Source: Leucobacter aridicollis (GTDB lineage: Bacteria > Actinomycetota > Actinomycetes > Actinomycetales > Microbacteriaceae). Taken from it: DNA of 64,000 nt. Shown here piece after piece: positions 1-64,000 of the stretch. The notes below the pieces were generated by a model. The model worked only from the letters and a program-made list of their open reading frames with translations, was not told the DNA's origin and made no database searches. Location of the stretch: positions 1,736,001-1,800,000 of the forward strand of contig NZ_JACCBD010000001.1 in NCBI RefSeq assembly GCF_013409595.1, in the 5' to 3' direction. How positions within the stretch are numbered: the stretch's first letter is position 1; each line of letters opens with the position of its first letter. The position numbers and the translations under genes were made by a program.

Positions 1-1392
1 CACGGCGACTGCCTCGCGCAGCGTCTCGCGGAGCGTCGCCTCGTCGCGGGGCGCGGCGATCCTGATCCCGGGGACGATCTGCAGCATCGCGAGATCCCAC
101 ACGCCATTGTGGCTCGCGCCATCGGGTCCGGTGATCCCGGCGCGGTCGAGCACGAACGTCACGCCGGCACGGTGCAGCCCGACGTCCATGAGTACCTGGT
201 CGAACGCACGGTTCATGAACGTCGCGTAGATCGCTACGACGGGGTGCAGGCCGCCGTAGGCAAGCCCGGCCGCCGTGGTCACGGCGTGCTGCTCGGCGAT
301 CCCGACGTCGTAGACGCGCTGCGGGTACGCCTGAGCGAAGGCGTCGAGCCCCGTAGGCCGGAGCATCGCGCCGGTGATCCCGACGAGCTTCGGGTTCTTG
401 TGAGCGAGGGCGACGATCTCCTCGCGGAAGACCGACGTCCACCCGCGCTCGGACGACGACGCCAGTGGCGCGCCGTTGTCGGGGTTGATCTGGCCGATCG
501 CGTGGAACTGATCCGCCTCGTCGTTCACCGCCGGAGCATAGCCGCGCCCCTTCTCGGTGATGACGTGGACGAGCGCCGGGCGGCCGTACCCCTTGGCCTG
601 CTTGAGCGCTACCTCGACGGCCGCGAGATCGTGCCCGTCGACGGGGCCGACGTACTTGATGTCGAGGTTGGCGTAGAGATCCTGATTGCCGGATGCGCGC
701 GAGACAAACCCACGCAGCGCGCCGCGAGCAGCACGATACACGGTGCGGCCAGCGGCGCCGAAGTTGTTGAAGAGCCGTTCGCTCCCCTCCTGCAGGTCAC
801 GGTAGCCACCGGTGACGCGCACGCCGTTCAAGAACCGGGCCATGCCGCCGATTGTCGGCGCGTAGGATCGGCCGTTGTCGTTCACGACGATGATGAGGTT
901 GCGGTCATTGTCGTCGGTGATGTTATTGAGCGCTTCCCAGGTCATACCGCCCGTGAGCGCACCGTCACCGACCACGGCGACGACGTGACGGTCCTGCTTG
1001 CCGGTGCTCGCGAAGGCGCGCGAGATGCCGTCGGCCCAGCTCAGCGAGCTCGAGGCGTGGGAGCTCTCGACAACGTCGTGGACGCTCTCCGCACGCTGCG
1101 GGTAGCCGGCGAGTCCGCCGCGCTTTCGCAGATCGGAGAAGTCCTTGCGGCCCGTGAGGAGCTTGTGCACGTAGCTCTGGTGACCCGTGTCCCAGACGAT
1201 CGGATCGTTCGGCGAGTCGAATACACGATGCAGTGCGATGGTGAGCTCAACCACGCCCAGATTCGGCCCCAGATGGCCGCCGGTCTTGGAGACCTCGGCG
1301 ATGAGGAACGCGCGAATGTCAGCCGCGAGCTCCACGCACTCCTCGGGAGTTAACGCGTCGAGATCTCGGGGTCCAGTAATTCGCTCAAGCAC
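1..1392 (-). CDS. dxs: 1-deoxy-D-xylulose-5-phosphate synthase, N-terminal part (cut by window edge)
   Basis: TPP-dependent first enzyme of the MEP isoprenoid pathway (pyruvate + glyceraldehyde 3-phosphate to DXP and CO2), cytosolic. Only the first 464 residues are in the window; the family is about 620-650 aa, so the C-terminal part lies off the left edge. The reverse-strand translation has [16 protein letters not shown] at residues 40-55, the TPP motif GDGALTGG starting near residue 142, and [18 protein letters not shown] close to the edge, all typical of DXS. The GTG start at 1392 directly follows an in-frame TGA, so no longer N terminus is possible. There is no Shine-Dalgarno; a TAGACT box ends six bases upstream, which suggests leaderless translation. 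Identity is secure. Confidence 0.96.
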
Positions 1393-1404
1393 TCACCCAG
1401 TCTA
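1393..1404 (-). promoter_or_regulatory. Predicted -10 box for leaderless dxs
   Basis: On the reverse strand TAGACT (1404-1399) is followed by six bases (1398-1393) and then the GTG start of dxs. This spacing would put the transcript start at or next to the start codon. The same -10-N6-start layout recurs at other genes in this window. No clear -35 box was identified. Confidence 0.55.
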
Positions 1405-1670
1405 CTGAACAAAGCCGAACGGACTCCGACCGGCGCGGTGCCGCCATCACCAGCCAAAGTGAGAGACCTTCGGCAGGGGAAATGTCTACCGAGCGGCGCC
1501 GCTACTGCTAGTCTCGCACGCTCGTACGTAGTTCCCAGCCGTGGCAACTGCATTTCGAGTTTCGGGTAGAGCAGAAGGGACGGTGTTCCCTAGCGTCAGA
1601 AGTGCCGCGCATCACCCATGTGTGGTCCGTCCCGAAACCAAGGCGGGGCGCAGTTACAAGGAGGACTCCA
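1405..1670. other. Intergenic region between dxs and the lipoprotein/ABC operon
   Basis: Together with the dxs promoter and the leader ORF, this forms a gene-free stretch of about 310 bases between divergent genes. The open frames crossing it look random. A TAGTCT hexamer at 1509-1514 is a possible -10 box for the rightward operon and would give a 5' leader of roughly 150 bases. No riboswitch class was recognised. Confidence 0.4.
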
Positions 1671-1703
1671 ATGAAGCAGCGAACAACGATGGTTCGCGCG
1701 TAG
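1671..1703 (+). CDS. 10-codon leader ORF upstream of the lipoprotein gene
   Basis: ATG at 1671 opens MKQRTTMVRA and stops with TAG at 1701-1703. It is preceded by a strong ribosome binding site (AAGGAGG, 1658-1664) at good spacing. The lipoprotein ATG at 1705 starts one base after the stop codon and has no ribosome binding site of its own, so translation of the lipoprotein could depend on reinitiation. Alternatively this is the remnant of an older, longer signal peptide now out of frame by one base. Either reading is an inference. Confidence 0.4.
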   Translation: MKQRTTMVRA

Positions 1704-1704
1704 C

Positions 1705-2310
1705 ATGCGATTTCCCGTTCCCTTGCGCTCCGCCAGCTCAGTGACTTCCGCCGCTGGGCTGGCGGGCGCGATACTCGTCGCAACGCTCGTCTTCTCAGGG
1801 TGCTCCTCGTCTGGGAGTTCCCAGGCCACGGCGGAACCAACCGGGCCGTGGGCAGCAACGTTGAAGACCATGAGCCTGGAGGGCGACGGCTTCGTTCAGA
1901 CGGTGCTCCATGACGGTGAGATCTCCGACATGGAGTATCAGGAGGCGATGACACGGGTAGAGACCTGTTACGCGTCGCACAACGCGAGCGTGACCTACGA
2001 CGCCTACGGCTTTGAAACCGTCGAGAGCCTTGACGGCACAGGCGACCCGTTGGAGATCATGGGTGCCTGCGCGGAGTCTGACGGCGGGATCGTCATGCTC
2101 TACGACCAGATTCGCCGGAACCCAGATAACAGAAGTGAGGAAGAGCTGCTCACGGCCTGCCTTGTTCGCTCCGGGGTCGTTGACAAGGGATTCACCGTCG
2201 ACGACTTCCTTGAAGTGATGGATTCTTCAGCCAGCACCCCGTGGGAGGCCGACGACGAGCGGGTGACCCTGTGCAACAAGGATCCGCTCGGACTGGTCTC
2301 GGGACAGTAG
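1705..2310 (+). CDS. Secreted lipoprotein of unknown function, first gene of ABC export operon
   Basis: A 201-aa lipoprotein. The basic N terminus (MRFPVPLR) is followed by a hydrophobic stretch and a lipobox VFSGC with the lipidated Cys at residue 33, then a Ser-rich linker. The mature part is acidic and has four further cysteines (in ETCYA, GACAE, TACLV and TLCNK), enough for two disulfides outside the membrane. I do not recognise a named domain. The next gene starts 3 bases later, followed by an ABC ATPase and permease, so it is probably the extracytoplasmic substrate-handling or accessory part of that transporter. The start is uncertain because the only good ribosome binding site belongs to the 10-codon ORF just upstream. 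Confidence 0.75.
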   Translation: MRFPVPLRSASSVTSAAGLAGAILVATLVFSGCSSSGSSQATAEPTGPWAATLKTMSLEGDGFVQTVLHDGEISDMEYQEAMTRVETCYASHNASVTYDAYGFETVESLDGTGDPLEIMGACAESDGGIVMLYDQIRRNPDNRSEEELLTACLVRSGVVDKGFTVDDFLEVMDSSASTPWEADDERVTLCNKDPLGLVSGQ

Positions 2311-2313
2311 CAC

Positions 2314-3384
2314 GTGGGCGCTTCTCAGCTCAACTCGCGACGTCGGGCGCGATCAATCGGGTATGCAGTTCTGGCACTGGCTGCTCTCGTCGCGCTCGCT
2401 ACCGGGGTTCTCGCGGGCATCTTCGTGTCCACGCCGCCACCCCCAAAGGAGCTTGAACCCGGGCAAGTGATCACGACGGTTCCGATCACGGAACGGGAAT
2501 TCGACGATGCGCGAGACGTCGATATTGGCGTGACAAAGCAGGCTGCGCCCTCTCTAACGATTGACGCATCGGGCAAGCTCACCTCGTTCACGTGCAGCCC
2601 CGGCCAGCCGCTGGCCTCCGGCGAAAGCGTACTTACGGTGGACGGTGAGCCCGTCATCAGTCTTTCTCTCCCGACGCCAATGTGGCGCGATCTGTCCCTC
2701 GGTGATAGCGGCACCGATGCCACGGCAGTCAACGACGAGCTTCGCCGGCTTGGCTACGCGTCGGGCCCTGCAAATGCGGTGTCCCCTGAGACGCTCGCCG
2801 GGTTCAACCAGCTTCGGGTAGACCGCGGGAGCTCAACAGCTTCTGGGCCGATACGGGCTAGCGGCGTGCTCTGGTTACCCCCGGGCACGAACACGGTGGG
2901 CGCATGCACGAAGCAGGTTGGTGACGTGCTCGAGCCCGGAGCCGCTGTCGCCGACCTGCCAACCGGTCTCACGAAAGCCGTGCTCACTTCACTGGGGGAA
3001 ACAGCGTTCGAGGGGAAGCGAGAGTTGGTTCTCGGTCCCGAGGCGCTCCCCGTGCCCGAGGACGGGGTGATCACGGACCCGCAGACCCTTCAGAAGATCT
3101 CTCTGTCAACCGAGTACTCAGAAGCGGCAGCCGAGAGCGATTCTTCGACAGTAGAGTTCACCGCGAAATGGCGACTCGCCACCGCAGCCGCCGCGAGCGT
3201 GATTCCACCGAGCCCCATCACCAATCTCCACGATGGCACGGGGTGCGTGTTGGTGGACGGCCACCCCCAGGGCGTGACGGTTGTTGGCTCAGAACTTGGG
3301 CAGACGTTCGTCACGTTCGAGGGCGAAGGCTCGCTCGGGCTCACTGTCACCGTCGCCCCGCCTGCCACGACGAAGTGTGAGTAG
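2314..3384 (+). CDS. Membrane-anchored HlyD/MacA-like adaptor with peptidoglycan-binding-like domain
   Basis: A 356-aa protein with one N-terminal membrane anchor (about residues 15-38, YAVLALAALVALATGVLAG) and a large outer domain. Residues about 75-115 (SGKLTSFTCSPGQPLASGES) resemble the first half of a biotinyl/lipoyl-like hairpin of MacA/HlyD adaptors, and the later ACTKQVGDVLEPGAAVADL segment resembles the second half. Between them, SLGDSGTDATAVNDELRRLGY resembles a PG_binding_1 domain (usual form LGDSGxDVxxLQxxLxxLGY) but is degenerate. This interrupted layout is known in actinobacterial ABC export clusters. It is probably the adaptor linking the ATPase/permease pair to the cell wall or the lipoprotein. 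GTG start at 2314, three bases after the upstream stop. Confidence 0.75.
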   Translation: MGASQLNSRRRARSIGYAVLALAALVALATGVLAGIFVSTPPPPKELEPGQVITTVPITEREFDDARDVDIGVTKQAAPSLTIDASGKLTSFTCSPGQPLASGESVLTVDGEPVISLSLPTPMWRDLSLGDSGTDATAVNDELRRLGYASGPANAVSPETLAGFNQLRVDRGSSTASGPIRASGVLWLPPGTNTVGACTKQVGDVLEPGAAVADLPTGLTKAVLTSLGETAFEGKRELVLGPEALPVPEDGVITDPQTLQKISLSTEYSEAAAESDSSTVEFTAKWRLATAAAASVIPPSPITNLHDGTGCVLVDGHPQGVTVVGSELGQTFVTFEGEGSLGLTVTVAPPATTKCE

Positions 3385-3994
3385 GCGAACCTTGCGAGTT
3401 TCTTTGGATTCAGTAGCGCACGGGTACAGGGGCCAGCATCGCCTCTTCTCGAACCTGACGGCAGAGCTGCTCCCCGATCACGTCTACGCCCTTGTCGGGC
3501 CATCAGGATCAGGCAAGAGCACCCTTCTCAGCCTGCTGGCCGGGTGGTACCCGCCACTGTCGGGCACCATCGCCTTTGAAGGCGTAGACCGCGTTGGATG
3601 GGTGTTTCAGAACCCACACGGCGTCGCGCAACGCTCCGCTCTCGACCACGTCTCCCTCCCCCTGCAAGCTGGTGGCGCCAGGCGACCAGCCGCCAAGCTG
3701 CGAGCTCTCACGCTGTTGCGCGAGTTCGGTCTTGCCGACGTCGCCTCGCACAGGTTCTCTGAGCTATCTGGCGGCGAAGCACAGCGTCTCATGCTCGCGC
3801 GAGGTATCGCGGCGGCACCCCAGCTACTGCTCGTCGACGAGCCGACCGCGCAGCTTGACATGCGCACGGCCGAGCGAGTCAACGAGTCCCTCCAAGCGCT
3901 AGCTCATCGCGGTGCGATCGTGGTGGTAGCCACGCACGACCAGAACACCCGCCGGCGTTGCACTGACGTCCTAGATCTCGCGGACTACGCGTGA
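3377..3994 (+). CDS. ABC transporter ATP-binding protein (MacB/LolD-like)
   Basis: A 205-aa nucleotide-binding domain of the MacB/LolD/FtsE type. Walker A GPSGSGKST is at residues 41-49, signature LSGGEAQ at 130-136, Walker B LLLVDEP at 150-156 and the switch His at 187 (ATHDQ). The Q-loop is VFQNP at about 76-80. The GTG start at 3377 overlaps the end of the adaptor gene by 8 bases (GTGAGTAG), and the stop overlaps the permease start by 4 bases (GTGA), so the three genes are translationally coupled. Longer frames reaching back to 3281 would overlap the adaptor gene heavily and are not preferred. It should power the neighbouring permease. Confidence 0.93.
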   Translation: MSRRTLRVSLDSVAHGYRGQHRLFSNLTAELLPDHVYALVGPSGSGKSTLLSLLAGWYPPLSGTIAFEGVDRVGWVFQNPHGVAQRSALDHVSLPLQAGGARRPAAKLRALTLLREFGLADVASHRFSELSGGEAQRLMLARGIAAAPQLLLVDEPTAQLDMRTAERVNESLQALAHRGAIVVVATHDQNTRRRCTDVLDLADYA

Positions 3995-5058
3995 GCTGGA
4001 TTCTTGGCGAAGCCCTCCGAAACCTGGTCGCTGGAACCACGAAGGCGCTGCGGAACGCGTGTGTGCTTGCCGGAGTACTGACTCTCTTGACGGCTGCGGA
4101 CGTCTTGACCGTCGACGCACTCGTCGTTCGCGCGCAGGACTATCAACGCTCTGGAGCGTCAATCACGACCTTGGAGGCGCCAGGGCTCATTGACGGGGCG
4201 AGTTGCGACTCGCTTGCGGCCGCTCCTGGCGTGCGGGCGGCCGGTGCGATCCAGCTCGCCGATGACTCGATCACCGCCGCCGCGCTTCCGGGAGGCGCGA
4301 TCGTCTCGATCCGGATCTCCCCAGGGGCGCTTCGGGTGTTCCGCGTTGAGGGCGACACCGGAGGAGCCGGGGCCATTCTCGCGAGCGATGTGATGACGAT
4401 GCTCGGCCTCCACGTTGGTTCCTCACTTCACACGCTGACGGCCGAGGTTCCTATTCGTGGATCCTTCGTCTGGCCACAAGATGGTCGACGTGACGGATTC
4501 GGGTACGCGGCGCTCGTGCCTGATACATCAGGCGCCCCGTTCGACGAGTGCTGGGTTGAGGCGTGGCCCGTACCGCCAAACCTGAGTGAGGTTATGCGGA
4601 CAGCCTTGAACCCCGATCCGTCCCACCAAACCAAGATCGTGTCTTCGCAGGTGAACACGAGCCTCGGACGCACGTTCAACGGCGGCGAGTCGTACTCGGC
4701 GCGAACCACGAAGTTCGCGCCCTATGTAGCGTTATTTATTGGGGCCGGACTGGGATACGTCTCCGTCCGGGCAAGGCGCCTCGAGCTCGCGGCGGCACAA
4801 CACGTCGGTGTGACACGACCCGCTCAAACACTCCAACTGCTGTTCGAAACCGGAATCTGGGTGAGCTGCGCCGGGATCATCACTGGTGGCATCGTCTCGG
4901 CCGGAATCATGGTGATCGCAGAGACACACAGCCCGACTCTCTGGATGCTTGCGCTCTACACCGCTATCCCAGGGATGGCCGGTTGCCTGCTCGGCGCTGT
5001 CGGCGCTTCACTATCGATCACCGAAAAGCAGCTATTCCACTACTTCAAAACCCGCTAG
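3991..5058 (+). CDS. ABC transporter permease (FtsX/MacB-like)
   Basis: A 355-aa membrane protein with the FtsX/MacB layout: one N-terminal helix (about residues 23-48), a large extracytoplasmic domain (about 50-240), then three C-terminal helices (about 243-262, 287-310 and 316-340). The extracytoplasmic part includes two cysteines (GASCDS, DECWVE). It overlaps the ATPase gene by 4 bases and closes the operon. A strong bidirectional hairpin follows. With the adaptor and lipoprotein it looks like a tripartite mechanotransmission-type ABC machine acting on an envelope substrate rather than a classical importer. The substrate cannot be inferred. Confidence 0.85.
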   Translation: MSWILGEALRNLVAGTTKALRNACVLAGVLTLLTAADVLTVDALVVRAQDYQRSGASITTLEAPGLIDGASCDSLAAAPGVRAAGAIQLADDSITAAALPGGAIVSIRISPGALRVFRVEGDTGGAGAILASDVMTMLGLHVGSSLHTLTAEVPIRGSFVWPQDGRRDGFGYAALVPDTSGAPFDECWVEAWPVPPNLSEVMRTALNPDPSHQTKIVSSQVNTSLGRTFNGGESYSARTTKFAPYVALFIGAGLGYVSVRARRLELAAAQHVGVTRPAQTLQLLFETGIWVSCAGIITGGIVSAGIMVIAETHSPTLWMLALYTAIPGMAGCLLGAVGASLSITEKQLFHYFKTR

Positions 5059-5125
5059 CCAGTCGGTATTCTCTGCGAGCTCTCCCACAGTGCGACGCGG
5101 CGAGGCACACGGTCACACACGCAAA

Positions 5126-5171
5126 AACGGAACGAACCCCAAGCCAATAGTGGCTTGGGGTTCGTTCCGTT
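5126..5171. terminator. Perfect 21-bp hairpin shared by the permease and acnA
   Basis: Arms 5126-5146 and 5151-5171 are perfectly complementary over 21 bp around a 4-base loop (ATAG). A five-A run at 5123-5127 overlaps the outer base of the left arm and gives a T-tract on the acnA (reverse) side. It lies between convergent genes and fits a bidirectional intrinsic terminator. Confidence 0.85.
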
Positions 5172-5205
5172 GAAGTGGGGGCTCAGCGAGCCCCGCTGTC
5201 AGTGC

Positions 5206-7875
<2,670 letters not shown>

Positions 7876-7938
7876 GAGGTTCCTCCAAAGTCTCTCGATG
7901 TCAAGATAAATCCTACACCCAAACGGAGGCCTCCGCTG

Positions 7939-8721
7939 TCACATCGACGGGGTGTTCTCCCCCGAGATTACGCCCTTTTCGCCATTTGAATCATCTGATG
8001 AAGATCGGAGGCGCTGCACGGCAAACCACGTCGCAACGATGATGACCGCGAACAGCGGCACGCCCATCACGATTCTCGCGACACCGAGCGCCTCGACGCG
8101 CTCGGACAGGTACATCGGAAGCTGCACCGCGAGTCGCGCGACGAACAGGCCAAGCCACATCACTGTCAGCCATAGTGCCGTGCGGCGCACTCGCGTCTGC
8201 TTCCGCCATCCGCGCATGTCGCCGTCGAGCATGCCGATGAGCAGCCCGACCGCTGGCCACCCGACAAGGATCGAAATGAGCAGCCCGAGGCCCCATGCGA
8301 TATTCACAACGAAGCCCGAGAGGAAGTAGTCGACCCCGCGCCCCGTGATCAGCGTGATGATCACCGCGACGCCGACGCCGAGCATGCCGGAGAGCGCGGA
8401 CACGATGGTCTCGCGCCGGACGAGCCTGACGAGCACCAGCAGGAGCGCGAGCGCCCCCGGCACGAGCGCCGAGAGCCGCGCGTCCTTCGTGATCACGAAG
8501 AGCACGACGAAGATGAGGCTCGGAACGATGGCCTCGAGCAGGCCGCGCACGCCACCGATCGCCGCAAAGACGCCCTGCGCGGTGAGCTCCTCCCCGTCGG
8601 CCCCGGCGCGGACCGCGCGAGCGATCCCACCGTTGAGGCCGGGGAGGCGGGCACCGGCGGCCGCCGCAGCGTCGTGCGGCGGCTCGGGCGTCTGATCCGG
8701 ATCGGGGCGCGCGTCACTCAC
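7939..8721 (-). CDS. DUF3159 family integral membrane protein
   Basis: A 260-aa protein with a Pro/Ala-rich cytoplasmic N terminus (about residues 1-60) and five or six predicted membrane helices, for example SLIFVVLFVI, SALVPGALALLLVLVRLV, MLGVGVAVIITLITG and FVVNIAWGLGLLISILV. This matches the actinobacterial DUF3159 family, whose function is unknown. The GTG start overlaps the stop of the DUF3710 gene by 4 bases (GTGA), so the two are coupled, downstream of dut. This dut-DUF3710-DUF3159 order is common in Actinobacteria. Confidence 0.88.
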   Translation of the reverse strand: MSDARPDPDQTPEPPHDAAAAAGARLPGLNGGIARAVRAGADGEELTAQGVFAAIGGVRGLLEAIVPSLIFVVLFVITKDARLSALVPGALALLLVLVRLVRRETIVSALSGMLGVGVAVIITLITGRGVDYFLSGFVVNIAWGLGLLISILVGWPAVGLLIGMLDGDMRGWRKQTRVRRTALWLTVMWLGLFVARLAVQLPMYLSERVEALGVARIVMGVPLFAVIIVATWFAVQRLRSSSDDSNGEKGVISGENTPSM

Positions 8722-9368
8722 GCGTCGACCGCCCCAGGGGCGGGAGCGCCGGGCTGCACGCCTGCCGGCACCTTTAGGGGCAACAGGTCGCCGGGAGGCA
8801 TCGGCAGATCGCCGCGGACCACGACGATCTCGCGGAACAGCTCGATCACGCTGGCGCGCGCGTCAGCATCAACCGCGGCCTTGCCCATGAGAATTCCGCG
8901 GAGGATCCAGCGCGGACCGTCCACACCGATGAAGCGAGCGGCGCGCGTTCCGCCGCCCTGCTCCGCGGGAACCGCCGTCGCGGTGAGCAGCTCGGCGCCG
9001 AGCGCGCCATCCTCCTCGACGACCTCCGCTCCCTGGGCGGTGAGCTGTGCGGTGAGATCATGCCGGATCTGGTTCCACATGCCGCTCGTCTTCGGGGCAG
9101 AGAACGCCTGCACCTGCAGCAGGGACTCGGCGTACTCGAGCGAGACGGCGACGACACGCTTCGCGCGCTCGTCAACCTCGAGTCGCATCTGCAGGCCCTC
9201 GCGCGGGGCGATCTTGATGCCGCCGAGGTCGACGTACGGGCGCATCGTCGGAACCTCGGTGAAGTCGAATGGGCCGTGCGTCTCACGGTCAGCCGGCGCC
9301 GACTTCGTGGTGTCGACGGCCTCGGCCTCAACCGAATCGGTAGGCTCGGTGGTGTCGTGATCATTCAT
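8718..9368 (-). CDS. DUF3710 family protein
   Basis: A 216-aa soluble protein of the actinobacterial DUF3710 family (function unknown). The conserved core starts with GPFDFTEVP and YVDLGGIKIAP (about residues 32-56), followed by SLLQVQAFSAPKTSGMWNQIR and RFIGVDGPRWILRGILMG. An acidic, low-complexity N terminus precedes the core. ATG start at 9368 has GAGGAGACG upstream. It lies 19 bases downstream of dut and overlaps DUF3159, so the three form one transcription unit. No catalytic motif is evident. Confidence 0.9.
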   Translation of the reverse strand: MNDHDTTEPTDSVEAEAVDTTKSAPADRETHGPFDFTEVPTMRPYVDLGGIKIAPREGLQMRLEVDERAKRVVAVSLEYAESLLQVQAFSAPKTSGMWNQIRHDLTAQLTAQGAEVVEEDGALGAELLTATAVPAEQGGGTRAARFIGVDGPRWILRGILMGKAAVDADARASVIELFREIVVVRGDLPMPPGDLLPLKVPAGVQPGAPAPGAVDA

Positions 9369-9387
9369 TGTTACGTCTCCTCAATCG

Positions 9388-9849
9388 TTACGCGGTCGCG
9401 GTCTGTGCGGCGCCGCTCACACCGGTGGACCCAAACCCACTCGCCCCGCGGGCCGAGTCGTCTGGGAGGTCGTCGACGGGCACGAATACCGCCCGGCTCA
9501 CTGGCATGACAATGACCTGAGCAATGCGGTCGCCCACGGCAACATCGAACGGGGTGCGTGCGTCAGTGTTCAGCAGCGTCACCTTAATCTCGCCGCGGTA
9601 GCCCGCGTCGACCGTTCCCGGCGAGTTCACGACGGTGATTCCGTGTTTCGCCGCGAGTCCGCTCCTCGGCACCACGAACGCCGCGTACCCGGTCGGGAGC
9701 GCAATCGACACGCCCGTGCCGATCAGGGCGCGCTCGCCGGGGAGCAGGGTTACCGCTTCGGCGGCGCGAAGATCCGCGCCAGCGTCGTCAGCGTGGGCGT
9801 AGAGCGGAGGATGATCCGCAACGATGGGCACATGTACTACATCAGTCAC
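9388..9849 (-). CDS. dut: dUTP diphosphatase
   Basis: A 153-aa trimeric dUTPase that hydrolyses dUTP to dUMP and PPi, protecting DNA from uracil and feeding dTMP synthesis. The five family motifs are visible: DDAGADLRA (21-29), PRSGLAAKHGI, NSPGTVDAGYRGEI with the catalytic Asp in VDAGYRG, VGDRIAQVIV, and the C-terminal flexible arm RGASGFGSTG. Length is normal for the family. GTG start at 9849; a TAGCCT box exactly six bases upstream suggests a leaderless mRNA. It is the first gene of dut-DUF3710-DUF3159. Confidence 0.97.
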   Translation of the reverse strand: MTDVVHVPIVADHPPLYAHADDAGADLRAAEAVTLLPGERALIGTGVSIALPTGYAAFVVPRSGLAAKHGITVVNSPGTVDAGYRGEIKVTLLNTDARTPFDVAVGDRIAQVIVMPVSRAVFVPVDDLPDDSARGASGFGSTGVSGAAQTATA

Positions 9850-9861
9850 GTGCTCAGGCTA
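9850..9861 (-). promoter_or_regulatory. Predicted -10 box for leaderless dut
   Basis: Reverse strand TAGCCT (9861-9856), six bases, then the dut GTG start at 9849. No Shine-Dalgarno precedes the start codon, so translation from a leaderless transcript fits best. Confidence 0.5.
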
Positions 9862-9943
9862 TCGGATCGACCGTGGAGCGCGCGCGAGGATGCGGGAATG
9901 TGGCGGCTCGGCGCTGCACACGGAAACATCACCGGCGACGCGG

Positions 9944-9955
9944 GATAATGGGGCC
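9944..9955 (+). promoter_or_regulatory. Predicted -10 box for leaderless DUF3093 gene
   Basis: GATAAT at 9944-9949 is followed by six bases (GGGGCC) and then the ATG at 9956. The hexamer is close to the TATAAT consensus, and the spacing matches that seen at dxs, dut, the PAC2 gene and map. Confidence 0.55.
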
Positions 9956-10420
9956 ATGACCGCAAACACTACGGCAGTTCGCTACCGCGAGCGCCTTCTC
10001 CCGGGGCCGGGCTTCTTTGGCGCCTGGCTGCTCCTCATTCCAGCGACCGCCCTCGTGATGACGCCCATCAACAAGTCGGCCGCGATCCCGGTCGCTGTCG
10101 GCCTGTATGTGCTCGTTGCGCTCATCTTCTTCGCGCTGAGCCCGGTGATCCAGGTCGAGAACGGCGAGCTCCGCGCGGGGCGCGCTGCGATCCCGGTCTC
10201 GCTGATTGGCGCCGTCGAGCCGCTCGGCGCAGACGCGCTCCGGGACGCGATTGGCCCCGGAGCAGACGCCAGAAACTACATGGTGGTGCGCGGCTGGATC
10301 CACCGCGGACTGAAGCTCGAAATCACCGACGAGAGCGATCCGACGCCGCATTGGATCCTGACAAGCCGAAAGCCCCTCGCGCTTGCTGAAGCGCTCGGGG
10401 CGAAGGGGCACGCAGGCTAA
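9956..10420 (+). CDS. DUF3093 family membrane protein
   Basis: A 154-aa protein with two adjacent N-terminal membrane helices (about residues 18-36 and 42-60) and a cytoplasmic C-terminal domain ending in HWILTSRKPLALAEAL. This is the pattern of the actinobacterial DUF3093 family, usually found next to dut; its function is unknown. The ATG at 9956 is chosen over upstream in-frame starts because it matches the family N terminus (YRERLLPGPGFF) and sits six bases behind a good -10 box. Its stop overlaps the convergent DUF4193 stop by four bases. Confidence 0.88.
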   Translation: MTANTTAVRYRERLLPGPGFFGAWLLLIPATALVMTPINKSAAIPVAVGLYVLVALIFFALSPVIQVENGELRAGRAAIPVSLIGAVEPLGADALRDAIGPGADARNYMVVRGWIHRGLKLEITDESDPTPHWILTSRKPLALAEALGAKGHAG

Positions 10421-10710
10421 GCGTCACACTCGACGCAGATCGGTCCGAGATCGATTTCGCGGGAGAGCTGCGACCGGTGGCGCACAAGGAAGCAGTTCAC
10501 GCAGGTGAACTCGTCCGCCTGCTGCGGCAGCACGACGACGTCGAGCTCGACGTCTGAGAGATCCGACCCACCGAGATCGAAACTTGGATTGTCAGCGTCC
10601 TCCGAGTCAATCGACGAGGGACCCTTCGACGGGCCGCGCTCTTTGAGCGCCTCAATCGACTCGGCTGTTTCGTCGTCGTTCTTACGAGGTGCGTCGTAAT
10701 CAGTTGCCAT
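10417..10710 (-). CDS. DUF4193 family zinc-ribbon-like small protein
   Basis: A 97-aa acidic protein with two CxxC knuckles at its C-terminal end (C70/C73 and C92/C95), fitting a single zinc-binding ribbon. The C terminus (CVNCFLVRHRSQL, DLGPICVECDA) is the hallmark of actinobacterial DUF4193, whose role is unknown. The N-terminal 60 residues are charged and probably disordered. ATG start at 10710 is preceded by GCAGGAG. The gene is convergent with DUF3093 (4-base overlap of stops) and divergent from sepH. Confidence 0.9.
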   Translation of the reverse strand: MATDYDAPRKNDDETAESIEALKERGPSKGPSSIDSEDADNPSFDLGGSDLSDVELDVVVLPQQADEFTCVNCFLVRHRSQLSREIDLGPICVECDA

Positions 10711-10897
10711 GTTTCTCCTGCTTTTCGTCGCGGCTGGCTTTGGGAGCGGCCATAGTCTGCCTCATAGAACGTTCGAACGCAAACCAATATTGCTGAGAGC
10801 GATCTTTGAACCCAAAGTATCCTCCCAATCGCCGGGTCAATGCACGATTCGATCGCGAAGCTGTGGCACTCTTGAGCGAACATCGAAGGGATCTGTA

Positions 10898-12220
10898 ATG
10901 GATGAATTGCGCGTAGTACGGCGCGAGGACGGCTCACTGATCCTCGCGAACGAGCTCGGCGAGGAGTACCGCCTTGCCATCGATGAGGCGCTGGTCCAGG
11001 AGGCGCGGCTCGCGCTCCCGCGCGCCACAAGCTCAGTCCCCGTGCGGCCCCGCGAGATCCAGGCGCTGCTTCGCGCCGGAAAAACACGCGCGGAGGTTGC
11101 GGCCGAGACCGGTCTCGAAGAGGGCGACGTCGAGCGGTTTGAAGAGCCCGTACGCGCCGAGAAGCGCTACATGCTCGACCTCGCGCACGCCGTCGTCGTG
11201 CGAACGGATCCCGCGCAGAGCGGCGGTTCGCCATCCGCGAACGCTGACGACGATCAGCGTTTCGGCCAGGTCATCGCCGAGCGGCTTATCGCCCTCGGCA
11301 ACACCACGAGCGAGTGGCGGTCGTGGCGCGACGAGGAGACGGGCTGGCTGATCGGGCTCACGTTTGATTCGCGCGACGACATGCACGACGCGATCTGGAG
11401 CTTCGACCACAAGAAGCGGGTGCTGAGCCCGCTCACCCTTGATGCGACCAACCTGTCGAAGCTCGGCGAGATCGGCGACAGACTGATCCCGAAGCTGCGC
11501 GCCGTGGACAACGCCCAGCAGGAGCGCCAGGAGCAGGCCCCATTCGACCCCGACGGCCTGCTCGCGCCAACCGAGGAGGTTGAGCCGCTCCCCCGCGATG
11601 CCGCACCGCCGGCCGACGTGGCGAACGCTGAGCCCGAGAACGCCGACGCCGAGTACGAGCGGCGGCGTGAGATCGATCACCTCGCGATCAAGACGACGGG
11701 CGAGGAAGCGCAGGATCTCAGCCAGACCGCCGACCTGCTCGACGCGCTCAGGCGTCGCCGGGGCGAGCGCTCCAAGGAGGCCGAGGCCACCACGACCGCA
11801 GCCGAATCCGACGATCCGGATCTCCCGTCAGGCAGCGCCGCCATCGATGCCCTTGGGCTCACCCCCGCGGCTCCCGAGCAGCGCCGCGGCGCGGGCGCCA
11901 ATATCTGGGGCACCGCTGGCGTGTCTGGCGAGGCGGCCACTCCCACTGATCGCGACGCGGATACCGCGCAGCTCCGCGCGGTTCCGCGAGCCACCGTGGA
12001 CACCGCTCCGAGCGCGGAGCCGACACGGGCAGGCGAGCCCGCGGCCGAGCGAAACGAACCGGCGCCGGCGGACGTGACGCACGGTCGAGGCGAAGCGAAG
12101 CCGGAGAAGGATGTGAAGTCAGAGAAGCGGGACGCGCGCGCGGCGAAGCGCGGCCGCTCGTCGATCCCGAGCTGGGACGACATCCTGTTCGGCACCCGCA
12201 GCGACGACGACCCTGCATAG
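10898..12220 (+). CDS. sepH: Septation protein SepH (DUF3071)
   Basis: A 440-aa homologue of SepH, the actinobacterial cell division protein that binds FtsZ and promotes its assembly. The N-terminal DUF3071 domain (about residues 1-170) contains the helix-turn-helix-like core (RPREIQALLRAGKTRAEVA) and the WRSWRDEETGWLIGLTF segment. A long, charged, low-complexity middle follows. The C-terminal tail RSSIPSWDDILFGTR is the second conserved patch. ATG at 10898 follows AAGGGA; frames extending to 10709 lack family similarity. The dut/DUF3093/DUF4193/sepH order is conserved in Actinobacteria. Confidence 0.93.
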   Translation: MDELRVVRREDGSLILANELGEEYRLAIDEALVQEARLALPRATSSVPVRPREIQALLRAGKTRAEVAAETGLEEGDVERFEEPVRAEKRYMLDLAHAVVVRTDPAQSGGSPSANADDDQRFGQVIAERLIALGNTTSEWRSWRDEETGWLIGLTFDSRDDMHDAIWSFDHKKRVLSPLTLDATNLSKLGEIGDRLIPKLRAVDNAQQERQEQAPFDPDGLLAPTEEVEPLPRDAAPPADVANAEPENADAEYERRREIDHLAIKTTGEEAQDLSQTADLLDALRRRRGERSKEAEATTTAAESDDPDLPSGSAAIDALGLTPAAPEQRRGAGANIWGTAGVSGEAATPTDRDADTAQLRAVPRATVDTAPSAEPTRAGEPAAERNEPAPADVTHGRGEAKPEKDVKSEKRDARAAKRGRSSIPSWDDILFGTRSDDDPA

Positions 12221-12242
12221 CGACGGCGCCTGGCGGCGCCAC

Positions 12243-12268
12243 GCCGTGCGGCGCTAAGACCGCACGGC
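12243..12268. terminator. Hairpin between sepH and the phosphatase gene
   Basis: Nine-bp GC-rich stem (12243-12251 with 12260-12268) and an 8-base loop, lying between convergent stop codons. There is no T-tract, so terminator function is plausible but not certain. Confidence 0.5.
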
Positions 12269-12296
12269 ACGAGCGCGGCGCTAATACCGCCCTACG

Positions 12297-13538
12297 CTAG
12301 CGCTGCGCAGCACCGAGGATCTCGACGGCCTTGGCGAACCCCGACTGCGCGAGCGCGCCAGCGGAGATCAGCGGGATCCCGCGCTCCTCGTCGGTCCACG
12401 AGCCGTGCTGTCCGACCATGTCGAGGGACTGCGGATCGTCGGCTGTCGTGTAGTAGGCGCACTGCCCGCGCGCCGCGAGAATGACGTCACCAACTCGCTC
12501 GGCCACGCCGGGCGCGACCGCGCTGCCGAACAAGCCAGCGGCGAACGCCTCGTCGCGCGTCGTGACCCACGCCCGCTTCCCCTCGCGGGCAGCGAGCCAG
12601 GCCGCGAACGCGTCGGCGTCGCCGGCGGGATCGATGAAGAACGTCCGGAACCGAGGCTCACCCCCGACCTCGATCACGTCGGCGAACGCGGGATCACTGA
12701 GATCGAACACGACCTGCTGGTGCGACTCGACGTCAACCATTCCGTGATCTGCGGTGACGACGACCCCCGTCTGCGCGGGGAGCCCGGTCAGGAAGTCGCC
12801 GACCGCGCGGTCCAGCTGCTCAAGCCGGTCCGACCACTGTCGGCTCTGCCAGCCGAACTGATGCCCAGCGCGATCGAGCTCGTCGACGTAGACGTACGCA
12901 AGCGTGGGCGCGCCCCCTGCGAGATCGCCTGTCGCGGCCGCGAGCCGCTCGGCGATGGTGTCGCCGCCAACATACTCGGCGCCGGTCAGGATCGCGCGGG
13001 TGAGGCCACTACCAGAGTGGGCGGGGCGCCCATAGACGCGCGCACGTAGGCCGAGCCGCGAGGCGGCCTCGAACAGCGGTTCAGCGTGCTGCCAGCTGCG
13101 AACGTCAGCGATTCCCTCCCAGTCGCGCAGGGGCGATAGGAGGCCAAGCTCTGGGTGCATGATCCGGTAGCCGACGAGCCCGTGCTCCGCGGGAAGCCGC
13201 CCGGTGGTGAGCGTCGTCAGCGCCGCTCCCGTTGTCGACGGCGTGACCGTCGTGATTCGCCGATGGGACAGCCCGGCGAGCGTCGGGGCGTGCCCTTTGC
13301 GTGCCTTGAGGTTGGCGCTTCCCAGGCCGTCGACCGCGAGCACGACCAGCGAGCGCAGCGGAGGCACGAGGGCGAGTGCCCGGGCCTCGCGGTCGGCCGC
13401 CTCGGCTGACGCCGGCCCACCGAGCGCACTTCGCAGCACCTCGCCGGCCGGCAGATCGTTTCCGAGGGCGAGCGCGGCGAGACCAGTCGGCACAATCGCG
13501 GCAAGCCTCCCGCCGTTGTCGGTGGCAGTCGGTAGCAT
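12297..13538 (-). CDS. Alkaline phosphatase / nucleotide pyrophosphatase family protein
   Basis: A 413-aa metal-dependent hydrolase of the type I phosphodiesterase/nucleotide pyrophosphatase (alkaline phosphatase superfamily) type. The metal-binding Asp is in LVVLAVDGLG, the nucleophile region is TPSTTGAALTTLTTG, and later metal ligands appear in YVDELDRAGHQFGW, VTADHGMVDV and VGQHGSWTDEE. No signal peptide or membrane anchor is evident, so it is probably cytoplasmic. The physiological substrate is unknown. The start is set at ATG 13538: upstream in-frame sequence lies inside parC, and a CATAAT box sits exactly six bases upstream. Divergent from parC with nine bases between start codons. Confidence 0.85.
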   Translation of the reverse strand: MLPTATDNGGRLAAIVPTGLAALALGNDLPAGEVLRSALGGPASAEAADREARALALVPPLRSLVVLAVDGLGSANLKARKGHAPTLAGLSHRRITTVTPSTTGAALTTLTTGRLPAEHGLVGYRIMHPELGLLSPLRDWEGIADVRSWQHAEPLFEAASRLGLRARVYGRPAHSGSGLTRAILTGAEYVGGDTIAERLAAATGDLAGGAPTLAYVYVDELDRAGHQFGWQSRQWSDRLEQLDRAVGDFLTGLPAQTGVVVTADHGMVDVESHQQVVFDLSDPAFADVIEVGGEPRFRTFFIDPAGDADAFAAWLAAREGKRAWVTTRDEAFAAGLFGSAVAPGVAERVGDVILAARGQCAYYTTADDPQSLDMVGQHGSWTDEERGIPLISAGALAQSGFAKAVEILGAAQR

Positions 13539-13550
13539 ATTCCCATTATG
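13536..13550. promoter_or_regulatory. Interlocked divergent -10 boxes and start codons (phosphatase / parC)
   Basis: The 15-base element CATATTCCCATTATG carries both start codons. Rightwards, CATATT (13536-13541) + six bases + ATG (13548). Leftwards, CATAAT (13550-13545) + six bases + ATG (13538). Each start codon is therefore part of the other gene's predicted -10 hexamer, and neither gene shows a Shine-Dalgarno sequence. Confidence 0.5.
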
Positions 13551-16019
13551 GCCGACGTAACCGACATGGATACTCCAGGCGCAGCCCATGAGGCCGCCGG
13601 TGAGCGCATCGAAGATATCGACATCTCTCACGAGATGGAGGGATCGTTCCTTGAGTATGCCTATTCCGTCATCTACTCCCGCGCACTCCCTGACGCGCGC
13701 GACGGACTGAAGCCCGTCCAGCGGCGCATCCTCTACATGATGACCGACATGGGCCTGCGCCCCGACAAGGGTCACGTGAAGTCTGCGCGCGTCGTTGGCG
13801 AGGTGATGGGCAAGCTTCACCCGCACGGCGACTCGTCGATCTACGACGCGCTGGTGCGCCTGTCACAGGACTTTGCGATGCGCCTGCCGCTCGTCGATGG
13901 CCATGGCAACTTCGGCTCGCTCGACGACGGCCCGGCCGCGTCCCGATACACGGAGGCTCGGCTCGCTGGCGCCGCCCTCGCGATGACCGAGGCGCTCGAC
14001 GAAGACGTCGTCGACTTCATCCCCAACTACGACAACCAGTTGCTCCAGCCCGAGGTGCTGCCCTCCGCGGTGCCCAACCTGCTCGTCAACGGCGCGAGCG
14101 GCATCGCGGTCGGCATGGCGACGAACCTCGCGCCGCACAACCTCATCGAGACGATCGAGGGCGCGAAGCACCTGCTCTACCACCCCGACGCATCGGTCGA
14201 AGAGCTCATGGAGTTCATCCCCGGCCCCGACCTCCCCGGTGGCGGCACGATCGTGGGCCTCGACGGGGTGACTGATGCCTACCGCACGGGCCGCGGCGCG
14301 TTCCGCACCCGCGCGAAGGTGTCGATCGAGCAGATCGGCCCGCGCCGTACGGGCCTCGTCGTCACCGAGCTGCCCTACCTCGTCGGCCCGGAGCGAGTGA
14401 TCGAAAAGATCAAGCAGGGCGTCGAGAACAAGAAGATCACGGGCATCACCGATGTTGTCGATCTGTCAGACCGGAAAAACGGGCTGAAGCTTGTCATCAC
14501 GCTGAAGACCGGCTTCTCCCCCGAGGCTGTCCTCGAGCTGCTGTACCGGTACACCCCGCTCGAGGACTCGTTCAGCATCAACTCTGTCGCGCTCGTCGAC
14601 GGCCAGCCCCAGACGCTGAGCCTGCGCGAAATGCTTCGCGTGTTCCTGGATCATCGTCTCGCCGTCGTGACGCGCCGCAGCGAGTACCGCCTCCGGAAGC
14701 GCCGCGAGCGCCTGCACCTTGTCGAGGGCCTACTCATCGCGATCCTCGACATCGATGAGGTCATCCAGGTCATTCGCACGAGCGATGACGCCGAGGAGGC
14801 CAGGACCCGGCTGCAGCAGGTGTTCGACCTGTCGGAACTGCAAGCGGAGTACATCCTTGAGCTGCGCCTGCGCAGGCTCACGAAGTTCTCGCGCGTCGAA
14901 CTCGAGGCGGAGCGCGATCAGCTCAACGCAGAGATCGCTGCGCTGCTCGAGATCCTCGGCAGCAAGGAGCGTCTGAAGGCCGTCGTCGCGAGCGAGCTCG
15001 ACCAGGCTTCGGCAGCCTACGGCACGCCCCGCAGGACCCTGCTCACTGGGGCGGTCGCGCGGCCATCGCGCGCAGCGGTCTCCCCCGATGCCATGCAGGT
15101 CGCGGACACGCCGTGCACCGTGCTGCTTTCGGCGACCGGTCGCGCCCTGCGCGTCGACCGCGATCCCGACGCCCCCGACGCCACGCGAGCGGCGCCGCGC
15201 GCGACGAAGCACGGTGCTGTCGCTGCGCGAGTCGCGACGACAGTCCGCGGTGAGCTCGGCGCGATCCTGTCCGATGGCACGCTTCACCGCTTCACCCCCG
15301 TCGATCTCCCGCTCGTTCCCGGCGCGTCGATCGCGTTCTCCGCGGGAGTCAAGCTCACCGAGTACATCGGGCTCACGGACAAGAAGCAGCGGATCGTCGG
15401 CATCGTGCCGCTCGATTCGGAGGAGCCGGTCGGCGTCTTCACGGCCCAGGGCACCGTCAAGCGCGTCGTGCTGACAGATCTGCCCGCGCGCCCCGAGTTC
15501 GAGGTCATCACCCTCAAGCCTGGCGACGCGGTCGTCGCGGCGTTCCCGGCGCCCGACTCCGCCGAGTTCGCGGCCGTCACGAGCGACGCGCAGCTGCTGC
15601 GGTTTGCCGCGTCAGCGGTGCGCCCGCAGGGCCGGCCGGCCGGTGGCATGGCCGGCATGAAGCTCGGCTCCGATGCGCGCGTCATCTTCGCCTCGGCGAT
15701 CGAGGCCGACGCTGAGGCGCGCGTCGCCACGGTGGCGGAGGGATCCGACGAGAACGCCCTGCTGAGCACCGATGCCGCATCCGCGAAGATCTCGGACTGG
15801 GCTGAATTCCCAGCTAAGGGGCGCGCGACCGGCGGCGTGCGCGCGCAGCGCTTCCTCAAGGGTGAGGATCGGCTCGTCGCCGCGTGGGTCGGCACGGGCG
15901 AACCGCGCGCGATCGCGGCCGACGGGAGTGCACGCAAGCTGCCGGAGGAGCTCGGCAAGCGCGACGGCTCCGGAAGTCCGCTCGAACACAGCGTTGCCTT
16001 CATCGGTGAGGCGCCGTAG
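13548..16019 (+). CDS. parC: DNA topoisomerase IV subunit A
   Basis: An 823-aa type IIA topoisomerase A subunit that cuts and rejoins DNA to decatenate daughter chromosomes, working with ParE encoded at 18.0-20.1 kb. The winged-helix/tower region begins at about residue 28; the catalytic Tyr is Y134 in [10 protein letters not shown]. The quinolone-pocket residues look wild type (S96 and D100 in [10 protein letters not shown]). The C-terminal beta-pinwheel (from about residue 500) has several ARVATT/VTS-type blades. ParC rather than GyrA is inferred from the C-terminal domain and the nearby parE. ATG at 13548 has no ribosome binding site. Confidence 0.92.
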
Positions 16020-16070
16020 CGCCAACGGTATCGGCGAGGCGCCCGAGCGCTTCGACGAGTAGCCAAGCAC

Positions 16071-16099
16071 CGGGGTGCGAGACCGCGTCTCGCACCCCG
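16071..16099. terminator. Hairpin between parC and the ankyrin lipoprotein gene
   Basis: Thirteen-bp perfect stem (16071-16083 with 16087-16099) and a 3-base loop, between convergent stops. It lacks a T-tract but is well placed for a bidirectional terminator. Confidence 0.6.
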
Positions 16100-16104
16100 T
16101 CCTG

Positions 16105-16992
16105 CTAGCCGCCGAGCGCGCGAATCACCTGCGCTGCGGCGACGTGCCCGCCGTTTTCCGCGAGCGCGAGCGCGGCGACACCGTCGCCGCCCGTTGCGCG
16201 GGGGTCGGCGCCGGCCCGCAGGGCGGCGACCACCGCGGTCGTGTCGCCCTGCTGAGCTGCCTCGACGAGCGCGGCGGCGGGGTCGCTCGGTGCGGCCGCG
16301 GCGGCCAGCGCGCGCAGCACCTCGGCCTGGGCGGTGAAGCCGCGCTCCTCGGCCATCTGCAGCGGCGTGAGGCCCTCCGACACCGAGAGCGTGTCGAGCG
16401 CTGCCCCGCCCGCGACGAGCACCCGCAGCGTCGCCGCATACGTTGGATCGTCGCGACCGAGCCACACTGCCTCATGGATCGCCTGGTATCCGAGATTGTT
16501 GACGTGGTTGACGTCGACGCCGGCGCGGATGAGTGCGCCAGAGATGTCCCAGTGGCCCCGCTCAGCCGCCCGGATCAGCCCGGTGCCGTCCCAACTGTCG
16601 AGGGCCTTCACGTCGGCACCGTGCTTCAGGGTGAGTCGCAGCAGGTCGCCCCTGCCCTCGCTCGTCGCGATGAGGTAGGCGGACTGCACGGTATCGTCCG
16701 CAGCGTTAACGTCGGCGCCCCAGCCGATGAGCTGTTCCGCGGCGGCGACGTCGTTCGCCCAGGCCGCGTCGCGGAGCCGTTGGTCGAGCTGGGCCTGCGT
16801 GAGGTCCGGCTTCTCCGGCGTCGCGGGCTCGGCCGGCTCCTCGGGCTTGGGGGTTTCCGCAGGGTCGGCATTCGGCTTCGCTGGCGTCGTCGTCGCTGGC
16901 GCCTCGCCAGGCTCGGGCGCGCACCCGGCGAGCCCGAAGCCGAGCGTCGCAAGCGCAACCGCGGCGGTCGCCGCGCGTAGTCGGGTCTTCAT
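16105..16992 (-). CDS. Ankyrin-repeat lipoprotein
   Basis: A 295-aa secreted lipoprotein: basic start MKTRLRAAT, hydrophobic segment and lipobox LAGC (Cys24), a Pro/Glu/Ala-rich linker (about residues 25-75), then ankyrin repeats. Recognisable repeat starts include AAEQLIGWGADVNAAD, GLIRAAERGHWDISGALIRAGVDVNHVN, GYQAIHEAVWLGR, GLTPLQMAEERG and AALALAENGGHVAAAQV, giving about six units. It is presumably anchored on the outer face of the membrane and binds a protein partner there; no enzymatic domain is seen. ATG at 16992 has GAGGAGAAG upstream, which is better than the in-frame ATG at 17046. Confidence 0.88.
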   Translation of the reverse strand: MKTRLRAATAAVALATLGFGLAGCAPEPGEAPATTTPAKPNADPAETPKPEEPAEPATPEKPDLTQAQLDQRLRDAAWANDVAAAEQLIGWGADVNAADDTVQSAYLIATSEGRGDLLRLTLKHGADVKALDSWDGTGLIRAAERGHWDISGALIRAGVDVNHVNNLGYQAIHEAVWLGRDDPTYAATLRVLVAGGAALDTLSVSEGLTPLQMAEERGFTAQAEVLRALAAAAAPSDPAAALVEAAQQGDTTAVVAALRAGADPRATGGDGVAALALAENGGHVAAAQVIRALGG

Positions 16993-17090
16993 GAGTGCTT
17001 CTCCTCGCTGCTTGTCACCCAACCGTAGATGAGACCGGGCGTGCATGGTTGATTGTTCGCGGCTGGTCGCCGCTCGTGGTTCGGGCGTCC

Positions 17091-17108
17091 GCGCGGCCCG
17101 CGCCGCGC
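17091..17108 (-). terminator. Possible hairpin terminator after the EamA gene
   Basis: A 7-bp all-GC stem (17091-17097 with 17102-17108) with a 4-base loop, 17 bases beyond the EamA stop codon. No T-tract. Weak candidate. Confidence 0.35.
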
Positions 17109-17124
17109 CTCGGATGGGATCGGG

Positions 17125-18036
17125 CTACAACCCGATCAGGGCGACGCCACAGACAACAACGACCGCAGCCGTCAGTCTGAGCACGGGATTGCTCTCGCGG
17201 TAGCGGATCACGCCGTACAGCCCGACGAGCACGACGCTCGTCTCGCGCATGGGGGCGACGAGCGACAGCGGCGCGAGCGTCGCCGCGGTGAGCACGAGCA
17301 CGTACGACAAGGGCGAGAGCACGCCGAAAGCAAGCAGGCTGCGCCAGTTGGCCCTGAGCTCTCCGCGGAGCCGCCGGGCCGGCCGCTTCCCCCGCGCCCC
17401 TTCGGCGCCGAGCATGCCGCCGAAGATTACGGCCTCGGCCGCGCTCGTGCCGACCATGAACGCGACCGGGGCGATGCCGAAGCCGTTCACCATCGACACG
17501 TCCCACAGCGTGTACGTGGCGATCGCGACGCCCGTCAGCAGGCCGAAGACGACCGACGGGTCGAAGCGGGCCCGCCCGGCCGCGCCGGCGAACTCGGCAC
17601 CCGCGGCGGGCCGCGTCCGGCCGATGAGACCGAACGCGGTGACACCGACGACGACGAGCAGCACGCCGCCGAGCGCCAGCAGTCCGGGCCGCTCGCCGAA
17701 CAGCAGAATCGACACAATCACCGTCAGCACCGGGCCGCTGCCGCGGGCTGTCGCGTAGACCGTACTGAGGTCCCCGGCGCGGTAGCCGCGCTGCAGCACG
17801 AGCATGTACAGCACGTGCAACACGCCCGACACGACGACGGCGAGCACGAACTCCCAGGCGCCGCTCGAACCGATACCGCCGGTGAACGGAATCGCCACCG
17901 ACCACACCACCGCGCTGACGATGGCCCCCCAGAAGAGGAACGGCACACCAGAGCGGCTCGACCGTGCCGCGAGGATGTTCCAGGCGGCGTGCGCAACGGC
18001 TGCCGCGAGAACGAGTCCGAGGGCTGTGAGATTCAT
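17125..18036 (-). CDS. EamA/DMT family transporter
   Basis: A 303-aa membrane protein with ten predicted helices arranged as two EamA repeats (about residues 1-140 and 165-303). The first opens LGLVLAAAVAHAAWNILAAR, and the first half ends with the signature SGPVLTVIVSILLFGERP. A cytoplasmic Arg-rich loop lies between the halves (about 225-240). Such proteins export metabolites or amino acids; the substrate is not predictable. It starts 12 bases after the parE stop on the same strand, so it is probably cotranscribed with parE. Confidence 0.85.
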   Translation of the reverse strand: MNLTALGLVLAAAVAHAAWNILAARSSRSGVPFLFWGAIVSAVVWSVAIPFTGGIGSSGAWEFVLAVVVSGVLHVLYMLVLQRGYRAGDLSTVYATARGSGPVLTVIVSILLFGERPGLLALGGVLLVVVGVTAFGLIGRTRPAAGAEFAGAAGRARFDPSVVFGLLTGVAIATYTLWDVSMVNGFGIAPVAFMVGTSAAEAVIFGGMLGAEGARGKRPARRLRGELRANWRSLLAFGVLSPLSYVLVLTAATLAPLSLVAPMRETSVVLVGLYGVIRYRESNPVLRLTAAVVVVCGVALIGL

Positions 18037-18048
18037 CGAGCGCTGACG

Positions 18049-20142
18049 CTACGCGTCAATTCGCTCGCGGTCGAGGTCATCGGCGTTCTCGATGATGAAC
18101 TCCTTGCGCGGGGCAACGTCGTTGCCCATGAGCAGCTCAAACATCTGCGCGGCCGCGTGCGCGTCCTCGAGTCGGACGCGGCGGAGCGTGCGGTGGTCGC
18201 GGTCCATCGTGGTCTCCGCAAGCTGGTCCGCGTCCATCTCGCCGAGGCCCTTGTACCGCTGGATGGGCTCCTGATACTTCTTTCCGCGCTTGCGGAGGTC
18301 GGTGAGGAGCGTCTGCAGTTCCTTCTCGCTGTAGGTGTAGATCACGTCGTTTGGCTTGCGACCCGAGTGCTGCACGATGACCCGATGCAGCGGCGGCACG
18401 GCCGCGTACACCCGGCCAGCCTCGAGCATGGGGCGCATGTAGCGGAAGAAGAGCGTGAGCAGCAGCGTGCGGATGTGCGCGCCATCGACATCGGCGTCGC
18501 TCATGAGGATCACCTTGCCGTAGCGCGCGGCCTCGAGATCGAAATCTCGGCCCGACCCCGCGCCGATGACCTTGATAATCGCGCCGCACTCAGCGTTCGA
18601 CAGCATCTCGGCGAGCGATGCCTTCTGCACGTTGAGGATCTTGCCACGGATCGGCAGAAGTGCCTGGTACTCGCTGTCGCGGGCTGGCTTCGCGGTGCCG
18701 AGCGCGCTGTCGCCCTCGACGATGAAGAGCTCGGAGTTCGCCACGTCTTTCGAGCGGCAGTCAATGAGCTTGGACGGCAGGGAGGAGCTCTCGAGCGTGC
18801 TCTTGCGGCGGGCGGTGTCGCGCTGCGCGCGCATCGCGATCCGAGACTTCATCTCGGACACCATCTTCTCGAGCAGCGTCGCGGTCTGGGCCTTGTCGTG
18901 CTTCTTCGGGGACTCGTACAGCTCGGTGAGCGCGCTCGTCACCGCGCGCGAGACGATCTGGCGGACCGCCGCCGTGCCGAGGACTTCCTTCGTCTGCCCC
19001 TCAAACTGCGGCTCCGGCACTCGAACGGTGACGACCGCGGTCAGCCCCGTCAAGATGTCGTCTTTGTCTGGCTTGTCAGAGCCGGCCTTCAGCTTGCGAG
19101 CGTTGGCTTCGATCTGCTTGCGGAAGAACTTCGTCAGCCCCTGCTCGAAACCGGCGAGGTGCGTCCCGCCCTTCGGCGTGGCGATGATATTCACGAAGCT
19201 CTGGATCTCGGTGTCGTACCCAGTGCCCCACCGCAGCGCGATGTCGACCTCGCACTCGCGCTCGACCTCCCGCGAGACCAGGTGCCCCGTCTCCTCGTCC
19301 ATCACCGGGACGGTTTCCGTGAACTTGCCTGAGTCCTGCACTCGCCAGGTGTCGGTCACCGGGGCGTCGAGGGCGAGGAAGTTCACGAACTCGGAGATGC
19401 CGCCCTCGTAGTTGAAGGTATGCAGCGTCGGCGCGCCCGACTCGTCGAGGGACTCGGCGCGGTGGTCTTCAATCTCGATCGTCAGACCGGTCACGAGGAA
19501 CGCGGTCTGACGCGCTCGCGCGACAAGCGAATCGACCTCGAAGCGCGCGGTCGGCAGGAAGATCTGCGGATCCGCCCAATACCGGACGCGAGTGCCGGTG
19601 ACGCCCTTCTTCACCTTCCCGACGACGCGAAGCTCGGTGGCACGGTCGAACGGCGTGAAGGCGCTGTCCGGGCCCTCGCCGGCGAACTCGCCAGGTTCGC
19701 CGTGGCGGAACGACATTGCCCAGGTCTTGCCGTCGCGGTCGACCTCCACGTCGAGGCGAGACGACAGCGCATTCACCACGGACGCGCCAACGCCGTGCAG
19801 GCCGCCCGATGACGCGTACCCACCACCGCCGAACTTGCCGCCAGCGTGGAGCTTCGTGAAGACGAGTTCCACGCCGCTGAGGCCGCTTCGTGGCTCGACG
19901 TCCACTGGCACGCCGCGACCGTTGTCGGCGACAGTCACCGAGCCGTCGCCGTGCAGCGTGATCTTGATGTCCGCGCCATGACCGGCGAGTGCCTCGTCGA
20001 CCGAGTTGTCAATGATCTCCCAGAGGCAGTGCATGAGGCCACGCGAATCGGTCGTGCCGATATACATGCCGGGACGCTTGCGAACTGCTTCAAGCCCCTC
20101 GAGGACGGTGAGGTGCCTGGCGGAGTAACTGGATTCAGCCAC
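18049..20142 (-). CDS. parE: DNA topoisomerase IV subunit B
   Basis: A 697-aa ATPase subunit of topoisomerase IV. The GHKL ATPase domain starts at ARHLTVLEGLEAVRKRPGMYIG with the Mg-binding motif EIIDNSVDEA (about residues 42-51) and the ATP lid GGKFGGGGYASSGGLHGVGASVVNAL. The TOPRIM domain has EGDSALGTAK (ParE-like; GyrB usually has EGDSAGG) and SDADVDGAHIRTLLLT. The GTG at 20142 is preferred because family similarity starts just after it and an AAGCAGG ribosome binding site precedes it; in-frame sequence further upstream is not family-like. Followed closely by the EamA gene and convergent with parC. Confidence 0.93.
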   Translation of the reverse strand: MAESSYSARHLTVLEGLEAVRKRPGMYIGTTDSRGLMHCLWEIIDNSVDEALAGHGADIKITLHGDGSVTVADNGRGVPVDVEPRSGLSGVELVFTKLHAGGKFGGGGYASSGGLHGVGASVVNALSSRLDVEVDRDGKTWAMSFRHGEPGEFAGEGPDSAFTPFDRATELRVVGKVKKGVTGTRVRYWADPQIFLPTARFEVDSLVARARQTAFLVTGLTIEIEDHRAESLDESGAPTLHTFNYEGGISEFVNFLALDAPVTDTWRVQDSGKFTETVPVMDEETGHLVSREVERECEVDIALRWGTGYDTEIQSFVNIIATPKGGTHLAGFEQGLTKFFRKQIEANARKLKAGSDKPDKDDILTGLTAVVTVRVPEPQFEGQTKEVLGTAAVRQIVSRAVTSALTELYESPKKHDKAQTATLLEKMVSEMKSRIAMRAQRDTARRKSTLESSSLPSKLIDCRSKDVANSELFIVEGDSALGTAKPARDSEYQALLPIRGKILNVQKASLAEMLSNAECGAIIKVIGAGSGRDFDLEAARYGKVILMSDADVDGAHIRTLLLTLFFRYMRPMLEAGRVYAAVPPLHRVIVQHSGRKPNDVIYTYSEKELQTLLTDLRKRGKKYQEPIQRYKGLGEMDADQLAETTMDRDHRTLRRVRLEDAHAAAQMFELLMGNDVAPRKEFIIENADDLDRERIDA

Positions 20143-20342
20143 GTGAAAGAACCTGCTTTCTTGGAGACTCACCCACTGTAGAGCACGCCACCGACACTCG
20201 GGCTGATCGCCGACGGCGAGTGACGAAACCGCGGCCAATTCTCGCCGCCGCCGTACGCGTTGAGCGAAACAACCCCGGCAAACAGGGCGCTCCCGGCGTT
20301 TGGATGGTTGGATAGAGGTAATTGAACTACCGGGAGGTGGCC

Positions 20343-20567
20343 ATGAGCACACTGGAACAGACCGCTGACGTAGCGGAGGTAACTGCGGCGGACCGTCCGC
20401 TCAGTGGACTTGATCGCTGCGATAGCTGCGGCGCACAGGCATACGTTCGCGTGACGCTGGGCGGCAGCGAGCTGCTCTTCTGCGCGCACCACGCGACGAA
20501 GCACGAAGCAAAGCTTCGCCCCATGGCCGAGGCCTGGCACGACGAAAGCCACAAGCTGAGCGCGTAG
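20343..20567 (+). CDS. DUF7455-like small Cys/His protein
   Basis: A 74-aa protein with a metal-binding pattern C26-x2-C29 (DRCDSCGAQAYV) and C47-x2-H50 (FCAHHATKH), resembling small zinc-ribbon proteins that lie next to sigA/parE in many Actinobacteria (DUF7455-type; assignment from memory of the family pattern). ATG at 20343 follows GGGAGG. It is divergent from parE and is followed by a textbook terminator, so it is a monocistronic unit. The function is unknown. Confidence 0.82.
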   Translation: MSTLEQTADVAEVTAADRPLSGLDRCDSCGAQAYVRVTLGGSELLFCAHHATKHEAKLRPMAEAWHDESHKLSA

Positions 20568-20582
20568 CGCTCAGCGCTAGAG

Positions 20583-20619
20583 AAGTGGGCCCCGGGAATG
20601 ATTCCCGGGGCCCACTTTT
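20583..20619 (+). terminator. Intrinsic terminator of the DUF7455-like gene
   Basis: Fourteen-bp GC-rich stem (20583-20596 with 20604-20617), 7-base loop, followed directly by T residues. One of the clearest rho-independent terminators in the window. Confidence 0.9.
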
Positions 20620-20653
20620 CTGTGTGCGCGCCGTCGAGGCCGCGCAGCAACGA

Positions 20654-20688
20654 CGAAAGGGTGCGGAGGAAACCTCCGCACCCTTTCG
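20654..20688 (-). terminator. Terminator of sigA
   Basis: Sixteen-bp perfect stem (20654-20669 with 20673-20688) with a 3-base loop, 18 bases beyond the sigA stop codon on the reverse strand. It stands back-to-back with the terminator of the convergent small gene. Confidence 0.8.
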
Positions 20689-20706
20689 AACACGCCTCGC
20701 GATGTC

Positions 20707-21963
<1,257 letters not shown>

Positions 21964-22075
21964 GCAACTTCCTCTCAGATCTCGTCGATGCGCGTCCAAA
22001 AAACTGCGCACACCATGAAAACCCATGTCAAGCCCGCGGTATTCCCGCGACGGTTGAATGGGTTCCTACCTCCTA

Positions 22076-23011
22076 TTATTGCACGGCTGGGCCGTCATTG
22101 TTTTCAGGGCCCTGTTGGCGTTCCGCGAGGAACCGTTCGAGCTCGCTCGCGAGCTGGTCGGCGGTCGGCATCGTGCCCTCCTCGCCGAGCAGCGATGAGG
22201 ACCTGTCGCCGTGCGCCTCGACGTACTGGTCAAAGCGCCGTTCGAGGTTGTCGAGCATGTCGCGCGACTCCTCGTTCTCGGAGATCTGGCGGTCCACCTG
22301 CTGCCGAAACTCGTGCGCGCGCTCTTTGGCCTCGTCCGTCGCGAACAACAGGCCGGTCGCCGCCATCACGTTGTCGAGTGCTGCCGTGAGAAGCTCCGGG
22401 TACTCATTGTTCGCGAGGTAATGCGGCACGAGGTGGGCAAAGCCCACAACCTCTTCGCCGACCCCGTGGAGCCTGTACTCGAGAAGATGCACGATGCTCG
22501 CAGGCAACCGGGTCGTCGGCTTCCACGCCGACCGCTCCATGAGATCCTCGCGGGTGCCGCTCACCGTGGCGACGATCGGCCTGGTGTGCGGGACCGGCAT
22601 CGGGATCGCCTGAACCCAGGTAGTGATGGAGACCTCGAACTCGTGTACGAGCAGGAGGACCGCCTCGGCGAATGCCTCCCAGCGGAAGTCGGGCTCGAAA
22701 CCGGAGAGCAGCAGGAAGGGTGCTCCGAGCTCGTCTCGCGCAAGGCTAAGCGTGAGCTCCTCCGGGCTGTAGTCCGTGAAATGGTCCTCGTCGAACGTGA
22801 TGAGCGGACGACGGGCTCGGTAATCGAGCAGCAGGTCGGTGTCGAAGCGAATGATCTCTTCAGGCTTGCAGCGTTCCCACAGGTATTGCTCAAGCTGAGA
22901 GACCGCATTTCCGGCGTCGGTAGACCCTGAGAGCGCGACAACAAGCGGGAGCCCCTTCGCGACACTCGCGCGGCGCTCCGCGTACACGGCAGAGAAGAGT
23001 GTTTCAGTCAC
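22076..23011 (-). CDS. PAC2 family protein
   Basis: A 311-aa protein of the PAC2 (proteasome assembly chaperone 2-like) family found in Actinobacteria, often next to sigA. The PAC2 core spans about residues 15-230 (LPLVVALSGSTDAGNAVSQLEQYLW, PFLLLSGFEPDFRWEAF, GVGEEVVGFAHLVPHYLA), followed by a charged helical C-terminal part. Function in bacteria is unsettled. The GTG start at 23011 sits six bases behind a TAGAAT box, which indicates a leaderless transcript. It lies 112 bases upstream of sigA on the same strand and may be cotranscribed. Confidence 0.9.
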   Translation of the reverse strand: MTETLFSAVYAERRASVAKGLPLVVALSGSTDAGNAVSQLEQYLWERCKPEEIIRFDTDLLLDYRARRPLITFDEDHFTDYSPEELTLSLARDELGAPFLLLSGFEPDFRWEAFAEAVLLLVHEFEVSITTWVQAIPMPVPHTRPIVATVSGTREDLMERSAWKPTTRLPASIVHLLEYRLHGVGEEVVGFAHLVPHYLANNEYPELLTAALDNVMAATGLLFATDEAKERAHEFRQQVDRQISENEESRDMLDNLERRFDQYVEAHGDRSSSLLGEEGTMPTADQLASELERFLAERQQGPENNDGPAVQ

Positions 23012-23023
23012 GGTTCCATTCTA
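23012..23023 (-). promoter_or_regulatory. Predicted -10 box for leaderless PAC2 gene
   Basis: Reverse strand TAGAAT (23023-23018), six bases, then the GTG start at 23011. No Shine-Dalgarno sequence is present. Confidence 0.55.
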
Positions 23024-23171
23024 CGAAACCAGGCGCTGAGCGGGACGAAATGCGCGAACAGCGAACACTGAACGTTCCGCTGCCGCAGATTCACAGAAGT
23101 AGTAGGCTAAACGATGCGCACCGCATACCGCGCGGATCAGGCACAGTATTGAGACCCGAGGGAGACCCCAC

Positions 23172-24545
23172 TTGGCCGAGCACCAGTTTGACATCGTAGT
23201 TCTTGGTGGCGGAAGCGCCGGATACGCGACCGCAGTCAGAGCGACACAGCTTGGAATGACCGCAGCGATCATTGAGAAGGACAAGCTCGGTGGCACCTGT
23301 CTCCACCGAGGCTGCGTGCCCACGAAGGCACTGCTGCACTCAGCAGAGGTCGCAGACGTCGCCCGTGAGGGTGCAACATACGGCATCAACTCCTCCGTCG
23401 AGTCGATCGACATCGTCGCAGTGAACGCCTTCCGCGAAAAGCTCGTCGCCGGCAAGCACAAGGGGCTTCAGGGCCTCATCAAGGCGAACGGCATCACCGT
23501 GTTTGAGGGCGAGGGCCGCCTCGCATCGCCGAACACCGTCCAGGTTGGCGCCGACACCATCGTCGGCAAGAACGTCGTGCTGGCCTCGGGGTCGTACTCT
23601 CGTTCGCTTCCCGGACTCGAGATCGGCGGCCGCGTCATCACCAGCGAGCACGCACTCGAGCTCCAGGAGATCCCGAAGAAGGTCATCGTGCTCGGCGGCG
23701 GCGTCATCGGCGTCGAGTTCGCCAGCGTCTGGCGCTCGTTCGGCGCCGAGGTCACCATCGTTGAGGGCCTCCCCCACCTCGTACCCAACGAGGAAGAGTC
23801 GGTCTCGAAGCAGCTCGAGCGCGCATTCCGCAAGCGCGGCATCGACTACAAGCTCGGCGTGCGGTTCCAGGGCGTGACCCAGGATGACTCGAGCGTGACC
23901 GTGACCCTCGAGGACGGCACGACCCTCACCGCCGACTACCTGCTCGTCGCAGTGGGCCGTGGCCCGGCGACGGCTGGCCTCGGCTACGAGGAGGCCGGGA
24001 TCGAGATGGATCGCGGCTTCGTGCTCACCACCGAGCGCCTCGCAACGAACGTTCCCGGCGTCTACGCCGTTGGCGACATCGTTCCGGGCCTGCAGCTCGC
24101 ACACCGCGGCTACCAGCAGGGCATTTTCGTCGCTGAGGAGATCGCGGGCCTCAACCCGGTCGTGGTCGCCGACGTCAACATCCCGAAGGTGACCTACTGC
24201 GATCCCGAGATCGCGTCGGTCGGCCTAACCGAGGCGAAGGCCGCCGAGCAGTACGGCGCAGAGAACATCTCCTCGTACGAGTACAACCTCGCAGGCAACG
24301 CGAAGAGCTCGATCCTCGGCACCGCGGGCACCGTCAAGGCCGTTCGCCTGAACGACGGCCCCGTGCTCGGCGTCCACATGATTGGCGCACGCGTCGGCGA
24401 GCTCGTCGGCGAAGCCCAGCTCATCGTGAACTGGGAGGCCTACCCCGAGGACGTCGCACCGTTCGTCCATGGCCACCCCACTCAGAACGAGACCATCGGC
24501 GAAGCAATGCTCAAGCTCGCCGGCAAGCCGCTGCACGCTATCTAA
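23172..24545 (+). CDS. lpdA: Dihydrolipoyl dehydrogenase (E3)
   Basis: A 457-aa FAD disulfide oxidoreductase that reoxidises dihydrolipoyl groups of 2-oxo-acid dehydrogenase complexes with NAD+. FAD-binding GGGSAG is at residues 12-17, the redox disulfide is C43/C48 in GGTCLHRGCVP, the NAD site is VLGGGVIGVEFAS, and the catalytic His435-Glu440 pair is in VHGHPTQNE. TTG start at 23172 with GAGGGAG about seven bases upstream; no better ATG or GTG is available. The E2 gene follows 47 bases later, so E3 and E2 are made together. Confidence 0.96.
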   Translation: MAEHQFDIVVLGGGSAGYATAVRATQLGMTAAIIEKDKLGGTCLHRGCVPTKALLHSAEVADVAREGATYGINSSVESIDIVAVNAFREKLVAGKHKGLQGLIKANGITVFEGEGRLASPNTVQVGADTIVGKNVVLASGSYSRSLPGLEIGGRVITSEHALELQEIPKKVIVLGGGVIGVEFASVWRSFGAEVTIVEGLPHLVPNEEESVSKQLERAFRKRGIDYKLGVRFQGVTQDDSSVTVTLEDGTTLTADYLLVAVGRGPATAGLGYEEAGIEMDRGFVLTTERLATNVPGVYAVGDIVPGLQLAHRGYQQGIFVAEEIAGLNPVVVADVNIPKVTYCDPEIASVGLTEAKAAEQYGAENISSYEYNLAGNAKSSILGTAGTVKAVRLNDGPVLGVHMIGARVGELVGEAQLIVNWEAYPEDVAPFVHGHPTQNETIGEAMLKLAGKPLHAI

Positions 24546-24592
24546 GCGGCATCACAAGCTAGATCTAGAAGAAATTTAGAAGGAGAATCACG

Positions 24593-26347
24593 ATGAGTGA
24601 ATCGGTAGTCCTCCCCGCGCTGGGCGAGAGCGTCACCGAGGGGACGGTGACCCGCTGGCTGAAGCAGGTGGGCGAGACCGTGGCGGTCGACGAGCCGCTG
24701 CTCGAGGTCTCGACCGACAAGGTGGACACCGAGGTGCCTTCCCCCGTCGCCGGCGTGGTTGAAGAGATCCTCGTCCAGGAAGACGAGACCGCCGAGGTTG
24801 GCGCGGTGCTCGCACGCATCGGCGACGGCAGCGGTTCCGCTCCCGCCACCACGCCCGAGCCCGAGCAGGCTGCAGCCCCCGCGGCTAAGCCGGCCGCAGA
24901 GCCCGCAGCTCCCGCCGAGCCGGCCCCCGCGGCTGAGCCCGCGGCTGAGCCCGCGGCTGCTGAGCCCGCAGCCCCGGCTGCCGGCGGCGACAGCCAGGAC
25001 ATCGTCCTCCCGTCGCTTGGCGAGTCGATCACCGAGGGAACGGTGACGCGCTGGCTGAAGCAGATCGGTGACGCTGTTGAGGTCGACGAGCCGCTGCTCG
25101 AGGTCTCAACTGACAAGGTAGACACCGAAGTGCCGTCGCCCGTCGCTGGCATTCTCCAGGAGACCCTCGTTGGCGAAGACGAGACCGTCGAGGTCGGCGC
25201 TGTGCTCGCGCGCGTCGGCAGTGGTGCAGCGGCTCCGGCTGCCGCTCCCGCCGAGGCGGCACCCGCGGCTCCCGCTCCCGCAGCAGCTGCTCCTGCACCC
25301 GCGGCAGCAGCTCCCGCGGCAGCGCCCGCACCAGCAGCTGCTCCCGCACCTGCAGCCGCACCGGCGCCTGCACCCGCTCCGGCAGCCCCGGCTCCGGCAG
25401 CCGCTCCGGCACCTGCTGCTGCTCCTGCAGCGGCCGCGCCCGAGGCTGGCGGCTACGTCACCCCGATCGTGCGCAAGCTCGCGGGCGAGCGTGGCGTCGA
25501 CCTGTCGACGGTGACCGGCACGGGTGTCGGCGGTCGCATCCGCAAGGAAGACGTGCTCGCCGCGGCGACCGCAGCTCCCGCAGCGGCGGCAGCGCCGGCA
25601 GCAGCAGCTCCGGCACCTCGCGTTGTCTCTGAGCTCCGCGGTACGACGCAGAAGATGAGCCGACTCCGTAAGGTGATTGCGGAGCGCGCAGTCGCATCGA
25701 TGCAGCAGACCGCACAGCTGACGACCGTGGTGAAGGTTGACGTCACCCGCGTCGCTCAGCTGCGTCAGGCCAAGAAGGATGAGTTCCTCGCGAAGACCGG
25801 CTCGAAGCTGTCCTTCATGCCGTTCTTCGCGCTGGCGGCGGCGGAGGCGCTTCAGGCCTACCCCGTCATCAACTCGACCGTCGAGGGTGACCAGATCGTC
25901 TACCCGGCCACCGAGAACGTCAGCATCGCTGTCGACACGGAGCGCGGTCTGCTGACCCCGGTGCTTCGCGATGCGGGCACGAAGAACATCGCCCAGATCG
26001 CTGGCGAGATCGCTGATCTCGCGGCGCGGACGCGTGATAACAAGCTGACTCCGGACGAGCTGAGCGGTGGCACCTTCACCCTCACCAACACCGGCTCGCG
26101 CGGCGCGCTCTTCGACACGCCGCTCGTGTTCCTGCCGCAGTCCGCGATCCTCGGCACCGGCGTCGTCGTCAAGGAGCCCGGGGTCGTCTCGACGCCCGAG
26201 GGTGACTCGATCGCGATCCGGTCGACGGTCTACCTCGCACTGTCCTACGACCACCGGACCATCGACGGCGCCGACGCTGCGCGTTTCCTTACGCAGATGA
26301 AGGCACGCCTCGAGGAGGGCAACTTCGCGGCAGATCTCGGGATCTAG
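24593..26347 (+). CDS. sucB: Dihydrolipoamide acyltransferase, E2 (SucB type, two lipoyl domains)
   Basis: A 584-aa E2 core protein. Lipoyl domain 1 (about 3-78) carries the lipoylation Lys43 and domain 2 (about 136-210) Lys175, both in [14 protein letters not shown]. An Ala/Pro linker of about 70 residues (about 214-284) follows, then the E3/E1-binding domain ([17 protein letters not shown], about 288-322), a second Ala-rich linker, and the catalytic domain from about 350 with H554 and D558 in [12 protein letters not shown]. Annotated as succinyltransferase by similarity; in related Actinobacteria the same E2 can serve pyruvate dehydrogenase as well, and AceE is encoded at 48.9 kb. AGAAGGAGAATC precedes the ATG. 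Confidence 0.92.
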
Positions 26348-26358
26348 CTCGAACGAGT

Positions 26359-26403
26359 AGTGAGGGGTTCTGCGGCGCGATGTGCGCTGCAGAACCCCTC
26401 ACT
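26359..26403. terminator. Terminator after sucB, shared with the convergent orphan gene
   Basis: Twenty-bp stem with one G-U pair (26359-26378 with 26384-26403) and a 5-base loop. It overlaps the last bases of the convergent gene at 26399. No T-tract beyond a short CGTTT. Confidence 0.75.
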
Positions 26404-27073
26404 CGTTTCCAGCGCGCCGGTTGCCGCCGGTGAGCACCGCACGCACCGCGGCCAGGGATTCCGGCCGCAGCGGGGTCGGTGTGAGTCGCGTACCGACCGT
26501 ATGCGCGAGCGTCTCGGACGCCTCCCCCGGGTCCCACGGTGTCAGGCGAGCAAGCTGTGCGGCGACGTCGCCGAATACCTCTGAGAGGAAGCCGGCCGCG
26601 CCGGGCGGCGCGAGCGATGTCGCGAGGCCCCCGAGCACGCGAAGCGACACGCCGAAGCCGTGACATCCGTCGTCGTGTCCCGCTCGAACGTCGACGGCGG
26701 CCGCCGCGACGCGCGCGTACCGCAGGCGCGCGGATCCCGGGGGCCGCGCCACCACCGTGACCGGGGGTGGCGGATTCGCCTGGCGACGATAGTTGCCATC
26801 GCCTGGCACCTGCAGCATGAGCGTCCTCACAACGTCTCCCCCAAGGCACGCCGCGCGTTCCCTAGCGGCAAGGCCCGCACCACAGACCGCGAGCATGAGG
26901 CTCGCGGTCTCCCCCGCCGACAGTGCTTCGGTGGCGTCCCTTCGGGGTGCATCGCGGATGGTGCGCATCCTCCCATCGTCGCCTGTGACCCACCCTGGCA
27001 CCACCGCTGGGCGAGCCCACGCCCCATCTGGGGACGAGTGACCGCGCCCGAGGCCCTGTGGGCGGCGCTCCAT
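26399..27073 (-). CDS. Hypothetical protein in the place of lipB-lipA
   Basis: An open frame of up to 224 aa that I do not recognise. The C-terminal 130 residues look protein-like (LRYARVAAAAVDVRAGHDDG, LRVLGGLATSLAPPGAAGF, LSEVFGDVAAQLARLTPW) and end with an Arg-rich tail; there is no signal peptide, membrane helix or catalytic motif. The N-terminal 35 residues are doubtful and translation may begin at the internal ATG near residue 36 (MRTIRDAPRR). It is transcribed against its neighbours. In Mycobacterium and Streptomyces the equivalent interval holds lipB and lipA, absent here. It could be a real lineage-specific gene or a chance frame in GC-rich DNA. Confidence 0.5.
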   Translation of the reverse strand: MERRPQGLGRGHSSPDGAWARPAVVPGWVTGDDGRMRTIRDAPRRDATEALSAGETASLMLAVCGAGLAARERAACLGGDVVRTLMLQVPGDGNYRRQANPPPPVTVVARPPGSARLRYARVAAAAVDVRAGHDDGCHGFGVSLRVLGGLATSLAPPGAAGFLSEVFGDVAAQLARLTPWDPGEASETLAHTVGTRLTPTPLRPESLAAVRAVLTGGNRRAGNE

Positions 27074-27153
27074 AACGGCAATTCTCGCTCTGCCACGAGC
27101 GAACGACGGCGACGGTGCGCCAGCACCGCCCGAGACGCGGTACGATGGAAGGT

Positions 27154-27843
27154 ATGGCAGAGGCGAAGCAGAAGTCCCCGGGTCGCATCAAGCAGATGGT
27201 GCAGGTGTACAAGAACACCCGCACCCAAGACAAGCTGCTGACCCCACTGATGCTGCTCTCGTTCGTCGGGCCGATCCTGATCGCCGTCCTCCTCGCCTGG
27301 CTGCTGCCAGGGAACTGGTTCAGCTGGATCCTGTGGCCCCTCACCGGCATCCTCGCCGGCCTGCTCATCGCCATGATCGTGCTCGGCCGCCGCGCCGAGG
27401 CTGTCGCGTACGCGCAGATCGAGGGCCGCCCGGGCGCCGTTGGCGCGATCGTGCAGAGCGCCCTGCGTCGCAGCTGGCGCGGCTCCGAGGTTCCCGTCGC
27501 GATGACCCGTCAGCAGGACGCCGTCTACCGCGTCATCGGTCGCGGCGGCGTCGTGCTCATCTCCGAGGGCTCGCGCCAGCGCACCCAGCGCATCGCGCAC
27601 GACGAGGAGCGCAAACTGAAGCGCGCAATCTCGAACGTGCCGATCTCGCACCTCTACGTTGGCCCCGACGAGGGCGCCGTCGCGCTGCCGAAGCTCTCGA
27701 AGGAGCTGCAGAAGATGAAGCGCGTGCTCAACCGCAACGAGATCGCGGCGGTCTACAACCGACTCTCCTCGCTCCAGGCGAGCCCGGTCGGCATCCCGAA
27801 GGGCATCGACCCGAATCGCGTCCGCGCCCAGCGCCCGCGCTAA
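27154..27843 (+). CDS. DUF4191 family membrane protein
   Basis: A 229-aa protein with two adjacent N-terminal membrane helices (about residues 30-50 and 55-75; LMLLSFVGPILIAVLLAWLL and WILWPLTGILAGLLIAMIVL) and a basic cytoplasmic domain. It matches the actinobacterial DUF4191 family, which sits between lipA and glnA1 in Mycobacterium (Rv2219 position); function unknown. ATG 27154 is chosen over the in-frame ATG at 27145. A TACGAT box ends seven bases before it. It is followed 3 bases later by the RDD gene. Confidence 0.88.
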   Translation: MAEAKQKSPGRIKQMVQVYKNTRTQDKLLTPLMLLSFVGPILIAVLLAWLLPGNWFSWILWPLTGILAGLLIAMIVLGRRAEAVAYAQIEGRPGAVGAIVQSALRRSWRGSEVPVAMTRQQDAVYRVIGRGGVVLISEGSRQRTQRIAHDEERKLKRAISNVPISHLYVGPDEGAVALPKLSKELQKMKRVLNRNEIAAVYNRLSSLQASPVGIPKGIDPNRVRAQRPR

Positions 27844-27846
27844 GCC

Positions 27847-28263
27847 ATGTCCCAGAAGTTTGGTGACCTCGCCCCCAGCGAGTACCCCGGCGAGCGCCTC
27901 GGCCTCCCGGCGGACGGCCCGCGGTCAGTGGGTCGCGTCGGGCGACGGCTGGTCGCGATCTGCATCGACTGGGCGCTCGCGTCGCTCCCCGCGTACCTCC
28001 TGATCGGTGGCCCGCAGGCGATGTGGTGGCATTCGCTCATCTTTATGCTCATGCAGATCGTGTTCGTTCCGACAATCGGCGGATCGCTCGGGCATCGCAT
28101 CGTCGGCCTGCAGGTCGTGCCGCTCGCCGGCGGTTGGGTCGGGATCTGGCGCCCCATCGTCCGCGCGGTCCTCGTGACGCTCGTGATCCCCGCGCTCGTG
28201 TGGGACAGCGACCAGCGCGGGTTCCACGACAAGATCGCAGGGACGGTGCTGATTCGCGCCTAG
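27847..28263 (+). CDS. RDD family membrane protein
   Basis: A 138-aa membrane protein of the RDD family (usually Arg-Asp-Asp motifs; here VGRRLVAICIDWALASLPAYLL and DQRGFHDKIAGTVLI). Three or four helices are predicted. The family function is poorly known. It starts three bases after the DUF4191 stop and is coupled to it. This DUF4191-RDD-glnA1 order is conserved across Actinobacteria. Confidence 0.9.
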   Translation: MSQKFGDLAPSEYPGERLGLPADGPRSVGRVGRRLVAICIDWALASLPAYLLIGGPQAMWWHSLIFMLMQIVFVPTIGGSLGHRIVGLQVVPLAGGWVGIWRPIVRAVLVTLVIPALVWDSDQRGFHDKIAGTVLIRA

Positions 28264-28332
28264 CGCGCAGTCGATTCATCATGCGAGAACTCGTTGTCAC
28301 CGTCGACACCGGGGTTCGTCGCGCCGCAATAC

Positions 28333-28370
28333 GTAACACGCCTGAAACACTGCTTCCACGCTCCCGAAAT
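28333..28370 (+). promoter_or_regulatory. GlnR-box-like array upstream of glnA1
   Basis: Four half sites are spaced by exactly six bases: GTAAC (28333-28337), GAAAC (28344-28348), TCCAC (28355-28359) and GAAAT (28366-28370). This follows the actinobacterial GlnR consensus gTnAc-n6-GaAAc repeated twice. The array lies just upstream of a candidate -10 (TAGGCT, 28381-28386), where activation or repression of glnA1 by nitrogen would be expected. Confidence 0.55.
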
Positions 28371-28432
28371 GCTGGAAGCATAGGCTTGACCTACGAAGCG
28401 GCAGACTGCCGCACCGAAAAGTGAGGATCCCG

Positions 28433-29857
28433 ATGTTCAAGACTCCCCAGGAAGTCATCGACTATATCCGCGAAACCGACGTCAAGTTTCTTGACATCCG
28501 GTTCACCGATCTCCCCGGCGTGCAGCAGCACTTCAACATCCCGGCGAGCACGGTAGATCTCGATTTCTTCGAGGTCGGGCAGATGTTCGACGCCTCCTCG
28601 ATCCGCGGCTTCGCGACGATCGCTGAGTCGGACATGCAGCTCATCCCCGATGTGACCACCGCGTACATCGACCAGTTCCGCGCCGAGCGCACGCTCATCA
28701 TGGTGTTCGACATCTACAATCCGCGCACCGGCGAGATCTACTCGAAGGATCCGCGCCAGGTCGCGAAGAAGGCCGAGCAGTTCCTTGCCTCGACCGGCAT
28801 CGCCGACACCGCGTTCTTCGCGCCCGAGGCCGAGTTCTACATCCTCGACTCGGTGCGCTACGAGACGACGCCGCGCCGCACGTTCTTCGAGATCGACTCG
28901 GAGGAGGCGCACTGGAACTCCGCCACCGACTACGAGGGCGGCAACCTCGGCAACACGACCCCGCTCAAGGGCGGCTACTTCCCCGTCTCGCCCGTCGACA
29001 AGCAGGCGGATCTGCGCGACGATATCTCGCTGCGCCTCATCGAGGCTGGCCTCCAGCTCGAGCGAGCCCACCACGAGGTTGGCGCGCCCGGCCAGGCCGA
29101 GATCAACTACCGGTTTGACACCATGGTCGCCGCCGCGGACGACGTGCTGAAGTTCAAGTACATCGTGAAGAACACCGCAGAGCTCTGGGGCAAGACTGCC
29201 ACGTTCATGCCGAAGCCCGTGTTCGGCGATAACGGCTCGGGAATGCACACCCACATGTCCCTCTGGGCGAACGGCGAGCCGCTGTTCTACGACGAGAACG
29301 GCTACGCCGGCCTCTCGGACACCGCACGCTGGTACATCGGCGGCATCCTCAAGCACGCGGCCTCGCTGCTAGCGTTCACGAACCCGACGATCAACAGCTA
29401 CCGTCGCCTCGTGAAGGGCTACGAGGCGCCCGTCAACCTCGCGTACTCGGCGGGCAACCGCTCGGCCGCGATCCGCATCCCGCTGACGGGTTCGAACCCG
29501 AAGGCGAAGCGCATCGAGTTCCGCGCCCCCGACGCGTCGGGCAACCCCTACCTGGCGTTCGCCGCGCAACTCATGGCGGGTATCGACGGTATTCGCAACC
29601 GTATCGAGCCGGGCGAGCCGATCGACAAGGATCTCTACGAGCTTCCCCCCGAGGAAGCCGCAAACATCCCGCAGGTGCCGGGCTCGCTCGGTGAGGCGCT
29701 CGCCGCGCTCGAGGCGGATCACGCGTACCTGCTCGAGGGCGGCGTCTTCACTGAGGAGCTGATCCAGACCTGGATCAACCTCAAGAACGAGACCGAGCTC
29801 CTGCCGATGGCGATTCGCCCGCACCCGTACGAGTTCGAGCTGTACTACGGCGTGTAG
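28433..29857 (+). CDS. glnA: Glutamine synthetase type I (adenylylatable)
   Basis: A 474-aa dodecameric glutamine synthetase (GlnA1) that makes glutamine from glutamate, ammonia and ATP. Beta-grasp N-terminal region [18 protein letters not shown]; metal/substrate motifs [36 protein letters not shown] and NRSAAIRIP. The adenylylation loop LYELPPEEA has Tyr402, the residue modified by GlnE, which is encoded just downstream. ATG at 28433 follows GAGG; the in-frame GTG at 28421 overlaps that site and is less likely. A GlnR-box-like array lies upstream and a 14-bp hairpin follows. Confidence 0.97.
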
Positions 29858-29878
29858 GCGCTTCGCACCATCACACAC

Positions 29879-29918
29879 GAAACCGCCCAGCGAGCCGAGG
29901 AGGCCGCTGGGCGGTTTC
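29879..29918 (+). terminator. Terminator of glnA
   Basis: Fourteen-bp stem (29879-29892 with 29905-29918) beginning 21 bases after the glnA stop. The 12-base loop can form a further 3-bp pairing. It also lies just beyond the 3' end of the small leftward ORF at 29933. Confidence 0.75.
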
Positions 29919-29932
29919 GCGTCGTGGTGCGG

Positions 29933-30010
29933 TTAGGAGTTGATATCGTCCTCGATATCAGCATCCTCGCTCGAGAGGATGGCTTCGAGGAAGCTTGCCA
30001 GATAGTTCAT
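29933..30010 (-). CDS. Candidate 25-aa leaderless small protein between glnA and glnE
   Basis: Reverse-strand ATG at 30010 opens MNYLASFLEAILSS and runs 25 residues to a TAA, ending in an acidic tail (EDDINS). The first 14 residues could form an amphipathic or membrane-surface helix. A TACTCT box ends seven bases before the ATG, the same arrangement seen at leaderless genes in this window. It lies about 130 bases beyond the glnE stop, on the same strand. I do not recognise a family. Reality rests on the promoter spacing and the bounded hairpin just beyond its stop. Confidence 0.4.
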   Translation of the reverse strand: MNYLASFLEAILSSEDADIEDDINS

Positions 30011-30140
30011 GGTTGTCAGAGTACGCGGCAAGCGGCCCGCTGGCTAGACCCTGCACGGAACAGACATCGGGCGTTCACCGAAGCGACACAACGGACGCAG
30101 CGACGTCGCGGAAGCACCACCATGCCAGGGCGCGCGCTCG

Positions 30141-33100
30141 TCAGGCCTGCACCTCGGGAAACAGTTCGTCCTCGCGGTACCCGAAGAACTCGCGCTCGAA
30201 CACGGCCCGCGCCCGTCGGCTGACGGTGTGCCAGCGCTCCACGAGTTCACTGGTGCGGTCGCGCGGCAACCCGAGCACACCGGCGATGCCCGCGAGGTCA
30301 CGCCAGTCGCGTGGAAGCGAGTCGGTCCCCCTGCCGTTCCACAGTCGCATCGCCGAGCGCAACGTACTTGCGAGGCGCCAGGCGTCCTCGAGAGTCACCG
30401 CGTCGTCCGCGTCGATGAGTCCGAGCCGGGCAGCGCCGGACAGCGCGGCCAGCGTCGAGACGGTGCGCAGCTCCGGGTGCTCGGCACCGTGCTGGAGTTG
30501 GAGCAGCTGCACGAGCCACTCGACATCACTGATGCCGCCCGGCCCGAGCTTCAGATGCATCGCGGGGTCCTGCCCCTGCGGCAACCGCTCCCCTTCGACG
30601 CGAGCCTTCATGCGCCGCACGTCACGGAGCTGTTCCTCCCGGAACTCCGCCGGGTATCTGATCGGGTCCGCCATCGCGAAGAACTCCGCGCTCAGGCTCC
30701 CGTCGCCGGCGGCGTGGCGCGCGCGCAGCAACGCCTGCGCCTCCCAGGTGGCAGACCAGCGCTCGTAGTAGCTCCGGTACGAGTCGATGCTGCGGACGAG
30801 CGGGCCGTTCTTCCCCTCTGGGCGCAGGTCAAAGTCGAGGTCCACCGGGAACCGCGGGTCGGACACGAGGGTACGCAGTTCGGTGACGACCTTCGCGGCC
30901 GGCGAGACGGGTCCGGTGCCTGTCGCGCCGCCGCGAGCCACGGCGATGAGGTCGATGTCTGACGCGAATCCGAGTTCCCCGCCACCGAACCGGCCCATGC
31001 CGACGAGCGCGATCTCGGGCGCCTCGCTCTCTCCGCCCGCGTGCGCTCGGATCGCCGAGAGCAGTGCATCGAGCAGCGCCGTGTGTGCGCCGTCGAGCCC
31101 GCGCGCGACAGCGTCCTCGTCGAGCACGCCGACGACGCGCCCCATGGCGAGCCTGAGAATCTCCCGTCGGTGCACCCGGCGCAGCCGCTCCGCTGCGGAC
31201 TGTGCTGAGGGCCTGCGAGATACGAGCGAGCGCATCTCGCTGAGCAGCGCCTCGGGCGCTGGCGGCTCGAGCAGCGCGTCCCGTTCGAGCCAGGCGACCC
31301 CCTCGGGATACCCCTCGAGGAGCCCGGCGGCGTACTTCGAGTTCGCGAGCAGCAGCGTGAGCCGTTCGGCAGCGAGCGAGCCGTCACGGAGCAGGCGCAG
31401 GTACCAGGACGCCTCCCGGTTCGCCTCGCTCACCTTGCGGAAGGCGAGCAGACCGAAATCAGGATCGGTGCCGAGCGCGAGCCACTGCAGCAGCACGGGA
31501 GTGAGATTGCGGAGAATCTTCGCGCTCCGGGAGGGGCCGCTGGTGAGTGCAGCAAGGTGCCGCGAGGCGCCATCAGGATCGAGGAAGCCAATACTCGACA
31601 GTCGTGCCTTCGCCTCAGCGGTCCCGAGCACGAACTCCTCGTCGGGCAGCGCAGCGACGGCGCTCAGGAGCGGCGCGTAGAAGATCTTCAGGTGGAGTTC
31701 CCGTACCTCACGGCGCACCCGGTCCCAGAGCGAGCTCAGCTCCTTGGCGTCGCGGGCGAGTCCCGACGCGCGCGCGAGCACACGTCGGCCCTCGTCGTCG
31801 CTCGGCATGAGCGCGGTGCGTCGCAGGTCGCGCAGCTGGAGCCTGTGCTCAAGCACGCGCAGTGTCCGGTAGTGCTCGCTGAGCCGCTCGCCGTCCGAGC
31901 GCGCAACGTAGCCGTCCTCGACGAGCGCGCGCAGCGCCGGCAGCGTGCCGCGCAGCTGGAGCTGTTCGTCGTGCTGGCCGTGCACGAGCTGCAGCAGCTG
32001 CACGCTGAACTCGATGTCGCGCAGGCCGCCGGGCCCGAGCTTGATCTGGAGTGGCAGCTCCTCCGGGGCGATATGCTCCGTGACCCGCTCGCGCATGCGC
32101 TGCACGGAGCCGACGAAGTCCTCACGGTTCGCGGACGCCCAGACGAGCGGCCTGGTTCCCGCGACGAACTCCTCGCCGAGTGCAAGATCGCCCGCGCACG
32201 CCCGCGCTTTGATGAGCGCCTGGAACTCCCACGCCTTCGCCCACCTGTCGTAGTAGCTCAGCATGGACGACAGCGTGCGCACGAGCGGCCCCTGCCGTCC
32301 CTCAGGGCGCAGGTTCGGATCGACCTGCCAGAGCGGGAGCTCAAGCGCGGGATCCTGAATCGCTCGCATCACCTCTCGCGCGAGCGCCGTCGCCGCGCGC
32401 TCGTCGCCCTCGGCGATAAACATGACGTCAACGTCCGAGACGACGTTCAATTCCTCGGCACCGCACTTCCCCATGGCGATCACCGCGAACCTGAGGTCTG
32501 TGAACTTCTCCGGAGCGACGCGCGGCGTTGCCCCCTCGGCGAGAAGCGTGGCCCGACCGACCGCGATCGCCGCTTCAAGCGCGGCGTCGGCGAGGCTCGA
32601 CAGTGCCGCGGCGACCGCTTCGAATGCCGGGCGAGGGTCGGGAGCGGCCCCGTGGGCCCCGGCGCTCGTCAGGTCGAAGAGCGCGACACCGGCGAGCAGC
32701 GCGCGGTACCCGATCCTGAGCGCGTTCCAGCCGGCCTCCCCCGCGAGCGGCGTCCCGTCCGGAGTGACGGCGGCGAGCAGCTCGTCACGCGCCTCGTCGC
32801 CGCTCGGCAGGCGGCCGTCGCGCGCGACAATCCCATCGATGAGGTCCGGGTGCCGGTACAGGAATTCGCCGAGCGCCGGCGACGCGCCAACGAGCAGGCA
32901 CAGTCGGCGCCACGCAAACGCGTCGAGGGCGGCGAGCCGCGGGCCCTCCTCCTCAGCGATGCGCGTCAGCACGGCAAGCGCGGTGTCGGGGTCCGCGGCG
33001 GCGCTCAGGCCGTCGAGCAGCGCCAGCTCGTCGGCCGTGCCGAGGGCGCGCGCCAGGTCAGCGAGGCCCTCGCGCGCGGCGGTGAGGTGCTGGAACCCTG

Positions 33101-33161
33101 CCCGCGCGTAGCCGCCGAGTTCGCCACGCCGGCCGGGTCGGGAGACTCCAGGCTCCGTCAT
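30141..33161 (-). CDS. glnE: Bifunctional glutamine synthetase adenylyltransferase/deadenylase
   Basis: A 1006-aa protein that adds and removes AMP on the GlnA1 tyrosine, switching it off and on with nitrogen status. Two nucleotidyltransferase domains are visible: the N-terminal deadenylylase with SDVDVMF at 242-248 and the C-terminal adenylyltransferase with SDIDLI at about 732-737. Each is followed by the GPGGLRDIEF / GPGGISDVEW type motif. ATG start at 33161, 8 bases after the glnA2 stop, so glnA2 and glnE are one operon. Length is typical for Actinobacteria. Confidence 0.96.
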   Translation of the reverse strand: MTEPGVSRPGRRGELGGYARAGFQHLTAAREGLADLARALGTADELALLDGLSAAADPDTALAVLTRIAEEEGPRLAALDAFAWRRLCLLVGASPALGEFLYRHPDLIDGIVARDGRLPSGDEARDELLAAVTPDGTPLAGEAGWNALRIGYRALLAGVALFDLTSAGAHGAAPDPRPAFEAVAAALSSLADAALEAAIAVGRATLLAEGATPRVAPEKFTDLRFAVIAMGKCGAEELNVVSDVDVMFIAEGDERAATALAREVMRAIQDPALELPLWQVDPNLRPEGRQGPLVRTLSSMLSYYDRWAKAWEFQALIKARACAGDLALGEEFVAGTRPLVWASANREDFVGSVQRMRERVTEHIAPEELPLQIKLGPGGLRDIEFSVQLLQLVHGQHDEQLQLRGTLPALRALVEDGYVARSDGERLSEHYRTLRVLEHRLQLRDLRRTALMPSDDEGRRVLARASGLARDAKELSSLWDRVRREVRELHLKIFYAPLLSAVAALPDEEFVLGTAEAKARLSSIGFLDPDGASRHLAALTSGPSRSAKILRNLTPVLLQWLALGTDPDFGLLAFRKVSEANREASWYLRLLRDGSLAAERLTLLLANSKYAAGLLEGYPEGVAWLERDALLEPPAPEALLSEMRSLVSRRPSAQSAAERLRRVHRREILRLAMGRVVGVLDEDAVARGLDGAHTALLDALLSAIRAHAGGESEAPEIALVGMGRFGGGELGFASDIDLIAVARGGATGTGPVSPAAKVVTELRTLVSDPRFPVDLDFDLRPEGKNGPLVRSIDSYRSYYERWSATWEAQALLRARHAAGDGSLSAEFFAMADPIRYPAEFREEQLRDVRRMKARVEGERLPQGQDPAMHLKLGPGGISDVEWLVQLLQLQHGAEHPELRTVSTLAALSGAARLGLIDADDAVTLEDAWRLASTLRSAMRLWNGRGTDSLPRDWRDLAGIAGVLGLPRDRTSELVERWHTVSRRARAVFEREFFGYREDELFPEVQA

Positions 33162-33169
33162 CGTGGCCG

Positions 33170-34507
33170 CTAGATCGTGTCGAGCATCGACTTGAGCTCG
33201 AACGGCGTCACCTGGCTGCGGTACTCGTCCACCTCGCGGCGGCTGTCGCGAATGAGGTACGCGAACACCTGCTCGCCGAGCGTCTCAGCGACGAGCTCCG
33301 AACGTTCCATCACCGCGAGGGCGTGCTCGAGGCTCTGCGGGAGCGGGTCGAAGCCCATCGCGCGGCGCTCACCGTCGCTCAGCGCCCAGACGTTGTTCTC
33401 GGCCTCCGGCGGTAGCTCGTACTCCTCGCGGATGCCCTTGAGACCGGCCGCGAGCAGCACCGAGAACCCGAGGTACGGGTTCACCGCGCTGTCCATGCCG
33501 CGGTACTCGATCCGCGCAGCGCCGCCCTTCCCTGGCTTGTACATGGGGACGCGGACGAGCGCCGAGCGGTTGTTGTGGCCCCAGCTCACGAACGACGGCG
33601 CCTCGTCGCCACCCCACAGCCGCTTGTACGAGTTCACGTACTGATTCGTCACGGCGGTGAGCTCTGGCGCGTGCCTGAGCACGCCGGCGACGAAGCGGCG
33701 CGCGGTGACCGACATCTGGTATTTCGCGCTGGGGTCATAGAACGCGTTCTCCTCGCCCTCGAAGAGCGAGACGTGCGTGTGCATCCCCGAGCCGGGCTGG
33801 CCGGCGAGCGGCTTCGGCATGAATGTGGCGTGGACGCCCTGCGCGATCGCGACCTCCTTCACCACAGACCTGAAGGTCATGATGTTGTCGGCGGTCGCGA
33901 GAGCGTCGGCGTATCGGAGGTCGATCTCGTTCTGACCGGGGCCCGCCTCGTGGTGGCTGAACTCGACTGAGATGCCGAGCTCCTCGAGCATGTTCACGCT
34001 CTCGCGGCGGAAGTCGTGCGCCGTCCCGCCAGGAACGTTGTCGAAGTAGCCTGCGCGGTCAACGGGGATCGGGCCCTCGGGGCCGATCTCCTTCGACTTC
34101 AGCAGGTAGAACTCGATCTCTGGGTGGGTGTAGAACGAGAAGCCCATGTCTGCCGCCTGGGCGAGCGTGCGCTTGAGCACGTTCCGCGGATCGGACACTG
34201 CCGGCTCACCGTTGGGCGTGCGAATGTCGCAGAACATGCGCCCCGTCGGCTCGGTCTCCCCGCGCCACGGCAGGATCTGGAACGTCGATGGGTCTGGCAC
34301 CGCGAGCAGGTCTGACTCGTACGCGCGCGTCAGGCCCTCGATCGCCGAACCGTCGAACCCGATGCCCTCGCTGAATGCGCCCTCGACCTCGGCGGGCGCG
34401 AGCGCAACCGATTTCAGCGCACCGGCGACGTCCGTGAACCAGAGGCGCACGAAGCGCACCCCCCGTTCTTCGATCGTACGAAGCACGAAATCTCTCTGCT
34501 TGCTCAC
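33170..34507 (-). CDS. glnA2: Glutamine synthetase-like protein, GlnA2 type
   Basis: A 445-aa type I glutamine synthetase homologue matching actinobacterial GlnA2 in size and sequence (RFVRLWFTDVAGALKSVALAP, EFSHHEAGPGQNEIDLRY, GSGMHTHVSLF, NNRSALVRVPMY). The region equivalent to the GlnA1 adenylylation loop reads WALSDGERRAMGFDPLP and has no Tyr, so GlnE cannot regulate it in the usual way. It may be a low-activity glutamine synthetase or, as reported for some GlnA2/3/4 paralogues, a gamma-glutamylating enzyme for amines; the sequence does not decide. GTG start with AAAGGAG upstream. glnE follows. Confidence 0.92.
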   Translation of the reverse strand: MSKQRDFVLRTIEERGVRFVRLWFTDVAGALKSVALAPAEVEGAFSEGIGFDGSAIEGLTRAYESDLLAVPDPSTFQILPWRGETEPTGRMFCDIRTPNGEPAVSDPRNVLKRTLAQAADMGFSFYTHPEIEFYLLKSKEIGPEGPIPVDRAGYFDNVPGGTAHDFRRESVNMLEELGISVEFSHHEAGPGQNEIDLRYADALATADNIMTFRSVVKEVAIAQGVHATFMPKPLAGQPGSGMHTHVSLFEGEENAFYDPSAKYQMSVTARRFVAGVLRHAPELTAVTNQYVNSYKRLWGGDEAPSFVSWGHNNRSALVRVPMYKPGKGGAARIEYRGMDSAVNPYLGFSVLLAAGLKGIREEYELPPEAENNVWALSDGERRAMGFDPLPQSLEHALAVMERSELVAETLGEQVFAYLIRDSRREVDEYRSQVTPFELKSMLDTI

Positions 34508-34606
34508 GCTGCAGCTCCTTTCGGGGCGCGGTCTTGCACCGGGTCCGGTGCGACTTTCAGCCTACCGCCCCGGCGTCCTCCCCGCGGGATGCGGGGCCCC
34601 CACCGG

Positions 34607-34810
34607 CTAGTACTCTTCTTCGTCCTCTTCGTTCCACTCGCGGGCGCGCTCGGCAAGAAGCTTCGGCGCGCGCTGTGCCTCCTCGCGGGTCTTGAACGGA
34701 CCGATTCGATAGATGGCGAGGGATTGCGGGCCCTCCTCCACCTCCCCAGTCTTGGAGTTGAACCAGTAGGTTTCCTCGGGATCGTTGATCCCCCAGTCCT
34801 TCTTGCTCAT
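34607..34810 (-). CDS. SPOR-like small protein
   Basis: A 67-aa acidic protein (MSKKDWGINDPEETYWFNSK) with GPFKTREEAQRAPKLLAERA, a segment resembling the end of SPOR domains. Proteins of this size and sequence lie next to map and glnA2 in Microbacteriaceae-like genomes; function is unknown. ATG at 34810 has GAAGGGAAG upstream. TAGTCT (34843-34838) is a likely -10 box and overlaps the map -10 on the other strand. glnA2 follows 99 bases downstream, with a GC-rich hairpin (34536-34551) in between. Confidence 0.8.
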   Translation of the reverse strand: MSKKDWGINDPEETYWFNSKTGEVEEGPQSLAIYRIGPFKTREEAQRAPKLLAERAREWNEEDEEEY

Positions 34811-34835
34811 GAGCTTCCCTTCGTCGGCTTGCTCC

Positions 34836-34847
34836 TAGACTAGACCC
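34836..34847. promoter_or_regulatory. Overlapping divergent -10 boxes of map and the SPOR-like gene
   Basis: Rightwards, TAGACT (34836-34841) plus six bases leads to the map ATG at 34848 (leaderless). Leftwards, TAGTCT (34843-34838) serves the SPOR-like gene with a leader of about 25 bases. Four bases are shared by the two hexamers. Confidence 0.55.
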
Positions 34848-35717
34848 ATGCCTTTCGACGATCACGGCAATCTGATCCCCGGCGTTTTGCCAGCGCCGCT
34901 CACGGTTCCTCGCGAGATTGCGAGGCCACCATACGTCGGGCTGCAGGAGCCGCCGGCGTACACGGGCGACAACACGTACACCGAGGCCGAGGTCGCGAAG
35001 ATCCGCGCAGCTGGGCGCATCGCGTCGCGCGCGCTCGACGCCGTCGGCGCAGCCGTTGCTCCGGGGGTCACGACCGCCGAGCTCGACCGCATCGGGCACG
35101 ACGTCGTCGTGGCGGCCGGCGCGTATCCGTCGACGCTCGGATACCGCGGCTACCCTGCCTCGTCCTGCACCTCGGTCAACGAGGTCGTGTGTCACGGCAT
35201 CCCCGACGACACGGTGCTGCGGGAGGGCGACATCGTCAACGTCGATATCACGGCGTACCTCGACGGCTTCCACGGCGACACAAACCGCACCTTCCGTGTC
35301 GGCGAGGTCTCGGAGGAGGTCGACCTGCTCGTCGAGCGCACCCACGAGGCAATGATGCGCGGCATCCGGGCGGCGAAGCCCGGGCGCGAGGTGAACGTGA
35401 TCGGCAGGGTCATCGAAACGTACGCGAAGCGCTTCGGCTACGGCGTGATCCGCGACTTCACCGGGCACGGGGTGGGATCGTCGTTCCACACCGGCCTGAT
35501 CATCCCGCACTACGACTCCGCGCCGCGGTTCAACGACCTCATCGTGCCTGGCATGGTGTTCACGGTCGAGCCGATGCTGACGCTCGGCACGCACGAGTGG
35601 GACATGTGGGCGGATAACTGGACGGTGACGACGAAGGACAAGTCGATCACTGCACAGTTCGAGCACACCATCGTGGTGCGCGAGGACGGCTTCGAGCTCC
35701 TCACCGTTTCGGAGTAG
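34848..35717 (+). CDS. map: Type I methionine aminopeptidase
   Basis: A 289-aa metalloenzyme that removes the initiator Met from new proteins, cytosolic. An N-terminal extension of about 45 residues with PPYVGLQEPPAY is typical of actinobacterial MetAP1c and may bind SH3-like or ribosomal partners. Metal and catalytic motifs: VCHGIPDDTVLREGDIVNVD, YLDGFHGDTNRTF, GHGVGSSFHTGLIIPHY, VFTVEPML and the final AQFEHTIVV. ATG at 34848 six bases behind a TAGACT -10 box, with no ribosome binding site. Confidence 0.96.
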   Translation: MPFDDHGNLIPGVLPAPLTVPREIARPPYVGLQEPPAYTGDNTYTEAEVAKIRAAGRIASRALDAVGAAVAPGVTTAELDRIGHDVVVAAGAYPSTLGYRGYPASSCTSVNEVVCHGIPDDTVLREGDIVNVDITAYLDGFHGDTNRTFRVGEVSEEVDLLVERTHEAMMRGIRAAKPGREVNVIGRVIETYAKRFGYGVIRDFTGHGVGSSFHTGLIIPHYDSAPRFNDLIVPGMVFTVEPMLTLGTHEWDMWADNWTVTTKDKSITAQFEHTIVVREDGFELLTVSE

Positions 35718-35778
35718 CGCCCGCCTCCGAGGCGCTCCCATCACCTCATTTTCGCGAGAACACATCAAACTTGGGCCC

Positions 35779-35816
35779 AATTAGGTGTGCGCTCGCGAAT
35801 TAGGTGTGCGCTCGCG
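35779..35816. repeat. Two exact tandem copies of a 19-bp unit
   Basis: AATTAGGTGTGCGCTCGCG occurs at 35779-35797 and again at 35798-35816. A diverged inverted copy of its core (CACCTCATTTTCGCGAG) lies about 40 bases upstream (near 35741-35757). The block sits between the map stop and the 3' end of rnpB. Confidence 0.85.
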
Positions 35817-35843
35817 AGCTCGCGGTGTGGGCCCGGCGGCGAG

Positions 35844-36229
35844 AAGGGAATGGGCCGGCTGTACGCCGGGTTCTGTCCAGCCGGCCGAAACCGGCTTCGA
35901 CGGTTATCTATCTCGGGACGCCGTTGCCGACGCCCTCTAGCAGCCCACCCGCAGACTCGGCGGGGCGCGTCATCGTCTGCTGTCTGGCCTTGCTCCGAAC
36001 GAGGTTTACCTGGCCGCCCGTGTCACCACGGACGCCGGTGGGCTCTTACCCCACCCTTTCAGCCTTACCTGCGGCGGCGAACCACTGCAGGCGGTCTACT
36101 CTCTGTTGCACTTTCTCGCGGGTTGCCCCAGGTGGACGTTATCCACCGTTCTCCCCTGCGGAGCCCGGACGTTCCTCGGCCCGCTGTCGCACGCGACACG
36201 GGACGCAACCGTCCACCGGCCCATTCCGG
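35844..36229 (-). ncRNA. rnpB: RNase P RNA, bacterial class A
   Basis: About 386 nt of catalytic RNA that trims tRNA 5' ends with protein RnpA. On the reverse strand the conserved core GAGGAACGTCCGGGCTCC is present near the 5' side, followed by GGTGGATAACGTCCACC, AGAAAGTGCAACAGAGAGTA and AAGGGTGGGGTAAGAGCCCACC. Near the 3' side are GGTAAACCTCGTTCGGAGCAA and the AGATAGATAACCGTCGAAG element. The ends pair as helix P1 (GGAATGGGCCGG with CCGGCCCATTCC). TAGACT (36240-36235) six bases before the predicted 5' end is its likely -10 box. Open frames drawn through this region are false. Confidence 0.95.
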
Positions 36230-36288
36230 GTCTCAGTCTAGCCTGTCGTGGGGCACTGCATCGGCCCGGGCCAGAGCATCGGCCGCTG

Positions 36289-37017
36289 TTAGGCCTCGAT
36301 GACGCGCACGAGGATGGCGCCGGTCTCTGGGCAGAACACGACCTCGTCGTCTGCCGCGGCCTTGATCGTGGAGAGGTCGGCGGGGCTCAACGCCATGCCG
36401 CTCGCCTCTGAAACGCCGGCCCGGAGGCGTGCAGCCCCGATCCCGACCTGCGCGCGGGTCTTCTCGTAGAGCGCGAGCAGGTCGCCCTGCACCTCGGCGG
36501 CCTTGCCTGCGCGCTCCGTGTCGGCCGCAGCGCGGTCGCGCTCGGTCTCGGCCTCTGCCGCCGCGATGCGCGCGTTGATCGCGTCGCGGCGCTCGTCGAC
36601 GCCTGCGAGGACCTGCTCTGCCTCGGCGAACACGGCCTCGGCGGCCTCGGCGACCTCCATGGCTTCGAGCTGACGCTCCTCGAGTTCACCCTTGCGGCGG
36701 CCGAGGGTGTCGAGTTCGCCCTGCAGCGCCTGAGCTTCCTTCGCCGAGGTGCTGGCCGCGAGGAGTTCGTGATCCCGCTGCTCGCGCTGCTCAACGACCG
36801 CGACGTCTGCCTCGATGCGCGAGAGCTCGAGTCGCCTGGCGTCGAGCTCGCGCTGCGCCTCCATGTAGCGGTTGCGGACCTCGTCGCGCTCCGCCTCGAG
36901 TGCGGTGAGCTCGGCGCGTTCCGGCAGCTGCTCGTTCCGCTTGCGGAGCCTCGCGAGGGTGTGGTCGAGCTGCTGGAGATCGAGCAGCAACAGCTGCTGG
37001 CGCGGGGTAGCCTTCAT
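36289..37017 (-). CDS. Coiled-coil protein with degenerate C4 zinc ribbon (CdsZ-like)
   Basis: A 242-aa protein with a long coiled coil (about residues 5-175, rich in Glu, Arg, Ala and Leu) and a C-terminal domain resembling the zf-RING_7/CdsZ ribbon (GMALSPADLSTIKAAADDEVVFCPETGAILVRV). Family members usually have two CxxC pairs here; this protein keeps only C229. The Nif3-coiled-coil-ribbon pairing is common in Actinobacteria. It starts nine bases after the Nif3-like gene and ends just before rnpB. Family role is unclear. Confidence 0.82.
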   Translation of the reverse strand: MKATPRQQLLLLDLQQLDHTLARLRKRNEQLPERAELTALEAERDEVRNRYMEAQRELDARRLELSRIEADVAVVEQREQRDHELLAASTSAKEAQALQGELDTLGRRKGELEERQLEAMEVAEAAEAVFAEAEQVLAGVDERRDAINARIAAAEAETERDRAAADTERAGKAAEVQGDLLALYEKTRAQVGIGAARLRAGVSEASGMALSPADLSTIKAAADDEVVFCPETGAILVRVIEA

Positions 37018-37026
37018 GACTCCAGC

Positions 37027-37917
37027 TTACTCTGCGCTGCGGCCGTCGCCCGGGCGCGCCCCGACCGAGAAGTTCCACGGGTCGGTGCGGAGGGTGCTGA
37101 CGCGAAATTCGACGCCGGGCAGCCGAGCGGCGAGCTCCTCCGCCGCGCCCTCGAGCCACAGCGACTCGCTCGCCCAGTGCGCCACGTCGACGAGCGCGGG
37201 GCCGCCCGCGACGGCCGTGAGCTCAAGCGCCTCCTGGGCCGGATGGTGCCGGAGATCCGACGTGAGGTAGACGTCCGCGCCGCGCACCGCCGGGTGATCG
37301 AGCAGGCTGTCGCCCGCGCCGCCGAGCAGCGCGATCTCGCGAACGAGGCGATCAGGATCGCCCGCGACTCGCACGCCCGAGACTGTCGCCGGCATGACAC
37401 CGGCCACGAGCTCGGCGAACGTCCTGAGCGAGACCGGCTCGGCGAGCGCTCCGATCCGCCCGATGCCGATCTCCGGCCGCGCAGCATGGGGCACGATCGG
37501 CAGGGACCCCATGAGGCCGAGGCGGCGCGCGATGACGTCGGACACTCCCCCGGCCGGCTGGTCGGCGTTCGTGTGGGCGGCAATGAGCGCGCACCCGCCG
37601 CGGATCAGCGAGGCGAGGAGCGCACCCTTCGCAGTGTCCTCCGCAACCGTGTGGATCCCGCGCAGCAGCAAGGGGTGGTGCGTGATGAGCGCGTCCGTCT
37701 CCCAGGCGAGCGCCTCCTCGACTGTCGCGCCGACGGCGTCCACCGCGAGCAGCACCCGCCGGATCGGGGCATCGCCGCGGCCAGTCACGAGGCCGACGCG
37801 ATCCCACGACTCGGCCGTGTCTGCCGGCCACATCTCCTCGGCGACCCGCCGGAGGTCTGCAAGGGTCTGCGCCGCGGGCGCGGAGGGGTCGGGTGCGACA
37901 GCTGCGGTGTTCGTCAT
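37027..37917 (-). CDS. Nif3-like dinuclear metal centre protein
   Basis: A 296-aa member of the Nif3/YbgI (DUF34) family, a toroidal hexamer with two bound metal ions; proposed GTP cyclohydrolase I type 2 or metal-related activity, not firmly established. Metal ligands are visible in TDALITHHPLLL, AAHTNADQPAGGVSD, YLTSDLRHHPAQEAL and DVAHWASESLW. ATG at 37917, nine bases after metI, so it probably rides on the metQNI transcript, with the coiled-coil gene following. Confidence 0.9.
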   Translation of the reverse strand: MTNTAAVAPDPSAPAAQTLADLRRVAEEMWPADTAESWDRVGLVTGRGDAPIRRVLLAVDAVGATVEEALAWETDALITHHPLLLRGIHTVAEDTAKGALLASLIRGGCALIAAHTNADQPAGGVSDVIARRLGLMGSLPIVPHAARPEIGIGRIGALAEPVSLRTFAELVAGVMPATVSGVRVAGDPDRLVREIALLGGAGDSLLDHPAVRGADVYLTSDLRHHPAQEALELTAVAGGPALVDVAHWASESLWLEGAAEELAARLPGVEFRVSTLRTDPWNFSVGARPGDGRSAE

Positions 37918-37926
37918 GCCTCGAGG

Positions 37927-38586
37927 CTAGCGCCTGAGGAGCTTCCGCGCCGTCACGTTGCCGACGAGCTGTGCAATCTGCACGATCACGACGATGATGA
38001 GCACTGACGCCCATGTGACCCACGGGTTCGACTGGCGATAGCCGTACTGCAGCGCGAAGTTACCGATACCGCCCGCGCCGATGATGCCCGCCATCGCGGA
38101 CATGTCGACGATCGCCACGAATGCGAACGTGTACCCGAGCACGAGCGGGCCGAGGCCCTCTGGGATGAGGACAGTGAAGATGATCCGCAGCGGGCCGGCG
38201 CCCATCGCACGGGCCGCCTCAATCTGGCCGGGCGGCACGGTGAGCAGGTTCTGCTCGACGAGGCGGGAGATCCCGAACGCGGCAGCAACGACGAGCGAGA
38301 AAATGAGGGCGGGGCCGCCGATGCCCTTACCGGTGACCATGCGCGCCAGCGGTTGTAGGAGCATCAGGATCAGCACGAACGGGATCGGGCGGAAGAAGTT
38401 CACGAGCAGGTTCAGCACCCAGAACGTTGGCGTGCTCTGCAGGATGCCGCCGCGCCGGGTCGTCGTGAGGAGGACCCCGACGATGAGACCGATGAGGCCG
38501 CCGATCGTGATCGCGAAGGCGACATAGATGAGCGTCTCGACCGTCGCATCGCCGATCTTCGGGAGGAGTTCAATCAGGCGGTCCAT
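37927..38586 (-). CDS. metI: Methionine ABC transporter permease
   Basis: A 219-aa inner-membrane permease with five predicted helices and the binding-protein-dependent transport signature EAARAMGAGPLRIIFTVLIPEGL (coupling helix to MetN). It imports D/L-methionine with MetN and MetQ. The ATG overlaps the metN stop by one base (TAATG). Length matches the family. Confidence 0.94.
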   Translation of the reverse strand: MDRLIELLPKIGDATVETLIYVAFAITIGGLIGLIVGVLLTTTRRGGILQSTPTFWVLNLLVNFFRPIPFVLILMLLQPLARMVTGKGIGGPALIFSLVVAAAFGISRLVEQNLLTVPPGQIEAARAMGAGPLRIIFTVLIPEGLGPLVLGYTFAFVAIVDMSAMAGIIGAGGIGNFALQYGYRQSNPWVTWASVLIIVVIVQIAQLVGNVTARKLLRR

Positions 38587-39614
38587 TACGCGAGCACCTC
38601 CAGCTCGGTCTGCTGTGCGAGGGCTGCGATGGCGTGCTCGACCTGCACGCCCTCGCCAATGAGCTCGAGCGTGAGCTTGCCGAAGGTGCGGCCGCCGACG
38701 TCAGTGATGCCGCCGTGAACGATGTTCACGCCGACGCCGCGGTCGGCGAGGGTCTGGAACACGATCGGCTGATCTGCGCCGCCGTCGCGGAAGGTGAGTG
38801 CGATGAGCTTGCCGCGGTGCTTCTCGCGCAGCGCGCGGAGGTGTGCGGGGTCCGGCTCGGTCGGGAGCGCTGTCGAGACGAAGCGCCGCGTAGTGTCGGT
38901 CTTCGGGTTCGAGAACACCTCGAACACCTCGCCCTGCTCGACAGCCTTGCCGGCCTCCATGACGGTGACGCGGTGGGCGATCTCGCGCACCACGTCCATC
39001 TCATGCGTGATGAGCAGGATCGTGACGCCGAGGTCGCGGTTGATCTTCGTGAGCAGTGCAAGCACCTCACGGGAGGTCTCGGGATCGAGCGCGCTCGTGG
39101 CCTCGTCCGCGAGGATGAGGCCGGGGTTCGTCGCGAGCGCGCGAGCGATGCCGACGCGCTGCTTCTGGCCGCCGGACAGCTGCTCGATATGTGAGGCGGC
39201 GTAGTCCGAGAGCCCGACAAAGCTGAGGAGCTCGGCCACTCTGGCCTCGCGCTCCGGGCGTGGAGTACCCGCCACAACGAGCGGATACTCCACGTTTTTC
39301 GCGATGGTGCGCGAGTGGAACAGGTTGAACTGCTGGAATATCATGCCGATGCGTGACCGGACGCTTCGCAGCTTGGCTTCGGAAAGGGCGGTGATGTCGA
39401 CGCCGTCCACGAGGATCGCGCCGCTCGTCGCCCGCTCCAGGCCGTTGACGAGCCGAAGCAGGGTCGACTTGCCTGCGCCCGAGTAACCAATCACGGCGTG
39501 GATCTCGCCAGATGCGATGTCGATGGAGACATCGTCGACGGCGACCACCTCGGTGCCGGACCGGCCGCGGGCTGGATACCGTTTGCCGACCCCCTGCAGT
39601 TCAACTTTCGTCAT
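38586..39614 (-). CDS. metN: Methionine ABC transporter ATP-binding protein
   Basis: A 342-aa ATPase with Walker A GYSGAGKST (43-51), Q-loop IFQQFNL, signature LSGGQKQRV, Walker B LILADEATSAL and switch His in ITHEMDVV. The C-terminal NIL/ACT-like domain (about residues 265-342, TFRDGGADQPIVFQTLADRG) binds methionine and inhibits transport when methionine is plentiful. Starts 11 bases after metQ and overlaps metI by one base. Confidence 0.96.
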   Translation of the reverse strand: MTKVELQGVGKRYPARGRSGTEVVAVDDVSIDIASGEIHAVIGYSGAGKSTLLRLVNGLERATSGAILVDGVDITALSEAKLRSVRSRIGMIFQQFNLFHSRTIAKNVEYPLVVAGTPRPEREARVAELLSFVGLSDYAASHIEQLSGGQKQRVGIARALATNPGLILADEATSALDPETSREVLALLTKINRDLGVTILLITHEMDVVREIAHRVTVMEAGKAVEQGEVFEVFSNPKTDTTRRFVSTALPTEPDPAHLRALREKHRGKLIALTFRDGGADQPIVFQTLADRGVGVNIVHGGITDVGGRTFGKLTLELIGEGVQVEHAIAALAQQTELEVLA

Positions 39615-39625
39615 GAAGAACGAGC

Positions 39626-40537
39626 TTAGCCCTTGGTCGCGCGGTAGCTGTCCTCGGCGTCCGCGAGGAGCTTCGCGAGGTCGTCCTGCGAGAGCTTCAC
39701 AGAGACGGCACCCTCACCGACGTAGTCCTTCAGCGCGGCCTGGAAGGTCTCGTTGTTTTGGTAGATGTCGACGAGCTTGAGGTAGGTCTCGTTGCCCTTG
39801 TCCTCGGCGCGCGCCGCGAAGATGTTCGTGTACGGCTCCACCGCAGCGTCGTCGGCGCTATCCGAGCCGAGCGAGTCCTTGAAGTCGAGCCCGCCGAGCT
39901 CAACGAAGTCGTTGTTCACGATGCCGCCGTCGACGTCGGGCAGCGAGGCCGGGATGATGTCCGCCGCGAGCTCGGTGACCTTCACGCGCGACTTGTCGGC
40001 GACGATGTCGTCGGGGGTCGAGGTTGCGCTGCCGCCGTCCTTGAGCTCGAGCAGGCCGAGCTTCTGGAGCACGAGCAGGGCGCGGGCGCGGTTCGACTCG
40101 TCGTTCGGGATCGCGATGGTGCCGCCCTCGGGGATGACCTTCACATCCGTGTACTTGCTCGAGAACAGGTTGAGCGGGTACACGACGGTCGAGCCGAGCG
40201 CGACGAGGTCGTCGTCGGCGTCAACGTTGTGGGTCGCGAGGTAGATGATGTGCTGGAACTGATTGAGGTCGAGGTCACCGGCCGAGACTGCCGGGTTCGG
40301 CTGCGGGTACTCGCTGAAGTCGACGATCTCGACCTCGATCCCCTCCTTCTCGGCCTCCTCAACGAAGGTCTCCCAGTAGGGCTGGCCGCCAGGGACGACG
40401 CCGATGCGCACCGGGCCCTCGGTCTGTGCGTCGTCGGCGCCGGGCGCCGAGTCGCTCGCGCAGCCGGTGAGTGCGGTTGCGGCGATGGCCAGTGCCGCGA
40501 CCGATGCGGCGATGAGACTGCGCTTCTTCACAGACAT
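39626..40537 (-). CDS. metQ: Methionine-binding lipoprotein
   Basis: A 303-aa substrate-binding lipoprotein of the NLPA/MetQ family. Signal peptide MSVKKRSLIAASVAALAIAA with lipobox LTGC (Cys26), then the binding domain beginning PVRIGVVPGGQPYWETFVEEAEKEG and QHIIYLATHN. ATG at 40537 with AAGGA upstream; in-frame sequence beyond it is noncoding. First gene of metQNI. A candidate -10 (CATAGT) and an imperfect palindrome lie upstream; no SAM riboswitch was recognised. Confidence 0.94.
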   Translation of the reverse strand: MSVKKRSLIAASVAALAIAATALTGCASDSAPGADDAQTEGPVRIGVVPGGQPYWETFVEEAEKEGIEVEIVDFSEYPQPNPAVSAGDLDLNQFQHIIYLATHNVDADDDLVALGSTVVYPLNLFSSKYTDVKVIPEGGTIAIPNDESNRARALLVLQKLGLLELKDGGSATSTPDDIVADKSRVKVTELAADIIPASLPDVDGGIVNNDFVELGGLDFKDSLGSDSADDAAVEPYTNIFAARAEDKGNETYLKLVDIYQNNETFQAALKDYVGEGAVSVKLSQDDLAKLLADAEDSYRATKG

Positions 40538-40586
40538 GATGTTCCTTTTCGTTAGGTGTGCGGAGCGTGGGTCGGTGCGGTGGCGA

Positions 40587-40616
40587 GAATCTTGCGCAGT
40601 GGCAAGAATCACTATG
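40587..40616 (-). promoter_or_regulatory. Candidate promoter and operator of metQNI
   Basis: Reverse strand CATAGT (40616-40611) is a plausible -10 box. Immediately downstream lies an imperfect 24-bp palindrome GAATCTTGC-N6-GCAAGAATC (40587-40610, one mismatch), also readable as an 11-bp direct repeat (40581-40591 and 40600-40610). Its position over the transcript start fits a repressor site. Confidence 0.4.
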
Positions 40617-40774
40617 CCCCGACCGGTACTAGACAATCCTCGCCGGAACGGCGCGAATCCCCCAATCGGAGCGTCACATTGCGTCATGCGCATGGGATAC
40701 TGAGGTCGAACATTCAGCGAGTCGGGGCGGAAATCATCGGCACCCGAGTACATCGGAAGGATCCGTCGGTTCAC

Positions 40775-42214
40775 ATGAATCAGCCCACAACTGACCACCT
40801 CGAGGCCTGGAACACAAAGCAGGCACTGGCTGAGCGGATGATCCCGCTCATCGGTCAGCTTTACCGCGATCACGACATCGTCATGTCCGTCCACGGCCGC
40901 AGCCTGATCGGCCGCTCTGCCATCGACATCATTCGGGCCCACAGCTACGCGCGCAAGATCGACGACGTCGAGCTCGACATCGCCGAGACCTCAGCGATCG
41001 TCGAGGCGCTCACCGCGATCCAGCCCGGGCCCGTATCGATCGATCTCGCGCTGCTCGCGAACGGCTTCCGCGCCGCGGCGACCACCGATCTCGAGGCGTA
41101 CCTGCGCACCGAGCTCGCACCGGCACTCGCGGCCCAGCCCGCAACCGGCCGCGACGTCGTGCTGTACGGCTTTGGCCGCATCGGCCGTCTCCTCGCTCGC
41201 ATCATGATCGAGCACGCCGGCAGCCAGAACGGCCTGAACCTGCGCGCCATCGTCGTCCGTAAGAACGGCGAGAACGATCTCCAGAAGCGCGCGAACCTCC
41301 TGCGTCGCGACTCGGTGCACGGCCCGTTCAACGGCACCATCAAGGTGCTCGAGGACGAGAACGTCATCCTCGCGAACGGCGTCCGCATCCAGGTGATCTA
41401 CTCGAGCGACCCGGCAGACGTCGATTACCCGTCGTACGGCATTGAGGACGCGATCCTCGTCGACAACACGGGCCGGTGGCGCGACGCCGAGGGCCTCGGC
41501 AAGCACCTCGAGAACTCGGGCATCTCCCGCGTCATCCTCACCGCCCCGGGCAAGGGCGACCTGCTGAACGTGGTCTACGGCGTGAACAACGACAAGATCA
41601 GCGACGCAGACGCGATCCTGAGCGCGGCCTCGTGCACCACGAACGCGATCACCCCCGTGCTCAAGGTCGTGAACGACACCTTCGGCGTGAAGCAGGGCCA
41701 CGTCGAGACGGTCCACTCGTACACGAACGACCAGAACCTCATCGACAACTTCCATTCGGGAGACCGCCGCGGACGCTCGGCCGCACTGAACATGGTCCTC
41801 ACCGAGACCGGCGCGGCGAAGGCCGTCGCCAAGGCGCTGCCCGAGTTCGAGGGCAAGCTCACCGGCAACGCGATCCGCGTTCCGACACCCAACGTCTCGA
41901 TGGCCGTCCTCAACCTGCAGCTCGAGCGCGAGACGACCACCGAGGAGCTGAATGCCCTGCTCGAGCAGGTGTCGCTCACCGGGAGCCTGCGCACGCAGAT
42001 CGACTACGTTGAGTCGCCCGAGATCGTCTCGACCGACTTCGTCGGCTCGAACCGTGCCGGCATCGTCGACGGCCTCGCGACCCTCGTCACCGGCTCGAGC
42101 GCAGTGCTCTACGTCTGGTACGACAACGAGTACGGCTACAGCTGCCAGGTTGTTCGCATTATCGAGCAGCTCGCGGGCGGACACCCCCTGCAGCTTCCCG
42201 CCCTGGCCAAGTAA
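40775..42214 (+). CDS. gapB: Glyceraldehyde-3-phosphate dehydrogenase, long GapB type
   Basis: A 479-aa GAPDH: NAD(P)-binding GFGRIGR at 132-138 and the catalytic Cys287 in SAASCTTNAITP. The first 125 residues are an N-terminal extension absent from classical 330-340-aa GAPDH but present in the roughly 480-aa GapB of Corynebacterium, which favours the gluconeogenic direction. ATG at 40775; sequence further upstream in frame is noncoding. Divergent from metQ. A GATACT at 40696-40701 is one possible -10 box. The universal stress gene follows 38 bases later. Confidence 0.9.
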   Translation: MNQPTTDHLEAWNTKQALAERMIPLIGQLYRDHDIVMSVHGRSLIGRSAIDIIRAHSYARKIDDVELDIAETSAIVEALTAIQPGPVSIDLALLANGFRAAATTDLEAYLRTELAPALAAQPATGRDVVLYGFGRIGRLLARIMIEHAGSQNGLNLRAIVVRKNGENDLQKRANLLRRDSVHGPFNGTIKVLEDENVILANGVRIQVIYSSDPADVDYPSYGIEDAILVDNTGRWRDAEGLGKHLENSGISRVILTAPGKGDLLNVVYGVNNDKISDADAILSAASCTTNAITPVLKVVNDTFGVKQGHVETVHSYTNDQNLIDNFHSGDRRGRSAALNMVLTETGAAKAVAKALPEFEGKLTGNAIRVPTPNVSMAVLNLQLERETTTEELNALLEQVSLTGSLRTQIDYVESPEIVSTDFVGSNRAGIVDGLATLVTGSSAVLYVWYDNEYGYSCQVVRIIEQLAGGHPLQLPALAK

Positions 42215-42252
42215 GCTGAAGACACAGACACCCGTACAGGAAGGAACTCGTT

Positions 42253-43104
42253 ATGTCCGAGAAGTACCTCATCGGAGTTGACGGATCAGATCACAGCCGC
42301 GCGGCCCTGAAGTGGGGCCTGGCACGAGCGACCGAGCGTGGCGCGTCCGTCGAGCTCATCCACGTCGCCGACGACTCCTTCCTGTCCGAGAGTGTTGCGT
42401 TCCTCTCCGAGGCACAGGCCGCATCCGAGCAGATGCTCGCGCACGAGATCGAGCGGGCCCGCACCGAGCTCGGCTTCACCGGCGAGATCGCCGGTAGCGC
42501 CGTCGTCGGCCACCCGATCGCCGAGGTCGAGGCCGCGTCGAAGCACGCGGACCTCCTGGTTCTCGGGGCGCACACGGGCGGTAAGTTCGCTGGCTCGGTC
42601 TTCGGCACCCGCGCCGTGAAGATCGCCGCCGTCGCGCACTGCCCAGTCGCCGTCATCCCCGCCGAGCAGGAGGACGCCGGAAGCGGCGTCGTCGTCGGCG
42701 TTGATGGGTCCGAGGCCTCGAAGCGCGCGATCGCGTTCGCTGCTGAAGAGGCGTCGTTCCGCGGCGTTCCCCTCGTCGCCGTCTACGCGTGGATGCCGCC
42801 GCTCACGCCAGGGCTCGAGTACCTCTGGAGCGAGGAGCTCGTGACCGCGCAGCAGGCCGCTGCCGAGGAGTCCATTGCCATCGGCACCGCGGGCCTCGCC
42901 GAGCGCTATCCCGACCTCGAGGTGCGCCGCGAGATCGTGCAGGCGCCGCCGGTGACCGCGCTGCTTCAGGTCGCCGAGACTGCTGAGATGGTCGTCGTCG
43001 GCAGCCGCGGACGGGGCGGCATCTCGCGCCTGTTGCTGGGGTCGGTCAGCCACGGCGTGCTCAACGCGCTGCCGTGCACGACCGTCGTAACGCGCGCGGA
43101 GTAA
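42253..43104 (+). CDS. Universal stress protein, tandem UspA domains
   Basis: A 283-aa protein with two UspA domains (about 3-140 and 148-283). The second has a clear ATP-binding G-x2-G-x9-G(S/T) motif in VVGSRGRGGISRLLLGSVSHG; the first has VLGAHTGGKFAGSVFGTRA, slightly different. It is likely an ATP-binding stress or dormancy regulator. AGGAAGGAA precedes the ATG. Lies between gapB and the MBL gene. Confidence 0.92.
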   Translation: MSEKYLIGVDGSDHSRAALKWGLARATERGASVELIHVADDSFLSESVAFLSEAQAASEQMLAHEIERARTELGFTGEIAGSAVVGHPIAEVEAASKHADLLVLGAHTGGKFAGSVFGTRAVKIAAVAHCPVAVIPAEQEDAGSGVVVGVDGSEASKRAIAFAAEEASFRGVPLVAVYAWMPPLTPGLEYLWSEELVTAQQAAAEESIAIGTAGLAERYPDLEVRREIVQAPPVTALLQVAETAEMVVVGSRGRGGISRLLLGSVSHGVLNALPCTTVVTRAE

Positions 43105-43110
43105 TCATCT

Positions 43111-43764
43111 ATGGCTGGCGATCTTCGCATCGAGCGCGTCGTCACCTTCGGGGTACTCGGGGCAGGCCGCCCCGGGTACCCGCCGGAGGGCGTTCCGCTC
43201 GATAACAACGTCTGGATCGTCGGAGACGACGACACCGCGCTGATCATTGACGCCGCCCACGACGCAGACGCGGTCGTGACGGCCGTTGGAGACCGTGATC
43301 CGCTCGGGATCCTGCTCACCCACGGGCACGAGGACCACGTGAACGCAGCGATCGCCCTCGCGGACGCGCTGGACACGCACCTCTACCTGCACCCCGCCGA
43401 CCTCTTCCTGTGGGAGGACACGCACGGCAGCGACAGGCTCCCCGATTTCGAGCTCGCCGACGGCGCGACGTTCTCTGTCGCTGGCGCCGAGCTGGTGACC
43501 CTGCACACCCCGGGGCACACGCCGGGATCGGTGAGTTTCTACGCGGGCTCGCTCGGAACGCTGCTCTCCGGCGACACGCTCTTCGAGGGCGGCCCTGGCG
43601 CCACGCGCTGGGAGTACTCGAGCTTTCCGCAGCTCATCGAGTCGATCAGCGACCGGCTCCTCACGCTCCCCGCGGTCACGACAGTGCTCCCCGGGCACGG
43701 TTCGGCGACGACGATCGGCGCCGAGGCCCCGCAGATCGCCGCGTGGGCCGCGCAGACCAAATAG
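43111..43764 (+). CDS. MBL-fold metallo-hydrolase
   Basis: A 217-aa metallo-beta-lactamase-fold hydrolase with the metal motif THGHEDH (H71, H73, D75, H76), HTPGHTPGSVSF, SGDTLFEGGPGATRW and PGHGSAT. Resembles glyoxalase II-like hydrolases acting on small thioesters; the exact substrate is unknown. Starts six bases after the stress-protein stop, on the same strand. Nearly touches the convergent flavin reductase gene (7 bases between stops). Confidence 0.9.
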   Translation: MAGDLRIERVVTFGVLGAGRPGYPPEGVPLDNNVWIVGDDDTALIIDAAHDADAVVTAVGDRDPLGILLTHGHEDHVNAAIALADALDTHLYLHPADLFLWEDTHGSDRLPDFELADGATFSVAGAELVTLHTPGHTPGSVSFYAGSLGTLLSGDTLFEGGPGATRWEYSSFPQLIESISDRLLTLPAVTTVLPGHGSATTIGAEAPQIAAWAAQTK

Positions 43765-43771
43765 CTCGGGG

Positions 43772-44263
43772 CTAGAGCTGCTCGCCGAGGCGCCTGAACG
43801 TGCGGTCGATGTAGCTCATCGGTTCGGCGGCCTCTCCGAAGTGAGCGTCGAGCACGCCTGCGACGACGATCACTGACGATCCGACCTCGAGCTGGTGCAG
43901 CGAGCGGCACCGCAGGGCGACGCGCACATCGCGCAGCAGCGGCTCCCCTGTCGGCAACGTGTCCCAGCCCTGCTCCGGCGTGAAGCGCTCGGTCCCCGAG
44001 ACGGCAAACGTCTGAGCAATCTCGGCGTGGCGGGCGTCGAGCAGATGCACCACGAACGAATCGGCGTGCAGCACTCCCCCGGCGCTGCCTGTCGCGCGCG
44101 TCACCGAGAAGGAGAGCGCCGGCGGGTCGACTGCCACGGAGGCGACGCTCGACACGGTGAGGCCGACTGGGCCGTCGGGCGTTTGCGCGGTGATCAGCCC
44201 GACACCAGCCGGGTGATCGCGGAACGCCCGCTTCAGTGCATCGCCAGCCTCAAACTCGTTCAC
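43772..44263 (-). CDS. Flavin reductase family (FMN-binding split-barrel) protein
   Basis: A 163-aa flavin reductase-like domain protein (FRDHPAGVGLITAQTPDGPVG, GLTVSSVASVAVDPPALSFSV, HLLDARHAEIAQTFAVSG). Typically supplies reduced flavin to a monooxygenase; no partner oxygenase is adjacent. Its ATG overlaps the stop of the upstream DUF998 gene by 4 bases (ATGA). Confidence 0.88.
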   Translation of the reverse strand: MNEFEAGDALKRAFRDHPAGVGLITAQTPDGPVGLTVSSVASVAVDPPALSFSVTRATGSAGGVLHADSFVVHLLDARHAEIAQTFAVSGTERFTPEQGWDTLPTGEPLLRDVRVALRCRSLHQLEVGSSVIVVAGVLDAHFGEAAEPMSYIDRTFRRLGEQL

Positions 44264-45471
44264 CGATCGTCCTCCGCGGTTCTCTCACCATTCGTGGGTG
44301 CGGCCGGAACCCCGGCCGTCCCCCGGTCCAACCCGGAAGCGGCGGGGGCTATTCCCCGCGGTTCTGCGTAGGCCGCCAATGTGCGAACGTACACGGTGAG
44401 CCACGCGAACAGCAGGCTCGCGGCCATGAACTCGGTGCCCGTGAGGTTGTAGTACCCGAACGGGACCCACAGCAGCACGGCGACGACGATGCCGACAACG
44501 ACAATGAGCGAGAACACGGCGAGCTCCCGAGGCACGTCCACGATTCGCCGGAGCGAAACGAACACCAGCACCGCAAACACCACCAGCATGCCGCTCGCAG
44601 CACCAACGTGCACGACGATGTTCTCGGCGTCGGGGACGGCCCCAGCGATTGCCATGCAGATGCCGATCGCCGCAAACAACCAGGAAAGCAGCCGGACAAG
44701 CTTCGGGTCGTCCGCGTCGCGCGCCACAAGCCCGCGGCGTACGTCGTTGCCGATGTAGTTCGAAAGCGCGATGAGCACGAATCCGGTGATGATGAGCGAG
44801 ACGTTGAATCTGTACCCGCTCTGCCCAGCCTCGTTGCCGAGCTGCGAGAAGTGCAGCTGCCACCAGGACGCATCGGGCGAGCTCACCATGCTCGCCATCG
44901 TGCCAGTGAACAGTTGCAGCGTCGCGAGCAGCGCGATCGACTCCGACGTCACGCGGGACCCGACGAGTGCCCCGATGTAGGTCATCGCCGCGGCCGCAGC
45001 GCCTGCGAGCACTCCGCCGCCGACTGGGTCAACCGTCAGGCCTTGAAATCCAAGCTGGAACAGGCTCGCAATCGCCATGATCGCGAGGTAGGCGAGCATG
45101 CCCGTCGCGAGGGTGAGCGCGAACGCGTCGAAGATGCGCTTAGCGCGCGGCAGCTCGCCCCGCCAGCGGTGCAGCCCACGCTTCGTCTCGACGAGGTGCG
45201 CGAGCAGGTAGGCGAGCCCGGCGCCGGCGCCCGCACACCAGGCCGTGATGTTGCCGAGCGAGCCCTCGCCTGCGAGCGGAAGCCGGAGACCAGGCATGAG
45301 CAGAGTCGTCAGGATCGCTGCAACAACGAACGCCCCGACAGCGAGCTGCGTCGCGCGGGATTCAATGGCGGCCGAGCCGCTGCCTGCCGGCCGGAAACGC
45401 CAGCCCTGGGGCGTCCCGGGCATCGCCTCTCCGTCGCCTCGAGGGTGGCCGTCCGGCTCAGGCTGAGGCAT
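44260..45471 (-). CDS. DUF998 family integral membrane protein
   Basis: A 403-aa protein with about ten helices; the C-terminal two-thirds match the DUF998 pattern (SQLGNEAGQSGYRFNVSLIITGFVLIALSNYIG, AVPDAENIVVHVGAASGMLVVFAVLVF, LWVPFGYYNLTGTEF). Function is unknown. ATG at 45471 is chosen; the open frame continues upstream opposite tRNA-Val, which argues against a longer protein. Overlaps the flavin reductase gene by 4 bases. Confidence 0.85.
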   Translation of the reverse strand: MPQPEPDGHPRGDGEAMPGTPQGWRFRPAGSGSAAIESRATQLAVGAFVVAAILTTLLMPGLRLPLAGEGSLGNITAWCAGAGAGLAYLLAHLVETKRGLHRWRGELPRAKRIFDAFALTLATGMLAYLAIMAIASLFQLGFQGLTVDPVGGGVLAGAAAAAMTYIGALVGSRVTSESIALLATLQLFTGTMASMVSSPDASWWQLHFSQLGNEAGQSGYRFNVSLIITGFVLIALSNYIGNDVRRGLVARDADDPKLVRLLSWLFAAIGICMAIAGAVPDAENIVVHVGAASGMLVVFAVLVFVSLRRIVDVPRELAVFSLIVVVGIVVAVLLWVPFGYYNLTGTEFMAASLLFAWLTVYVRTLAAYAEPRGIAPAASGLDRGTAGVPAAPTNGERTAEDDR

Positions 45472-45551
45472 AGCGTGTGTGGTCAACTGGGGTCCGTTCA
45501 ATCGGCGCGACACGCGGTCCCATCGATTTCGGTTCTCGCGCGATTCCACAC

Positions 45552-45557
45552 TAGACT
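45552..45557 (+). promoter_or_regulatory. Predicted -10 box of tRNA-Val
   Basis: TAGACT 25 bases upstream of the tRNA, giving a transcript start near 45564. This is the same hexamer found at dxs, map and rnpB. Confidence 0.5.
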
Positions 45558-45582
45558 GATCGAGTTCGCTTCGGCGAACGGA

Positions 45583-45658
45583 GGGCCTGTAGCTCAGCTG
45601 GTAGAGCGCCACGTTTACACCGTGGATGTCGTCGGTTCGATCCCGGCCGGGCCCACCA
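45583..45658 (+). tRNA. tRNA-Val (anticodon TAC)
   Basis: A 76-base cloverleaf including encoded CCA. Acceptor GGGCCTG pairs with CGGGCCC (one G-U), the D arm is GCTCAGCTGGTAGAGC, anticodon loop TTTACAC on a CCACG/CGTGG stem, and the T arm contains GGTTCGATCC. The anticodon TAC reads valine GUA/GUG codons. Confidence 0.97.
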
Positions 45659-45662
45659 CTCC

Positions 45663-45691
45663 ACCCCCTTCCGGTTGTTCCGGAAGGGGGT
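45663..45691 (+). terminator. Terminator of tRNA-Val
   Basis: Perfect 12-bp stem (45663-45674 with 45680-45691) and a 5-base loop beginning 5 bases after the tRNA, followed by GTTCTCGTT. Confidence 0.85.
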
Positions 45692-46007
45692 GTTCTCGTT
45701 GCGGGGAGCCCGTGGAGCAGCCAGCACCCTCTCCAGGTCCGTCGAGCCCGTCCGCCTCGATCACTCCGTCTGGGATCTGCCATTCGTCTGCCAGGCTCGG
45801 CCACTTCGGGGATTAGTACCGCCGATCCCATACCGTGGCGGCGAGTATGCGGCGAGCATGCGGCGAGCATGCGCGCGTGTCGTGGCTCGGGCCCCGCCGG
45901 AGGCCAGCACTTCAGCCAGCGGCCGGTCTGTGCAAAGATAGTTCCCTGCATCGCAAGCACCAACGAACAGCACACTCACATCAGTCGCGCAGTGGGGAAG
46001 CGTCTCG
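45692..46007. other. Intergenic leader region before the BCCT transporter gene
   Basis: About 315 bases without a supported gene. It contains three tandem copies of an 11-base unit (GCGAGyATGCG) at 45841-45873 and a possible -10 box GATAGT (45937-45942), which would give the transporter mRNA a leader of roughly 110 bases. Frames crossing it look like chance. Confidence 0.5.
45841..45873. repeat. Three tandem 11-bp repeats
   Basis: GCGAGTATGCG (45841-45851), GCGAGCATGCG (45852-45862) and GCGAGCATGCG (45863-45873); one base differs in the first copy. The 11-base period is about one helical turn, so sites would sit on the same DNA face. Lies upstream of the BCCT transporter gene. Confidence 0.8.
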
Positions 46008-46061
46008 ATGGCTCCCCCTGTGTCTGCTGCGACGTGCACCACGACGGAGATGATTTCGTGA
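46008..46061 (+). CDS. 17-codon upstream ORF overlapping the BCCT start
   Basis: ATG at 46008 opens MAPPVSAATCTTTEMIS and stops at TGA 46059-46061, overlapping the transporter GTG at 46058 (GTGA). GGGGAAG precedes it at ribosome-binding distance. It could couple or tune translation of the transporter, or be a chance frame. Confidence 0.3.
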   Translation: MAPPVSAATCTTTEMIS

Positions 46062-48076
46062 GCTCCACTGAGCGCACTCCCCCCGGCCACACGCCAGAGC
46101 CCGGCCACACGCCGCCCGAGCCGCAGCCCGGCGCCGTCCCCGAGCCGCAGGACATCGCTGCCGAGGCGGCGCCAGTTCAGGAGCCGCCCGCAACCACGGG
46201 CGCGCTGCTCCTCGAGCCCGGGGATCTCGACCTGCCCGACACCGTGCACCTGCACGAGGCAGTCCAGATTAACGACGACGACAGCGACGAGCGAATCACG
46301 GCGAAGCTGCGCACTCACGGGGTCCGGATCGGCAAGGGCATGATCTCTCCCCGCGTCTTCTGGCCGGCGCTCGTCATCATCCTCGTGCTCGTGGCGTACG
46401 CCGCCTTCTGGCCGAACTCGGCCGAGGCAACGTTCAGCTCGGTGCAGGGGTGGATCGTCGAGAACCTCGGCTGGTACTACATGCTCATCGTCGCGGCGTT
46501 CATCGCGATCGCTGCGACGCTCGGGTTCTCCCGGCTGGGCCGCATCCGGCTCGGCCGCGACGACGACGAACCTGAGTTCGGGCTGCTGTCGTGGTTCTCG
46601 ATGCTGTTCGCCGCGGGCATGGGCATCGGCCTCGTCTTCTACGGCGTTGGCGAGCCCCTGACCTACGCCACCGTCGACCCAAAGCCCGGCTGGGAGGGCA
46701 GCCAGGCGGAGATCGCCGGCCTCGCCATGGCCCAGACCTTCGTGCACTGGGGCATCCACCCGTGGGCGATCTACGCGATCATCGGCCTGTCGATCGCCTA
46801 CGCGATCCACCGCCGCGGGCGTCCGGTCTCAATTCGCTGGGCGCTTGAGCCGCTGTTCGGCGAGCGCGTGAAGGGCTGGACCGGCGACGTCATCGACGTG
46901 CTCGCGATCCTCGGCACCGTCTTCGGCGTCGCCACGTCGCTCGGGCTCGGCGTCCAACAGATCTCGGCGGGCATGCTCGAGATCGGCATCGTCGACCGCG
47001 TCGATAACACCACCCTTGTCGTGCTCATCATCGCGGTCACCCTCGTCGCCATGTTCTCGGTGATCAGCGGGATCGGCGCCGGCATGAAGTGGCTCTCGAA
47101 CATCAACCTGTCGCTCGCGGGGGCGCTCCTCATCTCACTGCTGCTGCTCGGCCCGACGCTGTTCCTGTTCCAGAACCTCACCGAGTCACTCGGCTTCTAT
47201 CTCGCAAACTTCATGCAGATGACGTTTGATGTCGGGGCGTTCCAGCGCGGCGAGGGCACGAGCTGGTTCGCGAACTGGACGATCTTCTACTGGGGCTGGT
47301 GGATCTCGTGGTCCCCCTTCGTCGGGATCTTTATCGCCCGCATCTCCCGCGGGCGCACCGTGCGCGAGTTCGTCGCCGGCGTCATGCTGGTTCCGACCTT
47401 CGTCGGCATTCTTTGGTTCTCCGTGCTCGGCGGGAGCGGCCTATTCCGGCAGTTCTTCGGCGCGGGCGATCTTGTCGAGGACGGCAAGCTCGACGTCGAC
47501 AGTGTGCTGTTCAAGATCCTCGGTGACCTGCCGCTCGGCACGATGTTCTCGGTCGTCGGGATCCTGCTCGTCGCGATCTTCTTCATCACCTCGTCCGACT
47601 CTGGCTCGCTTGTCGTCGACATGCTCGCCTCCGGCGGCCACCCGAACCCGCCGACGTGGTCGCGCGTGCTCTGGTCCGTGATCGAGGGGCTCGTCGCGAT
47701 CGCGCTGCTGCTCGCGGGCGGGCTGAAGTCGCTGCAGGCCGCGGCGCTCGCGACCGCGCTGCCGTTCAGCGTGATCCTGCTCCTCATGGCCTTCGCGACG
47801 GTGAAGGCGCTGCGCATCGACGACAGGGTCCTCGAACGGGCGGAGCGCACCGCAAGGATCGAGCGTCTCACCGAGCACATGACGACCCAGTTCGCCGAGA
47901 GGATCGGCGACAATCAGGCGATCGAAACCTATGTTGATGACCGCATCGATTACCGGATATCCCGCACCCGGGGCGCCTTCCCAGCGAGGCGAACGACCGC
48001 CGCCCAGCCCGCCAAGGCTGGAAAGCCCGCGAAATCCGGCAAGCCGGATCGGACGGACCGGCACGGCAAGCGCTAG
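46058..48076 (+). CDS. BCCT family transporter (betaine/choline/carnitine type)
   Basis: A 672-aa secondary transporter of compatible solutes. An acidic, Pro-rich cytoplasmic N terminus of about 105 residues precedes 12 predicted helices. Family signatures include the Gly-rich AAGMGIGLVFYGVGEPLTYA segment and WTIFYWGWWISWSPFVGIF. The charged C-terminal tail (about 90 residues, ending KPAKSGKPDRTDRHGKR) recalls the osmosensing tail of BetP, so osmotic activation is possible. GTG at 46058 has GGAG upstream; longer frames start inside the tRNA region and are rejected. A palindromic terminator follows. Confidence 0.92.
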   Translation: MSSTERTPPGHTPEPGHTPPEPQPGAVPEPQDIAAEAAPVQEPPATTGALLLEPGDLDLPDTVHLHEAVQINDDDSDERITAKLRTHGVRIGKGMISPRVFWPALVIILVLVAYAAFWPNSAEATFSSVQGWIVENLGWYYMLIVAAFIAIAATLGFSRLGRIRLGRDDDEPEFGLLSWFSMLFAAGMGIGLVFYGVGEPLTYATVDPKPGWEGSQAEIAGLAMAQTFVHWGIHPWAIYAIIGLSIAYAIHRRGRPVSIRWALEPLFGERVKGWTGDVIDVLAILGTVFGVATSLGLGVQQISAGMLEIGIVDRVDNTTLVVLIIAVTLVAMFSVISGIGAGMKWLSNINLSLAGALLISLLLLGPTLFLFQNLTESLGFYLANFMQMTFDVGAFQRGEGTSWFANWTIFYWGWWISWSPFVGIFIARISRGRTVREFVAGVMLVPTFVGILWFSVLGGSGLFRQFFGAGDLVEDGKLDVDSVLFKILGDLPLGTMFSVVGILLVAIFFITSSDSGSLVVDMLASGGHPNPPTWSRVLWSVIEGLVAIALLLAGGLKSLQAAALATALPFSVILLLMAFATVKALRIDDRVLERAERTARIERLTEHMTTQFAERIGDNQAIETYVDDRIDYRISRTRGAFPARRTTAAQPAKAGKPAKSGKPDRTDRHGKR

Positions 48077-48108
48077 CGTTCCCGCGGGCCCTGGGCCCCA
48101 CACGCGGT

Positions 48109-48144
48109 GGCGGCCCGCACCGAGCATGCTCGGTGCGGGCCGCC
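48109..48144. terminator. 36-base perfect palindrome between BCCT and ahpE genes
   Basis: The two 18-base halves (48109-48126 and 48127-48144) are exact reverse complements. The stem would be about 16 bp with a minimal loop, very GC-rich. It sits between convergent stops and can end transcription from both sides. Confidence 0.8.
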
Positions 48145-48169
48145 GTTGCGTTCCGGTTGGCAGTCCTCG

Positions 48170-48631
48170 CTAGGCGATAGCGGCGATAGCCTCGCGGTAC
48201 GCGCCGAAGTCGCGCGCCTCGCCGGGCGCGGTCTCGAACGAGGCGAGCACCGTGCGACCCTCCCCAATCACGAGGGTGGCGCGGGTCGCGATGCCGCGCT
48301 CCTCGATAAACACGCCGTACTCCTTGGACACGGCGCCGTGCGGCCAGAAGTCTGACAGGATCGAGAACTCGTAGCCCTCGGCCTGCGCCCACGCCTTCAA
48401 GGCGAAGACCGAGTCGACGGAAACGCCGACGAGGCGAACCTTGCTGTCCTCGAACACCTGCAGGTTGTCGCGGAGCTCGCACAGCTCGCCGGTGCAGATG
48501 CCCGAGAACGCGAGCGGGAAGAACACGAGCGCAACGGGGCCTTCGGCGACGAGCTCGCTGAGCGTGAGCTCCTCGCCGTGCTGGTCAGAAAGCGTGAAAT
48601 CCGGGGCGATCGCGCCGACCTCTAGAACCAT
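48170..48631 (-). CDS. Peroxiredoxin (AhpE/PrxQ-like)
   Basis: A 153-aa thiol peroxidase matching Mycobacterium AhpE in length and sequence (VALVFFPLAFSGIC, LSDFWPHGAVSKEYGVF). The peroxidatic Cys is C46 in PLAFSGIC. Unlike one-Cys AhpE, it has a second Cys at 51 (CTGELC), giving the C-x4-C spacing of PrxQ/BCP proteins, so it may act as a two-Cys enzyme. ATG at 48631 with AAAGG upstream; the in-frame ATG at 48685 is unlikely. Reduces hydrogen peroxide or organic hydroperoxides. Confidence 0.9.
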   Translation of the reverse strand: MVLEVGAIAPDFTLSDQHGEELTLSELVAEGPVALVFFPLAFSGICTGELCELRDNLQVFEDSKVRLVGVSVDSVFALKAWAQAEGYEFSILSDFWPHGAVSKEYGVFIEERGIATRATLVIGEGRTVLASFETAPGEARDFGAYREAIAAIA

Positions 48632-48767
48632 TGTCAAAAACCTTTCATGCGCCGCAGCGCCGCTTAGCGGATCTTGTATGCCCAAGACTAGTGGCGGCCC
48701 AGAAGAAATATTGTTCGGGATTCACACAGACACCACTTGGATTCTGCGTTTAGTCGTGGATGTTCGC

Positions 48768-48773
48768 TAGTCT
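48768..48773 (+). promoter_or_regulatory. Candidate -10 box of the aceE transcript
   Basis: TAGTCT at 48768-48773 would place the transcript start near 48780, leaving a leader of about 100 bases that contains a short ORF. No convincing -35 box. Confidence 0.4.
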
Positions 48774-48805
48774 GGAAGGTGCCCGCTAACCTTGCGGGGA
48801 GTTTT

Positions 48806-48889
48806 ATGAGTTGCGTGCTCACCGGGGCTAAACCCATATGCCCATGGTTTGGCGCGTGGTGGCGAATGGAGCACTTTCCGTGGCTGTGA
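48806..48889 (+). CDS. 27-codon Trp-rich upstream ORF overlapping the aceE start
   Basis: ATG at 48806, preceded by GGGGAG at ribosome-binding distance, runs 27 codons to TGA at 48887-48889, overlapping the aceE start (GTG 48880) in another frame. The peptide opens [19 protein letters not shown] and has four Trp and two Cys. Overlap suggests translational coupling or leader-peptide control of aceE; chance cannot be excluded. Confidence 0.35.
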
Positions 48890-51606
48890 ACACACAAGAT
48901 CCTTACTCGCAGGATCACGAAGACATGGATCCCGCTGAGACCGCCGAATGGCGCGAGTCGCTTGACGGCGTCGTAGACACGCACGGCCCCGGCCGCGGTC
49001 GCGAGATCATGACGAGTCTGCTCGAGCGCTCGCGCGAGCTGCACCTCAGCGTGCCGATGGTTCCGACCACCGACTACGTGAATACGATCGCGTCAGAGAA
49101 CGAGCCGAGCTTCCCAGGCGATCACGACACCGAGCGCCAGTACCGCTCGTGGATCCGTTGGAACGCGGCGATGACCGTGCACCGCGCGCAGCGGCCCGGC
49201 ATCGGCGTCGGCGGCCACATCTCGACCTACGGATCGGCAGCGTCGCTCTACGAGGTCGGCTTCAACCACTTCTTCCGCGGGCAGGATCACCCCGGCGGCG
49301 GCGACCAGATCTTCGTGCAGGGCCACGCCTCCCCCGGCATCTACGCCCGCGCGTTCCTCGAGGGCCGGCTCAGCGCCGACCAGCTCGACGGGTTCCGCCA
49401 GGAGAAGTCGCACGCGCCCAACGCGCTGCCGAGCTACCCGCACCCGCGCCTCGCGCCCGAGTTCTGGCAGTTCCCGACGGTGTCGATGGGTCTCGGCCCG
49501 ATCAACGCGATCTACCAGGCGCAGGTCAACAAGTACCTCCACAACCGCGGCATCAAGGACACGAGCGATCAGCACGTCTGGGCGTTCCTCGGTGACGGCG
49601 AGATGGACGAGGTCGAGAGCCGCGGCCAGCTGCAGGTCGCAGCGAACGAGGGCCTCGATAACCTCACGTTCGTCGTGAACTGCAACCTGCAGCGCCTCGA
49701 CGGCCCTGTCCGCGGCAACGGCAAGATCATCCAGGAGCTCGAGAGCTACTTCCGCGGCGCCGGCTGGAACGTCATCAAGGTTGTCTGGGGCCGCGAGTGG
49801 GACGACCTGCTCGCCCGCGACTCGAGCGGCGCGCTGCTCAACCTCATGAACACCACGCCGGACGGCGACTTCCAGACCTACAAGGCCGAGAGCGGCCTGT
49901 TCGTGCGCGAACACTTCTTCGGTCGCGACGAGCGCGCGCTCGACCTCGTCAAGGACTACACGGACGACCAGATCTGGGGCCTGCGCCGCGGTGGCCACGA
50001 CTACCGCAAGGTCTACGCCGCCTACCAGGCAGCCATGGCGCACAAGGGCCGCCCGACAGTGATCCTCGCGAAGACAATCAAGGGCTACGGTCTCGGACCG
50101 CACTTCGAGGGCCGCAACGCGACCCACCAGATGAAGAAGATGACGCTCGAGGATCTGAAGCTCTTCCGCGACACGATGCACATCCCGATCTCGGACGCGC
50201 AGCTCGAGGAAAACCCGTACCTCCCGCCGTACTACCACCCGGGCGAGAACGATCCGACGATCCAGTACATGCACGAGCGCCGGCGCGAGCTCGGCGGCTA
50301 CCTCCCCGAGCGCCGGTCGACGCACATCGATCTCGCCGTGCCCGAGGAGAAGAGCTACGCGATCGCAGCGAAGGGTTCTGGCACGCAGGAGGCCGCGACC
50401 ACGATGGTCTTCGTGCGGCTGCTCAAGGACCTCATGCGCGACAAGAACATGGGTGGCCGGTTCGTGCCGATCATCCCCGACGAGGCGCGCACGTTCGGTA
50501 TGGACTCGTACTTCCCTACCTCGAAGATCTACAACCCGCACGGCCAGAACTACACCTCGGTCGACCGCGAGCTGCTGCTCGCCTACAAGGAGAGCCCGCA
50601 GGGCGTGCTCATCCACGTCGGCATCAACGAGGCAGGCGCCGCCGCCGCGTTCACTAACGTCGGCACCTCGTACGCCACGCACGGCGAGCCGCTGATCCCG
50701 ATCTACATCTTCTACTCGATGTTCGGCTTCCAGCGCACCGGCGACGCGATCTGGGCGGCAGGCGATCAGATGGCCCGCGGCTTCATGATCGGCGCGACCG
50801 CCGGCCGCACCACCCTGACGGGTGAGGGGCTGCAGCACGCCGACGGCCACTCGCTGCTGCTCGCGCAGACGAACCCCGCGGTCGTCTCATACGACCCCGC
50901 CTACGGCTACGAGATCGGGCACATCATGCGCTCGGGCGTCGAGCGGATGTACGGCGGAACGCACTCGGATCCGAACGTCATGTACTACCTCACGGTGTAC
51001 AACGAGCCGATCATCCACCCTGCCGAGCCGGCGGATGTGGACGTGGACGGCATCGTCCGCGGCATCCACCGCGTGAGCGCCGCGTCGGCGGGCACGCACA
51101 AGGCGCAGATCCTCGCCTCGGGCGTCGCTGTGCCGTGGGCGATCGAGGCGCAGGAGCTCCTAGCGACGGACTGGGATGTCGCCGCCGACGTGTGGAGCGT
51201 CACGAGCTGGGGCGAGCTCCAGCGCGACGGCCTGGCTGCCGACCAGCACAACTTCGAGAACTTCGGCGGCGAGCAGCGCACCGCGTACCTCACCGAGAAG
51301 CTCGCTGATGCTGAGGGCCCGAAGGTCGCCGTGAGCGACTGGACGCCCGAGGTCCCCGAGCAGATTCGTCCCTACGTGCCGGGCGACTACTCGGTGCTCG
51401 GCGCGAGCGGCTTCGGCTTCTCCGACACCCGCGCCGCGGCTCGCCGCTACTTCAAGATCGACCGCGAGTCGCTCGTCGTGAAGGTGCTGCAGCGCCTCGC
51501 GCTCGAGGGCAAGATCGACGCGAGCGTTCCCGTTGCCGCCGCTGAGAAGTACAAGCTCTCCGACGTCAACGCCGGAACCACGGGCGGCGCAGGCGGAGAC
51601 GCCTAA
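48880..51606 (+). CDS. aceE: Pyruvate dehydrogenase E1 component, homodimeric type
   Basis: A 908-aa TPP enzyme that decarboxylates pyruvate and passes the acetyl group to lipoyl-E2. N-terminal [40 protein letters not shown], the TPP motif [21 protein letters not shown] and [17 protein letters not shown]-terminal transketolase-like domain with [23 protein letters not shown] at 48880 with TGGAG upstream is preferred; GTG at 48886 is an alternative. The fatty-acid regulator gene follows 11 bases later, linking acetyl-CoA supply to the fab cluster. No dedicated aceF is adjacent; the E2 at 24.6 kb is a candidate partner. Confidence 0.96.
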
Positions 51607-51617
51607 CGGGCGAACGG

Positions 51618-52823
51618 ATGAGTCCCAACAAAGCTCAGGAACTCGCCTGGCTCCGCACGATCTCGGGCGAGCTGGCAACGCTGACGGTCACGCGGCTCGA
51701 GGACACGCTCCCCTGGTACGGGAGCATGCCCCCGAGCCGCCGATCGGCGGTCGGATTGGTCGCCCAGACCGGGATCAGTTCGTTCATCCAGTGGTACGAG
51801 AACCCGGGTTCGACGCCGTGGATCGCCTCTGACGTCTTCAGTTCCGCGCCGCGCGAGCTGTTGCGCTCGATCAGCCTGCAGGAGACCCTGCAGCTCATTC
51901 GCGTGGTCGTGACCGTCGTCGAGGAGCGGGTTGCGCCGCGGAGCGATTCGCTCCGCGAGGCGATCATGCACTACTCCCGCGACGTCGCCTTCGCCGCTGC
52001 CGACGTATACGCGCGGCAGGCGGAGGCCCGTGGCCTCTGGGACGCGCGCCTCGAGGCGCTCGTCGTCGATTCGATCCTCACGGGCGAGTCCGACGACGAG
52101 CTCCCCAGCAGGATCGCCGCGCTCGGCTGGCACGGCGATGGCGAGGCTGCGGTTCTCGTCGGCAGCGCCGAGCGTTCGGTGGACGTCGACCAGATGCGGC
52201 GGACGGCGCGACACGCCGGCGCCGATGTGCTGATCGGGCTGCAGGGCACCCGCCTCGTGCTCGTGCTCGGCCGCATGGCCCCGCCGCAACCGCAGGAGCC
52301 GGGCGCCGCACCCGAGGAGCCGCAGCGAACGTTCCTCGAGATCGCCGGCCGGCTCGCGGACGGCTTCGCGGACGGGCCGCTCGTGCTCGGTCCGACCGTG
52401 GACAACCTCATCGAGGCATCCCGCAGCGCCCGCGCTGCGCTCGCAGGCGTCGCCGTGGCCCGCGCCTGGCGCCACGCGCCGCGCCCGGTGCCAGCGGACG
52501 ACCTCCTCCCGGAGCGAGCGCTCGCTGGGGACGGCCTTGCACGCAGAACCCTCATCGAGCAGATCTACGAACCGCTGCTCGCACACTCCGCTGAGCTCAT
52601 GGAGACGCTCTGGTGCTACCTCGACAACGGCCGTTCCCTTGAGGCGACCGCACGCGAGCTCTTTGTGCACCCGAACACCGTGCGGTACCGGCTGAAGAAG
52701 GTGTCCGAGGTGATCGGCTGGAACGCCACCGGCGCGCGCGAGTCGCTGATTCTGCAGTCCGCGCTCATCGCCGGTTCGATCGCTCAGCAGGGCGGCCGAC
52801 GGCAGCCGAAGCGCGGCTCCTAG
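51618..52823 (+). CDS. fasR: PucR/CdaR-family transcriptional regulator, FasR type
   Basis: A 401-aa regulator with a long N-terminal sensory region and a C-terminal PucR-type helix-turn-helix (LEATARELFVHPNTVRYRLKK, about residues 342-362). The position immediately before fabD-fabH-acpP-fabF is that of FasR in Streptomyces and Mycobacterium, which activates fatty-acid synthesis genes in response to acyl-CoA. Assignment rests on domain type and context. ATG at 51618, 11 bases after aceE, so it may be cotranscribed with aceE. Confidence 0.85.
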   Translation: MSPNKAQELAWLRTISGELATLTVTRLEDTLPWYGSMPPSRRSAVGLVAQTGISSFIQWYENPGSTPWIASDVFSSAPRELLRSISLQETLQLIRVVVTVVEERVAPRSDSLREAIMHYSRDVAFAAADVYARQAEARGLWDARLEALVVDSILTGESDDELPSRIAALGWHGDGEAAVLVGSAERSVDVDQMRRTARHAGADVLIGLQGTRLVLVLGRMAPPQPQEPGAAPEEPQRTFLEIAGRLADGFADGPLVLGPTVDNLIEASRSARAALAGVAVARAWRHAPRPVPADDLLPERALAGDGLARRTLIEQIYEPLLAHSAELMETLWCYLDNGRSLEATARELFVHPNTVRYRLKKVSEVIGWNATGARESLILQSALIAGSIAQQGGRRQPKRGS

Positions 52824-52824
52824 C

Positions 52825-52870
52825 CCGTTTTGGCCGCCAAACGGCCGAGCCTTAGGCCCACATCTACAAT
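52825..52870 (+). promoter_or_regulatory. fabD promoter with inverted repeat, candidate FasR site
   Basis: TACAAT at 52865-52870 is a good -10 box upstream of fabD. A near-perfect inverted repeat CCGTTTTGGCCGCCAAACGG (52825-52844) covers the -35 to -50 zone, the usual place for an activator. The repeat also starts two bases after the fasR stop and could be a weak terminator instead. Confidence 0.45.
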
Positions 52871-52935
52871 GATTCTTCAAATTTATCGTCGGGTATATGC
52901 AGCCAGTTCGGCTCGCATCTGAGAAACTATTTGAC

Positions 52936-53868
52936 GTGATTGTTATCGCTTGCCCGGGTCAGGGCTCCCAAACCCCCGGTTTCCTTACCGACTGGATCGC
53001 AGACGCCGAGTCCCGTAGCTTCCTCGAGGCGGCTTCGGAGGCCTCGGGCGTCGACCTGGTGCTGCACGGAACCGAGAGCGGCGCGGACACGATTCGCGCA
53101 ACCGAGATCGCCCAGCCGCTCATCGTTGCCGCCTCGATCCTCTCGTGGCGCGCGCTCGCGTCGCGGCTTGAGCTCGCGGGCGTCGACACCGCTGCGCTCG
53201 GCGTCGCCGGCCATTCGGTCGGCGAGTTCGCCGCCGCGGCCGTCGCCGGCGTCCTGAGCGAGACCGACGCGGTTCGTCTCGTGGGCGTGCGCGGCCGCGC
53301 GATGGCTGAGGCGGCTGCAGCCGAGCAGACAGGCATGTCGGCCGTCGTCGGCGGTGTCGAGGCCGACGTGCTCGCCGCGATCGAGGCCGCAGGCCTCACC
53401 CCCGCGAACCGTAACGGGGGCGGGCAGATTGTCGCTGCTGGCACGCTCTCGGGCCTCGCCGCGCTCGGCGAGAACGCGCCGCGTGGCGCCCGCGTGATCC
53501 CGCTGCAGGTGGCTGGCGCGTTCCACACCGAGTTCATGGCTTCGGCGGTGCCCGTCCTCGCGGACGCGGCAGGCACGACCGACGTGAACGACCCGACGCG
53601 GAGTCTGTGGAGCAACGCTGACGGCGGGCTTGTCACCTCGGGCGCGAGCTTCCGTGATTCGCTCGTCTCGCAGATCGCGCACCCTGTGCGCTGGGACGCC
53701 TGCATGGAATCCTTCCAGGCTGCTGGCATCACCGGCCTCATCGAACTCACCCCTGCCGGTGCCCTCACCGGCATCGCGAAGCGCGGCCTGAAGGGAATCC
53801 CTTCGGTCGCCGTAAAGACCCCGGCTGACCTTGACGCTGCCGTGCAGCTCATCACCGACGCAGCCTGA
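52936..53868 (+). CDS. fabD: Malonyl-CoA:ACP transacylase
   Basis: A 310-aa transacylase that loads malonyl groups onto ACP. GQGSQ is at 8-12, the active-site Ser94 in GHSVG, and the His is in AGAFHTEFM. GTG at 52936 gives the family start VIVIACPGQGSQTPGF. An in-frame ATG at 52897 would add 13 residues and lies 26 bases behind the -10 box; neither start has a strong ribosome binding site, so the choice is uncertain. First gene of fabD-fabH-acpP-fabF. Confidence 0.95.
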   Translation: MIVIACPGQGSQTPGFLTDWIADAESRSFLEAASEASGVDLVLHGTESGADTIRATEIAQPLIVAASILSWRALASRLELAGVDTAALGVAGHSVGEFAAAAVAGVLSETDAVRLVGVRGRAMAEAAAAEQTGMSAVVGGVEADVLAAIEAAGLTPANRNGGGQIVAAGTLSGLAALGENAPRGARVIPLQVAGAFHTEFMASAVPVLADAAGTTDVNDPTRSLWSNADGGLVTSGASFRDSLVSQIAHPVRWDACMESFQAAGITGLIELTPAGALTGIAKRGLKGIPSVAVKTPADLDAAVQLITDAA

Positions 53869-53884
53869 TCGAAAGGATCGACTC

Positions 53885-54889
53885 ATGGCAACCCTCGTAC
53901 AGCCAACGGGCCCGGCGCACACGCGCGTGCTCTCGGTCGGCGCCTCCCGCGGCGACCTCGACGTGCCCAACGATGACCTCGTAGGCCCGATTGATTCCTC
54001 CGACGAGTGGATCCGACAGCGCACCGGCATCGTGCAGCGTCGCCGCGCACGGAAGGGCCTGAACGCCGTTGACCTCGCGGTCGAGGCTGGCCAGGAGGCG
54101 ATCGAGAAGTCTGGCCTCGAGCTCGCAGACATCGACGGCGTCATCATCTCGACGATTTCGAACGTCGCGGTGACCCCCTCGATGGCCGCGCTCGCAGCGC
54201 ACCGGCTCGGGCTCACCCCCGCAGCAGCCTTCGACATCTCTGCGGCCTGCGCCGGCTACGTCTACGGCGTCGGCCAGGCGGATGCGCTCGTGCGCTCCGG
54301 GGTCTGCAAGAACGTGCTCGTCATCGGCGCGGAGAAGCTGTCAGACGTCGTCGATCCGACCGACCGCTCGATCTCGTTCCTGCTGGGCGACGGTGCGGGC
54401 GCTGTCGTCGTCGGCGCGAGCGACCACACCGGCATCGGCCCCACGGTCTGGGGTTCGGACGGCGAGAAGTGGGACACGATCAGCATGACGTCCACGTTCG
54501 AGGAGTACCGCGAGGCTCCCGGCGTTGTCGCGTGGCCGACGCTGCGGCAGGACGGCCAGACCGTGTTCCGCTGGGCCGTCTGGGAGATGGCGAAGGTTGC
54601 GCGGCAGACCCTCGAGGCCTCGGGCATCGAGCCGTCTGATCTTGCGGCCTTCATCCCGCACCAGGCAAACATGCGCATCATCGACGAGCTCGCGAAGCAG
54701 CTGAAGCTGCCCGAGACCGTCGCGATCGCACGCGACATCGAGATGCAGGGAAACACCTCTGCCGCGTCGATCCCGCTCGCGATGCACGCGCTCCTCGCGG
54801 AGCGACCGGAGCTCTCGGGGGGCCTCGCGCTCACCATCGGCTTCGGTGCGGGCCTCGTCTACGGCGCGCAGATCATCGAACTTCCGTAG
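53885..54889 (+). CDS. fabH: Beta-ketoacyl-ACP synthase III
   Basis: A 334-aa KAS III that condenses an acyl-CoA starter with malonyl-ACP to begin fatty-acid synthesis. The catalytic triad is visible: C122 (ISAACAGYVYG), H259 (IPHQANMRI) and N290 (MQGNTSAAS). ATG at 53885 with AAAGGA upstream, 16 bases after fabD. Preference for branched or acetyl starters cannot be read from the sequence. Confidence 0.96.
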   Translation: MATLVQPTGPAHTRVLSVGASRGDLDVPNDDLVGPIDSSDEWIRQRTGIVQRRRARKGLNAVDLAVEAGQEAIEKSGLELADIDGVIISTISNVAVTPSMAALAAHRLGLTPAAAFDISAACAGYVYGVGQADALVRSGVCKNVLVIGAEKLSDVVDPTDRSISFLLGDGAGAVVVGASDHTGIGPTVWGSDGEKWDTISMTSTFEEYREAPGVVAWPTLRQDGQTVFRWAVWEMAKVARQTLEASGIEPSDLAAFIPHQANMRIIDELAKQLKLPETVAIARDIEMQGNTSAASIPLAMHALLAERPELSGGLALTIGFGAGLVYGAQIIELP

Positions 54890-54996
54890 CTTTTCGCTCA
54901 GGGACGCACCGCGCGCCCTGTCGACTTCCCGCGGGAAGTTGCGAGAAACTACTGCACGAGGTTTACTACAAACCCCCATTAAATAAGGAGAATCCA

Positions 54997-55245
54997 ATGG
55001 CATTCAGCAACGAAGAGGTCCTCGCAGGTCTCGCCGAGCTCGTCAACGATGAGACCGGTATTGCGGCCGACGTTGTCGCCCTCGACAAGTCGTTCACCGA
55101 CGACCTCGACATCGATTCGATCTCGATGATGACCATCGTCGTCAACGCAGAAGAGAAGTTCGACGTCAAGATCCCCGACGAAGAGGTCAAGAACCTCAAG
55201 ACCGTCGGCGACGCCGTCGACTTCATCGTCAAGGCTCAGGCCTAA
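54997..55245 (+). CDS. acpP: Acyl carrier protein
   Basis: An 82-aa acidic helical carrier. Phosphopantetheine is expected on Ser41 in DIDSISMM. AAGGAGAATCC before the ATG is the strongest ribosome binding site of the cluster, in line with high ACP demand. Lies between fabH and fabF, 107 bases after fabH. Confidence 0.97.
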   Translation: MAFSNEEVLAGLAELVNDETGIAADVVALDKSFTDDLDIDSISMMTIVVNAEEKFDVKIPDEEVKNLKTVGDAVDFIVKAQA

Positions 55246-55261
55246 GCGAAGCTTTCGCGGC

Positions 55262-55297
55262 GGGATGGGCGGCGGCCGCTATCGGTCGCCCCATCCC
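55262..55297 (+). promoter_or_regulatory. Hairpin between acpP and fabF
   Basis: GGGATGGG (55262-55269) pairs with CCCATCCC (55290-55297), and the inner bases can extend the stem with a bulge. It lies right after acpP without a T-tract and may protect or partly terminate the acpP part of the transcript. Confidence 0.4.
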
Positions 55298-55380
55298 AGC
55301 CGCTCGCTTCATCACACAGACTTTCGGGAGAACAGCCCCACAAGGGCGACTCCCCCAGAGCCACGCGGAGAGCGCAACAC

Positions 55381-56622
55381 ATGAGCAAGAAGATCGTCGT
55401 CACCGGTATCGGTGCGAGTTCGCCCCTGGGCGGTACCGCTAGCGAGAGCTGGGAGGCACTGCTCGCAGGCGAGTCGGGCGTGCGGACCATCGAAGCCGAC
55501 TGGGTTGAGAAGTACGACCTTCCCGTCTCGTTCGCCGGTCAGGCCCGCGTGCAGCCCTCGGAGGTGCTTGAGCGCCCGGTCGCGAAGCGCCTCGATCCCT
55601 CGAGCCAGTTCGCCCTCGTCGCGGCGAAGGAAGCGTTTGCTGACGCTGGCTCCCCCGAGATCCCGTCGGAGCGCCTCGGCGTCGACTGGGCCACCGGCAT
55701 CGGCGGCATCTGGTCGCTGCTGGACGCGTGGGACACCCTCCGCGAGAAGGGCCCGCGTCGCGTGATGCCCCTCACGGTGCCCATGCTCATGCCCAACGCG
55801 CCCTCGGCCGCGATCTCCATGCACTTCACCGCGCGCGCGTTCGCGCGCACCGTTGCCTCCGCGTGCGCGTCGAGCACCGAGTCGATCGCGAACGCGTACG
55901 AGCACCTCCAGCTCGGGCTCGCCGACATCGTCATCGCCGGCGGCTCAGAGGCCGCCATCCACCCGGTCACGCTCGCCTCGTTCTCGTCGATGCAGGCGCT
56001 GTCGCGCCGCAACGACTCCCCGGAGACGGCGTCACGGCCGTACAACACCGACCGCGACGGCTTCGTCATGGGCGAGGGCGCCGCGGCGCTCGTGCTCGAG
56101 ACCGAGGAGCACGCACTCGCGCGCGGCGCCAAGATCTACGCCGAGATCGCCGGTGGCGGCGTGACCGCGGATTCATACCACATCACGGCGAACGACCCCG
56201 AGGGGCACGGCGCGATCCGCGCGATGAAGCTCGCGCTGTCACAGGCCGGCGCCCATCCGGAGGATGTCACGCACATCAACGCGCACGCAACCTCCACCCC
56301 GGTCGGCGACATCAACGAGTACACGGCGCTGCTCGGCGTCTTCGGTGATCGTGCCCGCGAGATCCCGGTCTCCGCGACGAAAGCCGCGACCGGTCACCTG
56401 CTGGGTGGCACCGGCGCACTCGAGGCGCTGTTCTCGGTGCTCGCGGTGCACAACCGCGTCGCTCCCCCGACGATCAACCTCGTCGATCAGGATCCCGAGA
56501 TCCCGCTCCAGGTCTCGAGCGAGCCGCAGCCGCTCGCCGACGGCCCGCAGCTCGCGATCTCGAACTCGTTCGGCTTTGGCGGGCACAACGCCGTCGTCGC
56601 GATCCGCTCCTACGACGCGTAG
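55381..56622 (+). CDS. fabF: Beta-ketoacyl-ACP synthase II
   Basis: A 413-aa KAS II that elongates acyl-ACP chains. Catalytic residues C162 (ASACASSTESI), H302 (INAHATSTPVGD), K334 and H339 (TKAATGHLLGG) match the FabF pattern. ATG at 55381, 135 bases after acpP. Last gene of the cluster, followed by a strong hairpin terminator. Confidence 0.97.
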   Translation: MSKKIVVTGIGASSPLGGTASESWEALLAGESGVRTIEADWVEKYDLPVSFAGQARVQPSEVLERPVAKRLDPSSQFALVAAKEAFADAGSPEIPSERLGVDWATGIGGIWSLLDAWDTLREKGPRRVMPLTVPMLMPNAPSAAISMHFTARAFARTVASACASSTESIANAYEHLQLGLADIVIAGGSEAAIHPVTLASFSSMQALSRRNDSPETASRPYNTDRDGFVMGEGAAALVLETEEHALARGAKIYAEIAGGGVTADSYHITANDPEGHGAIRAMKLALSQAGAHPEDVTHINAHATSTPVGDINEYTALLGVFGDRAREIPVSATKAATGHLLGGTGALEALFSVLAVHNRVAPPTINLVDQDPEIPLQVSSEPQPLADGPQLAISNSFGFGGHNAVVAIRSYDA

Positions 56623-56660
56623 CTCGCACATAGCCATAGGCAGCGCACCCGCGCCCGCAC

Positions 56661-56700
56661 GCGATCGCCCCTCGAGCCGACAGGTTCGAGGGGCGATCGC
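56661..56700 (+). terminator. Terminator of fabF
   Basis: Fifteen-bp perfect stem (56661-56675 with 56686-56700) with a 10-base loop, 38 bases after the fabF stop. Confidence 0.8.
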
Positions 56701-56763
56701 CGTTCACCGCGCGAACGTTGTCGCCGCGCGGTCCCGGTGCACGGGCAGCACCCCGCATTCCAC

Positions 56764-56769
56764 TACACT
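56764..56769 (+). promoter_or_regulatory. Predicted -10 box of the CAT-anticodon tRNA
   Basis: TACACT, 15 bases before the tRNA 5' end. Confidence 0.45.
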
Positions 56770-56784
56770 GGAGCGGTAGCGCAC

Positions 56785-56858
56785 GGGGCGTTAGCTCAGT
56801 CGGTTAGAGCACTGGACTCATAATCCATCGGTCGCGGGTTCAAGTCCCGCACGCCCTA
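56785..56858 (+). tRNA. tRNA with anticodon CAT (elongator Met, possibly Ile2)
   Basis: A 74-base cloverleaf without encoded CCA. D arm GCTCAGTCGGTTAGAGC, anticodon loop CTCATAA (anticodon 56819-56821), T arm GCGGGTTCAAGTCCCGC. It is not the initiator type (no GGG/CCC anticodon stem). The acceptor has G1-U72 and the anticodon stem has a C27-U43 mismatch, both unusual. Met elongator is most likely; a lysidine-modified Ile2 cannot be excluded by eye. Confidence 0.9.
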
Positions 56859-56865
56859 CTTCACC

Positions 56866-56904
56866 ACGGGCTGCAGCCGGACGAATCGTTCGGTTGCAGC
56901 CCGT
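56866..56904 (+). terminator. Terminator of the CAT-anticodon tRNA
   Basis: Fourteen-bp stem with one G-U (56866-56879 with 56891-56904) and an 11-base loop, starting 8 bases after the tRNA. The remaining bases up to 57141 hold nothing I can support. Confidence 0.75.
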
Positions 56905-57141
56905 CTCCGCATCGGCTTCCTCGACCGAATTCCCGACGCATCACGGAACGATTACGTTCGCCTGCGCGATCTCGCAAACCGAGTAGGGTTGCCTGCAGGG
57001 CTGCTGACAACGGCGTCGCCAGTCCGCCCTCTTCACAAGCATCCGCATCGCCGAGGCGGCACGCGGCCGGCAATACACAGCCGGCGCCACAGTCCCGGCG
57101 GACGTGACTCAGCAGGCCTCAGCTAGCGACGCGACCGGCCG

Positions 57142-58143
57142 CTACGCTCCGTCGTCAGGCGTGACCACCGGCAACTTGCCTGTGTGATCGAGCACCGATT
57201 GGCCAGACTGCGGGTGGAAGCGGGAGATGCCGATCACACCGATCATGGCGGTCGCCCCGGTGACCGCGAACGCGATCGCGACCCACAGTGGGGCGTCGGC
57301 GGCCTCCCCGAGAATGAGAATGCCGATAAGCACGGCAACCATCGGGTCGATGACAGTGAGACCCGCGACCACCAGGTCGGGCGGGCCCGACGAGTACGCG
57401 TTCTGCACGAACAGCATGCCGAGCAGGCCGCCAGCGGCGAGGGCGGCGACGCACGTCCACGTGAGCCACTCGAAGTCGCCCTGCTGGAGGCGCGAGATGA
57501 CGACCTTCGCAAACGTCGCGACGAAGCCGTACAGCACGCCTGCGCCGACGATATAGATGAGGGCCACGCCGCGATGCCGGTAGAGCACGAACATCACGAG
57601 CGCAGCGACGAGCACGACGGCGAAGGTGATGAGGATCGCGATGAGCTTCGAATCGGTGACCACTTGGTCCGCGACGTTCGTCGCCGCGACAAACACAAAC
57701 ACCGCGATGCTCACGACAGCGAGCGCGATCGAGGCGGTCACCCGCTTGCCGAGCTTCACCCCGGAGATCCGCGAGTTGAGCACGGACGTGATGATGAGGC
57801 CGACGACGCCGATTGGCTGCACGATCGTGATCGGCGACAGCGACAGCGACCCGATCTGGAAGACGACCGCGAGCCCGAGCAGCACGGTTCCGACGACCCA
57901 CGAGGGACGCTTCAGCAGCTTCAGCATGTGCCGGATCGAGAGCCCGGCGTGCGCGCTTTCGCCCGTGAGCCGCTCGACCTTGTTCAGCCCGCGCGATTGG
58001 TACTGCGCGCCGAACGCGAGCAGCGCCGCGCCGATGAGTGCGAGCGGGATTCCCCAGAACTGCCGGGGGTCAACGGCCATCGCCTCGGTCGCAACCGCGA
58101 CGATACTGTCGAGCGCCTGCGGCAGCCCTGTTGGTGAGATCAC
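57142..58143 (-). CDS. DMT/NIPA-like family membrane transporter
   Basis: A 333-aa protein with nine to ten predicted helices (GIPLALIGAALLAFGAQYQSRG, VVGTVLLGLAVVFQIGSLSL, PITIVQPIGVVGLIITSVLN, LIYIVGAGVLYGFVATFAKV, AVLIGILILGEA). This is the drug/metabolite-transporter pattern, resembling NIPA/DUF803 or actinobacterial DMT proteins. The substrate is unknown. GTG start at 58143, nine bases after the gmk stop, so it is the tail of the carA-carB-pyrF-gmk operon. Confidence 0.82.
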   Translation of the reverse strand: MISPTGLPQALDSIVAVATEAMAVDPRQFWGIPLALIGAALLAFGAQYQSRGLNKVERLTGESAHAGLSIRHMLKLLKRPSWVVGTVLLGLAVVFQIGSLSLSPITIVQPIGVVGLIITSVLNSRISGVKLGKRVTASIALAVVSIAVFVFVAATNVADQVVTDSKLIAILITFAVVLVAALVMFVLYRHRGVALIYIVGAGVLYGFVATFAKVVISRLQQGDFEWLTWTCVAALAAGGLLGMLFVQNAYSSGPPDLVVAGLTVIDPMVAVLIGILILGEAADAPLWVAIAFAVTGATAMIGVIGISRFHPQSGQSVLDHTGKLPVVTPDDGA

Positions 58144-58152
58144 CTAGAAAGC

Positions 58153-59055
58153 TTAGCCGTCGCCGCGCATGAGCTCAACGAGGCGTGCGGCGGCCGTCTC
58201 GACTTCGTCGTTCACAATGATCTCGTCGAACTCGTCTGCGGCGGCGAGCTCGATCTTCGCGGTCTCGAGCCGTCGTGCACGCTCCTCTTCGCCCTCGGTG
58301 CCGCGCCCGACGAGCCGGCGCACCAGCTCGTCCCAGCTCGGTGGCGCAAGGAACACGAGCCGCGCGTCAGGCATGCTCTGCCGCACCTGGCGTGCGCCCT
58401 GCAGGTCGATCTCGAGCAGCACGACCTCGCCCCGGGCGCTCGCCTCCATGACGGGGCCGCGCGGGGTCCCGTAGCGGTACTTGTTGTGGACGGTCGCCCA
58501 CTCGAGCAGCTCATCGGCGGCGAGCATGCGGTCGAAGTCCTCGTCAGTGACGAAGAAGTAGTGCACGCCGTCAATCTCGCCGGGGCGGGGGGCGCGGGTC
58601 GTTGCCGAGACCGAGAGCTTCACGTCTGGGTGGTGGTCGCGCACGTACGTCGCGACGGTCCCCTTCCCCACCGCCGTCGGGCCGGCGAGCACCGTGAGCG
58701 GCGGGCGCTCACCGCGAGGCAGCGCGCCCGAGCGCTCGCGCACGAAGGTCTCCAGCCGGTCGCGCTGCAGTGCACCGAGGCCGCCGAGTCGCTTCCGTTC
58801 GGAGATCTGCAGGTCGTCACGGATGCGCTCCGCTTTCACCTGCCCGATGGACGGGAACGAGAGCAGGTAGTCGGTGATCCGCAGGGTCGCCGCCGCGTGG
58901 CCGGGCACCTTCGAATACTCGAGCACCTTGAGCGGCGAGATCTCGCCGCCGCGCAGCTTACGCTTGAGCTCGGCGCGGGCCTGACGCGCCGCGACGGCCG
59001 CCTTGTTCGCCGCGACCCGGTCTACCTCCGGCATTCCTGCCTGCTGCTTCGTCAT
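58153..59055 (-). CDS. gmk: Fusion of actinobacterial integration host factor (mIHF) and guanylate kinase
   Basis: A 300-aa protein of two parts. Residues about 10-107 match mIHF, the actinobacterial nucleoid protein ([51 protein letters not shown]). Residues about 119-300 are guanylate kinase (ATP + GMP to ADP + GDP) with the P-loop GPTAVGKGT at 125-133, [21 protein letters not shown] and [10 protein letters not shown]. In other Actinobacteria these are two adjacent genes. ATG overlaps the pyrF stop by 4 bases. If both domains work, one protein binds and bends DNA and makes GDP. Confidence 0.93.
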
Positions 59056-59908
59056 GATCTCCCGTAGAGCGCCTCAGTAATACGATCGGCCCGGTCTCGG
59101 ACGCGGGCCGCGAGGCCTTCGCCTCCACCACTAAGGATACTGCGCGATTCGTTCGCGAGCACAGCGTGGCCGATCCCACCAAAAATCTCTGCGGCGTCCT
59201 CGATCCGCGCGCCCTGGTGTCCGAAGCCTGGAGCGAGCACGGGCAGCGCCGGCGTGGCGCGTACGGTCGTGTCGATGCCGAAGTCGGCGAGCGTGAGCGT
59301 CGCGCCAAGCACAACGCCAACGGAGCCGACGCTGTCGGCGGGGTGCTCAGCCGTGTTGAACGCGTTCGCGCTCGCAACCATGGACGCGGCGAGCGTCTGG
59401 CCGTCGCCGCGAACCGCTGTCTGGACGTCGCGCGCTTCGGGGTTCGACGTCGCCGCGAGCACGAAGAGGCCCTTGCCGTGCGAGCGCACGTAGGGGAACG
59501 CGCCGGCAAGGGTGTCGAACCCCATGTACGGCGCGACGGTCATCGCGTCTGCTTCGAGCGGCGAGCCGGGCGCGAGCCACGCCTCGGCGTAGGCGGCGAA
59601 GGTCGAGCCGATGTCGCCGCGCTTCACGTCGGCGACGATGAGCAGGCCGGCGCCGCGCGCGTCGGCAAGGACGCGCTCGAGTGCGGCGAAGCCTGCTGAC
59701 CCGAAGCGCTCGTAGAAGGAGATCTGCGGCTTCACGCACGCCGCGACGCCGGCGGCGGCCGCGACGACGTCGCGGCCCATCCGCTCGGCGCCAGCGGCGG
59801 AGTCGTCAAGGCCCCACTCGGCGAGCAGCGGCGCGTGGGGGTCGATCCCCGCGCACAGGTGCCGGCTCGCGGCGAACTCCGCCGCGAGCCTGGCACCGAA
59901 GCTCTGCA

Positions 59909-59912
<4 letters not shown>
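59052..59912 (-). CDS. pyrF: Orotidine-5'-phosphate decarboxylase
   Basis: A 286-aa long-form (group 2) OMP decarboxylase, last step of UMP synthesis. The catalytic D95-x-K97-x2-D100 array is in [10 protein letters not shown]. Other family signatures are [16 protein letters not shown] and [12 protein letters not shown]. The ATG overlaps the carB stop by 4 bases and the stop overlaps gmk by 4 bases, so the genes are tightly coupled. Confidence 0.95.
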
Positions 59913-63214
<3,302 letters not shown>

Positions 63215-63220
63215 GTCTGG

Positions 63221-64000
63221 TTAAGCTCCCTGAGTGGTGGTGTCGGCGGCTGCGGCGCGGTCTTGGACCAGAGCGCGGAAGCGGTCGAACAGGTAGAAGG
63301 CGTCGTGCGGGCCGGCGGCCGCCTCGGGGTGGTACTGCACGGAGAACGCGGGGATGTCGAGGCATTCGAGGCCCTCGACGACCTGGTCGTTCAGGCTGTA
63401 GTGGCTGACCTGCACGCGGCCGAAGCCCGCGGGCGATTCGAACTCGCCGTCGATCGGGGCGTCGACCGCGAAACCGTGGTTCTGCGCGGTGATCTCGACG
63501 CGGCCGGTGCGCTTGTCGAGCACGGGCTGGTTGATGCCGCGGTGGCCGAACGGCAGCTTGTACGTGTCGAGGCCGAGCGCGCGGCCGAGCAGCTGGTTAC
63601 CGAAGCAGATGCCGAAGTACGGCAGACCGTCGCGCAGCAGCTGCGCGAGCAGCTCGACCTGTGCGTCGCTCGCAGCGGGATCGCCAGGGCCGTTCGAGTA
63701 GAAGACCGAGTCGGGCGCGAGCTCGCGGATCTCCTCAAGCGTGGTCTGCGCGGGCAGCACGGTGACGTCGAAGCCGTGCTCCGAGAGGTACTGCACTGTC
63801 GCGCGCTTGATGCCGAGATCGAGGACGGCGATGGAGCCGACGCGCTCGACGCCCTCGGCCGATGCGACCTCGTAGCGCTCGGGGGTCGTGACCTCGGCGG
63901 ACAGGTTCTTGCCTGCCATGCCGGCCTGGTCGCGAACGAGCGCGAGCTGCTCGTCGTCCGAGAGCTCGAGGTCGGCGCCCGAGAACACGCCGGCGCGCAT
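63221..64000 (-). CDS. carA: Carbamoyl-phosphate synthase small subunit, C-terminal part (cut by window edge)
   Basis: The last 259 residues of the glutamine amidotransferase subunit; family length is about 380 aa, so the N terminus lies off the right edge. The class I amidotransferase domain has the nucleophile Cys in PYFGICFGNQLLG and the His-Glu pair in VQYHPEAAAGP. The Met at the edge (MRAGVFSG) is internal, not the start. Precedes carB in the pyrimidine operon. Confidence 0.95.
   Translation of the reverse strand: MRAGVFSGADLELSDDEQLALVRDQAGMAGKNLSAEVTTPERYEVASAEGVERVGSIAVLDLGIKRATVQYLSEHGFDVTVLPAQTTLEEIRELAPDSVFYSNGPGDPAASDAQVELLAQLLRDGLPYFGICFGNQLLGRALGLDTYKLPFGHRGINQPVLDKRTGRVEITAQNHGFAVDAPIDGEFESPAGFGRVQVSHYSLNDQVVEGLECLDIPAFSVQYHPEAAAGPHDAFYLFDRFRALVQDRAAAADTTTQGA

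Follow-up and report, generated by a model that had tools for sequence, protein, structure and literature searches.

The junction analysed here lies in a 64,000-nucleotide window of the Leucobacter aridicollis genome, where two genes diverge from ATG codons at 13538 (minus strand) and 13548 (plus strand) with 9 bases between them. The leftward gene encodes a member of the type I phosphodiesterase / nucleotide pyrophosphatase family, referred to below as the phosphatase; its top solved-structure match is a phosphodiesterase-nucleotide pyrophosphatase (E 6.1e-17). The product of the rightward gene is a topoisomerase subunit A; among NCBIfam models 'DNA topoisomerase (ATP-hydrolyzing)' matches it best, and the GyrA and ParC equivalog models both score under their cut-offs. 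A second subunit A copy elsewhere in the genome, 55% identical, is presumably gyrA; ParC is therefore the likely name of the gene at 13548, which is probably parC. The features of the region are collected in Table 1. Beyond the phosphatase gene and convergent with it, on the same strand as parC, lies a gene for the septation protein SepH (10898-12220, NF040712).

Table 1. Genes, candidate promoter elements and predicted transcription starts at the junction (window positions).
Feature	Position	Strand	Basis
Type I phosphodiesterase / nucleotide pyrophosphatase family gene ("phosphatase"), 413 aa	12297..13538	minus	PF01663, E 1.5e-40
Probable parC, topoisomerase IV subunit A, 823 aa	13548..16019	plus	PF00521, E 9.9e-150; NF004044, 819 bits, over cut-off
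Candidate parC -10 element TAGCAT (revised register)	13533..13538	plus	TA[G/A]CAT in 54/54 Leucobacter; TANNNT in 89/89 family genomes with the gene pair
CATATT, parC -10 of the preliminary description	13536..13541	plus	Judged not the conserved element: 22/53 Leucobacter junctions
Candidate phosphatase -10 element CATAAT	13545..13550 (read 13550-13545)	minus	Place and 6-7 nt spacing kept in 54/54 Leucobacter
Predicted phosphatase transcription start, first base of ATG (leaderless)	13538	minus	6-nt spacing to CATAAT; 6-7 nt genome peak
Predicted parC transcription start, 3-nt leader (AUU-AUG)	13545	plus	Inferred, seventh base after TAGCAT
Synonymously conserved stretch, possible upstream parC control site	13494..13520 (codons 7-15); 13485-13520 (codons 7-18)	plus	Leucobacter codon alignment

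A preliminary description of this DNA had drawn attention to a 15-base element spanning both start codons, and the element is present as described: CATATTCCCATTATG at 13536-13550, a single occurrence in the 3.57-Mb genome. Two opposed -10 hexamers had been read in it, CATATT for parC and CATAAT for the phosphatase, each six bases from its own ATG, and for these two hexamers that spacing is literally correct. The reported lack of a Shine-Dalgarno sequence also agrees with what we saw at either start, a GGGA 2 nt before the phosphatase ATG being too close. No recognisable -35 element was found at the usual distance on either side of the junction.

TANNNT is reported as the -10 box of leaderless genes in high-GC Actinobacteria (PMC3160421). 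We measured its use here in a 464-kb genome sample (the window plus 20 stretches; 352 crude gene calls with starts only roughly placed) by comparing 852 in-frame ATG/GTG candidates with 806 out-of-frame controls. TANNNT preceded 40 candidates at 6 nt and 18 at 7 nt, against 1 and 2 controls; at 9 nt there was no excess (3/852 vs 7/806). The 6-7 nt signature marks 58 genes, 57 of them without a Shine-Dalgarno-like word at their candidates. Leaderless starts driven by a -10 element are common in this Leucobacter genome, and TANNNT is the -10 box of its leaderless genes. The exact word TAGCAT stood at 6 or 7 nt before 0/852 candidates and 1/806 controls. Across the whole genome the double hexamer showed no enrichment (6 matches vs 13 for the control), with a pattern that does not cover the site of the window itself, which has ATTATG on its right. 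The sample contained 54 divergent pairs by the crude caller, 4 of them with starts less than 60 bp apart and the closest at 29 bp. The parC/phosphatase pair itself escaped the caller, which scored a spurious plus-strand ORF (12405-13049) above the phosphatase. In another divergent pair of this genome (L223:5490-5539) each side has a leaderless-type box; these are 48 bp apart and do not interlock.

Comparison within the genus changed the register of the parC element. All 54 Leucobacter genomes searched gave a parC match; a plain pattern search recovered the junction in 36 of them, and reading every junction gave 54/54. The constant hexamer on the parC strand is TAGCAT (53/54) or TAACAT (1/54). 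In the window it overlaps the phosphatase frame on the opposite strand, where the ATG is complementary to its last three bases and codon 2 (CTA) to its first three. To its right, on the plus strand, come 6 or 7 variable bases and then either ATTATG (38 genomes) or ATCGTA (16 genomes). Where the window has CATATT, relatives show CATGAA, CATGAT, CATGAG, CATAAA and others, and the A at position 2 and T at position 6 of that hexamer (CANNNT) occur together in just 22 of the 53 junctions scored, for which reason we dropped CATATT as the parC -10. That CATATT (13536-13541) nevertheless drives a strictly leaderless parC from six bases before its ATG is very unlikely. The spacing would be correct for a leaderless start, and CATNNT is enriched before start candidates of the genome sample (9/852 vs 1/806 controls); against this, its 22/53 compares with 54/54 for TA[G/A]CAT, and it leaves unexplained the 12-nt distance between TANCAT and the parC ATG that 27 of the 30 short-gap genomes of the wider family share (below). 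The junction as first described was therefore only partly conserved: TA[G/A]CAT and the phosphatase -10 are kept in 54/54 Leucobacter genomes, CATATT is not.

On the phosphatase side, the first three bases of CATAAT are the complement of the parC ATG. A hexamer in the same place, 6-7 nt before the phosphatase ATG, was present in 54/54 Leucobacter genomes (53 junctions scored, one, G075, read separately), as CATAAT in 38 and TACGAT in 16. Judged by place and spacing, this conservation exceeds chance. In 37 of the 38 genomes with ATTATG, the parC frame begins at the ATG of that word. In the remaining one (G008, L019) the frame is broken: through a frameshift or an assembly error, the conserved ATG is not in the frame that the remainder of parC uses. 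In the 16 ATCGTA genomes parC starts some tens of bases downstream, several times with a Shine-Dalgarno-like GAAAGG (by eye), and TANCAT is kept in these as well. The junction also lies within a partial inverted repeat, GTCGG...CCGAC (13528-13556), with a z of -2.75 for folding as single-stranded DNA; GTCGG...CCGA recurs in 27/38 short-gap Leucobacter genomes and was not seen by eye in the other clade.

The reverse complement of a start codon is CAT, half of a -10-like word, and one might suspect that the AT-rich bases separating two neighbouring ATGs are nearly symmetrical by accident. Barring an artefact common to the comparisons, we consider this exceedingly improbable: both hexamers are conserved despite the variable 6-7 nt between them, and TANNNT stands at 6 or 7 nt before out-of-frame starts in just 3/806 cases.

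The overlap of the parC hexamer with the phosphatase reading frame coincides with a strong codon bias. Of the 54 Leucobacter genomes, 53 have CTA and 1 has TTA as phosphatase codon 2, which encodes leucine in all of them; together these two codons supply 31 of the 2417 remaining leucine codons in the same genes. The entropy of codon 2 is 0.13; for 114 conserved four- or sixfold degenerate columns past codon 30 the mean is 1.52 and the lowest value 0.52. As a second codon, NTA is found in 0/352 crude gene calls of the genome sample. TANNNT on the parC strand overlaps phosphatase codons 1-2, and the parC -10 would therefore fix codon 2 as NTA, that is CTA, TTA, GTA or ATA.

We followed the junction through the Microbacteriaceae in 90 genomes from 84 genera, all of which were read, 78 by script and 12 by inspection (G113, G140, G137, G088, G090, the window itself and the six genomes without an ATG described below). 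One of those inspected (G090) had no phosphatase at the junction. TANNNT is present in 89/89 genomes with the gene pair, 83 of which have TANCAT covering an in-frame phosphatase ATG; given the relatedness of the genomes, neither these counts nor those from Leucobacter are independent events. Codon 2 in the 78 scripted genomes is CTA (58), TTA (10), GTA (8) or ATA (2), and each NTA codon has a background share of 1.5-2.9%. The script chose the phosphatase start by the hexamer, and the homology of the place rests on reading by eye and on an ungapped codon alignment in which codon 12 is leucine in 75/78. An early, looser junction pattern, which matched 38/299 family genomes and in some of them matched as a reversed control too, was too loose and was not used.

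The strongest evidence that this constraint is a promoter on the parC strand comes from six genomes (G118, G106, G095, G156, G089, G145) in which no ATG stands at this place and the phosphatase frame opens further upstream. By eye their hexamers read TACGAT, TACGCT, TACGAT, TAAAGT, TAAAGT and TAGACT, so that the T, the A and the final T on which a -10 depends are retained where there is no start codon to retain, and all six keep an NTA codon at the position of codon 2. Early codons can influence translation initiation, and NTA might instead be kept for translation of a leaderless phosphatase mRNA or for the protein itself, with no relation to parC. Residue 2 is indeed leucine in 54/54 Leucobacter genomes, and the phosphatase looks leaderless. 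The same NTA form is shared by leucine, valine and isoleucine codons, however; it persists in the six genomes where no ATG precedes it, and it is the second codon in 0/58 genes with the leaderless signature. Mycobacterial leaderless genes are described in PMC4633059 as having no enriched sequence past the start codon. We dropped leaderless translation as the cause of the NTA codon on this report, the 0/58 count and the six ATG-less genomes, and give an explanation by translation or protein little probability. Phosphatase homologues without parC in the locus offer a weak control: among 18 such loci (Sinomonas, Kocuria, Rothia, Tersicoccus and one labelled Curtobacterium) the start was unplaceable in 12, and NTA was codon 2 in 0/6 Sinomonas loci with a plausible ATG start. 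In the 12 readable of 13 loci from other families of the order, the junction was not seen by eye.

The parC ATG lies 10-12 nt after TANCAT in 30/78 scripted genomes (exactly 12 in 27) and is further off or replaced by another codon in 48/78, as chosen by a rule that leaves some long-gap starts ambiguous (G146, G142); TANCAT is retained regardless. On a quick tree of 88 rows, in which 42/85 inner branches are weak, the short and long arrangements interchange at least 10 times, with 4 changes forced by the starred, well-supported branches. Two other genera (G121 and G088) have TANCAT-N7-ATTATG, the arrangement of the window's own clade. In light of this, the earlier statement goes too far in holding that a mutation of either promoter must alter the start codon of the other gene: parC has shifted its start away or returned it on at least 10 occasions, and 6/89 genomes lack the phosphatase ATG at this place with the parC -10 present. 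As read from these sequences, the reciprocal interlock is not universal; it is gained and lost while the parC -10 is constant.

The phosphatase -10 is more variable across the family. A candidate stands 6-7 nt from the ATG of TANCAT in 40/78 genomes; of the other 38, 23 have a candidate -10 before an upstream in-frame start (CAGACT in 17) and 15 show neither arrangement by the rule applied. In many long-gap genera the ATG within TANCAT may not be the phosphatase start that is used, an upstream in-frame ATG serving instead. About 15-27 nt to the right of TANCAT, long-gap genera (L135-L222) have a recurrent CAGTCTGGCACA-like word, which on the phosphatase strand reads CAGACT 6-7 nt from the upstream in-frame ATG (17/23), with TGN before it where checked.

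These observations bear on the possibility that only one direction of the promoter is real, the parC -10 working and CATAAT being too weak in this clade, with the phosphatase transcribed from elsewhere. In 38/54 Leucobacter genomes the -10 begins with C where T is expected, and exact CATAAT stands at 6 or 7 nt before 0/852 start candidates; the broader CANNNT is found there in 25/852 and 10/806 controls. Such a one-sided promoter is nonetheless unlikely given a candidate -10 at 6-7 nt from the phosphatase ATG in 54/54 Leucobacter and 40/78 family genomes, and given that the TANNAT forms of relatives fit the consensus. The phosphatase retains the look of a leaderless gene that the preliminary description gave it: CATAAT, with C for T (TACGAT in 16/54 genomes), is placed at the genome's 6-7 nt peak, at 6 nt, and no Shine-Dalgarno sequence is seen.

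For parC the same description does not carry over. The proposed six-base spacing belongs to CATATT; the conserved TAGCAT ends 9 nt before the parC ATG in the window and 9-10 nt before it in the 38 short-gap Leucobacter genomes, outside the 6-7 nt of leaderless genes and at a distance with no TANNNT excess in this genome. A strictly leaderless parC is not upheld by this spacing. parC is probably near-leaderless, with a predicted leader of about 3 nt in this clade; for genera with a 12-nt gap the prediction is about 5-6 nt. PMC4633059 reports that mycobacteria favour a start codon placed precisely at +1 and that starts with a very short leader probably work less well, so by analogy parC may be weakly translated or its start shifted. 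It may also behave like a leaderless gene.

Upstream of parC, inside the phosphatase gene, a further stretch shows synonymous conservation. At codons 7, 8, 10, 11 and 13 there is no synonymous variation among Leucobacter rows with the consensus residue (GAC7, the rare arginine codon AGG11 and GCC13 each 54/54), and ATT15 is used in 50/52 isoleucine rows; codons 9 and 12 do vary. In the family, codon 11 is mostly AGC (47/78), codon 12 CTT (37) and codon 18 AGT (29), each over its usual share. The conservation of codons 7-18 is in part amino-acid conservation. Counted by hand, the parC strand reads roughly ACTTGGCA...TCGGCAAGGCT some 37 to 60 bases upstream of where parC is predicted to start, a putative site at which an activator could bind. 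By eye, GGCA is repeated 11 bp apart within 13485-13520. The upstream block TYGGCANNAYNNCGGCMAGSCT has its sole exact match in the genome at the parC site; allowing up to 3 mismatches gives 97 matches vs 36 for the reversed control, and with a pattern this GC-rich we claim no regulon.

Taken with the parC register moved three bases upstream to TAGCAT, the central idea of the preliminary description, two opposed and interlocked -10 elements that each overlap the other gene's start codon, stands and is strongly supported by the comparisons. We consider it probable that the junction is a compact bidirectional promoter, with each start codon within the other gene's -10 and transcription starts about 7 bp apart. 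Polymerase arriving from the left would use TAGCAT (13533-13538) and start parC near 13545; polymerase arriving from the right would use CATAAT (13550-13545), which in this Leucobacter clade overlaps the parC ATG, and would start the phosphatase at 13538, the A of its ATG. On these predicted sites the overlap is reciprocal, 13538 falling in TAGCAT and 13545 in CATAAT, so that only a single polymerase could be bound at any time. The earlier claim that polymerase could hardly occupy both is well founded to this extent: occupancy would be exclusive by geometry, given the size of polymerase, if both promoters work. Directly observed are the sequence, its conservation, the codon bias and the persistence of TANNNT where the ATG is missing; promoter activity, the exact starts and exclusive occupancy are what we infer from them. 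We accept exclusive binding on the same grounds; that the cell uses the exclusion as a regulated switch is an unproven possibility.

Prokaryotic bidirectional promoters are defined by divergent starts 7-25 bp apart (PMC10268837), the commonest distance being 18 bp, with 10 and 23 bp also common (PMC12825309). The parC/phosphatase junction resembles them in its reciprocal -10/start overlap, which leaves no room for two polymerases. It differs from their commonest form, as described there, in that starts 18 bp apart over a shared -10 are replaced by separate hexamers 6 bp apart with predicted starts 7 bp apart, and in that both hexamers contain start codons, which makes the element coding as well. 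At all five E. coli bidirectional promoters tested in PMC12825309, basal activity was too low for competition, and activating one direction could repress the other. Compared with the actinobacterial leaderless TANNNT genes described in PMC3160421 and PMC4633059, the phosphatase is alike in having its hexamer 6-7 nt before the ATG and no Shine-Dalgarno sequence; it differs in a hexamer that begins with C, and parC differs in its predicted 3-nt leader. The lysG/lysE pair of Mycobacterium tuberculosis (PMC5648196) and the EcoRV CR/M pair (PMC5333194) are likewise opposed genes with overlapping promoter elements. The lysG/lysE intergenic region is 108 bp, against 9 bp between the ATGs here; the passages covered for either pair place no promoters inside start codons. 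Within the titles and excerpts covered by a full-text literature search, no description of start codons within each other's -10 appeared. The reciprocal overlap is an extreme form of known bidirectional promoters and not a new kind of system.

The junction would fuse a bidirectional promoter and leaderless starts within 18 bp, and it offers a natural case of promoter function dictating codon choice at a start codon, traceable over the 84 sampled genera and including six genomes that keep the promoter letters without the ATG. More tentatively, and with rather less confidence than in the promoter itself, we can picture a family-wide lock between coding and promoter function: the parC -10 would have lain in phosphodiesterase codons 1-2 through most of Microbacteriaceae history, freezing the rare NTA codon; the overlap would have become reciprocal in several lineages, including this one; and a site in codons 7-18 would possibly set the direction, with decatenase and phosphodiesterase expression competing for one polymerase. 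If the interlock holds, a synonymous change in one gene would silence its neighbour, and topoisomerase expression would be coupled to that of a phosphodiesterase.
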